Source of the DNA: a virus
DNA length: 64,000 nucleotides
Strand: one strand, 5' to 3'
IMG/VR virus record: IMGVR_UViG_3300050821_001227
Coordinates: 1-64,000 of that record
A model generated the notes under the pieces. That model made no database searches. It was not told where the DNA came from and saw nothing but the letters and a program-made list of their open reading frames with translations. The position numbers and the translations under genes were made by a program. This document shows, piece by piece, positions 1 to 64,000 of the stretch; the stretch's first letter is position 1; every line of letters begins with the position of its first letter.

Positions 1-764
1 GTTTGCTTCGATGCCGTCTTCCTCATGACCTATCCCATGCGTTAGCGGGGAGTCAGTCGATTCAAAGGACATGAGCGGGTCAACGTCCAGAAGTTGTGAC
101 GGCATCTAAGTAAACCGTGCAGCGTGTGGGACAAGTGTTAGGAGCCCGCCCAGTACGTCACCTCTGCGAAGTCTCTTCTCAGATGGTGATGACGTTACGC
201 TGCACGATATCGGAAAAATTTTGGTTGGCTTGGATTTGACCGCGCGGCCCGTGCGTCCGCTTCGTGTCTCGTTTTCTTGGCCTACGATTGTTAGCCCGTG
301 TACTCACTGGTTGTGCGCACATTACTTAGTCCATGCCCGTTCTAATTCTTTGTGCCTTGCGGACCGGAAGAATCGGCAGAGGTGCAGATGCGCGCCAGCT
401 TTCTACTATCGCCTTCAGGATGAATGCGGCCTGATGTCCGTTTATCTATCGGTCCAGATTGACCAGCGGAGCGGTACGGCGTGCTCTACGCGGTATGTCT
501 GGCTAGTTTGGCTGTGCTCTGCGGTTCGTCACCGTTGGCGGGTTTGGCCCTACATCGCTGCTTGGGGACTTGCGCTCTGATCTTGCCCCTATGGCCCGCC
601 GTGTCACTTGGCCCTTGCTACTTCCGGTGTCGGATGCCCATGTACTCGGTCAGGCTTTAGACTCTCACCGTGTAACAACATCAGAATAGCACAAGGGAAA
701 AGCAATGCAAGGAAAATCGTACGCATAGACGAAGTCTTTGGTTATCATTCTTTAGTAATGTTAC
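1..764. other. Gene-free left region, part 1
   Basis: I see no supportable gene here. The open frames (for example 221-580 plus) lack a Shine-Dalgarno sequence, have unconvincing composition and resemble no family I know. The stretch may be regulatory, a packaging or terminal region, or decayed coding DNA. I found no tRNA. Confidence 0.5.
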
Positions 765-793
765 TTGACTTGTTACCAAGGTCCTGTTATACT
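765..793 (+). promoter_or_regulatory. Strong sigma70-type promoter
   Basis: TTGACT at 765-770 is followed by a 17-nt spacer and TATACT at 788-793. This is a near-consensus host promoter. Transcription should start near 800, only a few bases before the ATG at 804, so the transcript would be leaderless or nearly so. It reads into a broken endonuclease gene. Confidence 0.75.
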
Positions 794-803
794 GCCAATA
801 GCT

Positions 804-1042
804 ATGAAAACAATAGAACTTAACAAAGGATATATTGTCTTGGTTGACGATGCTGATTACCAATGGGCTAGTCAGTTTGTTTGGAGAGCTATCGTGCGCC
901 GTCGCAAAGATGGCAGCATTCGCACCGTGTATGTTGCGCGAACTGAAGACGCACTGAAGTGCAGGCAGCACTCGCCTACGATAAGGCTGCACGCAAATAC
1001 TTTGGTGATTTTGCGCTATTGAATTTCCCGCAAGTCTCCTGA
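804..1042 (+). pseudogene. AP2/HNH homing endonuclease relic (internal deletion and frameshift)
   Basis: The frame starting at ATG 804 encodes the N-terminal module of phage HNH-AP2 endonucleases (MKTIELNKGYIVLVDDADY, then WASQFVWRA and a TVYVAR strand). After about 50 codons the frame is lost. The AP2-type C-terminal helix (EVQAALAYDKAARKYFGDF followed by ALLNFPQ) continues in another frame from about 953 to the TGA at 1040-1042. The catalytic HNH core that normally lies between these parts is missing, so this is a deleted, frameshifted copy rather than an active enzyme. The module order comes from family knowledge; the frameshift is read directly. Confidence 0.7.
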
Positions 1043-1724
1043 ATACACCAGCACTCTGCATTTTCGAGTGCGCCCGTCCGCTGTGCGCTTCGAATGATGA
1101 CGCCAGACGCGCACAAAGATGGGATGCGGCCAGTCGGGCACGACCAGTGCAGCGAGTGAACGAACACGCGCCCATGCGCCCGCGCGGCTATAACCAACAT
1201 CATCTGTCCATGGCGTGCTGTCGTGCTCCTGAATCACAACGTCATATTGTGCTGTGTTCATGCGGGTTTGCGCTCCCATCGCTTTCTATTGTGGCGGGGA
1301 ACTGGGAAGCGCAGACGATACGCGGCCAGCATGTTGGATAGCTCACCAAACACACGCGCGCGCGCCACTCGTGCGCGCCTATCTCATGCGCCAGTGCTTG
1401 CTGGTATCGCGTGTGATCGTCGCGTGTGAATGCATGGCGCACGGCCACGCCGTAATAGAAGTTCGACATGGTTCGAGTCTATCACGTCAATGGCACTAAA
1501 GTCTAGGAAGAACAGAAAGCGAAAGGCAGGATCGTGCGTCCAGACAGACGCGGCCACCGTGCGGCGAATCATAAGCGAATGTCCGCAGATAGTGCGGAGA
1601 ATAGAACACGAAGGCCGCAGGGCACGTGTAATGGCAGGGCGAAGATTCGGCGTATTTAAGACGCTGTGCAAACTCGGCCAACATGGGACGAGTCTAACAG
1701 ACGAGCGAAGGGAATGCGTATGGC

Positions 1725-1883
1725 TGCGTGTTTTCTTCGCTGTCGTGTAATGCGCGTATCCAAGACGCAGGCGAATGAATGGCGTAATGCACAGGGCATA
1801 CCCCAGTAGCGTATCGCGTACGCTTGCGTGTTCTCTTCGCTACACCAATGGGCTAGGCTCTGCTAGGCGACGAAGAAAACACG
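1725..1883. repeat. Short direct and inverted repeat set
   Basis: TGCGTGTTTTCTTCGC (1725-1740) recurs with one change as TGCGTGTTCTCTTCGC exactly 100 bp later (1825-1840). It appears inverted as CGAAGAAAACACG at 1871-1883. The first and third copies could form a long-range hairpin. Function is unknown: protein binding sites, or traces of a duplication. Confidence 0.55.
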
Positions 1884-2070
1884 AACATTACGCGCACCTT
1901 GGTACAAAATAGCATATTGTACCAGCCCTATGCTACATTTGGGCTGTACTTTCAACAACATGCGCCTGTCAATACCACTTTGGTGTGGGTAATGAGCACG
2001 GTCGGCGATTGTTCGCCCCACGAAGCTGCCAGTGAACTGGGTAACCTGTTGAAAAGGAGTCTCTTACTGC

Positions 2071-2116
2071 GGGTGGTGGCGACCCCGTCGCCCGAGGGGT
2101 TCCCCGGTGACCACCC
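2071..2116 (+). ncRNA. Compact three-way-junction-like RNA element
   Basis: An outer stem, GGGTGGT (2071-2077) with ACCACCC (2110-2116), encloses a GGCGAC/GTCGCC hairpin (2078-2092) and a GGG/CCC hairpin (2096-2105). The fold is unusually GC-rich and compact for a region without genes. It could be a small RNA, a processing signal or a DNA structure for a protein. It can fold in either strand, so the strand is a guess. Confidence 0.35.
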
Positions 2117-2573
2117 TTCGACCTGTCGCGTGGCCTAGCCGCCGTGGAAAGGGTGTCACCTCCCGCCTTTCATTACACGTACATAGGGGTGGTCTACCTC
2201 CCTGCGTCCGCCTGCGCTTCAGCGGTCTGTTCAGGTACCATGCCAGACACCCAACCAGCTTGCTGTAACCTGTTCACGCTCCGTGAACGCGCCAGAATGC
2301 TGAACGCCGCGCACCAGCCTTCCCGTACGGGCACATTCTGACCTCAGTGCCCTCCAGTGGCTTCGATTGTTCCCGTGCGGTAATAGAGCCCCGTAGGGCC
2401 GATTTGGCATAGAGGCCGATCCGTGGTAGCTTGGGTAATGAGGATTTACGAGCTCTCAAAAGCCGGGTTAGAACGGATGATTCGTCCAGCTAGACGCAGG
2501 AGGTATCAGTACAAGTTGGAGGCATTGTCAGAAAGATGTTGCATTCTTCTTACAAAGGTGGTACGATCACATC

Positions 2574-3083
2574 ATGAAATGCGATAAGGTCGATTTCCAG
2601 TTCCGTGGTGGTGATGGCACGCCGGGTAGTGGAGTTGCCCGCCTGCTGTCCAACATGACACTCTCTTATGAATATGGCGATGGTCTGAACAAGACCACGG
2701 TCGTGGCCGATCTGGGTTCCCTGATCCGCGAACTCGCCCTGAAGGTAGATGATCTGTCGAGACGGACGAAACCTGTTACCCGGCCTACACTCGACGACCT
2801 GAACCGTGAGAACGGCGTGTCCATAATGACGGCGGTTCCTCCGGTGCACGTCCGCGATCTGAAGGTCCGGCAGTGGCTCCAGTCGATGAACGTCCCGTTC
2901 GGTGTCCCGGTCACCGTCCAGTTCGTGGACGACCTGCATTCGCGGTTCGACAGAAACCCTGACGCCACGGAGTCGTTCCGTCGCGGAGAACAAGTCGTGC
3001 GGCCACTGACCGCCGAACAATACGACAACTGCGACTGCTTCAGCATGGGCGTTCACAACTGCCCGGTGCACAAAGGACGATAG
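2574..3083 (+). CDS. Hypothetical protein with Cys/His-rich C-terminus
   Basis: A 169-residue soluble protein that I do not recognise. The last 20 residues hold a CxC...C...H cluster (DNCDCF then NCPVH) that could bind zinc. AAGGTGG lies 11 nt before the ATG. It is the first gene of a plus-strand train in which successive genes overlap by 1-4 nt, which supports it over the antisense ORF at 2550-3101. Confidence 0.75.
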   Translation: MKCDKVDFQFRGGDGTPGSGVARLLSNMTLSYEYGDGLNKTTVVADLGSLIRELALKVDDLSRRTKPVTRPTLDDLNRENGVSIMTAVPPVHVRDLKVRQWLQSMNVPFGVPVTVQFVDDLHSRFDRNPDATESFRRGEQVVRPLTAEQYDNCDCFSMGVHNCPVHKGR

Positions 3084-3283
3084 TGGAAGCCAGCATACCA
3101 ATCAGCGTCGAGTTCACGGATTCAAAGCAACATACGCATGTGTACTCGTTCACGGTCTACGTGGTGCCCGAAGTCGGCAGCCATGTCACCATCAACCACA
3201 CCCGGTACAAGGTACTCGATGTGGTACACAATCTCGACCGTGAGACCATCACCCTCTGCACCGAAAGGATCAAAGAGCAATGA
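3083..3283 (+). CDS. Hypothetical small protein
   Basis: A 66-residue protein starting with GTG inside the stop of the previous gene (TAGTG). It looks like a small all-beta domain rich in V, T and I. No family recognised. Its tight coupling to both neighbours supports the call. Confidence 0.7.
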   Translation: MEASIPISVEFTDSKQHTHVYSFTVYVVPEVGSHVTINHTRYKVLDVVHNLDRETITLCTERIKEQ

Positions 3284-3537
3284 GATTGACCTTGTCATAC
3301 GATCAGCGGCCCAACATCGTCCCGATCCGCGCAATGAAGCTGAACACGCTCGGCATCGTTGACTCCGGAGAGTTCGTAGGAGAACTGATCTACTGCGACG
3401 TGTCCGGCTGGCACAGCCTGACTGAAGGTCGATGGTGGCCCGCAGCGCCGTATAGCGGCAGCGGTACCGCCTACGTTCCCGATCTGCCCATCCGTCTGTT
3501 GAAGGATGGCGACTGCCTGACCGTGGAGGTGAAATGA
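3280..3537 (+). CDS. Hypothetical small protein
   Basis: 85 residues, beginning in an ATGA overlap with the upstream gene. It has a Trp-rich centre (GWHSLTEGRWWP). No known family. It belongs to the overlapping plus-strand train. Confidence 0.7.
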   Translation: MRLTLSYDQRPNIVPIRAMKLNTLGIVDSGEFVGELIYCDVSGWHSLTEGRWWPAAPYSGSGTAYVPDLPIRLLKDGDCLTVEVK

Positions 3538-3701
3538 AAAAACTACTTGGCTGGTCAATAATCTCAACCATGGCTGGTGCCGGATTATATATGATGCTGG
3601 TGTCTATCGGCATCAAAGGGACGCTAGTCGTGATCGGTGGCACGGTCGGCATTATCGGCTTGCTCGTCGTTTCCATTCTGCTCGTCACGGGTGACTTGTG
3701 A
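3534..3701 (+). CDS. Small membrane protein (two TM segments)
   Basis: A 55-residue protein starting in an ATGA overlap. Two hydrophobic helices cover almost the whole length (around residues 7-23 and 29-52), with MKK at the N-terminus. It could be a small inner-membrane effector, and a holin-like role is possible but unsupported. It is paired with another membrane ORF immediately downstream. Confidence 0.65.
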   Translation: MKKLLGWSIISTMAGAGLYMMLVSIGIKGTLVVIGGTVGIIGLLVVSILLVTGDL

Positions 3702-3871
3702 TCTTCTACCTGTTTGAACTACTCGTAGGTCTAGCCATGGTCCTTGCGCTCAGTGCGATCATGTGGTACGCGGGCGCTTACATACTCATGGCTGCATTCG
3801 TCGCTGCCGTGCTCTACGCGATTCGGGAGTTAGGAAGCGTTGTTGTCGCCACATGGAGAAATAAACCATGA
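3698..3871 (+). CDS. Small membrane protein
   Basis: 57 residues, starting with GTG that overlaps the previous stop. The hydrophobic stretch spans residues 2-38, probably two helices, followed by a short basic tail ending in WRNKP. The next gene starts in its ATGA stop. The pair 3534/3698 forms a two-gene membrane module of unknown role. Confidence 0.6.
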   Translation: MIFYLFELLVGLAMVLALSAIMWYAGAYILMAAFVAAVLYAIRELGSVVVATWRNKP

Positions 3872-4212
3872 TCGTCCGATACATCGTCGAGAGACTTATG
3901 AACAACACGTGGGCGCAAGTCAAGGAACTCCCGTACAACGTCGGCAGTTCTGTGCGGGCGCACGAATTGATGGCTGGCGCTGCGTTGCGCTATCCTACAA
4001 ATCTGCATCGCGTGTCGCCGTTCTGGATGACGGTTGAAGAGTTTGCTACTCAGGAGCACACCCAGAAGCTAGAACGCATCTGTGACGACATCCTGCGCCA
4101 AGTAGTCTGCGGCTGCGGCTGTTATCGTCACCATGGAGTAGGCTGGATGCCGGAAGGCTCTGGCGAAGGCTTGAGCGTGGCCGTGGAGATTCTGAGGAAG
4201 GCCGGATTGTGA
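3868..4212 (+). CDS. Hypothetical protein with CGCGC motif
   Basis: 114 residues, ATGA overlap with the upstream gene. Residues near 80-90 read VCGCGCYRHH, a possible metal-binding patch. No family recognised. Confidence 0.7.
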   Translation: MIVRYIVERLMNNTWAQVKELPYNVGSSVRAHELMAGAALRYPTNLHRVSPFWMTVEEFATQEHTQKLERICDDILRQVVCGCGCYRHHGVGWMPEGSGEGLSVAVEILRKAGL

Positions 4213-4451
4213 CGTGCCCTACCTGCGGCAGTTCCGACCCCGACGTATTCCTGCCTCTCGTGTTGCCCGTACACGAGGTGCAGCCCCGTTCAAGGGTGAT
4301 GCCGCCGACCCAAGCGACTTTGCTGTGTGATAATCCGTGGCATGAGAACCGTATCGAGGTTCGTAAATCTACCTCGAAGTCCGGAGAAGCCGCTGCGCGG
4401 CAGACCACGACCTTTTGGCCATCGGGTTTCACGGTACACTACAATGCCTAA
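4209..4451 (+). CDS. Hypothetical protein with N-terminal CPxC motif
   Basis: 80 residues, starting with GTG in a GTGA overlap. It begins MTCPTCGSSDPD, the first half of a zinc ribbon, with one more Cys near residue 40 (LLCDNPWHEN). It is probably a small zinc-binding protein. The next gene starts inside its last codons. Confidence 0.6.
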   Translation: MTCPTCGSSDPDVFLPLVLPVHEVQPRSRVMPPTQATLLCDNPWHENRIEVRKSTSKSGEAAARQTTTFWPSGFTVHYNA

Positions 4452-4878
4452 ACCTAAATTCAATCCGACGTACTTCCCTGAACTGCTGAAGCGGGTGTAC
4501 CGCCGCACAACGATGAAGCAGGCTGCAAAGATTCTGCGCGAGAAGAACTTCCATCGCAGCTTTGACGCCATCGCAATCACGGGCGTATCGGGCGCTCTGT
4601 TCGGCATCCCACTGGCATACATGCTCGGCAAGGAACTAATCATCATCCGCAAAGCTGAGAAACGCCATGGCGGACGTATCGGTCCGGGCGGGTACCTGCT
4701 CGGCATGAGGAACGCTCGGCGCTATATCATTGTGGACGACCTATCCGAATCCGGACGCACCCTGAAGTTCATTCGTCGATCTGTACGCAAGGTGACGCCG
4801 CGTGCTCAATGTATCGGCGTACTGTTGTCGCGACGGATGGACGAAGGTATTCTGACATTCAAAGAGGCAATCAGTTAA
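4445..4878 (+). CDS. Phosphoribosyltransferase-like protein
   Basis: 144 residues from ATG 4445, which overlaps the end of the previous gene; the longer upstream frame has no better start. The type I phosphoribosyltransferase PRPP loop is clear: RRYIIVDDLSESGRTL, with two acidic residues and the SGRT turn. It is preceded by a Rossmann-like stretch (AIAITGVSGALFGIPLA) that resembles the pyrophosphate loop region. Such enzymes move ribose-5-phosphate from PRPP to a base; the substrate cannot be told. In a phage the likely role is nucleotide salvage or base metabolism. Confidence 0.8.
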
Positions 4879-4888
4879 AGGAGGCATC

Positions 4889-5098
4889 ATGGCGGCAAAC
4901 GATTTGAAGATCGAAATAACCGAAGAAGTGGCGACATCAACGACCCTCAACCGTGGCACCGAAGCGATCCTGACAGAGGATATGCTGACCGCTGCCGCGA
5001 CTCTCGTAGCCAGCGGCAATTACAGCGCTAAGGCTGCAATTAACATGGTCATGCAACTGAATGATCTGCTGGCTGAACGAACAAAGAGAACATACTAG
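4889..5098 (+). CDS. Hypothetical small protein
   Basis: 69 residues with a strong Shine-Dalgarno (AAAGGAGG). It is mostly helical and acidic at the N-terminus. No family recognised. It lies between the phosphoribosyltransferase and the DNA glycosylase genes. Confidence 0.75.
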   Translation: MAANDLKIEITEEVATSTTLNRGTEAILTEDMLTAAATLVASGNYSAKAAINMVMQLNDLLAERTKRTY

Positions 5099-5689
5099 AT
5101 GATCGACTCATTCGACCTGTCAAAGCCATGGACGCAGAAGACGATTGAGGAGTGGTTCCTGTTCGGTATCTGCGTAGCTGGGAAGGGCGCACGGCAGACA
5201 CAAACCAAGCTGGGCAACTTTCTCGACGATCTGCAATTCCACTACTGCAAACGCTCACCATTTGAACTTGTCAAGGTCGCGGTCAACAACGGCACACTGT
5301 TAGCGATGCTTCAGAAGCACAAGATGGGTCAATACGCCCGCATCAAGAAAGCATTCGAGGGCATGATCCAAATCAATCCGCGCAAGGTCACTCTCGAACA
5401 ACTCGAAGCCATTCATGGAGTAGGCCCAAAGACCGCCCGAATGCTTCTGCTCTACACGCGTCCCAGTCTCGAAGTAATCCCGCTCGATACACACATCTTG
5501 AAATGGCTCAGGGCGCACGGATACAATGCTCCTAAGTCCACGCCGTCAGCAGGACCGAAGTACCGTGAATTGGAACTGGCATTCATCAAAGAAGGTCGGA
5601 AACGGAAACTGAGCCCGAAGGAATGGGACACGATTGTTTGGAAACATTACGCAGAAAGAAAGGAATCAAATGAAGCACGAACCGCTTGA
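5099..5689 (+). CDS. HhH-GPD DNA glycosylase (endonuclease III-like)
   Basis: 196 residues. The helix-hairpin-helix is IHGVGPKTARMLL (near residues 104-116), followed about 15 residues later by PLDTHILKWL, which carries the catalytic Asp of the GPD loop. A Lys in the hairpin (GPKTA) aligns with the lyase lysine of endonuclease III, so a bifunctional glycosylase/AP lyase is plausible. No iron-sulfur Cys cluster is seen at the C-terminus. Expected role: removal of damaged or modified bases, either repair of phage DNA or attack on modified DNA. Confidence 0.8.
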   Translation: MIDSFDLSKPWTQKTIEEWFLFGICVAGKGARQTQTKLGNFLDDLQFHYCKRSPFELVKVAVNNGTLLAMLQKHKMGQYARIKKAFEGMIQINPRKVTLEQLEAIHGVGPKTARMLLLYTRPSLEVIPLDTHILKWLRAHGYNAPKSTPSAGPKYRELELAFIKEGRKRKLSPKEWDTIVWKHYAERKESNEARTA

Positions 5690-5831
5690 TCCGCAATTCG
5701 CAGAACCGCCGTTTCAACCGATAACGGCAGAAGCTGCCCGTACCAGTGACGGGCTTGTGTGGTGGCGTCCCGATGGCGTCCTCACGTTGGACAACCCAGA
5801 CAAAGATTTAGTTCTGGTTCGACGCGGCTAG
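5670..5831 (+). CDS. Hypothetical small protein
   Basis: 53 residues. ATG 5670 has GAAAGGAA upstream and overlaps the end of the glycosylase gene. It contains a WWRPDGVLTLDNPD stretch. Its 3' end overlaps the convergent minus-strand gene 5808-5975 by 24 nt. Unknown function. Confidence 0.6.
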   Translation: MKHEPLDPQFAEPPFQPITAEAARTSDGLVWWRPDGVLTLDNPDKDLVLVRRG

Positions 5832-5975
5832 TCGGCACTTCGAGCACGGGCACTCAGAACGGGTGTCCGTGTTTTTGTCTATACACTTCTTCAGTGTCGC
5901 AGCCTGTTCGGCTGTTAGTGGAACACCAATCATCTCGGCGATGATCCTCTTGAACTCCGCTTCTGTAACTGCCAT
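5808..5975 (-). CDS. Small zinc-ribbon-like protein
   Basis: 55 residues, start ATG at 5975 with a good AAGGAGG seven bases upstream. The C-terminal part carries C-x(11)-CPCSKC, a plausible zinc-binding knuckle. It is the last gene of the minus-strand block and converges tail-to-tail, with overlap, on the plus-strand gene 5670-5831. Confidence 0.6.
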   Translation of the reverse strand: MAVTEAEFKRIIAEMIGVPLTAEQAATLKKCIDKNTDTRSECPCSKCRLAASNQN

Positions 5976-5984
5976 AAGTCCTCC

Positions 5985-6371
5985 TTACCAACTGAACGGC
6001 GACCTGCTGGGATGGAAATGGTAAAGCCTCTCCGATTCCTGCTTGATGCGAACCTCATTACGCTTTAGGTCGTCCTCTGCTCGTAGATAACGTTCTCGCA
6101 ATTCCGCAGCGGCTTTGGTATCCGCTACCTCCATAGCGGAACGGTACGCTTCACGTATGATGTTCCACTGGATACGCGCCTGATTCTCGTAGTCCGAGAC
6201 AGTGGTTTGCGGCAAAGGTCGCAGGTCTGACATCTTCATGTGCCGAGTTACTGTTATGCGGAATCCGTCGATGCGCTCAATGTACAGTATGACGCTGTCC
6301 GCTGCCTCACCGATGCGCTTCCATTGCGCCCGCTGATTGGTTATCGTTGGCGGATTATACGGCTTCGTCAT
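5985..6371 (-). CDS. Hypothetical coiled-coil protein
   Basis: 128 residues from ATG 6371, which overlaps the end of fcl by 17 nt. The C-terminal 70 residues are charged and helical (AAAELRERYLRAEDDLKRNE). No family recognised. It is co-transcribed downstream of the glycan operon. Confidence 0.65.
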   Translation of the reverse strand: MTKPYNPPTITNQRAQWKRIGEAADSVILYIERIDGFRITVTRHMKMSDLRPLPQTTVSDYENQARIQWNIIREAYRSAMEVADTKAAAELRERYLRAEDDLKRNEVRIKQESERLYHFHPSRSPFSW

Positions 6372-7293
6372 CACAGTCTCGATACCAAGCAATTGTATTG
6401 TCAAGCCCAGTGGACAGATCAGTCTCGGCGAAGAAACCGAACTCTGTGGCGCGGGTAACATCGAGGCAGCGCAAGGGCTGCCCGTCTGGCTGTGTGGTGT
6501 CGAACACCAAGCGGCCTGTGAACTTCATCTTACTGGCGATTAGTTCAGCCAGCGCCCGAATAGATATGGTCTGCCCAATGCCTAAGTTGATGGGCTCAGG
6601 AGAATCGTATTTCTCTGCCGCCAGCACAATACCTCTGGCTGCGTCATCGACGTACAGGAACTCTCGAAATGCATTACCGCTGCCCCAGAGCACGACCTCA
6701 TCTTTGCCTGCGATTTTTGCCATTAAGAGTTTCTTGATGAGCGCCGGGATGACATGTGAACTATCGTCATTGAAGTTATCACCCGGTCCGTAAAGGTTGA
6801 CGGGCAATATGTGGATACTGTTCAAGCCCCATTGCTGACGGTACGCATTGCCCATGACGAGCAACGCGCGCTTTGCGATTCCATAGGGCGCGTTGGTTTC
6901 TTCTGGGTAACCGTTCCACAAGTTGGTCTCCACAAACGGCGTGGGCGTGTGTTTCGGGTATTCGCACACCGTGCCCAATTGTACGAACTTCTTGACACCA
7001 AAACGCACAGCGCCATGAATCAAATTCAAACCCATGGCCATGTTATCGTAGAATAAGTCGGCAGGCTTGGCTTTATTCAAACCGATGCCACCGCAGTGCG
7101 CTGCGCAGTGGATGATTACATCAACGGGATTCCAGCGCATGAGGTTGTTAACCTGCTCCGGGTCGCGCAGATCGAACATTGAGTGCGTGGGCACGATGAC
7201 ATGCTTGTACCCTTTGCGGGTCAGTTCCTTGTAGATGTTTTGACCCAGAAAGCCATGACCGCCTGTTAGCAGGATTCGTGATTCTGTGTTCAT
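6355..7293 (-). CDS. fcl: GDP-L-fucose synthase (Fcl/WcaG)
   Basis: 312 residues from ATG 7293, which overlaps the gmd stop (ATGA). It is an extended SDR fold: the NAD(P) loop [11 protein letters not shown] is near residue 10, the catalytic Thr region is QLGTVCEYP, and the Tyr-Lys pair is in YGIAKRA. It should perform the epimerase-reductase step that turns GDP-4-keto-6-deoxymannose into GDP-L-fucose. Directly downstream of gmd, it completes a two-enzyme GDP-fucose pathway feeding the GT11 fucosyltransferase in the same operon. Confidence 0.93.
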
Positions 7294-8243
7294 TGCCAGT
7301 CCCATCTCCGTTCGCTGTCCACCATGATGCGAACTAAATCTTTGAACGTTGTCTGCGGAGTCCATCCCAAAATCTTCTTGGCTTTTGAGGCATCCCCGAG
7401 AAGGTAGTCCACCTCAGTTGGACGGAAGTATCGCGGGTCAATTGTTACATGCGGCTCCCATTCCATGTCGAGATACGCAGCGGCCTCATTCAGGAAGTCC
7501 CGCACCGTGTGGGACTCGCCTGTGGCAATCACGAAGTCTTCGGGTTTGTCGATCTGCAACATGCGCCACATCGCATTTACGTATTCTTTTGCGTAGCCCC
7601 AGTCGCGCTTCGCATCCAAATTGCCTAGCGCAAACGTGCCATGCCCGGCAGTCTTGATCTTGACAAGTTCCCGAACGATCTTCTTGGTGACGAAGTCATC
7701 GCCGCGTCGAGGACTCTCGTGGTTGAACAGTATGCCGTTACATGCGAACATGCCGCTCTCGCGATAGTTGACAACGGTCCAATAGGCGAACAGTTTGGCG
7801 ATGCCGTAAGGGCTGCGCGGGTAGAACGGTGTCTGCTCATTCTGTGGAACCTCCGCGATGCCGTATAGTTCACTCGTGCTGGCCTGATAGAAGCGCGGGT
7901 TGCTGCCGCACATGCGGGAAGCTTCCAGCAGACGCAGAGTTCCCAGAGCATCCGTGTTTGCGGTATACTCGGGGTTCTCAAAACTTGTACGTACGTGGCT
8001 TTGAGCCGCAAGGTTGTACACTTCGTCAGGCTGCACAGATTTAAGAACGTTGACCAGAGAACCAGAATCCGTCATGTCGCCGTCGTGGAAGGTGAGCCTG
8101 TCCTTGATGTGGTCGATGCGGCTGGTGCTCGATGTGCTGGTGCGCCGAACAAGCCCGTGCACGTTGTACCCTTTTTCAAGCAGGAGTTCGGACAAGTATG
8201 ATCCGTCCTGTCCCGTTATCCCTGTTATGAGTGCTGTCTTCAC
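7290..8243 (-). CDS. gmd: GDP-mannose 4,6-dehydratase (Gmd)
   Basis: 317 residues from GTG 8243 (GTGA overlap with the upstream stop; GAAAGGA before it). The cofactor loop [14 protein letters not shown] is at the N-terminus. The STSELYG loop and [10 protein letters not shown] (Tyr-x3-Lys) provide the active site, and the family [13 protein letters not shown] segment is intact. The enzyme converts GDP-mannose to GDP-4-keto-6-deoxy-D-mannose, the substrate of the next gene, fcl. Length is slightly short of the usual 340-370 residues, but all core motifs are present. Confidence 0.95.
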
Positions 8244-8974
8244 GCTGTCCTTTCCGCCGAGTACAACTCGGGATGATTCCGCCGTATCGCGGCCTGCAAA
8301 AGTGCATCGTAGTTCTTGCACTCCGTGACCATGGACACGGTCTTGATGCGATAGTGAAACAACGGCTCATTGACAACACTGACCGACCACCCACGCTTCA
8401 TGATGGAGAGCCATAGATTCCAGTCTTCATACCCCGGCGCAAAGCGTCTGCCATCTACGTCGATCACTAGCGGCTGATATCCGTCCGTCTGTTCGAACGC
8501 CGTACGGCGAATCAGGGAACACACGGGAATGCCATTCACCAGCATCTCAACTTCCAGAGTGATCCCGGTCGGAGGCACCTTCTCGTGTCTTGTTCCGAAG
8601 TATACCATATCCGTCGATACAATGCCAACCTTTTGATTGATCATCCGGGGCACCGTCGTTTCGAGGTAGTCGGCGTCGATGTAGTCATCGGCGTCAAGTG
8701 GAAGAATGAACTCCCCATCGCACGCAGTGATCCCGACATTACGGGCTGCCGATAGTCCGCCATTGACTTGTGAGATTAGTTTGATTCGGCCTTCTTTGTT
8801 GTTCGCAGCAATGAAGTCCAGCGCGACACTTGCCGACTGATCCGTCGATCCGTCGTTCACCACGGTCACTGTGAAGTTCCGATAGGATTGAACGACGACC
8901 GACCGTAAGCAGTCGATGATGTACGGCGCTTGATTGTACAACGGAATTACGATGTTTACTTGGCCTTTATTCAT
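8240..8974 (-). CDS. Family 2 glycosyltransferase
   Basis: 244 residues from ATG 8974, with GAGG upstream. Classic GT-A GT2 features: [20 protein letters not shown] at the start, [20 protein letters not shown], and [10 protein letters not shown] with the DxD metal motif. The C-terminal [11 protein letters not shown] carries the ED-x-W motif. It transfers a sugar from a nucleotide donor to a growing glycan; donor and acceptor are unknown. It lies between the other glycosyltransferases and gmd in a coupled operon. Confidence 0.92.
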
Positions 8975-8976
8975 AG

Positions 8977-9774
8977 CTACCTCAGATTCAACTTGCGCCA
9001 TAGCCACAGGGACTTCGCGGCGTGGTAGTCGTCCGACCGCGCATTCCAATTTGATCCCGTTCGATAGTGTACGAATTTCTCAATACCTTCGAAGCGCTCG
9101 GTTTCGTAGTCGGCAGGTCGGAACCCAGAAGCATCGTCGAACTCGGTGTAGTTCGGCTGAATGCGCAGCTTGGGAATCTCCGGATGTGCAGCGAGATAGT
9201 TGTGCGTCTGACCACCCACGTCCACAGCCGTGCCGTTGATCTTTCCACACCACCAGTCGATCTTATCCACTTCCGGCAACTTGGACAGATCGAGAACGGC
9301 CAGCGCGTCCCACATGTACTCAATGCCTCCCGGCCTTCCCTGAGCAATGAAGCATATCGGCGCGCGCTCAAGATAGTTGGATGGCCAAAATGGATCGGAC
9401 AGGAACATGTCCGAGTGGAGGATGCAGACGGGGTTCTGATTTTTGCTGATAAAATTTTCCCATGCCCAGCACCACGGGTAAGCTGCCGCTACGTTGGCGT
9501 TGTAATACGTCCCGTTCGCGTTGAATATCTTTTCTCCCCGGCGCTGCTCTTGCGTGATGTCGTGCTGTACGTCGATCACGTTGATCCCAAGTTCTCCACA
9601 TTTCTCGGCGATCCTTCTGTGACCCTCGGTATCGCGGATGCCGCCCAGTCCCGACATATCGGCATTATTGAACACAGTGAATTCGTACGACTCTCGCATA
9701 TGCTTTTGGAAAGCCATGCACTGTAGCTGAATGAAGTCGGGACGATTGCACGACACGGTGTAGAAGGAAATCAT
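8977..9774 (-). CDS. Putative glycosyltransferase
   Basis: 265 residues. It starts MISFYTVSCNRPDFIQLQ, like GT-A enzymes, and has an HSDMFLSDPFW segment that could be the DxD-type metal site. It matches no CAZy family that I can name. The ATG overlaps the stop of the gene upstream, and the context (all neighbours act on sugars) supports a transferase role. Confidence 0.65.
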   Translation of the reverse strand: MISFYTVSCNRPDFIQLQCMAFQKHMRESYEFTVFNNADMSGLGGIRDTEGHRRIAEKCGELGINVIDVQHDITQEQRRGEKIFNANGTYYNANVAAAYPWCWAWENFISKNQNPVCILHSDMFLSDPFWPSNYLERAPICFIAQGRPGGIEYMWDALAVLDLSKLPEVDKIDWWCGKINGTAVDVGGQTHNYLAAHPEIPKLRIQPNYTEFDDASGFRPADYETERFEGIEKFVHYRTGSNWNARSDDYHAAKSLWLWRKLNLR

Positions 9775-10715
9775 TTGTTCTCCAAGATACGAACCGCGTG
9801 CTCAATCGCCGCGATCTTGTTCAGGTACGTGTGCTTGGTTGCGACTTCGTCCATCAGTGCGTGCAGTTCAGAAACGGGAGTGACCTGCAACCGTTCGAGC
9901 GCGTCGTAGAACAGGCGATACGGGTCCGGATTGTAGATCAGTTTGCCGCCGAACAACTCGTTCGCGAAACGGGAATGCGTGATCCCGAACTGTCCATAAC
10001 TAATATTCTTGAACAGGCGACAGGGGACGTACCCGGACTGAACCTGATCCATGCGCTGAAGCGTAGGAGCCATGTACGACTCTTTGATGAGGCGAACATT
10101 GTCATCAACGCTCACGACCTGATTGTGGCCTTCGTGTCCCGCGTAGCAACCTCCGTAGCCGACGAACTGGATGCCCTGCGCCTCGGCTGCCTGCCGGAAG
10201 CGACCGATGATGGCCTTGTTTGAAGGATCAATCGTGCCGATGTAGTTGATGACCTTGCTGTCCGAATTAAACGTACGTGCAGGCTTGTTAGCTTCAATCT
10301 CGTTTGGCAGCAAGTCTGTTCCCCAACGGAATGACATAGATTTGCTGTTCGCGTCGAACCAAATCTCTGGACCGATCTGCGGCACGTCGCCGTAGGTGTT
10401 GGTCGAAATGTGCACACCGAAGTTGACCACTCGCGTCATTCCCGGCCCGGTAAACAACTCTCGCACGTCGCTGCCGTTGTGGATGAAGTAGTAGCACTCC
10501 TTGGATAAAGGGATGCCGCCAACAACACAGTTCATGGTTAGGAACAGCGTGTTCCCCATGTCGAGTTGTGACAGGTCATCTCCGTCGTCAAGCCACACGG
10601 CCCGCTTGCCCTGATACTCCAGCGCACGTAAGAAAGCGTCATGGATATGGCCGTACGTGTTGTAGGGTCGCTTGGCTCCCCACATCACCCATTGACAGGT
10701 GTTGATGTCAAACAT
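9771..10715 (-). CDS. Putative GT-B type glycosyltransferase
   Basis: 314 residues from ATG 10715 with AAGGAG upstream. It has a Rossmann-like C-terminal half (KVINYIGTIDPSNKAIIGRF, then NVRLIKESYMAPTLQR, then CRLFKNISYGQFGITHS), resembling CgeB/GT-B glycosyltransferases, where the last stretch lies near the donor pocket. The start overlaps the GT6 stop (TAATG). Family assignment is tentative. Confidence 0.55.
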   Translation of the reverse strand: MFDINTCQWVMWGAKRPYNTYGHIHDAFLRALEYQGKRAVWLDDGDDLSQLDMGNTLFLTMNCVVGGIPLSKECYYFIHNGSDVRELFTGPGMTRVVNFGVHISTNTYGDVPQIGPEIWFDANSKSMSFRWGTDLLPNEIEANKPARTFNSDSKVINYIGTIDPSNKAIIGRFRQAAEAQGIQFVGYGGCYAGHEGHNQVVSVDDNVRLIKESYMAPTLQRMDQVQSGYVPCRLFKNISYGQFGITHSRFANELFGGKLIYNPDPYRLFYDALERLQVTPVSELHALMDEVATKHTYLNKIAAIEHAVRILENK

Positions 10716-11422
10716 TATCTGCTCTCCTTGTCCAGTGCTACAAGCCTTGGCCGCAACCCGACCATTCCAGCCTTTTCCCAAATCTTTGAATACCTACCCT
10801 GCGGAAACGCCGTAAGTTCACTCTCTGGGTAACAGAATTCGGGCAGCAGAATGCGGGCAGGCGGGTTGTCATAGAGATAACGATTGAGGTGGGATTCATC
10901 GTGCCAGACAGCAGTGATTCCGTTTTTGGAGTCGCGATCTACCGCCTCGCGTATCGTGCCCGCCATGGCTAAGAATGCGCTGCTAGTCCCGCCGTTGAAA
11001 CCGCCGCAAAAGTAATTACGCGCCTTCGGCAGATAAGCCGCCGAGAATGGGTTCTGTTCCGTTGATCCCGGCAGACCCACGAATCCGGGGTGCAGAGTTG
11101 CCGTGATGCCATTCGAGAAGATGTCGCTCGGTTCGACGCGATCCATAAAGAGCATATCCACATCCGAGTAGAAGATGTAGTCGTAGTTCTTCAGGCGTTC
11201 ACTGGCCGCGTGAAACATGTGGTACCGCAGCAATGTCGCTTGCGGGTAGCCTAGAGTTGGAATCTTCAGGGGCTTATAGAGAAATGGAAAATTATCCGGC
11301 TCGTCTGTGAACATCACCACGTCATATGGCGGTACGAAGAACTTGTGAACGGATTCAAGGAAGCGTATCGCGTGCTTGCGATACGTCTCGCCAGACGCCA
11401 CCAACACCAACGCCGTAGTCAT
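10715..11422 (-). CDS. GT6 family (ABO / alpha-1,3-Gal(NAc)-transferase-like) glycosyltransferase
   Basis: 235 residues from ATG 11422 (ATGA overlap with the GT11 stop). The GT6 signature is unmistakable: DYIFYSDVDMLF (DVD metal motif at 87-89), TLHPGFVG, AYLPKARNYFCGGFNGG, and NGITAVWHDESHLNRYL with the conserved Glu at 176. Family members add Gal or GalNAc alpha-1,3 to the Gal of Fuc-alpha-1,2-Gal. The donor-specificity triad aligning with human ABO residues 266-268 reads C-G-G. Gly at the 268 position is like the A enzyme, hinting at UDP-GalNAc. As I recall, cellular bacterial GT6s mostly have NxN, so DVD is notable. Confidence 0.88.
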   Translation of the reverse strand: MTTALVLVASGETYRKHAIRFLESVHKFFVPPYDVVMFTDEPDNFPFLYKPLKIPTLGYPQATLLRYHMFHAASERLKNYDYIFYSDVDMLFMDRVEPSDIFSNGITATLHPGFVGLPGSTEQNPFSAAYLPKARNYFCGGFNGGTSSAFLAMAGTIREAVDRDSKNGITAVWHDESHLNRYLYDNPPARILLPEFCYPESELTAFPQGRYSKIWEKAGMVGLRPRLVALDKESR

Positions 11423-12156
11423 AACCTTAACCATCTTTCCGGAACAATGTCCTGATCGTCCTGCATTTCGGGCGCGGCGTACCATCGCTTCGGTGCAACA
11501 ACGATGCGCTGCGGGTCACCGTCTCCAAGCCACGCGCCCCACCACGAAAACGATGAATTCGAAATTACGGCGTGTTCGCATACAGAAATAATCTGCATGT
11601 CATGATACTTATCAATCCCGCCCACAACGTGCCAGTGCATTGGGAGATTATCAAGGCACCACTGACTGTCATCAGACACGACGTATATCGTCTTGTCGTT
11701 GCCGCGTTTATTAAGCACGGTGTCTACTGCCCGAATGTACCAATCGCGCTCAGGTATACCATGAAAGTGCTGAAGGTTGACATAATCTCCGCGACGGACG
11801 TGGACAGCGATTGTGCCCTTGGAACGAAGTGCGTAGCGTCGAAAAATAAATGCTCGTCTGACTTCGTTGGCAATATGGGAAAAGTATTTTTCCGACTGCC
11901 AGTAGCCAACCATCACGCTGCCGTCAGGCGGGGCCAGTAAGTCGGCCTGAAATCGAATGCCTTGTTCTTCTATTGCAGGCTGTTTTTTAGTTGAGAGAGG
12001 CAGCCAGCCAAATTCGCTGAGTGCGTACCCGCGATCCGGTTGGGTCAAAGCGGCTGAATTAAATGCTACTTGATACCCGGCCTTTGCCAGAGTGAGGCCG
12101 TATGCCCGTTGAAACATCTGATTTCCGAGACCGCCCATCAGTTTAATAGTAATCAA
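11419..12156 (-). CDS. GT11 alpha-1,2-fucosyltransferase
   Basis: 245 residues from TTG 12156, overlapping the stop of the gene upstream with GGAGGTGG before it; the longer upstream frame would run through the neighbour. Family GT11 motifs: KLMGGLGNQMFQ at the N-terminus, HVRRGDYV near 119-126 (the GDP-fucose site), and a C-terminal ISNSSFSWWGAWLG. The enzyme moves fucose from GDP-L-fucose to the 2-OH of galactose, making an H-antigen-type structure. Its donor is made by Gmd and Fcl downstream; its product is the expected acceptor of the adjacent GT6. Confidence 0.93.
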   Translation of the reverse strand: MITIKLMGGLGNQMFQRAYGLTLAKAGYQVAFNSAALTQPDRGYALSEFGWLPLSTKKQPAIEEQGIRFQADLLAPPDGSVMVGYWQSEKYFSHIANEVRRAFIFRRYALRSKGTIAVHVRRGDYVNLQHFHGIPERDWYIRAVDTVLNKRGNDKTIYVVSDDSQWCLDNLPMHWHVVGGIDKYHDMQIISVCEHAVISNSSFSWWGAWLGDGDPQRIVVAPKRWYAAPEMQDDQDIVPERWLRL

Positions 12157-13769
12157 TGACCACCTCCATAAATTTGTGTCAGTGCCACTACGTTGTCGAG
12201 CGATGCTGCGGTTGCCAGAGAAATTTCTCCCGGCTGGTTGTCCTGCCCCACGATGTAGTAGTTCAGTGCAGACATCAACTGAACGCCCGCCATGCCCAAA
12301 ACCTTTCCGACCCATCGATCTTCTGCCCAATCAGAAACAGAAGCATCGGCCACCAACTGCATGGACTTCTCGCCCAACCAATAACACCCTCCACTAGCGT
12401 AGTTGAACTTCGGGCCATTGTTGGGGAGAGGCGGTATCCCAGCCTCGGGCAATCCGAAATTGTTCCAGCGCATCGGTATGCCCGCGTAGTCGTCTTCGAT
12501 TGTTTGCAAATTTGATGCGTAAATGTGCGTGTCGTCATCTACCTTACACAAATGCTTGTATCCATAGCGCAGCGCGAGTGCGCTCAGGGCTTTGGTTTTG
12601 TTGGGCAGACTAACGTACGTGTCTGGCACGCCCAAGCGGAAGCCGTCAAAAACCTCGACGTTGAATCCGGCGTTTCGTACTGCTTTGATCCAATTAGTTT
12701 TTTGTGCCCGTACTCGCGAGGCGTACTTGGGACAAGTTATTACTGCTATCAACGACTCTTCCTTCACAAGCTGAAGGCGTGCGCTGTTTGCACGGAGTGT
12801 GTCGATGAATTTTTCAGCCTCGGCATTTGTCTTGCGTGCCCAGTCCAAAACCTGTTTTCGTCCCTCTAACGGTTGCATCCATGTTTCGAAGGACGGGCAC
12901 AGTGCTACCTTGTCCGTCTCGGCGCAAGCGTTGACCAGTGTAGTCCAGTCTACGTATGGTTGACGTTCATAGGTACTAAGCGCATTCCACTTACTGAAGG
13001 GGATTGGGCAGGCGCATCCGTAGATTGCACAAGCACCCAACAACCTGCCGTGCGAGGTACGTTCTTTTGGCGCGGTCCACAAATCCTCGGCTGACCAGTT
13101 GAACGGCATGATGGATCGAATATTGCCCGTGCTATGTAGCTTGCGCATACTCTCCGGGTTCATAGGGTTCACAACAATGAACGCCGTGTTGTACACGCCG
13201 ACTTCAGGATCGATCAGATTGGGCAGGAATACATACCGCCCATCGCCGTAGAGTTTTATTTTGTTGTTCAGGCTCTTATTACCCCACACAAGCAATTTAC
13301 GAAGAACGTGCGAGTCCTCAGCCCAACTCAGTTTTCGGGCGTTGCCGTCTACAACCACATTCATAGCCAGTTTGGACAAAACGTAGCCAAGACCCCAACC
13401 GCGCCCGGTGTAATCCCAGTCTCTGAAGTCCGAGTCCAGAAGATTCTTGACGTTGACGTACGAATCGACATCCACCTTCATTACGAAATCATAATCCTGA
13501 GCCAATGCCCAGCGAAACATTGCTGTTACCTTTTCGATCAAACCATCGTACGAATCGTCCGCATCGAGAAAGACTTCATCCGCAAGTGGTTCTCTTGTTG
13601 CTCCTCGTCCATAGAAGAATCGAACATCTATGCCAGCGGCCTTCGCATCCCTGATCCAAGTGGCACGGGAGGCGTCGGGGCATAAAGCGTTGTTGGGAGG
13701 AGCATGGCGCTCCATGGCGTCCGGGTACACGGCACTGTGACAACTCGTTATCCCAATGAGAATTTTCAT
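12153..13769 (-). CDS. Tandem GT31-like beta-galactosyltransferase
   Basis: 538 residues from ATG 13769 (ATGA overlap). Two related GT-A domains lie in tandem. The first carries DYDFVMKVDVDSYVNVKNLL (DVD at 100-102). The second, from about 340, carries YKHLCKVDDDTHIYASNL (DDD at 411-413), then YASGGCYWLG and the DWAEDRWVG Glu/Asp motif. These are hallmarks of the beta-1,3-galactosyltransferase family GT31. It is the first glycosyltransferase of the operon, so a role in making the core Gal linkage that GT11 and GT6 then decorate is reasonable but inferred. Confidence 0.8.
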   Translation of the reverse strand: MKILIGITSCHSAVYPDAMERHAPPNNALCPDASRATWIRDAKAAGIDVRFFYGRGATREPLADEVFLDADDSYDGLIEKVTAMFRWALAQDYDFVMKVDVDSYVNVKNLLDSDFRDWDYTGRGWGLGYVLSKLAMNVVVDGNARKLSWAEDSHVLRKLLVWGNKSLNNKIKLYGDGRYVFLPNLIDPEVGVYNTAFIVVNPMNPESMRKLHSTGNIRSIMPFNWSAEDLWTAPKERTSHGRLLGACAIYGCACPIPFSKWNALSTYERQPYVDWTTLVNACAETDKVALCPSFETWMQPLEGRKQVLDWARKTNAEAEKFIDTLRANSARLQLVKEESLIAVITCPKYASRVRAQKTNWIKAVRNAGFNVEVFDGFRLGVPDTYVSLPNKTKALSALALRYGYKHLCKVDDDTHIYASNLQTIEDDYAGIPMRWNNFGLPEAGIPPLPNNGPKFNYASGGCYWLGEKSMQLVADASVSDWAEDRWVGKVLGMAGVQLMSALNYYIVGQDNQPGEISLATAASLDNVVALTQIYGGGH

Positions 13770-13954
13770 TCTTCGCATTCTCTCAAAAGCCGATTCGCAT
13801 CAGCCAGCGCGTTGCGTAGTTCAAATATTTTGCCGCATGAACAGCCACGTGAGTTGAACATGCACCGCTTCGGTCCCGCCGACTCGTGCCCGGTCGCGGC
13901 GACCAGCTTGCGTAGCGCGTCGATCAACTCTGTGCGTCCGATGCCGCCTGTCAC
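13766..13954 (-). CDS. Small Cys-containing hypothetical protein
   Basis: 62 residues from GTG 13954 (GTGA overlap upstream and ATGA overlap downstream). It contains CMFNSRGCSCG, a possible metal site, flanked by helices. Unknown function, but coupled on both sides within the operon. Confidence 0.65.
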   Translation of the reverse strand: MTGGIGRTELIDALRKLVAATGHESAGPKRCMFNSRGCSCGKIFELRNALADANRLLRECEE

Positions 13955-14238
13955 AATCCCGGCCCTCCCGAGAAGTAGTGCAGCACATCTCCGCAGTCGT
14001 CGGTTACGGTGCCCAGATGCCGCGTGACTCCGTACACAGTGTCGCCCGTCAGGAACCGCATGATTTTGTATAGCCTCTTAGGGCTGTCAGGGTGCACCAG
14101 CGCCCATAGAACGGGTATACCGTCCTGCATCTGAAGATCAATGAACTGCACAATGTGCGGCCACATGTAGCGCTGTTCGACCAGTGATGTTTGAACAAGT
14201 GAGAACTTCCAGAGTTTTGTTTCGAGTCCGCCGTTCAT
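13951..14238 (-). CDS. Hypothetical protein
   Basis: 95 residues from ATG 14238. It appears to be a small mixed alpha/beta domain with many Trp and Tyr residues (LWKFSLVQTSLVEQRYMW). No family recognised. It starts one base before the end of its upstream neighbour. Confidence 0.7.
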   Translation of the reverse strand: MNGGLETKLWKFSLVQTSLVEQRYMWPHIVQFIDLQMQDGIPVLWALVHPDSPKRLYKIMRFLTGDTVYGVTRHLGTVTDDCGDVLHYFSGGPGL

Positions 14239-14466
14239 TCACCCTCCGTAATACTTCACGTCGCACTGAGGCAGATTGCCCGTGCCGTTGATGGCCTTGG
14301 GCCGGTTCAGCCATTCGAAGTATGCCTTCAAAACAACCTCAGCATCGGCTTTGGTTGAATAAGGCCCGTTCCAATCGTAGCTCTCGTCCGTAAACCAAAA
14401 ACCGTTCGCGTTCTCCCAGATATTTGGCTTATCGGTTGGCATTGCGCCGTCATAAGGTTCACTCAT
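14239..14466 (-). CDS. Hypothetical small protein
   Basis: 75 residues from ATG 14466, with GGAGGG seven bases upstream. Its composition (NGFWFTDESYDWNGPYSTKADAEVVLKAYFEWL) is typical of small phage proteins of unknown function. The start lies in the ATGA stop of the small membrane gene upstream. Confidence 0.7.
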   Translation of the reverse strand: MSEPYDGAMPTDKPNIWENANGFWFTDESYDWNGPYSTKADAEVVLKAYFEWLNRPKAINGTGNLPQCDVKYYGG

Positions 14467-14615
14467 TTGCCCTCCAGCCATTTAATCACGAACGCCAATA
14501 AAAGAATGGGCCACATGAGTGCAGCCCTTGGATCGTTCACCGTGTCGAAGCCGTTCTTCAGGGTCGTCATCGTTATCGAGACGCCCATTGTGTAGATCAA
14601 AAGTACCCAGATCAT
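14463..14615 (-). CDS. Small membrane protein, candidate holin or pinholin
   Basis: 50 residues from ATG 14615. There are two hydrophobic segments (residues 2-16 and about 34-46) separated by a charged linker. It lies immediately downstream of the putative endolysin gene and just before an ATGA-coupled gene. Size, topology and position fit a class II holin, but no sequence motif proves it. Confidence 0.5.
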   Translation of the reverse strand: MIWVLLIYTMGVSITMTTLKNGFDTVNDPRAALMWPILLLAFVIKWLEGK

Positions 14616-14616
14616 G

Positions 14617-15099
14617 CTACATAGTGTAGCAGAATCCGTCCAAGAAGTCCAGAGAATAGTCAGGCTTCAGGTACTCGTCCAGCCGGGTTGAGGCAGGTAC
14701 GCCCAAAGACGCAACTACTATACGCAACCAAGGTTGCCATCGTTGCGCATAGATTCGGGATGTTGCGCTTAGGGTCATAGACGCAACATAGCGCCTCGAC
14801 CGACCCTCGACAATTTTCGTCAGATATTCTCGCAGTGCCGTCCAGCCAGCTTCGTCGTCACGGAAGACCACATGGCCTGCTTTTCCTATCCGCACTTGTC
14901 CCGGCAACGGAGCCAATCCGGGCCGCGACTTCAAATCTCCGGGGTTGTGGTAGCGTGTCGGAATAGCGCCTTTCTTTCCGAAGCCCTCAGCGTGAGCGAT
15001 TGCGTGACACAATGTGTCCAGTTTCTGAGCGTCTACTTGCGCCCATCCTGCCGAACCAAACAACAGCACGAACACGATAGTCAGAAGTTGTTTTCTCAT
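14617..15099 (-). CDS. Putative secreted lysozyme/transglycosylase-like endolysin
   Basis: 160 residues. A clear signal peptide (MRKQLLTIVFVLLFGSAGWAQ) is followed by IAHAEGFGKKGAIPTRYHNPGDLKS, which resembles the catalytic-Glu region (AEGF) and NPG loop of muramidase-like phage lysins. Export by the host Sec system would place it in the periplasm, as in SAR or signal-endolysins. With the small membrane ORF downstream it makes a plausible lysis pair. The exact enzyme class is not certain. Confidence 0.65.
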   Translation of the reverse strand: MRKQLLTIVFVLLFGSAGWAQVDAQKLDTLCHAIAHAEGFGKKGAIPTRYHNPGDLKSRPGLAPLPGQVRIGKAGHVVFRDDEAGWTALREYLTKIVEGRSRRYVASMTLSATSRIYAQRWQPWLRIVVASLGVPASTRLDEYLKPDYSLDFLDGFCYTM

Positions 15100-15134
15100 T
15101 CAACTATGAGAACACAATCCACTGACTCGTGTCA
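15100..15134 (-). promoter_or_regulatory. Possible promoter of the lysis/glycan operon
   Basis: On the minus strand, TTGACA (15134 to 15129) lies 30 nt before the endolysin ATG. The matching -10 with a 17-nt spacer is TTCTCA, a weak hexamer. It may need an activator, or the genes may be read from upstream. Confidence 0.35.
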
Positions 15135-15148
15135 AGTAGGGCGAAGGA

Positions 15149-15328
15149 TTAGCGAACCTGCTCCCCTTTGTTCTTTCTCTGCTCTCTTCTTGCCTGCTCA
15201 TCGGTTAGACCGATTGTCTTGCCCATGGCGCGGGCTTTCTTAAGACTCGCTGGCTCCCATACAGTAGCATCTGGTTTGAATGGTGACTGCGGTCGCCCGC
15301 CGTCCCGTGGATTGCGTTGCTCAGTCAT
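15149..15328 (-). CDS. Small basic hypothetical protein
   Basis: 59 residues from ATG 15328, in an ATGA overlap with the gene upstream. It is rich in Arg, Lys, Gln and Pro and probably disordered (DEQARREQRKNKGEQV at the end). It could bind nucleic acid, but nothing specific is recognised. Confidence 0.55.
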   Translation of the reverse strand: MTEQRNPRDGGRPQSPFKPDATVWEPASLKKARAMGKTIGLTDEQARREQRKNKGEQVR

Positions 15329-15675
15329 TGGATCACCTTCAGCTTTCTGTCGCCCGATCCCACGGTCGGGGTTTCGTCTTGCTGGACGATGTGAACTATG
15401 CCGTCCGAATGCTTGTGCGCTTTAGCCCATTCCAGTTCTTCGATCAGCCGAGTCTCGTTGAACATGCTGTCGAACTCAAACATTTTTGAGGCTTGGCATT
15501 TCTCGCAGTACAGGCGTACCGTGTCAGTGACGCCATCCGGGTCCATGGGGTGTGGATAGTTCTTGGTCTGGATAGTGACATTGCCATCGGCGTACATAAT
15601 CAGCGCCCGCATCACGGTTTGCGATGCGAGGATGGTGCTGGCTTTGTAGCCAGCGCGAGTGCTCATGAGCGCCAT
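15325..15675 (-). CDS. Hypothetical protein with CxxC motif
   Basis: 116 residues from ATG 15675 (TAATG overlap with the phosphoesterase stop). It has LYCEKCQASKMFEFD, half of a zinc ribbon, and a helical C-terminus. No family recognised. Confidence 0.65.
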   Translation of the reverse strand: MALMSTRAGYKASTILASQTVMRALIMYADGNVTIQTKNYPHPMDPDGVTDTVRLYCEKCQASKMFEFDSMFNETRLIEELEWAKAHKHSDGIVHIVQQDETPTVGSGDRKLKVIQ

Positions 15676-16406
15676 TACACGCACCGTCCGTTGATGTTGA
15701 GCGGTGACCACTTCGCACCAGTCTCAGCCTCAAAGGCTACGCGGGCTTCTTCGATAGCGTCCCACGCAGCATCTGGAATCTTGGGCACCTCCAGCAATGG
15801 GTACGGTGCTTGTGCGCCCTCGGCCTTGTTCCACGGATTAGCCGCAATCTCGGCCTCCATCTCGTCCTTTGCGCCAGCGGCCTTCTTGGCCTTCATCTTA
15901 GCATCGACTTCTTCTTCGGACCACGGCGCGTAATCAGGGCGCGAGTCAACGCCGCAATCGAACGATAATGTGTTTGCCTCGGGCAACGCCGCGTGCGAGT
16001 GGCCGTAGAGATGGTACGATCCTTTGTGGGAGTCGCGCCACACGCGGCATGCGTAGTGATGCAGGTACATGCCCTTGTGCAGCTTGGTATGGGGCACCCA
16101 TAGCGCGTCCGCGACTTCAGCAAAGCATGCACGCAGTTCGGGGCTCCCGTCCATCAATTGATCATGGTTCCCGTACACGAACTTGTGGTAACCATTGAGC
16201 CGACTCATGACGTACCGCGCCTCGACGATAGACATAGTGCGCCAGAACATGTCGCCAATGTGATACGTGGTGTCGCCGCGCTTCACCCGGTCGTTGTGCG
16301 CCTTAATAAGGAACTCCCTCATCTCAAAAATGTCTTTGAAAGGGCGCTTGCAGAACTTGATAATGTTGGCGTGACCCAGATGCCAGTCAGCAGTGTAGAA
16401 TTTCAC
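15675..16406 (-). CDS. Calcineurin-like metallophosphoesterase
   Basis: 243 residues from GTG 16406, chosen because it forms a GTGA overlap with the upstream gene and has AAAGG at the right distance; GTG 16412 is an alternative. The five metallophosphoesterase motifs are seen in order: TADWHLGH, HIGDMFW, YGNHDQL, a His near LHHYAC, and YGHSHAALP. These bind two metal ions and hydrolyse phosphoesters. Family members act on nucleotides, RNA 2',3'-phosphates or DNA ends; the substrate here is unknown. The last 70 residues (after PDYAP) are an acidic, Ala-rich extension beyond the core fold. Confidence 0.88.
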   Translation of the reverse strand: MKFYTADWHLGHANIIKFCKRPFKDIFEMREFLIKAHNDRVKRGDTTYHIGDMFWRTMSIVEARYVMSRLNGYHKFVYGNHDQLMDGSPELRACFAEVADALWVPHTKLHKGMYLHHYACRVWRDSHKGSYHLYGHSHAALPEANTLSFDCGVDSRPDYAPWSEEEVDAKMKAKKAAGAKDEMEAEIAANPWNKAEGAQAPYPLLEVPKIPDAAWDAIEEARVAFEAETGAKWSPLNINGRCV

Positions 16407-16678
16407 TTGCACCTTTCAGTACATTGACTAAGGCGATGGTTCGTGCCGTTACCTTCATCATGCCACGGATCGTATTTACCGTTGACGTAATCCTCTCCGA
16501 CACCCAGTACCGCGAAGTGAATGTGTGGATCGGCCACGCGCATATCGCGACCCGCTAAACTTATGAGCAGGGTACGAATTGAAATGTTAACTAGCGCCAG
16601 CAGTTCGGCAAGGTATTCCGGGTTGCTTTGATAGGCCGCGCGAACGCGGTCATCGATTGTGACGAAATCGGTGTGCAT
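16403..16678 (-). CDS. Hypothetical protein
   Basis: 91 residues from ATG 16678. The centre is helical and hydrophobic (LAELLALVNISIRTLLISLAG), followed by an HxH-containing tail. No known family. It is coupled at both ends. Confidence 0.65.
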   Translation of the reverse strand: MHTDFVTIDDRVRAAYQSNPEYLAELLALVNISIRTLLISLAGRDMRVADPHIHFAVLGVGEDYVNGKYDPWHDEGNGTNHRLSQCTERCK

Positions 16679-16821
16679 TACAACTCCATCATCGCTTCGC
16701 GGATAATCATCCGCGCGTCGGATTTGCTGGGTACGTCGTGAACCTTGCGTAGCTGCTCTATCAGATTCTGGAGTACGACGATTGTGTCTACCTTGGCTTG
16801 CTCTCGGTTGTACTCGGACAT
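16678..16821 (-). CDS. Small helical hypothetical protein
   Basis: 47 residues from ATG 16821 with GGAGCG upstream; the TAATG overlap joins it to the next gene. It is amphipathic throughout (VVLQNLIEQLRKVHDV). Unknown role. Confidence 0.6.
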   Translation of the reverse strand: MSEYNREQAKVDTIVVLQNLIEQLRKVHDVPSKSDARMIIREAMMEL

Positions 16822-16823
16822 GA

Positions 16824-17192
16824 TTACGCTCCTATGCTTAACTGCCATCGTGGAGTATTTGCCCGCTGTGCTGTTCGCCTAGTGTGGCAATTAGCACAAG
16901 TGACTTCACACTTCTCGATTTCCTTCAACACGCGTTCTCGTGAGTTCTGCGCCATACCCGATACATCACGATTATGCCCGTCGTCAACTATGTGATCGAA
17001 CTCAAGCACTAGAGGATCGGCTTCTCCGCAGACCACACAAGAGTGGTCTTTGAGATACAACCAAATCCATAAGCAGTGTGCAGCTTGATTGCTGCGTTTA
17101 CGTTGCGCGTCTAATTTTCTATGGTCTGGGTGCGTCTTCCAGTAATCTCGTTGATAGGCTGCCCATTGAATCGCGTTATCGTACACTGCCAT
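16824..17192 (-). CDS. HNH endonuclease
   Basis: 122 residues from ATG 17192; TTG 17222 would overlap the tmRNA end. The zinc-stabilised HNH fold is seen as CVVCGEADPLVLEFDHIVDDGHN, then CANCHTRRTAQR: two CxxC pairs with the DH catalytic pair between. It begins directly after the hairpin that ends the tmRNA coding piece, so it may be a homing endonuclease that settled at the tmRNA locus. Confidence 0.85.
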   Translation of the reverse strand: MAVYDNAIQWAAYQRDYWKTHPDHRKLDAQRKRSNQAAHCLWIWLYLKDHSCVVCGEADPLVLEFDHIVDDGHNRDVSGMAQNSRERVLKEIEKCEVTCANCHTRRTAQRANTPRWQLSIGA

Positions 17193-17220
17193 AAAATGTG
17201 TTGCCGAGGATTCTGTTGCC

Positions 17221-17610
17221 AAGTTCCTCGGCGGACTCCGTCAACGGATGCGATTAAGCAGCCGCTGCCATTGCAAGAGGTTTAGTCGTTGCAATTAGGG
17301 TTCGCTCTCTTTAAGGATTGAAGCCATCCTGCACAGTCCAGAACTTGCTCATCGTCGCAATCGAAACCATGACGAGCCCACTAAGACACTCATTCATCGA
17401 GACACCTGTTTATGCAGACAGGCCCGCTGCTGAAGGTAGGATGAACTACATCAGCGTCATCATGAATGTCTTGGTGGACTCGGCGGGAATCGAACCCGCG
17501 TCTTACAACGGAGCCTGCACCTTCATACTATGCGTATCTACTCGGGCGGGTTGCTCCGGTGCTGCAACCGCACAGATTAAATTGGTCTCAGACTTCGAGA
17601 CCCGTCCGAT
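17221..17610 (-). ncRNA. ssrA: Circularly permuted (two-piece) tmRNA
   Basis: Read on the minus strand, the acceptor piece comes first and ends in the T-arm GCGGGTTCGATTCCCGC and CGAGTCCACCA (mature 3' end at 17472). After a 92-nt intervening segment the mature 5' end GGGCTCG starts at 17379, followed by TCATGGTTTCGATTGCGAC. GGGCTCG pairs with CGAGTCC over seven pairs, with the G3-U alanine identity pair. Helix 2 also joins the two pieces: TTGCGACG with CGTTGTAA, GAGC with GCTC, and CTGTGC with GCATAG. The tag frame (17292 to 17254) reads GCA through TAA and gives ATTKPLAMAAAA. The acceptor 5' end near 17600 is approximate. It would rescue stalled ribosomes during infection. Confidence 0.88.
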
Positions 17611-17615
17611 ATCGT

Positions 17616-17825
17616 TTACAGCTTGGAAATCTTCTCAACCAGTTCCGCTTCCAGCGCCTTGGTCTTCGTTTCAGCTTCAACAAAGATGGCTTTGACATCT
17701 GCCTCTGCCTTCACAGTGATGCGCAGGGCCGCTGCTTTAGCTTCCGCCACCAGTCCGCGAATTTCTGACACCAACGCGCTGACCTTTTTCGCGATTGCCG
17801 CGAAAATAACTCCGTATACACTCAT
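17616..17825 (-). CDS. Small membrane-anchored coiled-coil protein
   Basis: 69 residues from ATG 17825 with TAGGAGG upstream. A hydrophobic N-terminus (VYGVIFAAIAKKVSALV) precedes a long Ala/Glu/Lys coiled coil (KAEADVKAIFVEAETKTKAL). Its stop lies at the start of the tmRNA acceptor piece. A spanin- or membrane-anchor-like role is possible but not shown. Confidence 0.65.
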   Translation of the reverse strand: MSVYGVIFAAIAKKVSALVSEIRGLVAEAKAAALRITVKAEADVKAIFVEAETKTKALEAELVEKISKL

Positions 17826-17833
17826 GTTTCCTC

Positions 17834-18298
17834 CTAAGAAACGGGGGACGCTTTGGCCCCTCCACCATCCGGTTGTACTTGGTCCGGAAACCTTCCTTGC
17901 GGCCCCCAGTGGGCCTTCCTCTCATCGGTTCTAAGTTTAACAAATTCAGCGATGGTTGTCAAGCACGAACTGTCGTACCATGTGTCCCATCCAGTTACAG
18001 GCTTGTACGTATATCGCCGCCAGCCCGATTTCCAAACGACCCAACCCAGAACGGTGCCGTCCTGAACACTGGATACTTCGTATCGATGCGTCACCCCGCC
18101 GTCTATCTTGCCCAAGTCGCGGAACTCAAGAAAACCAAACTGCCAAGTTGTCACTTGTACCATGACGCAACGACCTTTCCGATTTCCGCTATGTCCGCGA
18201 AGGAATCGAAGCGGGTTACCTTTTATCCAGCCCCGTTTTGGACTTGTTCTGGATGCTACATTTGTTGTCTTGCCACAACCACATTCACACAATGCCAT
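17834..18298 (-). CDS. Hypothetical protein fused to an endonuclease zinc-module remnant
   Basis: 154 residues if started at ATG 18298. Residues 1-42 (CECGCGKTTNVASRTSPKRG, then WIKGNPLRFLRGH) match the N-terminal zinc module seen in many phage HNH homing endonucleases. The rest, starting at an internal ATG (18163), is a Trp-rich beta domain with no nuclease motif (WQFGFLEFRDLG ... VLGWVVWKSGWRRY). The natural gene may be 17834-18163, with the upstream part a truncated endonuclease joined in frame. No HNH residues remain. Confidence 0.65.
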   Translation of the reverse strand: MALCECGCGKTTNVASRTSPKRGWIKGNPLRFLRGHSGNRKGRCVMVQVTTWQFGFLEFRDLGKIDGGVTHRYEVSSVQDGTVLGWVVWKSGWRRYTYKPVTGWDTWYDSSCLTTIAEFVKLRTDERKAHWGPQGRFPDQVQPDGGGAKASPVS

Positions 18299-18299
18299 A

Positions 18300-20873
18300 T
18301 CATTTGCACCAAAAAACTTCTATATGGTACTCTGATTCCATTGTAACACGTTTGAGGTGCGTAGCTGCCGCGCGTCTTATAGCATCCGCAGTTAACAGCG
18401 CAACTTCATCCGCATTGCTTTTTAGGCACCTGACAACTAGCTCGTCATGCACCATTTTGATGAGTTTCGCGCCGTACTTTGGAAAGACGTGCCAGAGAAA
18501 CTCTTTTCCCTTTTCGTCGCTGCCGCTGCCCATAGCTAATTTAATCACGGAAGCGTTACAGCTTTGTATTGGCATATTCTTGCCCGCTCGTTCGATTATA
18601 CCATAGAGCGCCCGCATCGCCTGTTTTACGTCTGGCGGCTTCTCATCGTCCTTGTGCTCGAAGACGAACTTCAAAGCGTCATCATAGGATGGCTCCTTGA
18701 ACAATTCGCGGCGTCCGAAAAGATCACGCGCCTTCAGGTTGTCGATAGCCCTCTGGCCGGAAAGGTCGATGAATGACCAGAGCACGGGCAATGCGCCACG
18801 GTGAGCCTTAAGAACCTCTTTGCAGAAGTCCTCGGGCTTCTTGATCTGTACCGACAGCGCCTTCGGACCCAGACCGTACGCGATGCCGAAGTTTACAGGC
18901 TTGAAGTCGTTGCGGTACTCGTTGTGTTTCGGGCATTCGCATTTGAACTTCTTGTACTCGCCTTGTTCATCCAGCGCGTAGAAGGCGCAAGGCGGTACCG
19001 GGACCATCTCGCCTTTCTTGTTCTTCATCGTGTCGCCGGGGCGGGCAGTCATCGACTCCCACTTCTCGGCATCCACGAGTTCGCAACAGATGCTGTGAAC
19101 GTCCTGACCCTTGTTGAAGGCATCAATCCAAATCTTCTCGTTCGCCATCTCCGCGATTATGCGGAGTTCAGCGCCCGACATATCGATGGTCAGTAAGACG
19201 TAAGACTCATCCTCGACTTCCGTGTGCGTGCAAGTCTTGCCGCACTTCGTGCACTTGTACGTTTCGATGGCGAGGTGCGCTTCGTTGCGCGTGGCGCGTT
19301 TGCCGCAGCACTTCGAGTTCTTGAGCCCGATGATGTCTTCGTCGGGTGGACCTGCGACGAAGCAGGCGCGAGTCTCCTTATCATGAGGAAGATTCTGGCC
19401 ATTAGGCCCGCTACTAGAACTGCGGCCTGTGTCAGCGTCGTATTGGTTGTACTGCGGGTGCAGCCTGTGATCGTGCGGGTTGATCCAACCCTCTTCGTCG
19501 TTGTCTTTTGCCGGGGCATCGTCTTTCCATTCTGTCACCCACGTCATGCCGTAGGTGCCGATTTCCTTCGCGATCTTGCGGTACTCTGATAACGCTTTGC
19601 AGATCGGAATGTGCTCGTACTTCTCCAGCACCTCAGAAGCCGTAGACTTCATCTTCTCCAGCCCATCGACTTGATGCAGGACATCCTTGATCTGCGTCGG
19701 AGAGTTGTAGTTGATGAACGCCTCACCTTGACAGGTCTCGGACTTCGTCCTGCGCGACGTGTTGGCTTTCTTCATGTCGCTGTGCGCAGTCTTCAGCGCC
19801 GTGCGGTTGTCTACGATTAGCTTGTCGGCGTCTGTGTATACAGAATGCTTCTTGCCGTCCTCGCCCACGACTTCGCCGATAGCCTTCGGCAGCTTGATCG
19901 ATTTCCATCGCTCCTCAGCGTCTGTGATCTGCTTCTCTGAATAGGCTAGACCACCCTTCTTGCCAACGTAGTGGATGAACTCCTGATCCAATTCGGCCAG
20001 CGAGACGACTAAGTCCAACTTACGTTTCTCGACCTTCGCGGTCCAGCGCGGGATGTCGATACAGTCGCCATGAACGGTCATGTCTTGGAATGATCCGATA
20101 GCATCATTCTCAATCTGGCAAATTTCTTTCAGGTTGTCGCCACAGCACTGCGCAGGGATGTTAATCCAGCGCGGGAGCCGGTTATGGATCATGCCACGTG
20201 TGACCATGTCCTGCGCCGACTTGATAACGAATGGATACCGTACGTCACCGCAAGCGTAGAAGATTTGCTCGTCGCTCAACGGGTCTGTCATGTTGAATGA
20301 TGCCTGATATTCTTTGTCGATGTCTTTGCGGAGCCAGCGACGGATGACCGACCGCATACTGAACATGTCGTACCGCTTGAGCGGCAGCCTGCCCGCGTAA
20401 ATGGCTTTCTCGACCATCATACAATCGTAGAAATTCTGCGACCGCAGACCGAACAACCAGTAGTGCGAGAGATATTCGAAGCCCAGATTGAAGCCGACCT
20501 TCTTGTGCTTGCGCTCACACAAATACGGACGCAGTGTGTCAACCAGCTTCTTGAGCCGCCAGTCCATGTGCTTGCCGTAGTGGCCTTGGCTGTCCCGCAG
20601 GATGGCCGAGTCATTGCCGACGATACCAAGCAGGTCGATCAGGAACTGCTTCTCCACGTTACCGAACTGCATGGTGCGTGCCCTGCGCCAATAGAAGTCG
20701 CGCAACGGCGTTGTTTCAATGTCCCAACCGAACTCAGGATGAGCGTCCAGCCATGTGGTCAACTCGTCAAGCTGATCGATGTCGGTGATTACCGTGATGT
20801 CTGGAGGAGTCTTGAGTTCGAGCATCGGAAGATACTCTTCCTCAACCTCCGATTTCGCTTTGGCTGTAGCCAT
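18300..20873 (-). CDS. Family A DNA polymerase with 3'-5' exonuclease
   Basis: 857 residues. The exonuclease motifs are GWDIETTPL (I), GFNLGFEYLSHY (II) and YACGDVRYP (III, Tyr-x3-Asp). The polymerase motifs are A, TIDMSGAELRIIAEM; B, RNDFKPVNFGIAYGLG; and C, IKMVHDELVV. It copies phage DNA and proofreads. Two Cys-rich insertions are unusual: CCGKRAT ... CTKCGKTC just before motif A, and CECPKHNEYRND between A and B, both possibly zinc-binding. It lies downstream of the primase-helicase and SSB genes, so the replication genes form one minus-strand cluster. Confidence 0.95.
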   Translation of the reverse strand: MATAKAKSEVEEEYLPMLELKTPPDITVITDIDQLDELTTWLDAHPEFGWDIETTPLRDFYWRRARTMQFGNVEKQFLIDLLGIVGNDSAILRDSQGHYGKHMDWRLKKLVDTLRPYLCERKHKKVGFNLGFEYLSHYWLFGLRSQNFYDCMMVEKAIYAGRLPLKRYDMFSMRSVIRRWLRKDIDKEYQASFNMTDPLSDEQIFYACGDVRYPFVIKSAQDMVTRGMIHNRLPRWINIPAQCCGDNLKEICQIENDAIGSFQDMTVHGDCIDIPRWTAKVEKRKLDLVVSLAELDQEFIHYVGKKGGLAYSEKQITDAEERWKSIKLPKAIGEVVGEDGKKHSVYTDADKLIVDNRTALKTAHSDMKKANTSRRTKSETCQGEAFINYNSPTQIKDVLHQVDGLEKMKSTASEVLEKYEHIPICKALSEYRKIAKEIGTYGMTWVTEWKDDAPAKDNDEEGWINPHDHRLHPQYNQYDADTGRSSSSGPNGQNLPHDKETRACFVAGPPDEDIIGLKNSKCCGKRATRNEAHLAIETYKCTKCGKTCTHTEVEDESYVLLTIDMSGAELRIIAEMANEKIWIDAFNKGQDVHSICCELVDAEKWESMTARPGDTMKNKKGEMVPVPPCAFYALDEQGEYKKFKCECPKHNEYRNDFKPVNFGIAYGLGPKALSVQIKKPEDFCKEVLKAHRGALPVLWSFIDLSGQRAIDNLKARDLFGRRELFKEPSYDDALKFVFEHKDDEKPPDVKQAMRALYGIIERAGKNMPIQSCNASVIKLAMGSGSDEKGKEFLWHVFPKYGAKLIKMVHDELVVRCLKSNADEVALLTADAIRRAAATHLKRVTMESEYHIEVFWCK

Positions 20874-20981
20874 CTAATCCTCGTCGTCTTCGTCCAGTTC
20901 TTCCAGTATTTCTCGGTCGTATTCGTGCACGAACATCGCTTGAATCTTCTGCCAGTGGTGCTCGTACTCTTCTTCGCTCAT
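20874..20981 (-). CDS. Very small acidic protein
   Basis: 35 residues from ATG 20981 with GAAAAG upstream, ending TAG immediately before the polymerase ATG. The composition is strongly acidic (EEYEHHWQ start, ELDEDDED tail). It could be an acidic inhibitor or simply a leader peptide coupled to polymerase translation. Confidence 0.5.
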   Translation of the reverse strand: MSEEEYEHHWQKIQAMFVHEYDREILEELDEDDED

Positions 20982-21012
20982 TCTTTTCAGAACTTCCGTA
21001 GTCGGATAGGTG

Positions 21013-23166
21013 TCACCCCTCTGATACGGTTGTATTCGTTTGGCTGCCACTGAATTCTCCTTCCGACTCTCTTACCCACTTCCACGTATTGCCCGCTTTG
21101 AACGCACGGATATTCAGTGTCGTTCGTCCGCGACTAATCTGATTGATGGATATGCCTCTCGCCCCAGCCTGCTCGATGAGCGGAGCAGCATCCAGCGTTT
21201 GGCCCACAGCAATCACCGACTTCAGGAAGTTGATGGCGGGCTGTGTGACCTTGTCTTTGAAATCCTCTCCCTGACTGATTATGTTCTCGGCTGTGGCCTG
21301 ACTTGCGCCCAAGTATTCAATGCCCGCAACGCCGACATCTTTCCCACGAAGTGGGATGGTCACCGTCTTGGTGGTATACTTGATACCGGGGAACTTACCC
21401 AAGTTCTCTTTCATCTGGAGCATCAACTTGTGATCCGGATTCTCAGGGTCACGCATGAACGTCCAGCCCATACGAGCGACACCAGCGTTGCCCACGGCTC
21501 CAATCGTCTTGTGCATCGCGCTTCGTCCTTGCGCCTTACTGTTGTGCATGACAGTGACGATTGACACGTTGAACTCTTGCGCCAGCTTGCTAAGAGGCAT
21601 CAGGATGCTACGCACTTCCTGTTCGCTATTGCCGTTCTTTGCGCCGTAATAGTTGCTCAATGGATCGATGATGATGAGCCTTACGTTCGGACACTGCTCC
21701 AAGCGCTCCCGCAAGATGAGCAAATCCTTGTCCAACCGGAACGACCGTTCTTGATCGTTCTTCTCCGCGACCATTTCCAGCACATGAATCTTACTGCGGT
21801 CGGCGTGCATTCCAATTAAACGCGGACCGATGATGGTGCGAGGGTCATCTTCATCCGAGAATACGATGGTCTCGAATACACCGTTGTCGTTGACGCATCC
21901 ATCCACGAAGTTGTCGCCAATGCTACCGCGTGCAGCAAGGTCGAACAGGATGAGGGTCTTTCCAAGCGACGGGTCGCCAGCGAAAATCGTGTTCGCTCCA
22001 AGCGGCAAGCGCTCAGGCCACAACCATTGTAACTCCTCGGGCTCAATCTCTTCGAACGTCTTCCACTTCTGGATGACAGGCGTTAATACTTCGGCCTGCG
22101 GTACTCCGATGATAAGAGAGCGCGGGCTGAAATAGAACTTCTCCTTGCCCGATTCTTTCTCGACCTTGGCACGGAACTCTTTCCAGCCGTTGTTCGAACA
22201 ACTCTCATGGAAGCAATGGAACCCGGCGATGCCGTTATCAGGCAAGAACACTGCCGCGATCCGGTCGCCTGTAGCGATGTGATCGGGATTGAATGGACAG
22301 CCATCCGTCAGAATCCACTTGCTGCCGATGCAAGGGCCGTGCGCTACGCCGTGGTGTTCCAAGAACGCTTCGATTTTCTCAGGTGTGAATACGGTGCTCG
22401 TGCTTGTGCCCGTGAACGCGGGAGCCGTGGAAGGCGTTGCTGCCGCGATCTGCGTGCCAGCCAACGCCTGCAACTGCGCGAGGGTCACCAGTCCTTCGGG
22501 GTAGCTCATGACTTCGGCAACGCGATGAGGACGATCTTCTGTGTCGTCGCCCTTCGCAGATAGCGTGCCGTACGCCTTGACGATTCTAGCAGCGTTGAAC
22601 ACACTCGTATCGACCTTGGCAAACTCGGTGTTGAACTGCGTGGCCAGTGCTTTGAGCACAGTCTTGATTAGTTCCATCGACTCGACATCGTTTGGCAGGT
22701 CGATGTTGTAAATCAGATGGAACCCGTTGCCGCTCTTGGCAGTCAAGGGCATGGCCCATCCTAAAGCCTTCAGGTGTTTGAACACGGCAGCGGTAACTTC
22801 CCGCGCTTGCTTAATCTCGTCATCGGTAGCTGACACGCCAGCGGGCCGAACAGGATCGATGTCAATCAGCAAGTGGATACGGCGTAAGATGTCGTGATCG
22901 GACGTTGTAACCTGCGCCCGGTATTCGAGACGGTCTGCCGCACGGGCGTAGAGTGCTTCCTTGCATGGATTGAGGGTGACGTAGATGCCGTCGTACTGCC
23001 CGGACAGCTTCTGAAGCGCCTCGGCCAGCAACTTACCGTCGCCTACACGAAAGTAACCACTGATTGTCTTGTACTTCCCAGCCTTCGGCACTCGCACTTC
23101 CACGATGTCTGTCTCGACGAACATCGCTGCGATGCCTTGCATGATTAAATCCAGAGTGTCGGTCAT
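21013..23166 (-). CDS. AEP-type primase fused to RecA-like (RepA) helicase
   Basis: 717 residues. The N-terminal third looks like an archaeo-eukaryotic primase: HLLIDIDPVRPAG (DxD at 102-104), AKSGNGFHLIYNIDL (the S-G-x-G-x-H motif) and VDTSVFNAARIVKAYG. A middle segment with FHCFHESCSNNGW may bind zinc. The C-terminal part is a RepA/AAA_25 ATPase: Walker A FAGDPSLGKTLILFDLA and Walker B VRLIIIDPLSNYYGA. It should prime and unwind DNA at the fork. The ATG is at 23166 with a very short leader from the promoter just upstream. Confidence 0.88.
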   Translation of the reverse strand: MTDTLDLIMQGIAAMFVETDIVEVRVPKAGKYKTISGYFRVGDGKLLAEALQKLSGQYDGIYVTLNPCKEALYARAADRLEYRAQVTTSDHDILRRIHLLIDIDPVRPAGVSATDDEIKQAREVTAAVFKHLKALGWAMPLTAKSGNGFHLIYNIDLPNDVESMELIKTVLKALATQFNTEFAKVDTSVFNAARIVKAYGTLSAKGDDTEDRPHRVAEVMSYPEGLVTLAQLQALAGTQIAAATPSTAPAFTGTSTSTVFTPEKIEAFLEHHGVAHGPCIGSKWILTDGCPFNPDHIATGDRIAAVFLPDNGIAGFHCFHESCSNNGWKEFRAKVEKESGKEKFYFSPRSLIIGVPQAEVLTPVIQKWKTFEEIEPEELQWLWPERLPLGANTIFAGDPSLGKTLILFDLAARGSIGDNFVDGCVNDNGVFETIVFSDEDDPRTIIGPRLIGMHADRSKIHVLEMVAEKNDQERSFRLDKDLLILRERLEQCPNVRLIIIDPLSNYYGAKNGNSEQEVRSILMPLSKLAQEFNVSIVTVMHNSKAQGRSAMHKTIGAVGNAGVARMGWTFMRDPENPDHKLMLQMKENLGKFPGIKYTTKTVTIPLRGKDVGVAGIEYLGASQATAENIISQGEDFKDKVTQPAINFLKSVIAVGQTLDAAPLIEQAGARGISINQISRGRTTLNIRAFKAGNTWKWVRESEGEFSGSQTNTTVSEG

Positions 23167-23175
23167 TGGTTACCA

Positions 23176-23204
23176 GCGTAACATACTTGAAACCGACCTG
23201 TCAA
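23176..23204 (-). promoter_or_regulatory. Promoter-like element before the primase-helicase gene
   Basis: On the minus strand, TTGACA (23204 to 23199) is followed by a 17-nt spacer and TTACGC (23181 to 23176), a poor -10. The -35 is embedded in CTTGACAGGTC, an 11-mer also present at the plus-strand promoter at 24452-24462. It may be a shared regulator site. Confidence 0.45.
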
Positions 23205-23240
23205 GTTCACGCTTGGCAGGCCGGGAGTTGTAACGTCATC

Positions 23241-24047
23241 CTAGAAAGGAATGTCTTCGTCACTGATTGGTGCGGTGGCTGGGGCTTCCTCAGCTTCGGC
23301 TGCGGCAAGCTGCGCACGGAGCGCGGCGAGTTTCGCGGCCTTGAGGTCCACGGTCGGGGCAGCGGCGGGAGCAGCGGCGGGAGCAGGAGTCACGGTCCGT
23401 GCCTGACGGATGGTGCCTGCGCGATTCGCCGGGGCTGCGGCCTTGGGCGCTGCGACTGGAGCGGCAACCTGCGCCTGTTCTTCAACGGGCTGGATTTCTT
23501 CCACTTCAGGTTCCGCAACGGGAGCAGGAGCGGTAACCTTGGGCGCGGTCTTCTTCAACTGCGCTGCGGCTTTCTTCTGCGTTCCGCCCTGAGTCTTGCC
23601 CTGCTTCTGCTTCTGCTTTTCAGAGTAGCGGACGAAGTCATCAGGGATGGCCAGACGCTGTGTGCCCTTCGGCACTTTCAGGATGGCCACGATGTTGGTG
23701 TACGTCTTCTCGCCAGACTCGGTGGTCTCGACGACAAGCTGATTGTTGATGCCCAGCAGTTCTTCCAAATCGAACTGTCCGGACACGTCTGCGCCGAGAA
23801 TGCTCTTGAGAGCCTTGCGCAGATTTGCCTTCTCGTGAAGGCTGGCAGTGTAGAACGCAGAGACGAAGTAGGGTTCGCCTTCGGAGTTCAACGTGTCGAG
23901 CATCCACTTGATTTGTACTTTGGGCTTCACGCCGAATCCGGTCTGGACTTCGCCCAGATCGATTACGTCAACGATGACGCCAATGTACTGCCCGTCCTCC
24001 GGGCGTTCCCAGTCTTTCTGGGTTGGTTCTGAAACAACTATTGCCAT
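23241..24047 (-). CDS. Single-stranded DNA-binding protein
   Basis: 268 residues from ATG 24047 with GGAG upstream. The N-terminal half (to about 130) has the features of a phage ssDNA-binding domain. It is followed by a long Ala/Pro/Gln-rich linker with Lys-rich patches. The C-terminus is ISDEDIPF, essentially the acidic tip of bacterial SSB (DDDIPF), which binds SSB-interacting repair and replication proteins. First gene of the replication operon, it is driven by the promoter at 24095-24123. Confidence 0.85.
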   Translation of the reverse strand: MAIVVSEPTQKDWERPEDGQYIGVIVDVIDLGEVQTGFGVKPKVQIKWMLDTLNSEGEPYFVSAFYTASLHEKANLRKALKSILGADVSGQFDLEELLGINNQLVVETTESGEKTYTNIVAILKVPKGTQRLAIPDDFVRYSEKQKQKQGKTQGGTQKKAAAQLKKTAPKVTAPAPVAEPEVEEIQPVEEQAQVAAPVAAPKAAAPANRAGTIRQARTVTPAPAAAPAAAPTVDLKAAKLAALRAQLAAAEAEEAPATAPISDEDIPF

Positions 24048-24063
24048 GGTGCAACTCCATTTC

Positions 24064-24082
24064 CGGAACCTGTCATCGGTTC
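24064..24082. promoter_or_regulatory. Palindromic operator candidate
   Basis: GGAACC-TGTCATC-GGTTCC is a 6+7+6 inverted repeat lying just downstream of the -10 of the SSB promoter, in its 5' leader. Its position suits a repressor site or an RNA hairpin controlling SSB expression. Confidence 0.55.
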
Positions 24083-24094
24083 CTATCGAGACTG

Positions 24095-24123
24095 AGATTA
24101 CCAAAGTAATCGCAATCTGTCAA
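24095..24123 (-). promoter_or_regulatory. Sigma70 promoter of the replication operon
   Basis: On the minus strand, TTGACA (24123 to 24118), a 17-nt spacer and TAATCT (24100 to 24095). Transcription would start near 24088 and run through SSB, primase-helicase and polymerase. It diverges from the plus-strand promoter at 24453. Confidence 0.8.
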
Positions 24124-24147
24124 GCACAAAGTTAACGAAGTTTATAC

Positions 24148-24426
24148 AAGAAATCATACCCTGCCTACAAGAAATCATATCTTAGGGTATGATTTGTTGA
24201 AGGTTGTTTGTTTTCAAGGGGCTGGCGGGAAGAAATCAAGAAATCAAGAAATCAGCGTTTTTATTCAAAAGGTCAGGCGTAGGCATAATGTAGAGGCTAA
24301 GTGTATTCTTATGTATATAGTACATTACATAGTAGTCCTTAATTCTTACAGGTGAGTTAAGCTGACCCTTACAAGTGAACGAAGCAATTCAGGTGATTTC
24401 TTGATTTCTTGATTTCTTGATTTCTT
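24148..24426. repeat. Iteron array in opposed orientation, candidate replication origin
   Basis: AAGAAATC occurs at 24148, 24169 and three times in tandem at 24230-24253. Its complement GATTTCTT is repeated four times in tandem at 24395-24426. The two tandem blocks can pair over about 24 bp around a loop of about 140 nt. Between the first units, AAATCATACCCT (24152-24163) is perfectly inverted as AGGGTATGATTT (24184-24195). The region is AT-rich, gene-free, lies between divergent promoters and abuts the replication genes, all expected of an iteron origin or a repressor operator array. Confidence 0.75.
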
Positions 24427-24452
24427 GATTTGAGACAAAAATAAAATAGAGC

Positions 24453-24481
24453 TTGACAGGTCACTATTACTTTAGTACCAT
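24453..24481 (+). promoter_or_regulatory. Sigma70 promoter of the plus-strand block
   Basis: TTGACA (24453-24458), a 17-nt spacer, and TACCAT (24476-24481). The start point would fall near 24488, next to the ATG at 24489, so the message would be leaderless. The palindrome TACCATGGTA overlaps the -10. Confidence 0.75.
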
Positions 24482-24488
24482 GGTAACC

Positions 24489-24761
24489 ATGTCGAAGAAG
24501 AAACCTCGCCCACTGGCGATTTTGGAGGGCAATAAATCACCGAAGTATTGGGACAAAGTTCTTTCCAGTGAAGGGCTTAGCATGGATGCAGGGATACATA
24601 GGTTCCGCGATCTGTCGGGTGTTCGCAGGTACAGGCTGTCGTTCGTAGGAGGGTCCGGGGAAGTGGACTCGATCTACGAGATGCTGGTAGGAGACAACGG
24701 CAAAGTCAAGCCGAAGGGCGCAGGCCCGGACATGGAGGGTAACGGTGAGGGCCGCTCCTAA
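24489..24761 (+). CDS. Hypothetical protein, first gene of the plus-strand block
   Basis: 90 residues from ATG 24489 (MSKKKPRPLAILEGNKSP); ATG 24480 lies inside the promoter -10 and is unlikely. No Shine-Dalgarno is present, in line with a leaderless message. It is basic at both ends, with a Gly-rich tail. It could be an early regulator acting on the adjacent iteron region, but no DNA-binding motif is clear. Confidence 0.6.
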   Translation: MSKKKPRPLAILEGNKSPKYWDKVLSSEGLSMDAGIHRFRDLSGVRRYRLSFVGGSGEVDSIYEMLVGDNGKVKPKGAGPDMEGNGEGRS

Positions 24762-25098
24762 AATATATTTTACAAACGTCAGCATTTGTTTTCAATAAGC
24801 TGCGGGTATAGGCACAACAATTATCGCCAAGTTGTCCCATTCTACTAGAGAGGGGTGCAGCAATACTGCGGTCTACCCTTATTGACGCGGACACAAGCTC
24901 CCTCACACATCGAACAAACGCCGTATAAGAATCACCCCGGCTTGCAGGAAGCCGTGAACAGGTTATAAAGAAACGGACGGGCTCCTCCACCAGCAGCAAT
25001 GCTGGTCCCGTTCCGACATCAGCCGCGATTACGCTTGCCGGACACGCTAGAAGTTACCCGGAGGTAGTCGCGGCAATATTTTTGCTCTGGAGGAGACC
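24762..25098. other. Intergenic region with a hairpin
   Basis: No gene is seen. A strong hairpin lies near 24976-25012 (an ACGGG/CCCGT outer stem around ACCAGC/GCTGGT). The region ends in the leader motif before the gene at 25099. It may hold a transcript leader or attenuator. Confidence 0.5.
25084..25096 (+). promoter_or_regulatory. Recurrent RBS leader motif, variant (GCTCTGGAGGAGA)
   Basis: A variant of the repeated leader TCTCTGGGAGGAGA, two bases before the ATG at 25099. GGAGG is the Shine-Dalgarno core. Confidence 0.6.
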
Positions 25099-25617
25099 AT
25101 GGCATATACACCCGACTCTGCGCTCGAAGAGTCCCGACTTTACAACGCCAAGTTGGTGATTCAGACGTTGGCCAATTTGCCGGGCACGGATGTATTACCT
25201 GCCAACTTCGACACATTCGCGAACAAGGTTTCCAAAAAGATTGGGCTCGAATTTCTGTATCTCGGGCGCGGGCGCTATCGAGTGATACTCGACATCGTGC
25301 ATCCTGAAATAGACTTGGGTCTTGTACTCAAGATTGGCAATCAGCAAAGCATCTCGCGGGACATCGCATTGTCCATGAAGTTTCCGGAAGACCGCCCCAA
25401 GTTGTACGCGGCTTTTGGATACGGCTTAGTGGCAGAGCGCGTCAGTACGGTGACCGGAGTTGACGACGGACGGCTGAAGACACCTGAGTTTGCGGCACGC
25501 ATCGCGAAGTTGAACGAGCGTTATATAGGCCTTTTGAACGAAGACATCGGGTTCGCAGATGACAGGATTGTAGTCATCGGCAGTAGCACGCGGCTTGTGA
25601 ACAACGGCAGACGGTAA
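25099..25617 (+). CDS. Hypothetical protein, weakly kinase-like
   Basis: 172 residues with a strong RBS. The order LGRGRYRVILDIV, then LGLVLKIG, FGYGLVAERV and, near the end, LLNEDIGFADDRIVVIGSS recalls a minimal protein-kinase-like fold (glycine loop, Lys strand, hinge, and N/D-GF turn). The catalytic His/Arg-Asp motif is not clear. Treat this as a hint only. Confidence 0.7.
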   Translation: MAYTPDSALEESRLYNAKLVIQTLANLPGTDVLPANFDTFANKVSKKIGLEFLYLGRGRYRVILDIVHPEIDLGLVLKIGNQQSISRDIALSMKFPEDRPKLYAAFGYGLVAERVSTVTGVDDGRLKTPEFAARIAKLNERYIGLLNEDIGFADDRIVVIGSSTRLVNNGRR

Positions 25618-25620
25618 CAT

Positions 25621-25634
25621 TCTCTGGGAGGAGA
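25621..25634 (+). promoter_or_regulatory. Recurrent RBS leader motif (TCTCTGGGAGGAGA)
   Basis: Perfect copy. TCTC can pair with GAGA, leaving the Shine-Dalgarno GGGAG in the loop. The ATG is at 25637. Confidence 0.6.
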
Positions 25635-25636
25635 AA

Positions 25637-26038
25637 ATGGAAAATAACAACGACTTTGAAAAGGCGCTCGAATTGAATGAGCGTATACACGAATCGGTGG
25701 TAGCACAGGATCATTCGCCTGAACGGGCGGTTGAGCTACCGACCGATGAGGTCAATATCGAGGCAGCGGTCAAGACGTTCACGCACGGCCCAATCACGGA
25801 TTCCGTGACGGTTTCAACAAACGTTGAAATCAACGAGAAGTTGAACGATTTGATGACCGAGATTGATCCATTTGCCAGCGAAGACGAGAATGAAGTCGTC
25901 GCTTGTGCTTGTTCGGACTGCGTCGAATCGAGCACGGATACAGACTTGGAATTAATCGTCGCCGATATGTCGGAGCGGTTGGCCAGTTTGGAAGCGAGAG
26001 TTGCCGCGTATAACGCGAAAGCATCGCATAAGATTTAG
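25637..26038 (+). CDS. Acidic hypothetical protein
   Basis: 133 residues, strongly acidic, with a C-terminal coiled coil (LELIVADMSERLASLEARVA) and a CxCSDC cluster in the middle. No family recognised. It is preceded by the recurrent leader motif. Confidence 0.75.
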   Translation: MENNNDFEKALELNERIHESVVAQDHSPERAVELPTDEVNIEAAVKTFTHGPITDSVTVSTNVEINEKLNDLMTEIDPFASEDENEVVACACSDCVESSTDTDLELIVADMSERLASLEARVAAYNAKASHKI

Positions 26039-26044
26039 TCATGT

Positions 26045-26182
26045 TTGAAAGTTTGCAAACGCGGTCACAGTTTGAAAGGCGATAACGTCTTGGAACAGAT
26101 ACGCGATGGAAGTATTCGCCGATCTTGTAAGAAATGTCAACTAGCACGGAACAAGGTCTGGCAACGAAAGAGGGTATCATAG
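26045..26182 (+). pseudogene. Zinc-module stub of an HNH endonuclease
   Basis: An open frame of about 45 codons (possible TTG start at 26045) encodes VCKRGHSLKGDN followed 17 residues later by SCKKCQLARNKVW. This CxxGH...CxxC module precedes the nuclease domain in many phage HNH enzymes, including the one at 43636 here. The nuclease part is absent. The stop overlaps the GTG start of the next gene (TAGTG), so it may now serve as a small translated leader, or be a real mini zinc protein. Confidence 0.55.
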
Positions 26183-26658
26183 TGGCTCAACTCACAGCAC
26201 AGACAGTCGCGAAAAGACTGACCTACATGGCGGACGCGAAGAACAACATTCAAGAAGCACCCGGAACCGCCCACGTCACACCCGCCGATGGTAGCAACCC
26301 CGGTAACGGGTTGACCCCCGGCAAGAACGTTAGCATTTTCCGCATTCCAAAACCGGGAGACGGATTCCCGACCGGAAAAAGCGCGACACATTCCGCAGGC
26401 ACGTACAAGCCGTTGGTGACTGCTATCCTTCAGCAAAGCAACAACACCGTTGCTGGTCAAGGAACCGCAACACCTGTGGGTTTGGCTGTTGTGGCCGATC
26501 CGCACACAGGCGGAAGATTGCAGAACAGTCTCCAGAACGATGTTTCCGTGATGTCCGCAGCCGCGCAAGCCGCTGGCACGGGCAAGAGCACTCCTACCGT
26601 TATCGCGGGCGGGGCAGCGGGAGACGGTCTGTCGCAAGGCGCAGAAACAATCAACTAA
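26182..26658 (+). CDS. Hypothetical protein, Gly/Thr/Ala-rich
   Basis: 158 residues from GTG 26182, with AGAGGG upstream; an earlier ATG at 26134 lies inside the zinc stub in another frame. It is low-complexity, with many Gly, Thr, Pro and Ala and few charges. It could be a virion-associated or flexible structural protein. No family recognised. Confidence 0.65.
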   Translation: MAQLTAQTVAKRLTYMADAKNNIQEAPGTAHVTPADGSNPGNGLTPGKNVSIFRIPKPGDGFPTGKSATHSAGTYKPLVTAILQQSNNTVAGQGTATPVGLAVVADPHTGGRLQNSLQNDVSVMSAAAQAAGTGKSTPTVIAGGAAGDGLSQGAETIN

Positions 26659-26722
26659 CGATCTTCCATCAACATTCGGTGACAGCAAAGCGATTCGCTA
26701 CTGCTAGTCCGAATGCCTCAAA

Positions 26723-26754
26723 GGCGGATGCCCTAACATCCGCCTACTTTCTTT
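26723..26754 (+). terminator. Terminator-like hairpin
   Basis: GGCGGATG / CATCCGCC is a perfect 8-bp stem with a CCCTAA loop, followed by TACTTTCTTT. It separates the gene ending at 26658 from the HNH gene at 26768. Confidence 0.7.
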
Positions 26755-26767
26755 AGGGAGAAAGCAA

Positions 26768-27214
26768 ATGAGTTTAGAAACACAACGAGCCGCAAAGCGT
26801 CGTTGGAAAGCCAAACACCCAGAATGGCAAAAGCGTTGGAATGCGGAACATTCGGAGTTAGTTGCTCAAATGTCTCGCCGACAAGCTGCACACTGGAACG
26901 CTGCTCATCCCGAACAAAGAAAAGCGCAGCAGCGTAAAGATAGTAGAAAACGCAAGGCACATAAGCGCAATGCATCGGGAACTTTCACGGAGCAAGAGTT
27001 CAACATTCTCAAAACGTTTTACGGTAACAAGTGCCTTTGCTGTTTGCGTCCCGAAAGGTTGCTTAACGCTCTCGGTATACAGATTGTGCCTGACCACGTT
27101 GTGGCTTTGGCAAAAGGCGGGACTAACGATATCGGAAACATTCAACCGCTTTGTCACGGTAAAGGCGGCTGTAATAACCGCAAAGGCGTAAAGCACGAAG
27201 ACTACCGAGGATAG
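26768..27214 (+). CDS. HNH endonuclease
   Basis: 148 residues. A basic, Trp/His-rich helical N-terminus (KRRWKAKHPEWQKRWNAEH) leads to an HNH core: CLCCLRPERLL, then QIVPDHVVALAKGGTNDIGN, QPLCHGKGGCNNRKG. The DH pair and the N near the second zinc cluster are present. It is a free-standing homing endonuclease, bracketed by the terminator upstream and the JAMM gene three bases downstream. Confidence 0.9.
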   Translation: MSLETQRAAKRRWKAKHPEWQKRWNAEHSELVAQMSRRQAAHWNAAHPEQRKAQQRKDSRKRKAHKRNASGTFTEQEFNILKTFYGNKCLCCLRPERLLNALGIQIVPDHVVALAKGGTNDIGNIQPLCHGKGGCNNRKGVKHEDYRG

Positions 27215-27216
27215 CC

Positions 27217-27645
27217 ATGCAATCGACTGTACGCGTGAAAAGAACACAGGCAGCGTACTTTAGAAAGCTGGCCCTCGCGGAAGCAAGGAAGTCGGGCAAA
27301 GAAATTCAAGCGTACTTGGTGGGACATGTTGTCTCACCGCAACTCGTTGTTGTGGACTCGTTCCATTACACGAAGAAGTATGCCGACCAGACCACGTGTT
27401 TCGTGCGCTGGTTCGAAGACGATTATCAAGTCATCAAAGCTGCCGCAGAGGCAGCAGGCAAGCATATCATCGGTGACGCCCACAGCCATCCCGAGTGGGA
27501 CGCGGTATTAAGTCCGACCGATTATATTTCGCACATTCAGGAAGGTTACCGCATCGCGGGAATCTGCTCGACGAACAAGGGCCGCACGCGGCTCCGATTC
27601 TGGGTAGCAGAGAGCGCCCTCCCCCTGAAAATAGAGTATAATTAG
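27217..27645 (+). CDS. JAMM/MPN-domain metalloprotease
   Basis: 142 residues. The zinc site reads GDAHSHPEWDAVLSPTDYISH, which is exactly H-x-H-x10-D with the conserved Ser three residues before the Asp, the JAMM signature. An upstream Glu in KEIQAYLVGHVV could be the catalytic Glu. JAMM enzymes cleave isopeptide or peptide bonds. In phages they occur in tail-assembly proteins, but this is a stand-alone early-late gene upstream of the packaging genes. Substrate unknown: host ubiquitin-like conjugates or virion maturation are both possible. Confidence 0.85.
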   Translation: MQSTVRVKRTQAAYFRKLALAEARKSGKEIQAYLVGHVVSPQLVVVDSFHYTKKYADQTTCFVRWFEDDYQVIKAAAEAAGKHIIGDAHSHPEWDAVLSPTDYISHIQEGYRIAGICSTNKGRTRLRFWVAESALPLKIEYN

Positions 27646-27650
27646 CCATG

Positions 27651-27663
27651 CTCTGGGAGGAGA
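27651..27663 (+). promoter_or_regulatory. Recurrent RBS leader motif with upstream TATAAT
   Basis: CTCTGGGAGGAGA one base before the ATG at 27665. TATAAT lies at about 27637-27642, so a promoter may fire directly into this leader. Confidence 0.6.
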
Positions 27664-27664
27664 C

Positions 27665-27889
27665 ATGAAGCGCCACACACGCGATACCATCATCGCGCAG
27701 ATTAACAAAAAGATAGCCAGCGGCAAAGCGAACAACGCTGAAGTCGTGTTGGTGTGGATGCGCCTCATGTTGACCGAGCCCGAAGTTTGGGGACCACGGT
27801 TCGATAAGTGGTGCACCAAATCGAACAACATCACGCCTGCCGATCAGATACCGGACAACGATCCGTATGCTGGAAACGGAGGCAGATGA
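27665..27889 (+). CDS. Hypothetical small protein
   Basis: 74 residues behind the recurrent leader motif. Helical and basic N-terminus, Trp-containing middle, polar tail. No family recognised. Its stop overlaps the next start. Confidence 0.7.
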   Translation: MKRHTRDTIIAQINKKIASGKANNAEVVLVWMRLMLTEPEVWGPRFDKWCTKSNNITPADQIPDNDPYAGNGGR

Positions 27890-28155
27890 TGGGCGTCACG
27901 ACCAAGTATGAAATCACTCGCACCGAAGTCGATAGACTCGCGCTGGAGTGGTGCAAGGCGAAGCACGTTGTCGTCATGCTAGACGATGTTGCGAGAAACT
28001 TCGCAAGAGACATCGCGAATAAAGTTCTCCGCGACTTTGTACAGAGTATTGCAGAGATACAAGCAGCGAAAAAAGCAGCAGCTACGGGCGAACCTGCCCC
28101 GGCTGCCGCTCCCGCAGCGACCCCGACGAAACCTTCCATCATCCTGACAGATTGA
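27886..28155 (+). CDS. Hypothetical small protein
   Basis: 89 residues. Two adjacent ATGs (27886, 27889) follow GGAGG; the second has the better spacing. Helical, with a Pro/Ala-rich linker near the end (EPAPAAAPAATPTKP). No family recognised. Confidence 0.7.
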   Translation: MMGVTTKYEITRTEVDRLALEWCKAKHVVVMLDDVARNFARDIANKVLRDFVQSIAEIQAAKKAAATGEPAPAAAPAATPTKPSIILTD

Positions 28156-28156
28156 C

Positions 28157-28227
28157 GCGGAGCCTTAATCTAAACCTGCTCCGCATTCAAAGCGCGGGCA
28201 GTGAGTGAGATTAAGCCTGCCCGCGCT
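28157..28227 (+). promoter_or_regulatory. Twin hairpins with complementary loops
   Basis: Hairpin 1: GCGGAGC (28157-28163) with GCTCCGC (28178-28184). Hairpin 2: AGCGCGGGCAG (28191-28201) with CTGCCCGCGCT (28217-28227). Loop 1 contains CTTAATCT (28164-28171), the exact complement of AGATTAAG (28208-28215) in loop 2. The RNA can therefore form an 8-bp kissing complex, or a rearranged structure. Hairpin 2 alone would also pass for a terminator. Confidence 0.65.
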
Positions 28228-28288
28228 GTAGGGATTCTTATGAAGGGTTAAGTTAGAACATAAATCTGTGGATTCGCTATCTACAGAC

Positions 28289-28313
28289 GGAGGATGTCTT
28301 TCCGGCATCCTCC
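28289..28313 (+). terminator. Terminator-like hairpin before an HNH gene
   Basis: GGAGGATG (28289-28296) pairs with CATCCTCC (28306-28313); AAATTCTC follows. The stem closely resembles the one at 26723, which also precedes an HNH gene. Confidence 0.5.
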
Positions 28314-28338
28314 AAATTCTCACCGGAAGGAGAATAAT

Positions 28339-28884
28339 ATGAACGCACGCTGCATTGATTTGGCAGGTTCAAGGATTGCCAATGGAGAGGTCGAGGTACT
28401 TAGAAAAGTACCCAATCCAAACAGCAATACTAGCACGCAGGCATTTTGGGAATGTCTTTGCTCGTGCGGCAATGTGTTTACGACCGCAGGACAAGCAGCG
28501 CGAAGATTGAAGACTGGATGCAGACGATGCTTCGCCGCCAGAAGCAGGATTATGGGAGCAGCCCTAAGTTTCCTATTTTCGCAGTATCGCAATGAGGCGC
28601 GGCAGGCTGATAGGGCGTTTGAGTTGACGCTTGAAGAGTTCCGAAAGCTGGTCAGCAGCAATTGTGCTTATTGTGGCTTGCAGCCGCAGCAGGTTATTAA
28701 GACTGCACACGATGTGCTCTTGTATAACGGCATCGACCGAATTGACAGCCGAAAGGGTTATGTTATAGGCAACTGCAATCCCTGTTGCAAAATTTGCAAT
28801 TACGCCAAGCACAACAAGTCCAAAGAAGAGTTCTTGATTTGGCTAAAGCGCGCCTACGAGTTCAATTTCGGGAGTACCCTATGA
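28339..28884 (+). CDS. HNH homing endonuclease
   Basis: 181 residues from ATG 28339 with GGAAGGAG upstream. The N-terminal zinc-binding part (FWECLCSCGNVF ... GCRRCFAARS) is followed by a nuclease core with CAYCGLQPQQVI, YNGIDRIDSRKGYVIGN and CCKICNYAKHNKS, as in phage endonucleases whose HNH fold has a D-R-x-D-x3-GY signature. It overlaps the next gene by 4 nt (ATGA). Confidence 0.88.
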   Translation: MNARCIDLAGSRIANGEVEVLRKVPNPNSNTSTQAFWECLCSCGNVFTTAGQAARRLKTGCRRCFAARSRIMGAALSFLFSQYRNEARQADRAFELTLEEFRKLVSSNCAYCGLQPQQVIKTAHDVLLYNGIDRIDSRKGYVIGNCNPCCKICNYAKHNKSKEEFLIWLKRAYEFNFGSTL

Positions 28885-29411
28885 AAGGCGTTCTCGACGG
28901 AGCGGATGGAAAGCCCGTGCTTTACGTAGGAGATGACTCTGATGACGAAGAAGCCCAGAAGCGTGGCTACGCTATACTTTCGGCCTGTAAGGATGGTGCC
29001 TACGGGCATCGTCATTTTCTAGGTTACAAAGAACGCGGAGCGCCGAAAGGCGATCACTACTTCCACGCAACGCGAGGAAAGAGGATGGTCTTAAACCTCC
29101 TCGACTTAGAAGACCCAGAGTTCATCAAGGAAGACGTTATCTTCCCGGCATTGAAGTTCATCAACAAACATCTGAAGGCTGGCGACAAAGTCCTTGTGCA
29201 CTGTAATGCCGGACACAGTCGCGGCCCGACAATCGGGATGATGTTCCTCTGTACAATCGGGGAACTCCCCGGAGGCTTTCTGACATCGGAGAAGGTGTTC
29301 AGGGCGCTGTACCCGAAGTACAATCCCAAAGCAGGTATGAGGACGTTCGCACGGGATCACTGGCAGCAACTAAAGGACAACTTCTATTATGGAACTGACG
29401 AACCTCGCTGA
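28881..29411 (+). CDS. Protein tyrosine/dual-specificity phosphatase-like protein
   Basis: 176 residues from ATG 28881. The phosphatase loop is VLVHCNAGHSRGPTIGMMFL, a perfect H-C-x5-R with the following Ser/Thr position held by Gly. The Cys nucleophile and Arg are present. The general acid may be an Asp in the preceding LDLEDPEF stretch. Such enzymes dephosphorylate proteins or RNA 5' ends. It lies in the gene string leading to the terminase and could act on host phospho-signalling. Confidence 0.82.
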   Translation: MKGVLDGADGKPVLYVGDDSDDEEAQKRGYAILSACKDGAYGHRHFLGYKERGAPKGDHYFHATRGKRMVLNLLDLEDPEFIKEDVIFPALKFINKHLKAGDKVLVHCNAGHSRGPTIGMMFLCTIGELPGGFLTSEKVFRALYPKYNPKAGMRTFARDHWQQLKDNFYYGTDEPR

Positions 29412-30054
29412 TCTTGCTGCGAAGTCCAGTATCGCAGCGCCTGACAAAGGCACCGCAGGCGAACTCGGAGCAAAGCAACAGAACGTGGACGAGTACAACA
29501 ACGCAACCAAGCCGACGCCTACGGCAGAACCAGCGAAAGATACAACTCCCTCCCCCAAAGATCGAGTTGCCCCAAAGGCGCGATATGGAGCGCGGCCCGG
29601 AGAGAAGCGAATCGACACAACGTCGATGACGAAACCTCTCGGCAGTTTTGAGAAGGGGACATCACATGTTCCCAAGACCGGAATCTACAAACTGCACGAA
29701 GGCGAAGCAGTGATTCCAAAGGACAAGAACATGGATAGCATGAAAGACAAGATGATGGATTCTCTCGGCGGCGAGAAAAAGCCGAAGAAAGAAATCAAAG
29801 AGATGCACATCCGCAAGACTGCGAATGGCAAACACATCGTCACCCACAAGCATCATCATCCCGAGCATCACCCCGACGAGGAGCACTCCATGGAAGACAT
29901 GGGCGCTCTGCATCAGCACATGGAAGACCACGCTGGTACGCCGAATGACGGTGAAGGCGCAGAGAGCGCACCGCCCGCAGGCGCAGCGCAGATGACAGCA
30001 GCCCCGTCACCCGCAGCCGCACCCGCCGCTGGTGCATCGCCGACAGGCATGTAA
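29389..30054 (+). CDS. Hypothetical His/Ala-rich protein
   Basis: 221 residues, starting inside the end of the phosphatase gene. It is low-complexity: Pro/Thr/Lys-rich at first, then a GIYKLHEGEAVIPKD motif common in phage virion-associated proteins, then a His-rich run (HKHHHPEHHPDEEHS) that could bind metal, and an Ala/Pro tail. Confidence 0.7.
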   Translation: MELTNLADLAAKSSIAAPDKGTAGELGAKQQNVDEYNNATKPTPTAEPAKDTTPSPKDRVAPKARYGARPGEKRIDTTSMTKPLGSFEKGTSHVPKTGIYKLHEGEAVIPKDKNMDSMKDKMMDSLGGEKKPKKEIKEMHIRKTANGKHIVTHKHHHPEHHPDEEHSMEDMGALHQHMEDHAGTPNDGEGAESAPPAGAAQMTAAPSPAAAPAAGASPTGM

Positions 30055-30065
30055 GGAGATTTAAT

Positions 30066-30278
30066 ATGGCTGAGCACAGTCCAGAGGAAAAGGCCCATTT
30101 TGCCCGTTCGATGCATAAATTGCACGGGGGCGCACTTCACAGACATTTCGGAATACCAGAGGGAGAAACCATCCCTGAAGAAAAGAAAGAAGAAGCCGCC
30201 AATAGTTCCAATCCTCACGTAGCGGCCATGGGACGCATGGCGAAAGCTATGGCAGGATGGCATCACGGCAGTAAATAA
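30066..30278 (+). CDS. Small His-rich hypothetical protein
   Basis: 70 residues with AAGGAG upstream. Rich in His, Glu, Lys and Met. No family recognised. It lies directly before the terminase. Confidence 0.7.
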   Translation: MAEHSPEEKAHFARSMHKLHGGALHRHFGIPEGETIPEEKKEEAANSSNPHVAAMGRMAKAMAGWHHGSK

Positions 30279-30298
30279 GCCATCGCATCGGAGGATGT

Positions 30299-32392
30299 AT
30301 GGCTGGTGAACTGGAGATTCTACAGGCTGAGTTTGTAGCAGCCTTCCAGAACAAGAACTATCAACACAAAGGAATGCCAGAAGATGAGTACGACACTCTG
30401 GCATTGACGGCATTTGGTCACTACACGAATAAGCAGCAGTTCGATGCGATGCAGTCGTGGGTGATTTTCAATGGCGGAAAGCGCAAGGCTGGACTCCCGG
30501 CTCCCGGCAGTTGTGAATACGATCATCTGCGGCTAACGGTTGCGCGTTATCGCTTCATGTGCCAGACGAACCTGTTCTTCCTTTGCAAGATGTTGGGTTA
30601 CTCCAAAGTCACCGACAGAGAGTACAACTGGTTCAATCCCCAGACAAAGGGTTGGGAGACGCACAACACGCACGAGGAAATCTGTAACGAGTTCTTTGTG
30701 CCGAAAGACCCGGCGCACTTCGCCACCTTCGAAGCGTTCGCGACCGACGCGACCGCGAAGAGAATGTACAAGCAGCGATTGCTGCTCGTTCCTCGTGGCG
30801 GATTCAAATCGTCCATCAACATGGCCGACTGCGTTCAGTGGATTCTGTGTTTCCCTGAAGTCACCATCGGCATCTTGACTGGAAAGTTAGGATTGGCTGA
30901 AGACTTCGTCGGAGAAGTCAAGGCGCACTTCACCCTTGATGAGAACTTCGAGAAGGACAGCGAGTACAAGGGCTTCCGCCCGCGACTCCTGACAAACAAG
31001 TTCACAGGCGCTCAAACCGTATCTATGCTTCAGGTGTTGTTTCCCGAGCATTGCGTAAAGCCTCAAGAAGGCAAAGCCACTGAGTTCCAGACACCCGCCG
31101 TCACGGCTGGTGACAAAGAGCCAACGATTCGCGCTACAGGTATTGAGCAGTCATTGGCTGGATCACACTTCTGCTTACTGAAGCTGGACGACGTGGTCAC
31201 CGAAGAGAACGTTGAGACCGTAACCCGCATTGAGGGCATCAATCACCGCATCGGTGTTGACAAAGCCTTGATGCACGCATTCGGTTTCTTCGACGTAATC
31301 GGTACGTGGTACGATGAGAGAGACTACTACGGTAAGCAAATCGCTTACGACGACAAGTTGTTCTTGGCTTCACAGCGCAACCCGGCGATGAAGATTTACC
31401 GCCGCGCTGTATGGTGGCCAACCGCCGAATGCTTGGCGGCTGGTAAGATTGAGTCCGAGTGGACTGAACAAGACGTACATCTCTGGTTCCCCGCAGTTCT
31501 AACGTTCGACTTGATGAAAGCGTCGGCGATGACGGAGCCCGATGTATTTGCCATCAAGTATCTGAACGATCCTCGTCAGATCAACAAGATTAAGTTCCCG
31601 CGCGAACTCTTGATTCGCCGCACGATTAACCATAATCTGTGCCCGCATCAAGGCATGATCGTTACGACCGTGGATACGGCCTACTCGACGCAGAGTTGGG
31701 CAGACTATACCGTCATCATGACGGCAATCATCCATGGCGGGAGATTCTACATCATCAACATGGTGCGCGGAAGGTTCAACGAGTACGAACTTCCAGCGGT
31801 CATCGCGACTGTCGGGTATAAGTGGAAGCCGAAGCAGATCATCATCGAGGAGGTGATGGGCACTGCATTCGTCAAACGCGAAATCCGGCGCGAGATGGAA
31901 AAGCTGAAGATTAGTATTCCGCTCCGTAGCGCAGGTCTGGGTCAAGGCAACAAAGCCAGATCGAAATCCATGAAAGCCAAGCCAGTCCTGAGACTGCTTG
32001 GCGACCAACGCATGTTCTTCGTCAACTCTTGTGAAAGTCTCGAAGAAATTTATACCGAGATGTCTCAGTTCACTGGGACAGCGGACGACAAGCATGACGA
32101 CATCATCTCAGCAATTTCTCTGCTGGCTGAGGTCTTCGCGCCGTACGCGGACATGCACTCACAAATTAACGCGGTTGAAACTTCGTACGCGGCGGACGCG
32201 CAGTCTTACGAGCATCACCAGATGATTTACGGTCTGGGTAAGTACGCTCAACAGAATCCGGCCTTCGCAACGGATGACAACCCGAACACGCAGTTTCAGT
32301 TAGAGCAGGCCGCGCAGGCCGTTGAGCAGTCCGACGATAATCCGTTGGATGACTTGTTCGGCGGTGACCGTGCGCTGAAGACGGTGATCTGA
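30299..32392 (+). CDS. terL: Terminase large subunit
   Basis: 697 residues. ATPase: Walker A-like RLLLVPRGGFKSSINMA, Walker B CLLKLDDVVTEEN, with Glu following. RNase H-like nuclease: TTVDTAYSTQSWADYTVI (first Asp), QIIIEEVMGTAF (Glu) and DKHDDIISAISLLAE (last Asp). It cuts concatemeric DNA and pumps it into the prohead through the portal, two genes downstream. No small subunit is recognised in the window. Confidence 0.93.
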   Translation: MAGELEILQAEFVAAFQNKNYQHKGMPEDEYDTLALTAFGHYTNKQQFDAMQSWVIFNGGKRKAGLPAPGSCEYDHLRLTVARYRFMCQTNLFFLCKMLGYSKVTDREYNWFNPQTKGWETHNTHEEICNEFFVPKDPAHFATFEAFATDATAKRMYKQRLLLVPRGGFKSSINMADCVQWILCFPEVTIGILTGKLGLAEDFVGEVKAHFTLDENFEKDSEYKGFRPRLLTNKFTGAQTVSMLQVLFPEHCVKPQEGKATEFQTPAVTAGDKEPTIRATGIEQSLAGSHFCLLKLDDVVTEENVETVTRIEGINHRIGVDKALMHAFGFFDVIGTWYDERDYYGKQIAYDDKLFLASQRNPAMKIYRRAVWWPTAECLAAGKIESEWTEQDVHLWFPAVLTFDLMKASAMTEPDVFAIKYLNDPRQINKIKFPRELLIRRTINHNLCPHQGMIVTTVDTAYSTQSWADYTVIMTAIIHGGRFYIINMVRGRFNEYELPAVIATVGYKWKPKQIIIEEVMGTAFVKREIRREMEKLKISIPLRSAGLGQGNKARSKSMKAKPVLRLLGDQRMFFVNSCESLEEIYTEMSQFTGTADDKHDDIISAISLLAEVFAPYADMHSQINAVETSYAADAQSYEHHQMIYGLGKYAQQNPAFATDDNPNTQFQLEQAAQAVEQSDDNPLDDLFGGDRALKTVI

Positions 32393-32622
32393 TGAGCGAT
32401 ATAGAAATCATACCCGCGAATCCGCCGATCAACTCGGCGCGTATCAACCAATCGCGAGTCATCAACACTACGCTGTCTCTACGGGACCGCAGACAAGAAC
32501 CAGTAGTCATCCCGCCTCCTCCGGTTGACGAGAAAGTAGAAGTGCTGAAGGTACAACGACGGCACTTCGTAGCACCAGAGATAAGCGCACCGGAGCAAGT
32601 ATTCCGGCGCACCCGGCGCTAA
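32392..32622 (+). CDS. Hypothetical small protein between terminase and portal
   Basis: 76 residues, start overlapping the terminase stop (TGATG). Basic and Pro-rich (PVVIPPPPVDEKVEV). It could be a packaging or head-completion accessory protein, but nothing specific is recognised. Confidence 0.7.
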   Translation: MSDIEIIPANPPINSARINQSRVINTTLSLRDRRQEPVVIPPPPVDEKVEVLKVQRRHFVAPEISAPEQVFRRTRR

Positions 32623-32640
32623 CTTAGGGAAAGGGGGCGT

Positions 32641-34770
32641 ATGGCTCAGTTACCAATCGATGGAAATCCAAATCGCGCCCTCACTGAACAGGACTATAAG
32701 GTCTCTGGAGAGTTGAAGTCCGACGCGGCAGCGGTAGCCCTAGTCAACGGTTGCGCAACCGCAGCCGAGCAGTTTATTTCGAACAAGCAGTGGAACCTGC
32801 TGTGGCGCGATAGCGATCTTTTGTATCAATCGCCGCGTCCTATGTCGGTGTACGAGAACACGTACATCTTGGAACCGAACGTTCAGCGGTTCACGGTGGC
32901 GAAGGTTGTGAACGCAATCGTCCCTCAGCTTTACAAGGGACTGTTCTACGACGATCCACCGATGTTAATGCGGCCTATGCCGGGAACTGAGCAAGCTGAA
33001 GTTGACGCCAAGACGGCGGTCTTCTCCTACTTGCTGAACGCTTGTAACTTCAAGCGCAATACCAAGTGGGGACTTGAACAGATGGCCCACCTTGGAACGG
33101 GCGTCTGGAAGTGGGGAATCCGCTATGAGAAAATAGTCGTCAAGACTCGTAAGCCAACCGTCTATAAGGACGGCGACAATCCGGCAGTGCCAACGTTCGA
33201 TAAACCGGACATTGAGAGAAAGATTCGAGTTGTGCCGCGACCGTTCTTCGAGTGGCGTCCGCTCGACAAAGTATTCTTTGATCCAAACACGCGAGTGGGC
33301 GATGCCCGCGAAGCGCGATGGGCAATCGACATCCGCAACCTCGACTTCTATGAAGTCCTTGCGATTAAGAGAGCCATCGAAGGTCTACCCGACGATGCGG
33401 AAGAACGCAAGGGTTGGATGTGGCCGGGAGATGGTTCCGACAGGGCTCTACAGCAATTGTGGATGCCGCCAGTCGAACAAGGTGCGATTGAGTTGATGTC
33501 TGACTCATCCACCCATGTCACAGAGATTGTCCACCATTCATTGGACGATTCACAAAATTCCACGCCGGATATTCTCCGACGCAAGATGGAGTTGCTGGAG
33601 TATTGGGACAAGGGTCGCAAGATCATCGTCCTCGACCGCAAGAAAGCGATTTACACTGGCAAGAATCCGTTCGCCGAAATCGGTATCGAGAACTGCATTC
33701 CGTTCCTTTCCGCCAACTGGTGGAACCGCCCGAAGGCGTTTTACGGAATGGGCCTCGGTCTAATCGTTGGTCAGAACCAGCGCGTAGATCAGGGTACGAT
33801 CAACTCGATCCTGAAGATATTGTCATTTGGTGTCAACCCAATCTATCTGCGCCGACGCGATTCCAATACGCCAACACAGATGATTCGAACAGGTATCGGG
33901 CGAATCCTCACCGTTGATGTTAAAGAAGGTCGGCCAGTCGGCGATGCTTACGGCATCCTCGAACAGCCGAAGGTGCCATCCGAAGTCTGGGCAGCACTCA
34001 GTGAATCTGAAAAGAACACTGAGTCTACATCAGGCGCAGATGCGCAGTTGGTGCAAGGTAGCAGCGCTGGTCCCCGCAGTTCGATGGGCCGCACTGCAAC
34101 AGGAGCCTCGCAACTCGGCGCAGCAAGCGCAACTCGGTTGGACGGTCCTCTCGATAACTTCATCGAGCAGGTGTTCACGCCATTCTTGTACATCTTGGAC
34201 GACTTGGTTGAAGAGTACCTTTCCGATGGTGAGATTCACTTCATCTGCGGAGAAGAGTTGGGCAAGGCATACATGCTCAACTTGGCACGGTACCACGAAG
34301 CCAAGATGGAGTTTGAAGTGCTGGCGGGCGCAAGCCTTTCCGCCAAGCGCATCATGGCTCAGTCCCTGACGCTCATCACGCAAATATTTGAGAACCCGCA
34401 GATTCAACAGAACCTCGCGGAAATCAACGGAGAGTACATCGACTTCAAGCCGATACTCTCGATGTGGATGGAAGCGTCGGAGTGGAAGAACCGCAACGAC
34501 ATCATCAAGAAACTTACGCCGGAAATGAAGCAGGCTCAACAGGCAAAGTCAGCGCAGGCACAGGCAAACAGCAAGCTGCAAGCGCAACAGTCTTTGAACA
34601 CGCAGAAGTTCCAGCAGAAACAGCAGTTAGAGGACCAAGCGAACCAGAACCGCGTACAGCGGGACATTGTTCGTGAGTCTTTCCGCAACTCGGCCATGAG
34701 CGAAGCAGTTACAGGACAGCCAAGCGCAGGCGGCTTGGAAGGTTCCGCTGAGACAGGCTCAGTTGTGTAA
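32641..34770 (+). CDS. Portal protein
   Basis: 709 residues, the right length and position for a podovirus-type head-tail connector. The N-terminal half is mixed alpha/beta (VYENTYILEPNVQRFTVAKV ... KWGIRYEKIVVKT). A core region has NWWNRPKAFYGMGLGLIVGQ and NQRVDQGTINSILKI, as in phage portals. The C-terminus is a long Gln/Ala-rich helix. Twelve copies would form the ring through which DNA enters. Confidence 0.88.
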   Translation: MAQLPIDGNPNRALTEQDYKVSGELKSDAAAVALVNGCATAAEQFISNKQWNLLWRDSDLLYQSPRPMSVYENTYILEPNVQRFTVAKVVNAIVPQLYKGLFYDDPPMLMRPMPGTEQAEVDAKTAVFSYLLNACNFKRNTKWGLEQMAHLGTGVWKWGIRYEKIVVKTRKPTVYKDGDNPAVPTFDKPDIERKIRVVPRPFFEWRPLDKVFFDPNTRVGDAREARWAIDIRNLDFYEVLAIKRAIEGLPDDAEERKGWMWPGDGSDRALQQLWMPPVEQGAIELMSDSSTHVTEIVHHSLDDSQNSTPDILRRKMELLEYWDKGRKIIVLDRKKAIYTGKNPFAEIGIENCIPFLSANWWNRPKAFYGMGLGLIVGQNQRVDQGTINSILKILSFGVNPIYLRRRDSNTPTQMIRTGIGRILTVDVKEGRPVGDAYGILEQPKVPSEVWAALSESEKNTESTSGADAQLVQGSSAGPRSSMGRTATGASQLGAASATRLDGPLDNFIEQVFTPFLYILDDLVEEYLSDGEIHFICGEELGKAYMLNLARYHEAKMEFEVLAGASLSAKRIMAQSLTLITQIFENPQIQQNLAEINGEYIDFKPILSMWMEASEWKNRNDIIKKLTPEMKQAQQAKSAQAQANSKLQAQQSLNTQKFQQKQQLEDQANQNRVQRDIVRESFRNSAMSEAVTGQPSAGGLEGSAETGSVV

Positions 34771-34773
34771 GAC

Positions 34774-34811
34774 AGGAGGGGCAGGGATTCGCCGACGTGG
34801 CGAGTCCTCCT
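34774..34811 (+). terminator. Stem-loop after the portal gene
   Basis: AGGAGG (34774-34779) pairs with CCTCCT (34806-34811), and an inner GATTCGCC/GGCGAGT stem stacks within it. No clear U-run follows, so it may be an RNA-processing or attenuation hairpin rather than a full terminator. Confidence 0.4.
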
Positions 34812-34851
34812 AGCCATCTTTCAAATAGGTGACTAGGTCCGCCCCGTTATA

Positions 34852-34865
34852 TCTCTGGGAGGAGA
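34852..34865 (+). promoter_or_regulatory. Recurrent RBS leader motif (TCTCTGGGAGGAGA)
   Basis: Perfect copy, five bases before the ATG at 34871, preceded by TTATA. Confidence 0.6.
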
Positions 34866-34870
34866 CGATT

Positions 34871-35269
34871 ATGGTTGACCCCGATCTGGAGTTGACACCA
34901 ACCGAGCGATCCGATCTTGCGATGATGTTCCAAAGTAAAGGATGGCAGGTTGTACTGAAGTTGTTCCGCATCATTGTCGAGCAGTTCCGAGTGGACTTAG
35001 ACAATGCCGATCACGCGAATCCCAAAGATGTGCTTGCAAAGCACGCGCTCTCCCGAGCGGCTGGTACCGTGGTCACAATCATCATTCACCGTATCGCTCA
35101 GGAAGTCGCATCTCTCCAAGAGGCGCGAAGCCGCCAAGGCAGCCCTGAGAACCCACAAGAATCTGCTCCCGGCCTAGAAATGGACGCGATTGAGCACGCA
35201 GTAGAAGGACTACCCAACCTGCTGGGCGATGTAACCTACATCTCCGAAGAGGACGATGACGAGCGTTGA
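34871..35269 (+). CDS. Hypothetical helical protein
   Basis: 132 residues from ATG 34871. All-helical, acidic at the end (ISEEDDDER). It lies between portal and scaffold, a spot often used for head-assembly accessories. No family recognised. Confidence 0.7.
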   Translation: MVDPDLELTPTERSDLAMMFQSKGWQVVLKLFRIIVEQFRVDLDNADHANPKDVLAKHALSRAAGTVVTIIIHRIAQEVASLQEARSRQGSPENPQESAPGLEMDAIEHAVEGLPNLLGDVTYISEEDDDER

Positions 35270-35283
35270 GGAGCGCTAAGACA

Positions 35284-36615
35284 ATGAGTAAGTATTCCAA
35301 AGCTGTCGTCGATGCAATGACGAGCGAACAGTACCGTGAGAACTTTAACAACGATCCGGAGTTCCGGACGTACATCGATGGTGAATACAGCAACAACGCT
35401 CCCACGGAAGCCGTTGCCGCACCCCCGCAAGTCGGGAGACGTGGCCCCCGCGACCGCAAGGAAGTAGCCGCAGTATCCCCCGTCGCAGCGCCGACACGCG
35501 TATTTGATCCGTCATTCGACGACGATCCGAACGGTGCACCGCCAGCCGCAGCAGCGGCAGTTGAAGTGCCCGTAGAACCGCCTGTTGCGCCCGTGCCCGC
35601 CGCAGTTGTTCCCCCGGTCGTTGAGACCCCGGCTGAACTGCCCGAGAAACGCCATGAGTATGATATCGTGGACAAGAAGGGCCGCAAGATCGGCGGACGA
35701 CAAGTATTCAAGCACAAGACCGATGCTGAGTTGATCGAACAGTTGACCAAGTCGAACATCAACCTGCGCGTCATGGTGCAAGAGATTCGCGAAAAGCAGT
35801 TGCTCGAAGGCACAGAACTGCCGGAAGAAACCACAGCGGTTCAACCGTTGTCGCTTCGCCCGGTTCTGACTGCCGAAGAACGCGCTGCGACCGAAGCCAA
35901 GCTGCAAGACCCGGCAGAATCGGCCCGCGCCCAGTACGTACTGGATCAAGACGACAACCGTCGCGTCCAGAACGATCTGTTGACCAGTAATTTTGAGAGC
36001 CGCGTGTTACTGGCTCTTGAGAGTTTCAAGAATCGCAACCGTGATTATGTCCCGACCCAAGATAATGCCGCCAAGTTGGTGGGCTTTATTGAACGTCGCG
36101 GCCTTGATCCAACGAATGCAAAGAACTACCAAAGAGCGTTCGACGTGCTCCGTGATAACGGCAGCCTCGACGGCGCTTCTGAGAATCAGGTGACTGAGCC
36201 CGTATTGGCCTCAGCACCTCCTATAGTGCGTGAGGAAAAGACGGCACCCGTTGCGACGGTGCCCGTGGTTGAACCCACTCGGATTAGTGAGGTAACGCCA
36301 CCGCCAGCTAGGGTTGCAGCCCAAGTTCCAACAGGGCTATCGAGTGCCGATCAGACATCCGATATCGACAACCCCTTGCCACAAGCACCTTGGTTAACAA
36401 TCAGGGTTCACTTGAAAGACGCAAAGGGTCAGCCGACCAGCCAGTACCAAGAGTTCAATAACCTCGACGCAATCGACCACTGCGACGACAAAACGTTGAA
36501 GCACATCATCGCCGATCAGTCACCCAGAGGCAAGGCATTACGAGCCGCGTGGGATAACGCTGAAGCGGAGAAGCAGCAACGTTTGGCCGACCAGCGGCGT
36601 AAGCGTGGGTATTAA
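35284..36615 (+). CDS. Scaffolding-like head assembly protein
   Basis: 443 residues from ATG 35284, with GAGGAG upstream. Low-complexity Pro/Ala/Val-rich linkers alternate with charged coiled-coil stretches (IEQLTKSNINLRVMVQEIRE), and the C-terminus is basic (KQQRLADQRRKRGY). Composition, length and position immediately before the major capsid gene fit a scaffold. Sequence alone does not prove it. Confidence 0.7.
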   Translation: MSKYSKAVVDAMTSEQYRENFNNDPEFRTYIDGEYSNNAPTEAVAAPPQVGRRGPRDRKEVAAVSPVAAPTRVFDPSFDDDPNGAPPAAAAAVEVPVEPPVAPVPAAVVPPVVETPAELPEKRHEYDIVDKKGRKIGGRQVFKHKTDAELIEQLTKSNINLRVMVQEIREKQLLEGTELPEETTAVQPLSLRPVLTAEERAATEAKLQDPAESARAQYVLDQDDNRRVQNDLLTSNFESRVLLALESFKNRNRDYVPTQDNAAKLVGFIERRGLDPTNAKNYQRAFDVLRDNGSLDGASENQVTEPVLASAPPIVREEKTAPVATVPVVEPTRISEVTPPPARVAAQVPTGLSSADQTSDIDNPLPQAPWLTIRVHLKDAKGQPTSQYQEFNNLDAIDHCDDKTLKHIIADQSPRGKALRAAWDNAEAEKQQRLADQRRKRGY

Positions 36616-36632
36616 AGAACTCCCGTTGTATC

Positions 36633-36646
36633 TCTCTGGGAGGAGA
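36633..36646 (+). promoter_or_regulatory. Recurrent RBS leader motif before the capsid gene
   Basis: Perfect TCTCTGGGAGGAGA, but unlike the other copies it is 27 nt from the capsid ATG (36674). A GTG at its 3' end opens a 7-codon frame, GTG to TAA, in between. The spacing suggests a leader peptide or a structural role in the capsid mRNA. Confidence 0.5.
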
Positions 36647-36673
36647 GTGAACAACAGAAAGATTGGATAATTT

Positions 36674-38641
36674 ATGACGGGTTATAGTCCCGCAATTAAC
36701 AATCAGTCGAACCTCCCGCAATCGACTGTGAAGTATTCATAGTACTTCTCCCTAGCATTCGATTGCGTAGTAAATGTATGACAAGAAGTTCAGGGAAAAC
36801 TTGAAGGCCCAGACTCCCTTCGTGGCTTGTTCAGAACGTTTGGATTTGCCGATGAAGTCTGGTAACCAGTATGAGATTTCAGAAACATGATAGTCCCATA
36901 CAGTTTAAAATCTTGCTAAATCGGTGAAGGTCTGTTAAAATCAGATAATACCGAGGAAACTTGTGAAACGAAAGACAGCACAGTACATGGCGGGACTTAT
37001 GGACGCGGAAGGAATGTTCGACATCGAACGTGCCTTCAGAAGCGATGATAGGAACTGCTACAACTATACCGTAAAGATTGTGCTTACCAATACAAATATT
37101 GCCCTGATGAAGTGGGCCGTTAAGTACTTTGGGGGCGTTTACAAAAAGCGCAAACCTGAGGTTGGTAAGAAACAAGCTTATGATTGGATAATCTCTAATC
37201 AGAAGCACGGGCTGTCGTTCATCTCCCAAATATTTCCGTTCCTTGTGGTCAAAAGAGCAGAAGCACAAACGTTAGTTGACTACTATGCCATGTATGGCAA
37301 AGAGTTTCCAGAACGACGTGAACAACTGTTCTTCAAAAACAAAGAATTGAAATGGGACAAAAGTTCCGTAACGACTGACATGCAAGATATCTCTAATGCT
37401 TATGCGGCAGGGTTTGTAGATGGCGACGGGAGTATAGACACTCCGCACCGTTTAGCAGTATCCAACGCATGCAAAGTCTTGATTGATTTGTTCAAAGCAA
37501 CGTATGGCGGGTCGTATTATTTGGATGTCCGTGAGGAACCAAATCAAAACGATTCTCACGTGTGGTATCTTTCTAATCCTACAAAGGTTGAAAAGATAGT
37601 GCTTTCGTGGCTGCCATACTTGATTGATAAACATCATCGAGGCGAACAGGTGCTAAAACGCCTGCGAGATAAAGATACAGTCTGAACTAACGGGCGACCG
37701 TTAGAGTGAACCTGACGGAAGTCAGGGTTACGAAGCCGTTCTGGTTTCGTATTCATCCAAAACACAGTTGGTTCATGTACGTTCCGTTGGCAGCCAACAC
37801 TTCGACCACCGTTGAAGGAACCGTTGGGACTTCCATTCCGGTCAGCGTGCTGAACACCACCGCTGTCATCGGCGAATACGCCGACTACGCTAACTTCTCC
37901 TCGCTGTCTTTGGCCACTGCCATCGACAACACCGTCGAGAACGTCGCGAAGGAACTGTCGTACCGCTTGGGCGAGTCTTTGAGCGCTCTGGTTCGTGCGA
38001 CCGCAGACGGCGCGTCCGCCATCGACTCCAGCGTGCTTGTTGAACTGGGTGCTACCAGCACTTCCAGCTTCACCGCTCTGTCTTTGAGCCAAATCCGTAA
38101 CTCTGTCCAGTCTCTGGCAGGTCGTTCGGTTCGGCCCTTCGATGAAGCAAGCAAAGCATTCTGCGGTGTCATCCATCCGTTCGCCCTTGGCGACGTTCTG
38201 GCTGACAACAGCAACGATTCGCCGCTCGACATGTTGAAGCACACCCCCGTGGGTATGGCCAAGATGGAAGAGTTGGTGAGCGTTGATCTGACCGAGGTCA
38301 TTGAATTGCCCGCTTCTGGCGTGCATTTCTTCCAGACCAACCAGATCACCACGACTTCGAACTATCAGACTGTCACTGGTCTGACGGCTCTCCGCACCTA
38401 CATCTTCGGGCGCGATGGTATCTACTCCATCAACCTTGGAGCACAGGGCGACACCGGGTTCGGCGACGGTGAATGGCAGAACATTAAGTGCAACATCAAG
38501 CAGAACGTTGAACCCAGCGTTGCTGACCCCGAAGGACTCATCCCCGGATGGACTTCGTATCGTGTGCACTTCACCACGTCTCTCGGACCTGACACGACCA
38601 TTCGCCAGCGCCAGATCGACGCGGCTAGCGCCATTTCCTAA
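36674..38641 (+). CDS. Major capsid protein, split gene (three segments)
   Basis: Coding segments 36674-36736, 36777-36877 and 37771-38641 give about 344 residues. Segment 1 is the typical capsid start MTGYSPAINNQSNLPQSTV-K-Y. Segment 2 continues YDKKFRENLKAQTPFVACSE ... SGNQYE. Segment 3 continues FMYVPLAANTSTTVEGTVGT, then GEYADYANFSSLSLATAID, family hallmarks of HK97-like capsid proteins. Segments 2 and 3 are joined by removal of a group I intron, completing an ATG codon (E-M-F-M-Y). Segments 1 and 2 are separated by a 40-nt out-of-frame gap. Without repair of that gap, translation stops after 22 codons. Internal initiation at ATG 36774 is an alternative. Confidence 0.85.
36737..36776 (+). 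other. 40-nt coding gap in the capsid gene, possible translational bypass
   Basis: Segment 1 ends AAG TAT, then TCA TAG. Segment 2 resumes at another TAT (36777-36779). GAAGTA (36730-36735) and TACTTC (36743-36748) form a hairpin whose 7-nt loop holds the TAG stop. A matched take-off and landing codon with a stop-bearing hairpin recalls the T4 gene 60 hop. The 40 nt also looks like a diverged copy of the exon end (CTCCC, TCGA, AGTA and TAT in the same order). Far too short for a group I intron. Confidence 0.55.
36878..37770 (+). mobile_element. Group I intron in the capsid gene
   Basis: 893 nt. The 5' exon end TATGAGAT (36870-36877) pairs with the guide GTCCCATA (36893-36900) in seven of eight positions, with U-G at the splice site, as group I P1 requires. 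Core-like sequences follow: AAATCGGTGAAGG ... GATAATACCGAGG near 36917-36955 and AAAGATACAGTCTGAAC at 37671-37687. The intron ends in G at 37770; joining to GTTCATG restores the frame. The LAGLIDADG ORF lies inside and its last codons overlap the 3' core. Confidence 0.88.
36963..37685 (+). CDS. LAGLIDADG homing endonuclease (intron-encoded)
   Basis: 240 residues from GTG 36963, with GAGGA (part of the intron core) as its RBS. It has two LAGLIDADG helices: YMAGLMDAEGMFDIE near residue 8 and YAAGFVDGDGSIDTP near 144. A two-motif monomer cleaves an asymmetric site, here expected to be the intronless capsid gene around the 36877/37771 junction, to spread the intron. It may also act as a splicing maturase. 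Confidence 0.92.
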   Translation: MKRKTAQYMAGLMDAEGMFDIERAFRSDDRNCYNYTVKIVLTNTNIALMKWAVKYFGGVYKKRKPEVGKKQAYDWIISNQKHGLSFISQIFPFLVVKRAEAQTLVDYYAMYGKEFPERREQLFFKNKELKWDKSSVTTDMQDISNAYAAGFVDGDGSIDTPHRLAVSNACKVLIDLFKATYGGSYYLDVREEPNQNDSHVWYLSNPTKVEKIVLSWLPYLIDKHHRGEQVLKRLRDKDTV

Positions 38642-38649
38642 AGGAATCT

Positions 38650-39120
38650 ATGGCACTAAAAAACGTACCCAAGTCTCCTGAGCACCGCGCCAAGCTTATT
38701 CAAGTTTTGGAGCGTACTTGGGAGAATAGACCTAACAAGCACAAGATTCAAGCGATTGATAAAGTCGCAATGACTGGCTGCTGTGTCACCTGTGGTCAAG
38801 TTCCTTTGAAAGTAGTACGTCATCGGAACAACAAGCAGGGATATGTTAGAGACCAGTATCTATGCTGGGTCGGTTCGCTACGAAGCGGCGAAGCACAAGT
38901 TTCCTATGCGGGTCAGGCACTAGAAATGCTTGACTCGCAGAAGGGTAACTGCGCTTTGTGCGAACAGCCTCTTGACCGTTTTGACATGGTTTTAGATCAC
39001 GACCATGAAACGAAACTCATTCGCGGGTTTCTTCATCAAAACTGTAACAAAGGGCTAGGCATGCTTGGAGATAATCCGAGCATTCTCAAACGAGCCATCG
39101 ACTACCTAACAAAGAAATAG
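38650..39120 (+). CDS. Endonuclease VII-type HNH nuclease
   Basis: 156 residues, AAAGGAA upstream, nine bases after the capsid stop. The C-terminal half is the recombination endonuclease VII zinc fold: CALCEQPLDRFDMVLDHDHE, then RGFLHQNCNKGLGMLGD. An extra Cys pair (CCVTCGQ) lies near residue 50. In T4 this fold resolves branched DNA, but the stand-alone copies here look like mobile homing endonucleases. Confidence 0.88.
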   Translation: MALKNVPKSPEHRAKLIQVLERTWENRPNKHKIQAIDKVAMTGCCVTCGQVPLKVVRHRNNKQGYVRDQYLCWVGSLRSGEAQVSYAGQALEMLDSQKGNCALCEQPLDRFDMVLDHDHETKLIRGFLHQNCNKGLGMLGDNPSILKRAIDYLTKK

Positions 39121-39139
39121 ACAACGAAAGGACATCAAC

Positions 39140-39697
39140 ATGGCAGATACACAAGAATCGTATCCTACCCCGACTACGGGGAAAAACCTGCCTCTCTTCA
39201 TGGAACTGTCGGGTCAGGGCGTAACGAACGCCAACCCTCAGACGGGTTCGGGCGCTTTGGTCGGTGGAAACAACACCTACAAAGTCACCCTGTCCGTTGC
39301 CAATTCCCAGAAGGCGAATGTGTCGGCGACCGTTGTTGTGACGGTGAACTTGTTTGACCTTGCGGGAACTGCGCAAGGCATCAAGAGTTCCGTTACCGCA
39401 GTGTCGTACAATGCCGCTCCGACCAGTTCGAGCGGGACGCAGGAATCGTACCCGGCCCCTCTCACCACCATTGGCGAGATTGCGACCGTGGGAACGGTGT
39501 CGTACTCAGCTTCGGCTGGCACGGCCACCATTACCCCCATCACTCCGGGGCAAGCAGTTGTGGAGTTCGAGTATCCGTTCGGTCTGAATGCGAACAACAC
39601 CGCAGCCGTCGAACCGGGGCCGCAACCCGGTGGCGCTCTCGGGTTCCAGCAGAACGACATGGTGTACTCCCAAATCCTAGTCCAAGTTATCCCTTGA
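39140..39697 (+). CDS. Head or decoration protein candidate
   Basis: 185 residues, AAAGGAC upstream. Beta-rich and poor in charge (TYKVTLSVANSQKANVSATV). The pair of similar segments QESYPTP and QESYPAP suggests an internal duplication. Position after the capsid gene and composition fit a capsid decoration or head fibre protein. Confidence 0.6.
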   Translation: MADTQESYPTPTTGKNLPLFMELSGQGVTNANPQTGSGALVGGNNTYKVTLSVANSQKANVSATVVVTVNLFDLAGTAQGIKSSVTAVSYNAAPTSSSGTQESYPAPLTTIGEIATVGTVSYSASAGTATITPITPGQAVVEFEYPFGLNANNTAAVEPGPQPGGALGFQQNDMVYSQILVQVIP

Positions 39698-39741
39698 GGA
39701 TTTGGGATTCACAAGATTCACAGACGTTATAAACCTGTGGA

Positions 39742-39775
39742 GAGGGGCTGTTCGAGCAGTCCCTCACTTCTTCTC
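39742..39775 (+). terminator. Terminator-like hairpin
   Basis: GAGGGGCTG (39742-39750) pairs with CAGTCCCTC (39757-39765) around TTCGAG, followed by ACTTCTTCTC. It precedes another endonuclease gene. Confidence 0.6.
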
Positions 39776-39787
39776 GAAAGGAAGTAC

Positions 39788-40252
39788 ATGAAACACGAAA
39801 CAGAAGCAGAACGTTTGGCGTATAACGCCTATTACCGAAACTATCGCAAGCAGTGGTCTCCTGAGATGAAGGAGAAAGAACGGCAGCGTAAGCGAGATTG
39901 GATTGCAGCACATCCAGAGCAGCATCGTACAAACACTCGTCGTGCTGCGCGAAAGCGCCGGATTATAATTCAAGCGCATCCCGAGTTTCAAAAAGCAGCA
40001 CAGGTTCAGTTCAACCATTCAATAAGTCTGGAAGAATATGAATGTAGGCTGCGCGACCAAGGCGGCATTTGCCGTCTTTGTAATAAGCCGTTCACGGACG
40101 ATAATCCTCCCGTGCTCGACCACAATCACGACACTGCGCAGTTGCGAGATTTTATCCATCGGCAATGTAATGCGGCTCTTGGATTATTTAAAGACAGTGT
40201 TGAGGTTTGCAAGTTGGCCGCTGAATATTTAGAGCGGCACAGTAGAGGATGA
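39788..40252 (+). CDS. Endonuclease VII-type HNH nuclease
   Basis: 154 residues from ATG 39788, with AAAGGAAG upstream. The basic N-terminal half resembles that of the enzyme at 26768 (QRKRDWIAAHPEQHRTNTRR). The core is CRLCNKPFTDDNPPVLDHNH, then RDFIHRQCNAALGLFKDS. A mobile endonuclease wedged between structural genes. Confidence 0.9.
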   Translation: MKHETEAERLAYNAYYRNYRKQWSPEMKEKERQRKRDWIAAHPEQHRTNTRRAARKRRIIIQAHPEFQKAAQVQFNHSISLEEYECRLRDQGGICRLCNKPFTDDNPPVLDHNHDTAQLRDFIHRQCNAALGLFKDSVEVCKLAAEYLERHSRG

Positions 40253-40253
40253 A

Positions 40254-40267
40254 TCTCTGGGAGGAGA
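40254..40267 (+). promoter_or_regulatory. Recurrent RBS leader motif (TCTCTGGGAGGAGA)
   Basis: Perfect copy, starting just after the TGA of the upstream endonuclease; ATG at 40273. Confidence 0.6.
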
Positions 40268-40272
40268 AGATC

Positions 40273-40575
40273 ATGGACGGTGAGGAGTACGTCATGGCGC
40301 AGCAGATTATTGCTGGCCAAAAAAGTTTGGTTGTACAGGCGTTAGAAGAAACGGTCGAAGAGTTGCGCGGCGAGATTGAGTTTCTTAAAGAGGAAAACAA
40401 GCGGCTGCGAAATGTTTCCAAAGCAACGCGCATGACCAACCGCAAGGTTAGAGCCGACGTGAAGGCTTTGGTCGATCAAGTCGAAGAGATGGGACAACAT
40501 ATCATGGACATCGCCGTCGAAGAGGCGGCACAAGAGGATTTGGGCAGCACGTCCGCTTCGGAACCGACGACTTAG
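40273..40575 (+). CDS. Coiled-coil hypothetical protein
   Basis: 100 residues from ATG 40273. An almost continuous amphipathic helix (LEETVEELRGEIEFLKEENK) with leucine-zipper-like spacing. Acidic tail. No family recognised; possibly a dimeric accessory of head or tail assembly. Confidence 0.7.
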   Translation: MDGEEYVMAQQIIAGQKSLVVQALEETVEELRGEIEFLKEENKRLRNVSKATRMTNRKVRADVKALVDQVEEMGQHIMDIAVEEAAQEDLGSTSASEPTT

Positions 40576-40705
40576 CCATCATACGAATCGTCAGTTCATG
40601 GTTGGACACAAGGACACGTACACGAAGGCCAAGGGTACGGCGTCGGTCGGCACCTGTTGTGGGAAGTCATGAGCCCCGGAGGACCGATTCTCAAATAATG
40701 GCGTA

Positions 40706-40727
40706 AGGCTCTAATTCTTAAGAGCCT
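40706..40727 (+). terminator. Stem-loop in the 40576-40746 leader
   Basis: AGGCTCT (40706-40712) pairs with AGAGCCT (40721-40727). It lies in a 171-nt gap in which I find only tiny ORFs (for example 40598-40672, 24 codons, no RBS). It may be a weak terminator or leader hairpin for the gene at 40747. Confidence 0.4.
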
Positions 40728-40746
40728 GCTTAGGAAGAGGAGCCTA

Positions 40747-41463
40747 ATGCCATCAAACAAAGATTTATTGGCGCAACGCGCCGAAGAACAAGCAGAGTTC
40801 AACAAGCAGGTTGACCTACTGCCGATGCCCGAATTGACAGATGAACAAATTGCTCGTACCCAAGGGACGAGAAAGTCAGAAAAAGCCCCGTGGGAGACTT
40901 ATAACGAGCAGATGACAGAGACGCTTGACCCGGAGCTAGAAGCGGCCATCGCAGAGTTCGCTTCGCATGACCCGCACGGGCACACCGATTCCCAGACGCA
41001 AGAAGAACTCTGTCGAATCAAAGAAGAGAACGACAACCTCGCACGGGACTACCAATGGTTGAGTCCGGACGAGTACGAAGATGAGAAGGCCCGCATAGGC
41101 CGCATCATGCACTCCTCGGAGCTAATCAAAAAGCTGACCGAAGAATGCCGTTTGAACGCACGGTACAAGTCCCACCCACAGCCAAAGCGTATCACGCTTC
41201 TGGTTGATATTACCCAAGGCATAAAAGGCATGGAAGTTGCCTGTTGGGTACAGTTCGGGTACATGCCAGAGTTCAGCATCTGCAATTTCGATGACCACGG
41301 AGTTGTATTGCAGGAGGCATATCGCGGCTGGCGCACAGTGTTGCTCCAGTTGCTGGTCAAACGCATGATTGACGAGGAAACAATCAATCGCGTGTTCGGA
41401 GAAGCGGTTGGTCCGGCATCAAGGAAATATAACCAACTCGTGCAAGGATTTAGAAAGGGCTGA
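40747..41463 (+). CDS. Hypothetical late protein
   Basis: 238 residues with GGAAGAGGAG upstream. The N-terminal 110 residues are acidic and helical. The C-terminal half has a compact domain (RITLLVDITQGIKGMEVACW). No family recognised; the location among structural genes suggests head completion or a tail connector. Confidence 0.75.
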   Translation: MPSNKDLLAQRAEEQAEFNKQVDLLPMPELTDEQIARTQGTRKSEKAPWETYNEQMTETLDPELEAAIAEFASHDPHGHTDSQTQEELCRIKEENDNLARDYQWLSPDEYEDEKARIGRIMHSSELIKKLTEECRLNARYKSHPQPKRITLLVDITQGIKGMEVACWVQFGYMPEFSICNFDDHGVVLQEAYRGWRTVLLQLLVKRMIDEETINRVFGEAVGPASRKYNQLVQGFRKG

Positions 41464-41474
41464 GGAGACCCCAT

Positions 41475-42155
41475 ATGAGCAACGTCAACAATCAAGAAGA
41501 TATCAACGAAGTACACAAAGTAGTCGCAAAAGTCATCAAAGAACAGACCCCGGCACAAGCCGAGCGCGTCGAAATCGTCCGAGCCATATCCGAGATGTCC
41601 ACGGAGGAAATCAACCGGGAACTGGCGGCGAAAGAACTGCAACTGAAGCGCCTCGAATTGATGGAGCGCGAAGCCAACTTGGAAGACATCCGAGAACGTC
41701 TCGCGGACCGCAAGCTGAAGCGTAAGAGCCAAGGCGATGTGTTCCGTGGCCACGGTCAGAACCTGAAGCAGGGTGCGATTAACCGCGTAGCGAAGCAGAC
41801 GATCTGTAACCACCGCAAAGGTGGAGACGGCGCGAATGGCGTCATCGGCGGACAAGGCGATGACATGCAGTACGCGATTCTGCGGCACATCATGGGCAAT
41901 GGCGACATTTGGATTCGCTGCCTGCGCTGCGGCAAGACTTGGAAGCGACCGCTTCTGAACGGAAGAACCGAAGCCGAAATGAAGGCTTCAGCGGAATGGG
42001 CCGAGTACGATTTGATGCTACGCGCTCAGACCCGAAACCACACGTCAGGCACGCATACGTTCCAATGGGGCGTAGTGCAAAATGCCGAGACAGGCAAGTT
42101 GGAAGGCGGGCCAGAGTTCTACAGAGAGAAAATGAAATCTGTGACTTTGGAGTAA
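41475..42155 (+). CDS. Hypothetical protein with zinc-ribbon core
   Basis: 226 residues. A coiled coil (residues 20-85, KELQLKRLELMEREANLEDI) precedes a domain with ICNHRKGGDGANG and WIRCLRCGKTWKR, giving a C-x-H ... CxxC zinc site. Unknown function. A terminator follows the gene. Confidence 0.75.
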   Translation: MSNVNNQEDINEVHKVVAKVIKEQTPAQAERVEIVRAISEMSTEEINRELAAKELQLKRLELMEREANLEDIRERLADRKLKRKSQGDVFRGHGQNLKQGAINRVAKQTICNHRKGGDGANGVIGGQGDDMQYAILRHIMGNGDIWIRCLRCGKTWKRPLLNGRTEAEMKASAEWAEYDLMLRAQTRNHTSGTHTFQWGVVQNAETGKLEGGPEFYREKMKSVTLE

Positions 42156-42170
42156 TCGCCCACGAAGTAA

Positions 42171-42210
42171 AGAGGGATGGGCACAAACGCTCGTCCCTCT
42201 ATTTTTTATT
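42171..42210 (+). terminator. Rho-independent terminator
   Basis: AGAGGGA (42171-42177) pairs with TCCCTCT (42194-42200), followed at once by ATTTTTTATT. The clearest intrinsic terminator in the late region. Confidence 0.8.
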
Positions 42211-42219
42211 GGAGACAAC

Positions 42220-43551
42220 ATGACAGGTCAAAATTCCACCATCACGCTACAAGATATTTCGGACCAAGCGAGTTCCTTTGGAGACATAGCTCCCGCACTG
42301 GCAACAGGCGGTTACTCGACGCAGCCCGCCCAAAGCATCGCGAACGACGTGATGACGGCATTCCTGCAAGGTACAGGGGACGGCAACCCGTTCAACTGGA
42401 AGTTCAACAGCTTCAACGTCACACCGTTCTACACGATTAGTCTTCAGCAGGACTATTTCGTACCCGGCGTCGTGAACTTGGGCTGGCTCGAATCCTCGTA
42501 TGCGATCAACATCAACCAGACGAGCAATCCGAAGCAGAAGTTGTATCAGGAAGTTCACCGTGCGGAGGAAGTCACCTTCGACCAGACAGGATACCCCGGC
42601 AAGATTTGTTGGATGCAGAATGATACGATGCAGTCAGGTACATGGGGACAAACGCAGTTGGCGTCACCCAGCGGCCTGCTGAACCCCGGCGTAGGAGTTG
42701 AGTATATCAACCCGGCTGGCGCTCCGCAGAACCCGACCAACCCGACAACCTGCATCACGGACCCTTACGGCAACCTCTGGGCTGTGACGTTCGGTGTCAA
42801 TCAGGCAACCGCGACATGCGGAACCTTCAATCCGTTCAAACCTATTGTGACGGCGACTTCGGTCACCAGCAATGTAATTACGGTCACGGCGCAGCACAGT
42901 TTGTCTGTCGGTACGCAGGTCAAGCTGCAAGGCACCGCCGAGTCTGGCGTCAACGGCCAACTGTTGACCATCGCTACTGTCATCGGAAGCGCTCCTAACT
43001 ACACAGGCTTTACGGCAGCGCTGACCATCGGCAACTACAGCAACGCTTCAGATACGGGCAATGTTCAGATCGTGCCCGCATACCCGGTGTATCAGGCCGG
43101 GAATCCTTCAGTCTCTAGCACCGTGGCGACCACGGTTGCTGATGGCACTGTTGTTTGGACAGCGGTCAACCCAAAGGGTCAAGGATTCAGATTGAGTCCC
43201 ATCCCTCCCAACAGCGGAGTCGTTTGGCAGGTCAACCCGGTCGCGCAGATGCGCGTACCGCGCTTCAGTTCGATGCAGCAGACTCTCGAACCGATTCCTG
43301 ATGACTGGGAGATGTTCTTCAAGAACGGCTTCTACGCACAATGCTATCGGCACAGTCCGGACCCGAAGGTTCGTCTGAAGTTCAAAGACGAATGGGCGCT
43401 GTTTATGCAGTCGCTCGACAACGCAGTCAAGCAAGGACAGCGTGAGACAGACGATTTTGGATTTTACCCCGGATCACCGGGCGTTATGGACACTGGGTTT
43501 TGCATCAATCCTGTTAATCCCGCGTGGCCGTACGGCCCTTATTGGGGCTAG
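42220..43551 (+). CDS. Tail/head structural protein with Ig-like insert
   Basis: 443 residues, TTGGAG upstream. The C-terminal part (MRVPRFSSMQQTLEPIPDDW, then EMFFKNGFYAQCYRHSPDPK) resembles the end of the protein at 47698 (QTWAPIPDFMEYIYNQGFLA ... DDPRR), so the two are paralogues. A beta-rich insert around 205-270 (TATSVTSNVITVTAQHSLSV) looks like an Ig-type or surface-binding domain. Confidence 0.75.
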   Translation: MTGQNSTITLQDISDQASSFGDIAPALATGGYSTQPAQSIANDVMTAFLQGTGDGNPFNWKFNSFNVTPFYTISLQQDYFVPGVVNLGWLESSYAININQTSNPKQKLYQEVHRAEEVTFDQTGYPGKICWMQNDTMQSGTWGQTQLASPSGLLNPGVGVEYINPAGAPQNPTNPTTCITDPYGNLWAVTFGVNQATATCGTFNPFKPIVTATSVTSNVITVTAQHSLSVGTQVKLQGTAESGVNGQLLTIATVIGSAPNYTGFTAALTIGNYSNASDTGNVQIVPAYPVYQAGNPSVSSTVATTVADGTVVWTAVNPKGQGFRLSPIPPNSGVVWQVNPVAQMRVPRFSSMQQTLEPIPDDWEMFFKNGFYAQCYRHSPDPKVRLKFKDEWALFMQSLDNAVKQGQRETDDFGFYPGSPGVMDTGFCINPVNPAWPYGPYWG

Positions 43552-43553
43552 TG

Positions 43554-43562
43554 TGGTATAAT
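43554..43562 (+). promoter_or_regulatory. Extended -10 promoter
   Basis: TGGTATAAT matches the extended -10 form TG-n-TATAAT. No good -35 is seen. It lies just after the stop of the upstream structural gene and would drive the next endonuclease and tail genes. Confidence 0.55.
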
Positions 43563-43589
43563 ATTATCGCAGTGTCGCACATTGCGGTA

Positions 43590-43619
43590 GGGAGCACGAC
43601 TTTCAACGTGCTCCCGTTC
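43590..43619 (+). terminator. Terminator-like hairpin
   Basis: GGGAGCACG (43590-43598) pairs with CGTGCTCCC (43607-43615), followed by GTTCTTTT. A smaller hairpin GCAGTGT/ACATTGC lies just upstream (43569-43585). It sits between a possible promoter and an endonuclease gene. Confidence 0.65.
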
Positions 43620-43635
43620 TTTTGAAAGGGAACAA

Positions 43636-44133
43636 ATGACTGAAAGATTCATAGGTCCGCACCGTAAATCGGGGCGTAGACCGAGACTACAGTGCAAGCA
43701 CGGGCACGCGATGACGGCAGACAATCTATACGTCTACAATTCTCCGCAAGGATATGTTGTACGAGAGTGCAAAATCTGTGTCACCGATAAGAACCATACA
43801 CGCCATCAGCAGCTTCGCGAAAATCATTTGAATCGCAACTTCAATATCACGCAAACACGATACGATGCTTTGCTCTCGGAGCAGGGCGGCAAGTGTAAGA
43901 TTTGTGGAACGACGGAGCCCGGTGGTATGGGAGCGTTTCATATCGACCATGCCCACTCATGTTGTCCCGGCAAGAAGTGTTGCGGCAAGTGCATACGCGG
44001 ACTGCTTTGTCGTAGATGCAACGACATGCTTGGTAAAGTTGCGGATAGTATAGAAGTGCTGAAGGCAATGATTGCCTACTTGGAGAGTTTCAAATGCAAC
44101 ACAACATCTTCGCTTTCACCGACATTGGTCTAG
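43636..44133 (+). CDS. Endonuclease VII-type HNH nuclease with zinc module
   Basis: 165 residues, GAAAGGG upstream. The N-terminal module CKHGHAMTADNLY ... ECKICVTDKNH is the intact form of the stub at 26045. The core is CKICGTTEPGG, FHIDHAHSCC and RGLLCRRCNDMLGKVAD. Its last 13 codons overlap the next gene, as if the element had been inserted just upstream of that gene's start. Confidence 0.88.
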   Translation: MTERFIGPHRKSGRRPRLQCKHGHAMTADNLYVYNSPQGYVVRECKICVTDKNHTRHQQLRENHLNRNFNITQTRYDALLSEQGGKCKICGTTEPGGMGAFHIDHAHSCCPGKKCCGKCIRGLLCRRCNDMLGKVADSIEVLKAMIAYLESFKCNTTSSLSPTLV

Positions 44134-44309
44134 CCCCGCAGTTTCTCTCAATAAATCACAACGGAGAAGGCCGCTTTGAGGTAATAGCACGGTCCGCTCC
44201 CATGGGCGATGAGGCGTATGGCGCGACGGCAGCCGTTGTGTTGAATGCCAAACAACTTCGTGAACTGGCTGAGACGCTGTTCTCCTTCGCATGCACGAGC
44301 GGAGCCTGA
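44094..44309 (+). CDS. Hypothetical small protein
   Basis: 71 residues, ATG inside the end of the endonuclease gene. Small alpha/beta domain with a helical end (NAKQLRELAETLFSFA). No family recognised. Confidence 0.6.
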   Translation: MQHNIFAFTDIGLAPQFLSINHNGEGRFEVIARSAPMGDEAYGATAAVVLNAKQLRELAETLFSFACTSGA

Positions 44310-44310
44310 C

Positions 44311-44565
44311 ATGACGCAATTCAACAAACCGTTATATGAGCAATCGTGTCCGATTTGCGGGGACAATTGCTCGGGTAAGAAGCAAACAGCCGCAGACCAC
44401 TGCCACGCCACATTGAGGTTTCGAGCAATCATTTGTCAAGCCTGCAATGTTGCACTTGGTGCGGCACGGGAGCGTGCCGAGTTGCTTGGAGACGGCGCAT
44501 TGGGGAAGTATGTTCGGCAGCATAGTCTGCCAAGGGAGAACGCATATGCCGTTGGGCAAGGTTAA
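44311..44565 (+). CDS. Short endonuclease VII-type HNH nuclease
   Basis: 84 residues from ATG 44311 with GGAG upstream. It is little more than the core: CPICGDNCSGKKQTAADHCH, then RAIICQACNVALGAARERA. The usual N-terminal helices are lacking, so it is either a minimal enzyme or a 5'-truncated copy. Its end overlaps the next gene by 20 nt. Confidence 0.8.
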   Translation: MTQFNKPLYEQSCPICGDNCSGKKQTAADHCHATLRFRAIICQACNVALGAARERAELLGDGALGKYVRQHSLPRENAYAVGQG

Positions 44566-45130
44566 TTCTGGAGACTATCGTAACGGAAATCCTGTGACGT
44601 GGACTCCATCACCAACGCACTTTGGCACCCCGGTTTCAAATCCCGAGCCGCAAGGCAACGTGATTCCGCAATCGAATGCTACGCTAGACGGCAATCCAGT
44701 GACGTGGACGCCAAGTCCTAAGCACTTCGGCAATACGGTTGAATTTTCACTGCAACCGGTGCCACCCATCGTTATCGTTGAGGCTGGCGGGTCTGGGTCA
44801 GTCAACATAAACTTGACCCAACTTTTGGACTCTCCCACGGCCACACTAACGTACACGGGAGCACCTGTCGGTGTTACAATTTCTTTCGCGCCCAATCCTG
44901 ACACTGGAACAAGTGTTGCGGAGATTACGGTCGCGGCTTCCGTCCCTGTCGGAAAATACACCATCGAGGTAGACGGAGCAGGAGCGCAAGAAACAAACCA
45001 CACAAACATTCACCTTGTTGTTGTGGGCACAAGTGTTCCGGGCGAAGCCTTTGGCTTCTTGCTTGAAAATGGATCGGGTGTGCTTCTGTTGGAAGACGGC
45101 ACCATACTCTTGCTGGAAAATCAGAGTTAA
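44546..45130 (+). CDS. Tail-associated protein with internal repeat
   Basis: 194 residues from ATG 44546 with AAGGGAG upstream. Two copies of NGNPVTWTPSPTHFG-like sequence occur at about 11-25 and 45-60, followed by a beta-sandwich-like region. The end is a Leu/Glu/Gly pattern (LLENGSGVLLLEDGTILLLE) common at the end of phage appendage proteins. Probably part of the tail or host-recognition structure. Confidence 0.65.
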   Translation: MPLGKVNSGDYRNGNPVTWTPSPTHFGTPVSNPEPQGNVIPQSNATLDGNPVTWTPSPKHFGNTVEFSLQPVPPIVIVEAGGSGSVNINLTQLLDSPTATLTYTGAPVGVTISFAPNPDTGTSVAEITVAASVPVGKYTIEVDGAGAQETNHTNIHLVVVGTSVPGEAFGFLLENGSGVLLLEDGTILLLENQS

Positions 45131-45139
45131 GGAGAATTT

Positions 45140-46735
45140 ATGGCAAATACAAAAATTAGTGCGCTGCCCTCGGGTAATCCAGCGCAGGCGGGAGACATCA
45201 TTCCGATTGACCGAGCAGGAGCAAATTTTGGCATCACTGCGGGCAGCGTCGGAACGTTGTTTAGCGGTATCGGGTCGGCAGTGATTTTGGCTGACGATAT
45301 GGTGGGAGCCGACTGGGGCGCGAAAGTTCAAGCAGCCGATACGCAACTCGGCGTCACTGCCGGGGAGATTTGGATCACGCAAGCAGCAGGAACATCTGCG
45401 CCTGCGGCAAACATCACTTTGAACAACGGCCACGTTCTGCGGTTCTTGCAAGGCGGGACATGGGCATTGGGTGCGCATAGCATCATCATTCCTGCTGGAG
45501 TTCTCGGTGCCGCTATTATCGGCTCAGGCGGAATCGAGACCACCGGACTGACTTATACCGGAACCGGGTTCGCCATTGTGGTTGGAGCAGCAGGGGCAAC
45601 GCTAACTGAAGGCGTAACCCTACAAGATTTGTTCATTCAATGTCAGAGCGCATCAGATAACGCCGGATGCGTGCAACTTTTGGTCACGCTGTTTGTTAAC
45701 CTCGTGCGATGCTCATTAGCCTGTAACACGGCGCATGCTCAATACGGCGTTCTGTCAGATGGAACAGGTAACTTTTCATCCTACACGACGCTCCAATTCT
45801 GCACAATCAACCTCGCTAAGTTCGCTGTTAAGTTCACAGGATCAAGCAACGCCAACATTCTTATTGGGGGCAGCGCTACGGGAAACTTATCGGTTGTTGC
45901 TGGGTCGATTGGCGTGGATATCGACAACGGCGACAGTTGCAACTTGATGAATTTTGACATTGAGAGTTATGCAATTGGGCTGCGCTTAAATTCATCCCAC
46001 ACATTGGTGAATGCTCTACGTTCCGAAGCCAATACAACGGATGTGAACTTCACAGCCTCGGCCACTTCCAACAAAGTTTTTACGATTGATGCATCGGGAA
46101 CTCTGACCGTCGTTAATTCTGGAGGAGCGACTAACCAGATTTTGTATTCGGACCAAGCGCTTGCTTTAGCGATAGCCGACATCAACACATCGGGGCAAGT
46201 AACCGCCACGCACCTTGCAGCGGCATTGCCAGTGAATCAGGGAGGGACTTCTCAGACGCAAGCAGGCCAGTACGGCCTGATGATTGCCCGTAGCGCCGTT
46301 AACGTATTGCAATCCACTCAAGCCGAGGCTGTGGTCTTTACCGCTACTATTCCAGCGGGATTTCTTACCGCTAATGGAGTGGTTGATATTGCACTTGCTG
46401 TGCGCAATTTGACGGTTACGGGTTCGAATACGTATCGCATTCGTGTAGGCGCTCACGGAAGCGGTCTGACCGGAGCAATCATTGCGAGTACCGCATCGGC
46501 TAGTTCAAATATTCAGATGACTTTTCGAGGGACACTGGCCAATCGAGGAGCAACCAATTCTCAACTTGGGGCCTTCCTCATTCAGTCAGCCAACACCGTG
46601 GATGGTTCCTCGCAGCACAGTACCGCATCGGTTGACACCACCGCTGCATGGGACATAGTCGTCACAATGCAGCAAACAAATGCAGACGCCAGTGGCGCAG
46701 ATTTTCAAAGCGCGTGCGTCATCGTTTATCCATAA
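45140..46735 (+). CDS. Tail spike/fibre with beta-helix
   Basis: 531 residues. The first 35 residues (MANTKISALPSGNPAQAGDI) are a common tail-fibre adaptor. Residues 90-330 show the repeating short strands of a pectate-lyase-like beta-helix (LTLNNG..., GVDIDNGDSCNLMNFDIESY). The rest is a beta-rich tip domain. A receptor-binding spike, possibly with glycan-degrading activity; catalytic residues cannot be assigned. Confidence 0.78.
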   Translation: MANTKISALPSGNPAQAGDIIPIDRAGANFGITAGSVGTLFSGIGSAVILADDMVGADWGAKVQAADTQLGVTAGEIWITQAAGTSAPAANITLNNGHVLRFLQGGTWALGAHSIIIPAGVLGAAIIGSGGIETTGLTYTGTGFAIVVGAAGATLTEGVTLQDLFIQCQSASDNAGCVQLLVTLFVNLVRCSLACNTAHAQYGVLSDGTGNFSSYTTLQFCTINLAKFAVKFTGSSNANILIGGSATGNLSVVAGSIGVDIDNGDSCNLMNFDIESYAIGLRLNSSHTLVNALRSEANTTDVNFTASATSNKVFTIDASGTLTVVNSGGATNQILYSDQALALAIADINTSGQVTATHLAAALPVNQGGTSQTQAGQYGLMIARSAVNVLQSTQAEAVVFTATIPAGFLTANGVVDIALAVRNLTVTGSNTYRIRVGAHGSGLTGAIIASTASASSNIQMTFRGTLANRGATNSQLGAFLIQSANTVDGSSQHSTASVDTTAAWDIVVTMQQTNADASGADFQSACVIVYP

Positions 46736-46888
46736 GATTCACCGTGGCGCGCCGACCAACGCAATTGGGACGGCTGTTTTCGCGGTTGATTTTATCGTAG
46801 AATGTTTAGGTAATTAAGCAAGACGTGGAACAGAGGACTTCTAAAGAAGGCCACGTAAATATGTGCTCTGGAGGAAAAGGAAACGACA
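46736..46888 (+). promoter_or_regulatory. Leader region of the protease gene
   Basis: No gene. A hairpin ACGTGG...CCACGT with an inner CTTCT/AGAAG stem lies at about 46823-46857, followed by a variant of the recurrent leader (GCTCTGGAGGAAA, 46865-46877). The ATG is at 46889. Confidence 0.5.
46865..46877 (+). promoter_or_regulatory. Recurrent RBS leader motif, variant
   Basis: GCTCTGGAGGAAA, the most divergent copy; TC/GA pairing is lost at the 3' side. The ATG follows at 46889. Confidence 0.45.
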
Positions 46889-47689
46889 ATGAAGAATCTG
46901 TTACTAGCCGCAGTTCTGGCCCTGAGCACATTGTGCGTCGGCCAAGAAGCCACCACGATTTCAACCACGCCCGCTCCCACACAGGCGACCCAGTCACTCG
47001 CGAGTAGCGTCTACAAAGCTGTGACGCTGCTCTACAGTCAGGACGAAAACGGCGGGATGCACATGCACTGTACGGCCACCGCGTACAAGAAGACGGAAAA
47101 GGGATATCGGTTCGTGACCGCGTCCCATTGCGTACCGGGCGAGTCTCCCGAGGAGCAAGCAGACACCAAGTATTTCATCACGGCGGACGCCGAAGGTGAG
47201 AAGACGTACATCAAGGCGACACTCGTTGCGGCCAGCGACAAGACTAGCGGCGAAGACTTCGCGATCTTCCAAGTGGACACGAAGGCGAACTTCGAAGTCA
47301 TCCCACTGGGAGACAATGCTAAGCTGCATCTGGGATCGCAAGTCATCGACGTAGCCGGGCCTCTTGGTCTAGGCAAGCAGTTCTTCCAAGGATACGTCAG
47401 CAACCTGAAGTTGGATCGTCCCAAGCTGGACGCTGGCGAGATTCAATGGAAAGACGTGATGCTCGTTGTGATCGGTGGCGGACCCGGTTCTAGCGGATCG
47501 TCCATCGTCTCCGAAGAACAGAAAGCAATCGTCGGTTTCCTCGTCGGTAGCTTCAGCGCGAACATCGGCGTCATTTGCGTTCCTGTCGATGATTTCAAAG
47601 TGTTCGAAAGCAAAGTTGATGCCGGATCGTACGGCGACAAATCGGCCCTCGAACGGATGATTAAGAAAGTCATCAACGAGAAGAAATAG
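46889..47689 (+). CDS. Secreted trypsin-like serine protease
   Basis: 266 residues. Signal peptide MKNLLLAAVLALSTLCVGQ. The catalytic triad is legible: His80 in FVTASHCVPG, Asp123 in SGEDFAIFQVD, and Ser202 in GGGPGSSGSSIV. The fold resembles S1-type bacterial and DegP-like proteases without a PDZ domain. Lying among tail genes, it could be an exported enzyme acting on host envelope proteins or a virion-borne protease. The signal peptide favours periplasmic or extracellular action. Confidence 0.85.
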   Translation: MKNLLLAAVLALSTLCVGQEATTISTTPAPTQATQSLASSVYKAVTLLYSQDENGGMHMHCTATAYKKTEKGYRFVTASHCVPGESPEEQADTKYFITADAEGEKTYIKATLVAASDKTSGEDFAIFQVDTKANFEVIPLGDNAKLHLGSQVIDVAGPLGLGKQFFQGYVSNLKLDRPKLDAGEIQWKDVMLVVIGGGPGSSGSSIVSEEQKAIVGFLVGSFSANIGVICVPVDDFKVFESKVDAGSYGDKSALERMIKKVINEKK

Positions 47690-47697
47690 GAGTTACC

Positions 47698-48651
47698 GTG
47701 GCACTCGCAACGAATACAATACTGGGCTCGATGGAGTGGGCGAAGCGATTTAACTTCAACCGACCATCGGGCATCGGCAGCCGTCTGGAGCCTGCAAAGA
47801 CCAGCGCAAACATCGTGATGCAGACGATCCTCAGTCCGCCATTCAAATGGTGGTGGAATAATGAGGAGTGGACGTTCACATGTTCGCCCACGCCTCTCAC
47901 TGCTACACCCACAGGTAACGTTAGCATCACTGCTGGCATCCTCACCATGACGGTGACGACCACAATTGGCGTGCAGCAGATCATTCTGTTGAGCGGCTTC
48001 ACGGCAGCAACTGTGCTGAACGGCCAGTCGGCAGTCATGCTGACGAACAACGGAACCACGATTACGGCGCAGATCAACCTGCCCAATCTGACTCCTACTG
48101 CGGCAACAGGCGGGCTAATCACTGCCGGGAGCACGCAGGATTATTCGCTATTGATTCCCGAGTTCAGCCACATTGAGCACGCCAGCGTTCTCGACATATC
48201 TAAGACCCCGAACAAGTGGATCGAACTGACCGTGAAGGACAGTCTGGCACTCGATAGCAACACCGGGCGTCCTGAGTTCATCGAACCGCACATACAGGAC
48301 GCGGCAGGCAATGTCACGTTCCGTCTCATGAAGGCTCCGAACTTGGCGTACCCTGTGTCGATACACATCCAAAAGACGGCAGTGCAGGTCACTAGCCTCA
48401 ACCAAACGTGGGCTCCGATTCCGGACTTCATGGAGTACATCTACAATCAAGGATTCTTGGCTGCCATGTACGCCTTCTCCGACGATCCTCGTCGCGCCGA
48501 AGCAAGTCAGAAGTTCGTCACCCATCTGTTGGGACGACAATCTGGCATCTCGGCCACCGACCGCAATATCTTCTTGAACAACTGGAATGACCTGACCGAA
48601 CTGGAAAAAATGACCATGAGCCAAGGAGTTCAGGCGCGAGGAAATGGATAA
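47698..48651 (+). CDS. Tail/head structural protein, paralogue of 42220
   Basis: 317 residues from GTG 47698 with AGGAG upstream. Begins LGSMEWAKRFNFNRPSGIGS. A beta-rich insert at about 60-150 (NVSITAGILTMTVTTTIGVQ) parallels the insert in the 42220 protein, and the C-termini share a WAPIPDFMEYIYNQGF-type motif. Both are probably related virion subunits. Confidence 0.72.
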   Translation: MALATNTILGSMEWAKRFNFNRPSGIGSRLEPAKTSANIVMQTILSPPFKWWWNNEEWTFTCSPTPLTATPTGNVSITAGILTMTVTTTIGVQQIILLSGFTAATVLNGQSAVMLTNNGTTITAQINLPNLTPTAATGGLITAGSTQDYSLLIPEFSHIEHASVLDISKTPNKWIELTVKDSLALDSNTGRPEFIEPHIQDAAGNVTFRLMKAPNLAYPVSIHIQKTAVQVTSLNQTWAPIPDFMEYIYNQGFLAAMYAFSDDPRRAEASQKFVTHLLGRQSGISATDRNIFLNNWNDLTELEKMTMSQGVQARGNG

Positions 48652-48653
48652 CC

Positions 48654-49067
48654 ATGCAGTGTATCATCTGCCACGGTGAGTTTGAGCAAACACGGTCCAA
48701 TCGAGTCTGTTGCTCACACAAGTGTGCGCAGGCGAAGTGGTTTCGCGACCAAGGGGCTAACTACTTCGCAGATAGATATGCAGCAAACCCAGAAGCTGCA
48801 AAGGCTGCGGTAAAGAGGCACACCGCAAAATTAAAAGATATTGTCTATCTGGCTACTGTAATAGACCCAAAGTTTCTAACGCTCGACCACGTCAATAACG
48901 ACGGGCACGAGCATCGCAAAGTTTTGAAGCATCGCAATCCTGCAACGCTATATCGCTGGATTATAGAGAACAACTTCCCACCGATGTTTCAGGTACTCTG
49001 CTTTAACTGCAACTGTGGCAAGAATGTAAATGGCGGCATCTGTCCGCATTTCGGAGATAAATTATGA
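48654..49067 (+). CDS. HNH endonuclease
   Basis: 137 residues, GAGGAAA upstream. N-terminal zinc knuckle CIICHGEFEQTRSNRVCCSH, then KFLTLDHVNNDGHEHR (HNH core with the DH pair) and FQVLCFNCNCGKN. It lies tightly between two tail genes and overlaps the next by 4 nt (ATGA). Confidence 0.88.
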   Translation: MQCIICHGEFEQTRSNRVCCSHKCAQAKWFRDQGANYFADRYAANPEAAKAAVKRHTAKLKDIVYLATVIDPKFLTLDHVNNDGHEHRKVLKHRNPATLYRWIIENNFPPMFQVLCFNCNCGKNVNGGICPHFGDKL

Positions 49068-50263
49068 GTGCTCCTACAAAGGTGCAATTGGTTGGTGGGC
49101 ATTTCCAAGACACGATGGGCAACATTCTCGCAGAAGGCTCCTTGGTGATGGAGTTGGTGCAGGATGAGCAACTCTCCAACAGCACTGGGCAGGTTTGCGG
49201 CGGCATAAAAATTACCGTACCACTGGACGAGGAAGGTAACGTGTTCGGTACCTCTGGTGATGAGTCGGAGCCTAACCAGTACGTATGGCCCACTGACGTG
49301 ATGACGCCTTCGGGCGCTTCTTATACTGTGTGGGGATATGCGGCAGATGGGCAGCTTGCTTGGGGTCCGAATTACAATCTTCTGGTTCCCAGTGGCGCAA
49401 CGTTTGATGTTGATAACTGGATTCCTAATTCGACGGGGAACAATGGTGCCGGAAATACAGGCGGCATCACTCTTCAAACAAACGGAACCAATAACGGCAG
49501 TCAGCAGTTACTTGATTTACAACAAGGTGCGAACATTACTTTGACCGACAACGGTTCTGGGCAGATTACAATTTCGTCTGCCGGGTCGAGTGGTCCGAGA
49601 AACCGAAGCTGGCATGGTTGGACTACGGATGGTTCGGATGCAGTCATTTCTCCAGTAGACGGTTTTGGTTGTACACCTTCGGGTTCAAGTTCCTCCGGTC
49701 TTGGTGTCGCACCAACTGCTGCACTACCAGCGATGGTAAACATCAACACAGGTGCCGCGTCAAGCGTTCAGTACGTAGCTGCGAATGGGTCTCCTCACAC
49801 AGTTGGCAAAACTGTTACATTAGGCATTTTGGGGTTGGTTGAGTTAAAAGCGCAGCAACCCGCGACAACTACGAAGCGCGTATGGATTGGTTTGTTGGGC
49901 GGTATGCCAAACAATGCGACATTTTATGCATCGGATACTCCAGTCGAACCGACGTGCGCATTCAGGTACTCGACCCATGCAAGCGATACCGCGTGGGAAT
50001 GTGTTGTCACGGACGGTACGACCCAGTTGACCGTTAGTTCGAGCGTTGCTATTGACACCGCACTGCACACATTCGCGATTCAATTCACGACTCCAAATGT
50101 TTTGTTTTTCATTGACGGAGTATTGGTCGCAACTGTAGCAATTACGACTACAACCCTGACCACGGCTACGGGGTTCTGTCCGTGCATGACGGTGGATAAC
50201 GTTGGGTCAAGTAACAATGTGTCGTCGAATCTCAGTTACATTTATTGGGACACAAACGTCTAA
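49064..50263 (+). CDS. Tail fibre-like protein with lectin-like C-terminus
   Basis: 399 residues. The N-terminal 110 residues form a small beta domain. A Gly/Asn/Thr-rich linker follows (STGNNGAGNTGGITLQTNGT). The last 230 residues look like a concanavalin/LamG-type jelly roll (LHTFAIQFTTPNVLFFIDGV). Probably a host-surface glycan-binding appendage. Confidence 0.7.
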   Translation: MSAPTKVQLVGGHFQDTMGNILAEGSLVMELVQDEQLSNSTGQVCGGIKITVPLDEEGNVFGTSGDESEPNQYVWPTDVMTPSGASYTVWGYAADGQLAWGPNYNLLVPSGATFDVDNWIPNSTGNNGAGNTGGITLQTNGTNNGSQQLLDLQQGANITLTDNGSGQITISSAGSSGPRNRSWHGWTTDGSDAVISPVDGFGCTPSGSSSSGLGVAPTAALPAMVNINTGAASSVQYVAANGSPHTVGKTVTLGILGLVELKAQQPATTTKRVWIGLLGGMPNNATFYASDTPVEPTCAFRYSTHASDTAWECVVTDGTTQLTVSSSVAIDTALHTFAIQFTTPNVLFFIDGVLVATVAITTTTLTTATGFCPCMTVDNVGSSNNVSSNLSYIYWDTNV

Positions 50264-50273
50264 GGAGCACTAA

Positions 50274-53200
50274 ATGCCAGCACAGATTCCAGCAAATGGC
50301 GGACAGCCACAGAAACCTACGAAGTCGGCGTCCCTGTACACTGGACGATTTTTCCAAGGTCTTAATACAAACAGAAGCCCGCTGCGTATGGGCGGGATGA
50401 CTTGGATTTACGAGAAGTTCTACGGCGGGCAGAACGATGCTTTGATCGGCGGACTTAACACAGAAATCAGCAATCGTCTGACCCTGTGCCGTCGTCCCGG
50501 CAACCCTGTCTACACCAATCCCACGAGTGGTGTAGTCAGCGCCACGTTTGACGACGTGGATCGTTTTGAGTCGTTCCACTTGCTTGGTCCCACGACCGAG
50601 GACATTGATGTTATGATCGACACCGTTGGAACCTCTGGTGGCGATCAGCCTAGCATCTGGACAGGTCTGGATGCTACTGGCGTACGCGGAACCTTTCCGG
50701 GCGGAAGCAAAAAACAACTTGTGTTCCAGAAGTCTGTGGCGCAGCAAGCGTACATGGAATCGGTCGGCAACACTCTGTTCTTTGGTGATGGCGCTGAACA
50801 GCGTAAATGGCTGGAGACGGTCATTACGTGGGCAAGCATTCCTTCGGGCGTGCTCTCAGCCGGACAGTACCCGTACTACACGACGTACCTTGTCGATTCG
50901 AATTTTAACATCCAACAATTGATCGGCACGATTCTAAACAACTCGGGCAGTTCCAACCACGTCACTATCGCCTCCGATGGCGTCACGGTGACGTTGAACT
51001 TTGCGTCTGCTGGCGTTGTCACGAACTCAGGGCTGGTATCTGGTACCACGGCACTGCCGCAATCTGGCAGCCCGGTTACCTTCATCGACTTTACAACCGT
51101 CACACAGTTGAACGGCCAGCTTGGGTACGTCACCAATATCGCGGGAGCCGTTGTGACCGTGGTTCTGACTACCGCAGTTGCGCCTCACTCTGTTGTGTCC
51201 GATCCCGGCAACATGATTATCGTGAATGGCGGAACACCGACCAAAGGTAACAGCGAACCGACATGGGCAACTGTCGCGCTGGCACCCGCAGCCGTGTGGC
51301 CTTTCCCTGATAACGTTCTCACCATCGACGGCACCGCGCTGTGGATCAATCGCAGCCTAGTCACGTCTACACAAGCCGCAGGTATTTTCAACTGGGGTAT
51401 CAAGGGACCGACAGGGCAATTGGCCAAGGTCTCGCCGAATATTGGCAGCGGAACATGGCAGCCGAACACGTACTACTCGCTCGATGGCGTACTGATCGAT
51501 AGCAACGGAAACCTTCAACAGGTCTCCACGGTTGGCACTGGCGGAGCAGTAACCCCGACTTGGCAGACGAGTGTTGGTCTGGTCACCAGCGCAACAGGCG
51601 GAACCGCAAAATGGACGATGATCCAGACTGCGGCTTCTCTGACGTACGCAAGCGGCACCGTGTACTGTCCAGAGCACGTCGATCCTATTTCCGGGCAACC
51701 TGTGAATGGGACCGGACAGTACATCAAGCAGAACGCTGCTGGCGTACCTTGCTTGTTTCAGCTTCAACCGAACATCCAGCCGCAAATCATTCAGCAAGCG
51801 GCAACACCGTCGAACACTAACATGAGTGCGGGCGACTATGTTGATCTGTGGTACTACGCTGGAGACGGCAATTCCGGATTATTCAAACCCGTGCCAGCCA
51901 CAACTGGTGGCGCAACGGCGACCGCAAAAGTCAACAGTTTGATTTTCAATCCCGGTCCGGACCCGAACGAACAACCCATGGTTAATGCTACGCTGAACCA
52001 AGCGGGCGAAATCACGGGTGTCACGACTCCGTGGGCAAGCGCGACCGCGAATTACAGCATGGTGGCTTTGTTCTCTGTCCTCATCACGCCAGAGTTCATG
52101 TTGGCTACTGGCGGACAATGCCAGTTGCTCATAAGCCACGATGACGGAATGGTCATCGGCTGCGCTCAGTCGAACGTGACATGGGCAGGCCCGCAGAACC
52201 TCAACGGTCAGTCAGTGTCAGCCCTGAACAGCTTCGCTCTGATTGGCGGAAACAACGTCAATGGCGATGTTGAAGATACCGGAATCATCACCTTCCCGAA
52301 CGCGGGCGTGTATGATTTCGAAATCAACTACTTTCAAAACATTAACGAACAAACACTTGTCGTGCAGATGAACGGCTTCACGCCTCCTCCTGCTGTCGGT
52401 CCTTACACCGTCACATCCTGCGCTAATGCATCGGCAGGAAGCACTGTGTACGCCGGGACGTTCCCGGTTGGTGTTGCAAGTCCAGTCGGACAGACGTTCG
52501 ACGTTACGGGCTTCGTCACGAATCCGGGCAACAATGGGTACTGGCCTTGCACAGCAGCGACGACCACGCACTTGACGTTGACCAACCCGAACGGTGTTGC
52601 AGAGACGGCAACCGCTGTGGCGACGTGTAAGAGCATTCGTACGATGGCAGCAGCATCGGCACCTTCTTGGCCCTCATGGGGCGTAGGAAGTGCGCCGGGC
52701 TATCCTTCTGTCACAGAGCAAGGCAGCTATCCCGGTAATGGGCACGGTGTGTACGCCCCCACGGGCGGAACCGCGACATGGAACAACCATGGGCCTGCGG
52801 CAGACTTTGTGTTCAAAGCGAACCAGAGTTTTACGCTGGCTGACACCATCACTACGGATGTCAACCAGAATCAAGAAGCGCCCTATCGAACGGGCTACAC
52901 TTCTACGGTTCAACCGACTTGGCAGAAGGCGCTCAACGCGCTGACCACCGATAACCCGAATCTGGTATGGATCAATCAAGGTCCACAGGCTTCGACCGCA
53001 AATCCGACGACACTGACCGCAGCTTCTGGTTGGAAGTACGGAGTCGCGCTTGTCAACTCTCTTGACGACACCGTATCCAATATGTCTCAGTTCTCACCGA
53101 CTACAGGGCCAGTGACGAATGCGTCATACATCAACATCCCAGCAGGGTACGGCTTGCCGCCGATTGCGCAGATCGACCCGCAAGCAGACTATGTCAACAT

Positions 53201-54476
53201 CTACCGTACGACAGATGGTGGAGCAATCCCTCTTCTGATCCCCGGCGTTGACAACAGCGGTTACACGATCCCCCTGAACGAGTACCTGAAGAACGGATTT
53301 CAAGACACAACTCAGGACACCGGGTTGAACACTGAAATAACAGGAGCACAGGCTGGAGAGAACACCCCTCCCGCTCTCGGCGCGATAAACTTGGTCTATC
53401 ACCTGAATCGTCTCTGGTACAGCATCGGAAACGTAGTTTATTATACGACCGGCCCGGCAACCCCGGATGGTAACGGGTTGAACGGAACGGCCCCACTGAA
53501 CTTTGACCAGATGCCTTCACTCGTCAAGAGAATGTTCCCGACTTCAATCGGTCTTCTCGTGTTCACCATTTCCGATGTGTACATCATTGCGGGACAAGGA
53601 ACCACGACCAACCCGATTCAGCCCGGCGAACCTTATCTGCCGGGAGTCGGACTACTGAGCTACAACGCGCTAGACAACTGTGGCACCATCATCGGCCTTC
53701 TGACAACAGACGGAACTCAGATGATGATCGACCCCGGTGGAGGTTTCATTGACTCCGGTCAGCCCATTGGTAACAACTTTGCGCTCCGGAAGAACGACGT
53801 TCTCGGTCAGAACTGGAACCCGTCCGATGCATACGTCGCATGGTACGTGAACGGCGAAGATCAAGCATGGTATATCGCGGATGGACAGACGGGATGGTAC
53901 AGACTGTGTGCCACGCCTGCTCCTGAAACGGGATATAGTTGGTCACCCTTTGCTCAGATCGCTGGCGGAACTAATGATTCGCCTTCGATACAAGCTGTGC
54001 AGAGTATTGAAGTTCAGCCCGGCATCAAGAGACTTTTGAGCGGACCCTTTGGGACTGGTCAGATTCTGCGGCGTGCATCTCTGGCAACCCCATCCTTCAC
54101 AGATGGAGCGGCAGCGTATCGTGCGTATGCAGACATAGGCTCCTTGGTACTGGTTGACCCCGGCCAAGCAGCAGGCGTGAACTTCGTGACCACAGAGTGT
54201 GTGAAGGTAGGAACTCCACTCACCCTCGGCATGTTGTTCGACGAAGCCGAACCGTACACCAACGTGCCGTTCTCCATTCTACGGAACTGGGAGAATGATC
54301 CACCTAACCGTCCCAAGTCCCGCAGTCTTCTGTCACAGCGTTTCTATGTGTCAGACGACGAAGACATCGACGCAATTTGTCGGAACATTCAGTTGCGGGT
54401 AGACTGGGGCACCGATACAGTACAGAACGAATTGCTCACTTATAGTGTGTTCGGTTCGTACTATGCTGAAAACTAG
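50274..54476 (+). CDS. Very large tail/appendage protein with PA14-like domain
   Basis: 1400 residues, AAGGAG upstream. Many beta-rich repeats. Around 600-700 the order CQLLISHDDGMVIGC ... FPNAGVYDFEINYFQNINEQ is typical of PA14 carbohydrate-binding domains. Near 720-790, an Ig-like segment (GQTFDVTGFVTNPGNNGYWP). The C-terminal 400 residues look like a conserved tail platform (NLVYHLNRLWYSIGNVVYYT). A central tail protein with built-in adhesion domains. Confidence 0.75.
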   Translation: MPAQIPANGGQPQKPTKSASLYTGRFFQGLNTNRSPLRMGGMTWIYEKFYGGQNDALIGGLNTEISNRLTLCRRPGNPVYTNPTSGVVSATFDDVDRFESFHLLGPTTEDIDVMIDTVGTSGGDQPSIWTGLDATGVRGTFPGGSKKQLVFQKSVAQQAYMESVGNTLFFGDGAEQRKWLETVITWASIPSGVLSAGQYPYYTTYLVDSNFNIQQLIGTILNNSGSSNHVTIASDGVTVTLNFASAGVVTNSGLVSGTTALPQSGSPVTFIDFTTVTQLNGQLGYVTNIAGAVVTVVLTTAVAPHSVVSDPGNMIIVNGGTPTKGNSEPTWATVALAPAAVWPFPDNVLTIDGTALWINRSLVTSTQAAGIFNWGIKGPTGQLAKVSPNIGSGTWQPNTYYSLDGVLIDSNGNLQQVSTVGTGGAVTPTWQTSVGLVTSATGGTAKWTMIQTAASLTYASGTVYCPEHVDPISGQPVNGTGQYIKQNAAGVPCLFQLQPNIQPQIIQQAATPSNTNMSAGDYVDLWYYAGDGNSGLFKPVPATTGGATATAKVNSLIFNPGPDPNEQPMVNATLNQAGEITGVTTPWASATANYSMVALFSVLITPEFMLATGGQCQLLISHDDGMVIGCAQSNVTWAGPQNLNGQSVSALNSFALIGGNNVNGDVEDTGIITFPNAGVYDFEINYFQNINEQTLVVQMNGFTPPPAVGPYTVTSCANASAGSTVYAGTFPVGVASPVGQTFDVTGFVTNPGNNGYWPCTAATTTHLTLTNPNGVAETATAVATCKSIRTMAAASAPSWPSWGVGSAPGYPSVTEQGSYPGNGHGVYAPTGGTATWNNHGPAADFVFKANQSFTLADTITTDVNQNQEAPYRTGYTSTVQPTWQKALNALTTDNPNLVWINQGPQASTANPTTLTAASGWKYGVALVNSLDDTVSNMSQFSPTTGPVTNASYINIPAGYGLPPIAQIDPQADYVNIYRTTDGGAIPLLIPGVDNSGYTIPLNEYLKNGFQDTTQDTGLNTEITGAQAGENTPPALGAINLVYHLNRLWYSIGNVVYYTTGPATPDGNGLNGTAPLNFDQMPSLVKRMFPTSIGLLVFTISDVYIIAGQGTTTNPIQPGEPYLPGVGLLSYNALDNCGTIIGLLTTDGTQMMIDPGGGFIDSGQPIGNNFALRKNDVLGQNWNPSDAYVAWYVNGEDQAWYIADGQTGWYRLCATPAPETGYSWSPFAQIAGGTNDSPSIQAVQSIEVQPGIKRLLSGPFGTGQILRRASLATPSFTDGAAAYRAYADIGSLVLVDPGQAAGVNFVTTECVKVGTPLTLGMLFDEAEPYTNVPFSILRNWENDPPNRPKSRSLLSQRFYVSDDEDIDAICRNIQLRVDWGTDTVQNELLTYSVFGSYYAEN

Positions 54477-54484
54477 GAGCAACT

Positions 54485-55186
54485 ATGCCCTCAGTCCAAG
54501 ACGCAATCAACGCAGATCGTTCGAAGCTGACACCTATCAGTGACGCGCAGCAGATGGATCAAAAACCACCTGCTGCGCAAAGCGATTCGCGCCTCAATAG
54601 TTTGTTGAAGTCGCCCTACGCACGCTGTCCACTGCCTGCGTCGAACAACTCAGCCGACTCGTTGCGTCAATGGGGACAAGGCACGGATGTTCCAGTGTTT
54701 CGAACATCGGCACCTCCACTCAATTCCAACAATGGGGGCGGCAGCACCATAATCAATAGTAGTGCCACATCTTCAAGTAGCTCCGGTGGCACTACACCAG
54801 CTACTCTGCCGAGTTCGCAGAACGCCAGCGTAACAACGCCGACGTTAGCACCCGGCCAAACATGGACAGGCACGTTGCAGATGGCGAAGTCCTTCATCGT
54901 AGTTCAGGTGACTGGTAGTGCATTCTGCCGCGTCGAACTGTATGGCACCAAGATCGCGCAGACGCTCGATATAGGCCGTCCGGTTACGCAGGGTCCATCG
55001 AACACCACGACGGGTCTCATCTTAGATGTAGCGTTGCTAACCGCCAAGACATGGCAGGTTCTGGACTGTGTAGGATCGAACGATGATTCGACGCGGTCGG
55101 CAACGATCTACATCACGGTCACAAATCTTTCAACGGGCGCAGGAGCAATCACGGCCTCGTTGTTGTTTGTACCAGAGGAAAGTTAG
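54485..55186 (+). CDS. Tail appendage protein
   Basis: 233 residues. Helical, polar N-terminus, then a Ser/Thr/Gly linker (STIINSSATSSSSSGGTTPA), then a compact beta domain (QTWTGTLQMAKSFIVVQVTG). Likely an adhesin or fibre component. Its stop overlaps the still-open frame of the next gene, which lacks a normal start (see 55192). Confidence 0.68.
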   Translation: MPSVQDAINADRSKLTPISDAQQMDQKPPAAQSDSRLNSLLKSPYARCPLPASNNSADSLRQWGQGTDVPVFRTSAPPLNSNNGGGSTIINSSATSSSSSGGTTPATLPSSQNASVTTPTLAPGQTWTGTLQMAKSFIVVQVTGSAFCRVELYGTKIAQTLDIGRPVTQGPSNTTTGLILDVALLTAKTWQVLDCVGSNDDSTRSATIYITVTNLSTGAGAITASLLFVPEES

Positions 55187-55191
55187 AGGGT

Positions 55192-56022
55192 ATTTATACG
55201 TCGGGAACCGCACAAATATTTCCGGTTGTAGGTTCGAATCTAAACATCCCCAACCCTCTGCCCACTAACGTTACTGAATGGGACAGTACCACATTGACCG
55301 GGGCACCTACCAATTGGGGAACCGCGCCATCTGGACTCGTCATCGGCGGGAACGTAGAACTATTTGCAGGCAATTCGGCTCTTGTGTGCGATGGGTCGAG
55401 CCGCCTGCTTGTTAACATTGGAGCAGGCTCTGTCGGCATTGCAGGCTCAGTCGTCGCTACAGTCTCGGGCAATGTTACGGTGAATCAAGGAACGTCCCCG
55501 TGGGCTAGTAAAGATGCGGCGGATATGTCAGGGACGGTGCCCGGAACGGCACCATCTTCAACAGTAATTGTCGGAGAAATTTACAACAGCGCGGCCCCGG
55601 TCCCTATGGCAGGGCAGACGTTGCCAATACAGGCCGATGCTTACGGCAATGCATTTACACGAACCTCGCGACGGAGCCTTACAGTTGCACAGGCTACAAC
55701 CATCGCAAGTTCGACAGCAGTAACTACGGTTTTGGCAGCGCAAGCTGCTAATGTGTTTGCCGATATCACTGATTTGGTTATAACCGTGACGCCGCAGTCC
55801 GTTACAGGCGTGACAGGCACGGCAACGCTTTCGGATGGTACCAATAGTTATGTGTTTGATATCGTGGACGCCACTCTTACGGGTACGGTGAGCGCGCTCG
55901 TGATGAATTTCACTACACCCTTGGCCGCAGCGACGGCAGCGACAGCATGGACAATTGCCCTTAGTAATGGTACAATGACAGTGCACGTCGTAATTAATGC
56001 TGTTTTGCAGAAAGTTTCATAG
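55192..56022 (+). CDS. Structural protein with no conventional start codon
   Basis: About 276 residues. Coherent protein sequence (SGTAQIFPVVGSNLNI, then TEWDSTTLTGAPTNWGTAPS) extends well upstream of the first TTG (55294), and the frame is open into the preceding gene. No ATG, GTG or TTG exists between the end of that gene and this sequence. Candidates are ATT 55192 or ACG 55198 behind AGAGG, or a -1 frameshift from 54485-55186, which is in the right relative frame. The product is beta-rich, with an Ig-like second half. Confidence 0.62.
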   Translation: MYTSGTAQIFPVVGSNLNIPNPLPTNVTEWDSTTLTGAPTNWGTAPSGLVIGGNVELFAGNSALVCDGSSRLLVNIGAGSVGIAGSVVATVSGNVTVNQGTSPWASKDAADMSGTVPGTAPSSTVIVGEIYNSAAPVPMAGQTLPIQADAYGNAFTRTSRRSLTVAQATTIASSTAVTTVLAAQAANVFADITDLVITVTPQSVTGVTGTATLSDGTNSYVFDIVDATLTGTVSALVMNFTTPLAAATAATAWTIALSNGTMTVHVVINAVLQKVS

Positions 56023-56029
56023 AGGACAC

Positions 56030-56236
56030 ATGCCGCAACTAACTACCAATAGTACGCCCGTCGTTGTGGAGGGTTTTGAATCACCTCTGTTAGAAATTCT
56101 CGGAGCGATTCTTTTAGAACTTCGCGCCCTTAGACTCGCCACGGTCGCACTTGCAACCGAGGGCGGATTGGCAAAAGAGGCAGATTTTGACCCAGCTTTG
56201 TTAAAGACGGAGTTGGATGTATTGACGCAGCCATAG
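56030..56236 (+). CDS. Small helical protein
   Basis: 68 residues from ATG 56030 with AGAGGA upstream. Central amphipathic helix (ESPLLEILGAILLELRALRL). No family recognised. Confidence 0.65.
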   Translation: MPQLTTNSTPVVVEGFESPLLEILGAILLELRALRLATVALATEGGLAKEADFDPALLKTELDVLTQP

Positions 56237-56255
56237 GCTGAGAAACGAGAAATTT

Positions 56256-56900
56256 ATGGCTTTAATGCAAGGTAATCAAGGTCAGGCTGGAAAACAGACT
56301 GGCCAGAATTTGACAGCAGGACTCGGAGAATATTCCGAGATATTGGCATCAGAGTTGATGCCTCGGTACTACGAGCAGAACTATCGTGGCAACGTCTTCA
56401 ACGCCTCGAATCAGGCCGCTGTCACTGCGCCTGCCGCTTTAACCGCTTCGAGTGTCAACTTCACTCTGTATAACCCGCTTGGTTCTGGAGTCAACGCGGT
56501 TTTGAATTTTGTTGACATCACGGTTGCTCAGTTGACCGAAACGACTGCGGGCTCGTATCAAGTGTTGTTGGTAGCGAACACCGTCCCCGGCCAAGCTGCG
56601 CCTTCAACGACCACCTCGCTGACGGCACAATCTTCGTTACTTGGTAGTTCCGCCACACCAAAATGTAAAGCCTACAGTACCGCCACGCTGGCGGCTGTAC
56701 CCACTGTTGTCAAGCCGCTTTTTTCTATAACTTCAGCAGCGACAATTAGCGGAGCAATTGCAAACGGTTCGTCTGACAATATCGGAGGGTCACTCATCCT
56801 CACTCCCGGTTCTTACATAAGTGTGCAAGGAATCGGAACTTCAGAAACAACGTCGCCCGGACTAATTGTAGGAATGTCGTGGATGGAAGTCCCGGTCTAA
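56256..56900 (+). CDS. Structural protein
   Basis: 214 residues. Helical start, then a beta-rich body (SVNFTLYNPLGSGVNAVLNF) with low charge and many Ser, Thr and Ala. Composition matches the surrounding virion proteins. No family recognised. Confidence 0.65.
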   Translation: MALMQGNQGQAGKQTGQNLTAGLGEYSEILASELMPRYYEQNYRGNVFNASNQAAVTAPAALTASSVNFTLYNPLGSGVNAVLNFVDITVAQLTETTAGSYQVLLVANTVPGQAAPSTTTSLTAQSSLLGSSATPKCKAYSTATLAAVPTVVKPLFSITSAATISGAIANGSSDNIGGSLILTPGSYISVQGIGTSETTSPGLIVGMSWMEVPV

Positions 56901-56914
56901 CTTCTAGGAGCCCC

Positions 56915-57325
56915 ATGATAACCAGCCGAAGAATAAGTGAAGAAGATCGGGCAGGCATCGAACAGGCACTCGCCCGAGACTTCTTTCATCCCGGCACGCA
57001 GTCATCTGTGTTCTTCGAGCCGGGCACGGTCACAAATATCTATGAGGAAGATCACCAACCAGTTCTTCTTGTAAAGGTGTACAAGTGCTTGCACCTAGAT
57101 TTGATGTGCTACGACAATGCCGACACCGTAAGAAACAGAGCGGTGCTTCAAGCAGGCTGGATCAGGCTAATCGCTGACGCAAAAGCGAATGGCTTCAAAG
57201 AGATTGTAACTTCCGTGAATGGACCCGCTCTACTTAAGTTCCTGACCAAGAAGGTCGAGGATGGCGGCTTCGGGTTCGAGGAAGTGAACGTCGATGGTCA
57301 AATCGCCCTGAGACGGGCGCTGTAG
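56915..57325 (+). CDS. GNAT-like hypothetical protein
   Basis: 136 residues from ATG 56915 with TAGGAG upstream. The N-terminus (ISEEDRAGIEQALARD), strand order and a helix after a turn (AVLQAGWIRLIADAKANGFK, then EIVTSVNG) recall a small GNAT acetyltransferase fold, but the acetyl-CoA signature is not clear. Unknown role between structural genes. Confidence 0.6.
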   Translation: MITSRRISEEDRAGIEQALARDFFHPGTQSSVFFEPGTVTNIYEEDHQPVLLVKVYKCLHLDLMCYDNADTVRNRAVLQAGWIRLIADAKANGFKEIVTSVNGPALLKFLTKKVEDGGFGFEEVNVDGQIALRRAL

Positions 57326-57334
57326 GAAGGACAC

Positions 57335-57805
57335 ATGGCTGGAAAGATAAACACAAGTTTGATCGGGCCGCGTTTGAAGCATCGAGGCTTCTTCAGTCAG
57401 CGCGTGTACACGGCACGCTATTTTGAGAAGCTGGGGCGGGCAAGAGTATTTACGCCCGAACAACGGGAAGCAATGCGAATCACCACCAAAGAATGGTGCC
57501 GTGTCCAGTATCGTACGAGTGAAGAGTACCGCTTCTCGAAGCGGGTAGCCAAGTTAAAACTGGTTCATGAGTTCACCTTGGCACAGTACAAACAAATGCT
57601 TGTTGAACAAGGCAACGCTTGTTGGATTTGCCATCGTAAGTTTTCAGCGGAAATGCCTCCGTGTATCGACCACGATCACGAAGCGCGCATTGTGCGGCAT
57701 TTACTATGCGACCCGTGTAACATCGGTATCGGCACCTTTCAGGAATCTATTGAGTGGTTGCGGAGAGCGGCGTTATATCTTGAGACGCATCGGAAAGGAA
57801 TATAA
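57335..57805 (+). CDS. Endonuclease VII-type HNH nuclease
   Basis: 156 residues, GGAAGGA upstream. Core: CWICHRKFSAEMPPCIDHDH, then RHLLCDPCNIGIGTFQES. The final helix (WLRRAALYLETHRK) matches the relatives at 38650 and 39788. A mobile endonuclease just before the internal virion genes. Confidence 0.9.
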   Translation: MAGKINTSLIGPRLKHRGFFSQRVYTARYFEKLGRARVFTPEQREAMRITTKEWCRVQYRTSEEYRFSKRVAKLKLVHEFTLAQYKQMLVEQGNACWICHRKFSAEMPPCIDHDHEARIVRHLLCDPCNIGIGTFQESIEWLRRAALYLETHRKGI

Positions 57806-57806
57806 T

Positions 57807-58505
57807 ATGTGTCTCGGAGTGGGAGCAAGTTCAGGCTCTAAAGCAATCAACAACGAAGCGGGGGCCGTCTATGGAACGGCCATTACACAGGCCAAAGCTG
57901 AGTTCGGAGACGCCAACACGGTGTTTAACGATCTAGTCAAAAGCACGGCCCCGATTGTTGCTGCGGGTCCGGAACAAACAGGATTCTCGGCACAGCAAGA
58001 ATCCGCTATCAACGCGGCTACCATCGACCAAACTGCGGCTCAGTACAAGAACGCAGCCACAGCCGTCAAGAGTGACATCGCTGGTCAAGGTGGAGGCAAT
58101 ATTGCCCTGCCGTCCGGCGTAAACATCGCCACGGAAGAAGCGCTGGCGGAAGCTGGCGCACAACAGACCGCGTCAGGTTTGCGCTCGAACCTACAGGCTG
58201 ATTACGCTGCGGGCAACCAGAATTGGGAATTTGCTACAGGCGCGCTCACCAAAGCGCCCGGCGTATTCTCGGACGCTAACACAGCGACCGCCGATACAGC
58301 CAAGCTGGGCGATACTGCACTTCAGTCCCAAAGCGTTATCAACGCGGCTCCATCATGGCAGAAGATTGCGATGGGTGCACTGGGTTCAGGTATTGAAGCT
58401 GCCTCGAATTTTATCCCCGGCGCAGGCCCGGTGCTGGGAGCCGTTTCAAATGTTGCCGGGAATGCCGTTTCGGGTGCTGTAGACAGTTCCGGACAGAGCA
58501 GCTAA
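57807..58505 (+). CDS. Internal virion or tail protein
   Basis: 232 residues from ATG 57807, preceded by GAAAGGAA. Ala/Gly/Gln-rich helical protein with a hydrophobic C-terminal region (NFIPGAGPVLGAVSNVAGNA), as in T7-like internal virion proteins that insert into membranes. No catalytic motif. Confidence 0.65.
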   Translation: MCLGVGASSGSKAINNEAGAVYGTAITQAKAEFGDANTVFNDLVKSTAPIVAAGPEQTGFSAQQESAINAATIDQTAAQYKNAATAVKSDIAGQGGGNIALPSGVNIATEEALAEAGAQQTASGLRSNLQADYAAGNQNWEFATGALTKAPGVFSDANTATADTAKLGDTALQSQSVINAAPSWQKIAMGALGSGIEAASNFIPGAGPVLGAVSNVAGNAVSGAVDSSGQSS

Positions 58506-58518
58506 TCAGGAGATTATT

Positions 58519-60756
58519 ATGGCAGACCCACAAACTAACACCGCAGACATCGGCATGGCCACCGGGCCCGCTCCCACTCCCGCAGCCCCGAGCGCAATTC
58601 AGCCCAATCCTGCTGCACAGCCGGACACCGCTCAGCCGGGCGATAATTCCAACAAGCCTGATGCGCAGACGCCCGCAGCGAAAAGTATGCCGTCCAATTT
58701 GGTGAACAATCCTCAAGTTGAGTCGCAGAAGCTGGCCACGCAGACCGATGCCAACAAGAACAGTCCCGCGCCATTCCACACCATGTTGCGCCACGCAGCC
58801 ATGGAGATGTTAGGTGGGCAGCAATACAAGACCGACTACAAGCCCGATGGCACCGCAGTACGCACCCCCATTGAGCCGTCGTTGGCTCATCTCGGACTTG
58901 CGCTTGCGGCAGAAGTTTTGAAGGGCGGCATCGCTGGCGGCAACGCCAAGGATTCCGTAGCAGCCGCGCAGGCCGGACAAGCGTCCGCCGCGAAAGCTGC
59001 GGCAGCGCGCAAGCAGGCATCAATCGACCAAGACGCTCAAGTGAAGGCCGATCAAAATCACAAGCTGGCTGTGACCAAGAACAACTTGGAACTTCACCAG
59101 TTGGCGCTCAATGTCGGCAAGCAAGACTTGGACATGAACAATGCCATGGTCAAGAGCTACGAGCCCGTAGCCAGCATGCTTGAGAACCATCCGGACATAA
59201 TTAAGGAAGACATTACTGAAGATCAGATTCCTGCCGCGATGAAGAAATACAACATCACGAAGGATATGTTCATTCCCCACGGCGATCCAGTTCCTGTAAT
59301 GGACCCGACGACTGGACAACAGAAAGAAGTCAACGGCGTCCCGGTTTGGAGTCACAACTACTATGTCATCGACGGCGCAGCCAAGGGTCAACTGACCAAA
59401 GAGATTCAGGACATGGGCTACAAGGTTGGTAAATTCCGTGGCCCGGACGGCGAACGTGTGAACGTTCCGACCAACTCTGAATATCCAATGGCGACGATTG
59501 GCAAGTACGCAACCGATTTCGCTCAGATTCAGACCGCCGAAGAACAGCTTGAAAATCACAAGAACGATCTTCTTGGCGACAAGGCAGGTCCACGTCAAAG
59601 CATGGCGGACCAAGTTGCCCACGACCCGAACATGATGCAGGCCGTGAAGGACTACTCGCGGTTTCTAGGCGCTGGAGACATCGACGACGTTTTCGCCGCA
59701 ATGATGGCGAACGGAAAAGGCGACTCTGCCGCACGGCTCATGAATTTCATGGGCGTAACGCCGGACGACGTTCGCGATTTCGAGAACCAGAAAGCCAAGG
59801 AAGCCAAGGAAGCGACCACGGTTGCAAAGCCTCTGACTCAAGAACAGAAGGACGAAATTGGAGCACGCACCGATCTTCTCAAGGCCGAAAAAGAAACGCA
59901 GGGAACGGTTCAGAGCAAGAATCGTGAGGACGTTGCGAAGCTGTCAGCAGAAAAGCGGCATCTCGATGCCGAGACCGATAAACTGTTGACTGACAAGAAT
60001 GGCACCGATGCTCTCATCGACGCCATGGGTAAGGGAAGCGTTTCTGCCGAACGTATCGGCTACATTCTGGCTAAGAAGCCAGAGTTGATCGACGCGGTCG
60101 CCAAGAAGTATCCTGACTTCTCAACGTCTCGTGCAGAAGCGTATCCGAAAGTTTACGCTGAGTTCACGAGTACGAAGCCCAAGACTGCTGGAGCGCAAAT
60201 CAATAACGGCGCAACGGCATTCCGTCACTTGAACGATTTGTTGGCATTAAACACCAACACCAGCCACATCCCCGGCACGCCCGCTTATAAGGCTTATAAG
60301 AGTCAGATGAACACGGTCGTGGACGAGTTGGGTCAGTTCTACGGAACCTCAACCATCCCCGGATTGGAAGGCTTCAAAGAGACTCTGGATTCGACGCTCC
60401 CCGGTAACAGGGAATCGGCCATCCGAACTCAGGCTCACTCCATGGGTGTCAAGATGGATTCGTTCGTCCAGCAATGGAAGAACGCGGCCCCGAGTAAAGC
60501 GTACGAAGGTCCGATGCCCTTCTACAGTGACGAGGCTCAGGCAGCACGTCAGCATTTGACAGGCGAGACAGGAACCAACATTCCTACGTTGACGACTGAG
60601 CAGAATGCTAACGCTCCTAAGACCTTCAAGTCGGCGGACGGAACGTCTTACAACCTTGACGCAAACGGAACCTTTTCGGCCCACGGCGCGCAGTATAAAG
60701 TCGGACCAGACGGCAAGGCTCACAAGGTAGTGACACCAGCACCAGCGACAAAGTAA
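58519..60756 (+). CDS. Large internal virion-like protein
   Basis: 745 residues, AGGAG upstream. Disordered Pro/Ala/Gln start, then long charged helices (KAAAARKQASIDQDAQVKAD ... DVAKLSAEKRHLDAETDKLL). Size, helicity and order fit an ejected internal virion protein of podoviruses. No enzyme motif identified. Confidence 0.7.
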   Translation: MADPQTNTADIGMATGPAPTPAAPSAIQPNPAAQPDTAQPGDNSNKPDAQTPAAKSMPSNLVNNPQVESQKLATQTDANKNSPAPFHTMLRHAAMEMLGGQQYKTDYKPDGTAVRTPIEPSLAHLGLALAAEVLKGGIAGGNAKDSVAAAQAGQASAAKAAAARKQASIDQDAQVKADQNHKLAVTKNNLELHQLALNVGKQDLDMNNAMVKSYEPVASMLENHPDIIKEDITEDQIPAAMKKYNITKDMFIPHGDPVPVMDPTTGQQKEVNGVPVWSHNYYVIDGAAKGQLTKEIQDMGYKVGKFRGPDGERVNVPTNSEYPMATIGKYATDFAQIQTAEEQLENHKNDLLGDKAGPRQSMADQVAHDPNMMQAVKDYSRFLGAGDIDDVFAAMMANGKGDSAARLMNFMGVTPDDVRDFENQKAKEAKEATTVAKPLTQEQKDEIGARTDLLKAEKETQGTVQSKNREDVAKLSAEKRHLDAETDKLLTDKNGTDALIDAMGKGSVSAERIGYILAKKPELIDAVAKKYPDFSTSRAEAYPKVYAEFTSTKPKTAGAQINNGATAFRHLNDLLALNTNTSHIPGTPAYKAYKSQMNTVVDELGQFYGTSTIPGLEGFKETLDSTLPGNRESAIRTQAHSMGVKMDSFVQQWKNAAPSKAYEGPMPFYSDEAQAARQHLTGETGTNIPTLTTEQNANAPKTFKSADGTSYNLDANGTFSAHGAQYKVGPDGKAHKVVTPAPATK

Positions 60757-60766
60757 AGGACATCCA

Positions 60767-62794
60767 ATGGCACAGATCGACTCGCAGACCGCAAACCCGG
60801 CGCAACCACAAGGCGCGCCGGACACAATTGATGCGGCCCCTGACACAATCGACGCCGCTGCCGCACCCGACACACTGGATGCAGCCGCTCCTCCTGATCC
60901 CAACAAGGTGTTGGCTAGCACCAAGTACGCTGGCGCGCCGTCCACAGAGCAGCCGGGGTTCGTTCAAAGAACCATGGAAAACTCTGGGGCAGCAGGAATC
61001 GGCAATCTCATCGGTCAGACTGGTGGATACGTCGGCACTATGCCCGGACGCACGTTCAATCGTGTAAAGGGTATTCAGGCTGCGTATGAGGCTTTGAAAC
61101 AGGGCGACCTGAAGAAGGCTTCGATGATCGCGCACACTCTGGCGACCGGGCCTGACGATCCTGTTACCGAGATGGCGAAGAACATCATCAAGATGCCTTT
61201 CGAGGAAGCCGCAGAAGCCTACAAATCTTTGCGCGACAATCCTGACAAGGTATCCGCAGTTCTTGAAGCGGCCCAGCACGGCATTCGTTCAATCCCAGTG
61301 ATTGGAGCGGGCGCTGAACAAGTCGGCAATAACATCGCTGAAGACTTTCACAACAATAACTGGACTGGATTGTCCGGCGACATCGTCGGCATCCTGCCTG
61401 CGTTACTGTTCGGTGGAGAAAATCGTGCAGCCGCAGCCGCAGAAACCTCTGGCGCAGAAGGCGCAGCAGAAGCTGCCATGGAAGCCAAGAAGAACGCGAT
61501 TCGGCCAAGTCAGCGCATGATTGGGAAAACGCCAGTCCCTGTGACGGCTTTACAAGAAGCTGATCCCACACTACGCGCCCGCATGTTAAAGACGGTCGCC
61601 AATGATCCTGCTGCTGCTCAGTCGCGATTCATCGCAGAGCACACGCAGCCCGCAGCGGCCACCGCAGCCGTAACCACTCTCGAAGATGTCGCCCGCAAGC
61701 ACATTCAGATGGTGCGTGAAGAACTTGGAAACCATGCGCCGTTTGAAGGCGACATGGGAACCATCGGCAAACAAGCCAATGCCATGCGTGAGTCGGCATC
61801 GGACATCTATCAGAAATTTGACAAGGCTTCTGACGCCGAGCAGGAAGCGTACAAGACCCAGACGGCTCTCGACAAAGAACAGTTCGAGAACGCTCAGGTC
61901 GAAAAGGAAAAAGCATTCGACGAGGCGCAAGCAGCCAAGAAAGAAGATTTCGAGAAGACTGAACAAGCCAAGGTCAAGGCTGGCGCAGGGAAAGCAACTC
62001 CCTACAAGGCCAAGCCCTTCAAGGCCGAAAAGTTTGAAGGCGAAAACTTCGAGCCTGAAGAACGTCCTCTTACATTCGATGAGTTGCAACATCAACGTGC
62101 ACAGATCACAAAGGCGATGCAGCGTAACGCTGTGCCGTTCTCTGACGGTCAGGACGCTCTCCAAGCAGTCGAACAGAAGATGGATGACTTCGCTGAACGT
62201 CACGCAGACGTTGTATCTCCCGAAGAGTATAAGCTGGCGAATGAGACCTACAAGGCCGCAACGAAGCATGACTTCATAGCAGACCGCTTGAAGATCGCAC
62301 TCGGTACCGACGAGATACCGACCAAGATCAGCAAGGGTAGTCTGAGTTCGATTCAGCAAGCATTCGATTCCAACAAGAAGTTTGGACCCGGCGCGTTCGA
62401 GCAGTATCTCGGACCCGAGGGAATGAAGAACTTCCAATCCATCCGAGACGTTCTTGAGAACCCTGTGCAGAGCAGCCCGTTCTTAAGACTGGCGAAGATG
62501 TTGATGGGCGAAGCCGCTGGCGCTGGCGTTGGAGTTTTGTCAGGCACAGGCACTGAAGGTGCGATAGCAGGCATGGCTGCAAAGTACGGCATCGGTCATA
62601 TAGCAGAGAACCTGCTGTTCAACCCCGAGTACGGTCAGACAATGTTGGCCGCTTGGAAGAGACTTCACACACTGCCGAACTCGCAAGTTGGTAGACTAGG
62701 TGTTGGGGCTGGTCAAATAGCTCCCGTAGCACCGCGACCGAGCGAAGCAACACACGTCTGGTCACCAGAGCAAGGCGTAACACCGATACAATAA
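60767..62794 (+). CDS. Large internal virion-like protein
   Basis: 675 residues, AAAGGAC upstream. Starts with three imperfect copies of a DTIDAA-type repeat. Contains a hydrophobic stretch near 205-230 (LSGDIVGILPALLFGGENRA), a long Glu/Lys/Ala coiled coil (FENAQVEKEKAFDEAQAAKK) and another hydrophobic segment near the end. Likely ejected with the DNA. Confidence 0.7.
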   Translation: MAQIDSQTANPAQPQGAPDTIDAAPDTIDAAAAPDTLDAAAPPDPNKVLASTKYAGAPSTEQPGFVQRTMENSGAAGIGNLIGQTGGYVGTMPGRTFNRVKGIQAAYEALKQGDLKKASMIAHTLATGPDDPVTEMAKNIIKMPFEEAAEAYKSLRDNPDKVSAVLEAAQHGIRSIPVIGAGAEQVGNNIAEDFHNNNWTGLSGDIVGILPALLFGGENRAAAAAETSGAEGAAEAAMEAKKNAIRPSQRMIGKTPVPVTALQEADPTLRARMLKTVANDPAAAQSRFIAEHTQPAAATAAVTTLEDVARKHIQMVREELGNHAPFEGDMGTIGKQANAMRESASDIYQKFDKASDAEQEAYKTQTALDKEQFENAQVEKEKAFDEAQAAKKEDFEKTEQAKVKAGAGKATPYKAKPFKAEKFEGENFEPEERPLTFDELQHQRAQITKAMQRNAVPFSDGQDALQAVEQKMDDFAERHADVVSPEEYKLANETYKAATKHDFIADRLKIALGTDEIPTKISKGSLSSIQQAFDSNKKFGPGAFEQYLGPEGMKNFQSIRDVLENPVQSSPFLRLAKMLMGEAAGAGVGVLSGTGTEGAIAGMAAKYGIGHIAENLLFNPEYGQTMLAAWKRLHTLPNSQVGRLGVGAGQIAPVAPRPSEATHVWSPEQGVTPIQ

Positions 62795-62816
62795 CTGAAG
62801 GGAATCATGGACGCTC

Positions 62817-64000
62817 CCGAGACGATTCAACCGGAACAAACACAGGCACCAGCGATCATCGACCCGCAAATGGACACGAATAAAGTCTATGAGCAGGAGC
62901 ATGAACGCCAGCATGCAATCTCTGACGATCAGCCGACACAGTTGGCACAGAACGATGTGCCGACGTACACGCTAGGGAGTCCAGCAGGACTTCTTGAGCC
63001 CGGCAACATTGACTTGAATAACCGCCCGCTTGTTCACAATGCTGACGGTTCGCACAGTACCGAGTATTCAACATCGTTTGGAGATGAGAAGGGTCGAGAG
63101 GTTCTTGTTCCCACCGTGGTCAACGGTAAGTTCTTGACGCCGGATGGCAGGAAGCCTGCCGAACGAAGTCCAGCCGAGAAAGCTATGTTCAGGCGTGCAC
63201 AAGCGCACTATGAACAGACGCATGAGCATATGGGCATTTTTGATTCCCCAGAGAACTCTGACGCGTACGCCAACATCGTACACAATCGGCAAGATGCTCG
63301 TGTGCCTACGAGCGATACGCATAACATTGTTCAGGCTCCAGATGGGGCAAAGGTGGCGTTCCCCAAGGGCACGTCCCCTGAGACGATGCACGCAGAGATG
63401 ACGAAGTGGTGGCAGCCTCGTGTTCAGCAAGCAATGCAAGCATGGGACGCAGTACGCAACGCGGCATCGAACGCAGCGCAGGCAATCGGCCTCCCCAGCG
63501 ACATGCCTGAGTTGCAACTACAGACCGACGAGTTCATGCGTGATCCAGTCGGAAAGACTGGAGACGTTGTAGGCGCAGTCGTAGGCGGGCTTGCACACGG
63601 ATTCAATGCTATCATTCCGAATACTACCGAGAACCGAGCTATGGTTCAGCGCGCCCAAGCAGAGCACGCGCAGGGAAACAACATTGCCGCAGCTACCACG
63701 CTTGTGCCGTTAGTCGGAGACGGTCTGGCCAAGGCCGTGAAGCAGGCGCAGGACAAAGATTTCTCAGGATCAATCGGAACCACTCTTGGTGTCGCTGCAC
63801 CATTCCTTACCGAAACATTCAAGGCCGAACCGGAACTTCCGGTCAGTCGTGAGCAGGCATACGCTGGCGCAGAACGACGCGCAGCCGCAGCCTCCGAAGC
63901 CCCTGCTTATGCAGGTGCAGAACGCCGTGGCGCTTTGATGAGCCCGACTGAGATTGAGAACAACCTCAAGACTGGACGACCAGTCTATACGCCGTTCGAC
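62817..64000 (+). CDS. Internal virion-like protein, truncated by the window end
   Basis: At least 394 residues from ATG 62817 (AAGGGAA upstream); the frame is open at 64000. Residues near 75-155 form a recognisable phage module (GREVLVPTVVNGKFLTPDGR, then a helix with HYEQTHEHMGIFDSPE) seen in large virion proteins that carry peptidoglycan hydrolases. Hydrophobic segments follow near 255 and 300. A YAGAERR motif occurs twice near 360-380. Confidence 0.72.

Follow-up and report, generated by a model that had tools for sequence, protein, structure and literature searches.

A circularly permuted tmRNA gene in a soil phage related to the Tunturiibacter phage Tunturi_3

tmRNA is the RNA that rescues stuck ribosomes. 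Its circularly permuted, two-piece form has been linked with three bacterial clades and, among phages, chiefly with marine and aquatic ones. A gene of this form was encountered in a soil phage, on the minus strand at approximately 17564–17203 of a stretch of 64,000 nucleotides (the window; positions 1 to 64,000 of the IMG/VR virus record IMGVR_UViG_3300050821_001227). The locus raises the question of whether the gene is genuine, which host the phage infects and what purpose a tmRNA of its own would serve.

Anatomy and detection of the tmRNA gene

In minus-strand order the gene starts with the acceptor piece (17472–17564), which contains a 5' extension, the P2 strands, the T-arm and the acceptor 3' strand CGAGTCC followed by ACCA. 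Its extent was derived from ARAGORN, the RF04321 alignment and pairing counts, and its 5' boundary is approximate. An intervening segment of 92 nt (17380–17471), delimited by sequence and fold, separates it from the coding piece (17203–17379). The latter, identified by RF04321 and ARAGORN, begins with GGGCTCG (17379–17373), continues with the tag frame and ends in a hairpin from which its 3' boundary was placed. The acceptor stem GGGCTCG/CGAGTCC forms between the two pieces with 7/7 paired positions, including a G3-U70 pair of the alanine type. The P2 segments also pair across the pieces as in RF04321 (GCAUA/UGUGC; GUGC/GUUC with one mismatch; CGU/ACG; UAA/UUG), and the intervening segment is folded back on itself by its complementary ends AGACATTCAT/ATGAATGAGTGTCT. 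The tag reading frame (17254–17292, minus strand), found by ARAGORN and by reading of the frame, is preceded by CCCTAATT and opens with the resume codon GCA. Its codons GCA ACG ACT AAA CCT CTT GCA ATG GCA GCG GCT GCT TAA encode the tag ATTKPLAMAAAA.

A first-pass annotation made from the letters alone had described a permuted phage-borne tmRNA with the CCA end (17472) ahead of the mature GGGCTCG end, a seven-pair acceptor stem with G3-U, helix-2 pairing between the pieces, complementary flanks of the intervening segment and a 12-residue tag behind a resume context. All of these elements were recovered. The locus had been placed at 17221–17610; the location was right, whereas the 3' end fell short, since the conserved 3' hairpin GCCGAGGA-ACTTGGCAACAGAA-TCCTCGGC (17203–17232, minus strand; loop motif AACAGAA) runs 18 nt further, to 17203.

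ARAGORN reported a permuted tmRNA (tmRNA*) at 17163–17564 with the same tag. The Rfam model RF04321 (tmRNA_permuted) matched over its full length with 74.4 bits against a gathering cut-off of 47 (E 2e-12 for the window). Thus, two independent detectors agree, and the RF04321 score is beyond chance. The first-pass annotation had also proposed a comparison with the clade-specific permuted models. None of the three in Rfam reached its cut-off, the best being RF01850 (beta_tmRNA) with 40.5 bits against 84; the general model RF04321 did. A one-piece tmRNA elsewhere, which had been named as an alternative source of these sequences, was not found nearby: RF00023 gave no match at the gathering threshold, and no T-arm/CCACCA lies downstream. 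Folding of the 402-nt region yielded z = −3.5 relative to shuffled sequences. When the two mature pieces were cofolded, the expected helices formed, with an energy no better than that of shuffles (38/200 equally low). Promoter- and terminator-like matches around the gene occurred at chance level only.

Directly upstream of the tmRNA gene lies a small ORF of 69 amino acids on the same strand (17616–17825), coiled-coil-like and ending in KISKL. Similar Lys/Ala/Glu-rich small ORFs are found directly upstream of the tmRNA in Tunturi_3 and in two related contigs (L198 and L204). An HNH endonuclease gene (16824–17192, minus strand; PHROG 2255, E 1.5e-21) follows just downstream; its mechanical ORF spans 16824–17222, and the likely ATG start is at 17192. 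Farther away, genes for nucleotide-sugar epimerases and glycosyltransferases, one of the latter from family 6, are clustered on the minus strand at 6355–11485.

Related phages and the probable host

The source record is a virus contig of 83,210 bp with genes for terminase, portal, head protein, a family A DNA polymerase (PolA) and helicase; it is linear and may be incomplete. These genes bear out the assignment of the tmRNA to a phage. The large terminase gene (TerL; 30299–32392, plus strand) has its nearest cultured relative in the Tunturiibacter phage Tunturi_3, which is the sole close cultured relative by both TerL and PolA (PolA: 18300–20873, minus strand). The two phages are collinear, with identities of 83% for the major head protein, 62% for the portal, 47% for TerL and 41% for PolA. 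With its collinear TerL-portal-head genes and related PolA the window phage belongs to the Tunturi_3-like Caudoviricetes. Because of this collinearity an acidobacterial host is indicated, and the relatives suggest that a member of the Acidobacteriota (Terriglobia) is the most likely one. TerL-like genes were present in 4/399 genomes of the same class, and these genomes are without permuted tmRNA.

Permuted tmRNA genes were detected in three of the five cultured Tunturi phages, i.e. Tunturi_3 (63.3 bits), Tunturi_4 (79.2 bits) and Tunturi_5 (86.4 bits), which are a podovirus, a siphovirus and a jumbo myovirus; none was found in Tunturi_1 and Tunturi_2. Tunturi_4 has PolA in common with the window phage, plus a weak match of one further protein. 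When IMG/VR contigs were searched, the window PolA alone retrieved none, and an alignment of three PolA sequences retrieved relatives. Seven PolA-related contigs also contain a permuted tmRNA. Four of them (L194 to L197) were counted once, having identical scores, lengths and ARAGORN calls. In the window, Tunturi_3, L194, L201 and L204 alike, PolA and the tmRNA share a strand, with the tmRNA on the downstream side. In 38 further contigs obtained by a pattern scan PolA was not found, save for two weak partial matches; these contigs are therefore regarded as other phages or fragments.

The acceptor stem is paired at 7/7 positions in the window, Tunturi_3, Tunturi_4, L194, L198, L201 and L204. 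Both sides change at pairs 4, 5 and 6, and G3-U is invariant in all seven sequences. The stem of Tunturi_5, read from its alignment, follows the same pattern (GGGCCCG/CGGGUCC). In the 3' hairpin the loop AACAGAA is constant while the arms vary, as in the window (GCCGAGGA/TCCTCGGC), L204 (GTGGAGA/TCTCCAC) and L201 (GCCTCTCT/AGAGAGGC). The loop motif is missing from Tunturi_4, Tunturi_5 and L198. Phage-borne permuted tmRNAs that encode beta-like tags (L014, L025 and L037) have it as well, and it is found in 0/9 one-piece tmRNA genes of Acidobacteriota. The common loop hints at shared descent with a beta-type permuted lineage rather than at a new permutation within the Acidobacteriota. A tree built from the conserved 5' and 3' regions of 53 sequences left most forks open and placed the window in no supported set. 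A blastn search against the phage collection revealed no relatives of the tmRNA at the DNA level. ARAGORN missed the permuted tmRNAs of Tunturi_3, L198 and Tunturi_5 and gave another tag for L194 (entries L046, L222, L235 and L194), probably due to long or GTC-resumed tags.

tmRNA genes of Acidobacteriota and the origin of the phage gene

One-piece tmRNA genes with 150–204 bits were detected in 9/10 named Acidobacteriota genomes; the tenth, a MAG, showed no tmRNA match over the cut-off. The one-piece tmRNA of Tunturiibacter (Edaphobacter) lichenicola encodes the tag AEPQFALAA. We also surveyed 396 Acidobacteriota genomes, using strict filters that may have let rare exceptions pass unseen. RF04321 exceeded its cut-off in 11/396 genomes, and 11/11 of these loci are one-piece tmRNA genes (RF00023 149–198 bits). 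These false matches (L179–L189) scored 54–72 bits. A tRNA-Asp precedes the tmRNA in 10/11 of them and a second RF00023-like match in L181. Matches to one-piece tmRNAs, mostly to those that follow a tRNA, are a systematic false-positive mode of permuted tmRNA annotation by RF04321. The matches were consequently rejected as a sign of a permuted tmRNA in the host. In L181 the second match (1696–2028, 110.5 bits) adjoins the one-piece tmRNA and possibly represents a duplicated or displaced ssrA. In the genomes checked only one-piece tmRNA was found in Acidobacteriota, and the phage tmRNA was therefore not simply borrowed from the host.

Is the window gene itself such a false match, composed of the 3' half of a tRNA and the 5' half of a one-piece tmRNA? 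The 11 acidobacterial loci, ten of them located behind a tRNA, illustrate how readily the model can be misled. However, ARAGORN called no tRNA at the window site and scored the locus as permuted. Apart from the upstream one, no T-arm/CCACCA lies nearby, no one-piece 3' half exists downstream, and the upstream CCA arm pairs at 7/7 positions with the downstream GGGCTCG. For these reasons the artefact is excluded; we count it as refuted, its residual probability being negligible. Another explanation assumes that the actual host is a bacterium with a permuted tmRNA of its own, for example a betaproteobacterium, and that the phage copy merely matches its host. This would agree with beta_tmRNA as the best clade model, albeit below its cut-off, and with the hairpin loop AACTTGGCAACAGAATC, which L014 and L037, two phage permuted tmRNAs with a beta-like tag, have as well. 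Against it stand the collinear genes of a Tunturiibacter phage that is the sole close cultured relative by TerL and PolA, as well as the three isolates grown on Tunturiibacter that have a permuted tmRNA. We consider such a host rather improbable.

The first-pass annotation had read the permuted form as a possible hint at the host lineage and expected an alphaproteobacterial, betaproteobacterial or cyanobacterial host. This expectation was not upheld, as the relatives of the phage infect Acidobacteriota, in which only one-piece tmRNA was found. Phages of this phylum carry the permuted form all the same, and the form of a phage tmRNA therefore does not reveal the host.

Phage tags and the function of the tmRNA

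The window tag ATTKPLAMAAAA consists of 12 amino acids, and the tags of Tunturi_3 (VNKIDRSVVAVVPASRKVRVAQFATMLAA), Tunturi_4 (ANTVTSTIRNVASVRTGFFRSAEPITNRYAVAA) and Tunturi_5 (AKNSPVVRGTAKVLSFARKFVPAVSSTRAFAMAA) of 29, 33 and 34 amino acids, respectively. Those of the related contigs are VTESVSHSRVRFSVRKSVVAAQLLAA (L194), ATNVTSKRSNVVEFPFRKVSVTRSVARLAA (L198), ANTNVLAMSAAAGA (L201) and ANSTYDKMVAGLLAETSDVQSTELVMA (L204). ARAGORN had missed or misread the frames of Tunturi_3, L194, L198 and Tunturi_5, which were accordingly determined by hand. Since some alternative frames are open at similar lengths, these manual readings depend on the resume context and on termini rich in alanine. In 8/8 distinct members the tag frame is open, follows a plausible resume context, has a stop codon and is alanine-rich or alanine-ending at its terminus. 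None of the phage tags equals the 9-amino-acid host tag AEPQFALAA; they are mostly far longer (26–34 amino acids) and basic. Several have a net charge of +3 to +5, and L204 is an exception with −3. The suggestion in the first-pass annotation that the phage copy may alter tagging is thus in line with the difference between the phage tag and the Tunturiibacter-type tag. The window tag ends in AAA instead of LAA, and the ends of L201 (AGA) and L204 (VMA) depart further, so that degradation by ClpXP is not assured.

Unusually long tags of 28–30 amino acids (e.g. VNAKTSTGEVTVSGKGVKFSARTAKATLAV) were also noted in permuted tmRNAs of five IMG/VR contigs without detectable relatives of the window PolA (L009, L020, L032, L013 and L021). 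In a virus contig of 349,660 bp (L033), a permuted tmRNA (tag ANEANYRMAA) is accompanied by two tRNAs with the anticodon CTA, which ARAGORN labelled tRNA-Pyl and which are possibly suppressor tRNAs.

The most likely function of the window gene is trans-translation during infection with a non-host tag. A single precursor RNA would be transcribed, from which host tRNA-processing enzymes would excise the 92-nt intervening segment, as judged from the gene's anatomy and from what is known of two-piece tmRNAs. The acceptor and coding pieces would stay joined via the acceptor stem and P2, and host AlaRS would attach alanine to the G3-U70 acceptor stem. A search of eight phage records turned up no SmpB, so that of the host is presumably used. 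Together with it, the phage tmRNA would rescue ribosomes stalled on broken mRNAs in infected cells and append ATTKPLAMAAAA in place of the host tag. The benefit for the phage may be that ribosomes are kept available, while tagged fragments would be directed to proteases or to another fate set by the phage tag. Short RF-1-domain proteins of 112–115 amino acids with a GGQ motif are encoded by Tunturi_4 (PP885687, 43946–44293) and Tunturi_3 (PP885686, 82469–82807). The Tunturi_4 gene is located 4 nt from the permuted tmRNA match, which suggests a ribosome-rescue cassette. Such proteins were not found in the window record or its contig relatives.

The RNA could instead act mainly as an inhibitor or decoy that sequesters host SmpB, AlaRS or EF-Tu and thereby shuts down host trans-translation. 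Such a role was suggested for mycobacteriophage DS6A and its TLD-only tmRNA, and a DS6A-like RNA inhibits tmRNA (PMC4131195; PMC11915505). As no SmpB was found in the phages, a phage copy expressed at a high level would be a competitor of the host RNA. However, an open tag frame, a plausible resume codon and a stop codon are kept in all eight distinct members, none of which a decoy would need, and we regard this role as unlikely. Alternatively, the gene might be what is left, in degenerate form, of a host ssrA after a prophage excised imprecisely or an attachment site was used. ssrA is a common integration site. A fragment scenario for prophages has been discussed (PMC9004378). Yet the gene is complete, covariation of its pairs extends to distant relatives, the location close to PolA is conserved, and the ssrA genes of Acidobacteriota that were examined are one-piece. 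This origin is disfavoured as highly improbable. We conclude that the locus is a genuine circularly permuted ssrA of a Tunturi_3-like phage, with Acidobacteriota as the most likely host, and that it probably serves in trans-translation with a phage tag.

Permuted tmRNA in phages as such is already known. In one study 53 of 133 unique phage tmRNA structures were two-piece, and 50 of these 53 originated from marine or aquatic samples (PMC9004378). The Methylophilales phage Melnitz and other marine phages described there encode a permuted two-piece tmRNA like the window phage, but the lineages discussed there have permuted tmRNA themselves, whereas the group studied here infects Acidobacteriota, for which only the one-piece form was found. 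Melnitz also has a glutamine riboswitch, which was not present in the Rfam scan of the window. The beta_tmRNA family is nearest among the clade models although below its cut-off, and phage tmRNAs with beta-like tags have the 3' hairpin loop in common with the window. Mycobacteriophages of the Bxz1 group and Bacillus phage G are likewise listed with a phage-borne ssrA (PMC4131195); the window gene is permuted and split. Closest are Tunturi_3, Tunturi_4 and Tunturi_5 with their permuted tmRNAs, Tunturi_3 also in gene order and in the position near PolA. In the description of the Tunturi phages, where tRNA genes were determined with tRNAscan-SE, tmRNA is unmentioned (PMC11924767). No report of permuted tmRNA in acidobacteriophages was found in the open-licence literature searched. 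What appears to be new is its occurrence in a group of acidobacteriophages, cultured isolates included, with mostly long basic tags and a host phylum in which only one-piece tmRNA was found.

A wider interpretation is put forward tentatively. Acidobacteriota phages of unrelated morphotypes might keep a phage-adapted permuted tmRNA lineage of their own while their hosts possess only the one-piece form, and might replace the host degradation tag by long, mostly basic tags (26–34 amino acids in most members), leading to a different fate of tagged nascent proteins. As Tunturi_3, Tunturi_4 and Tunturi_5 and their hosts are in culture, the purpose of a phage tmRNA becomes testable. Since the tags differ (AEPQFALAA versus, e.g., VNKIDRSVVAVVPASRKVRVAQFATMLAA), the tmRNA that acted in infected cells, phage or host, can be identified by mass spectrometry.
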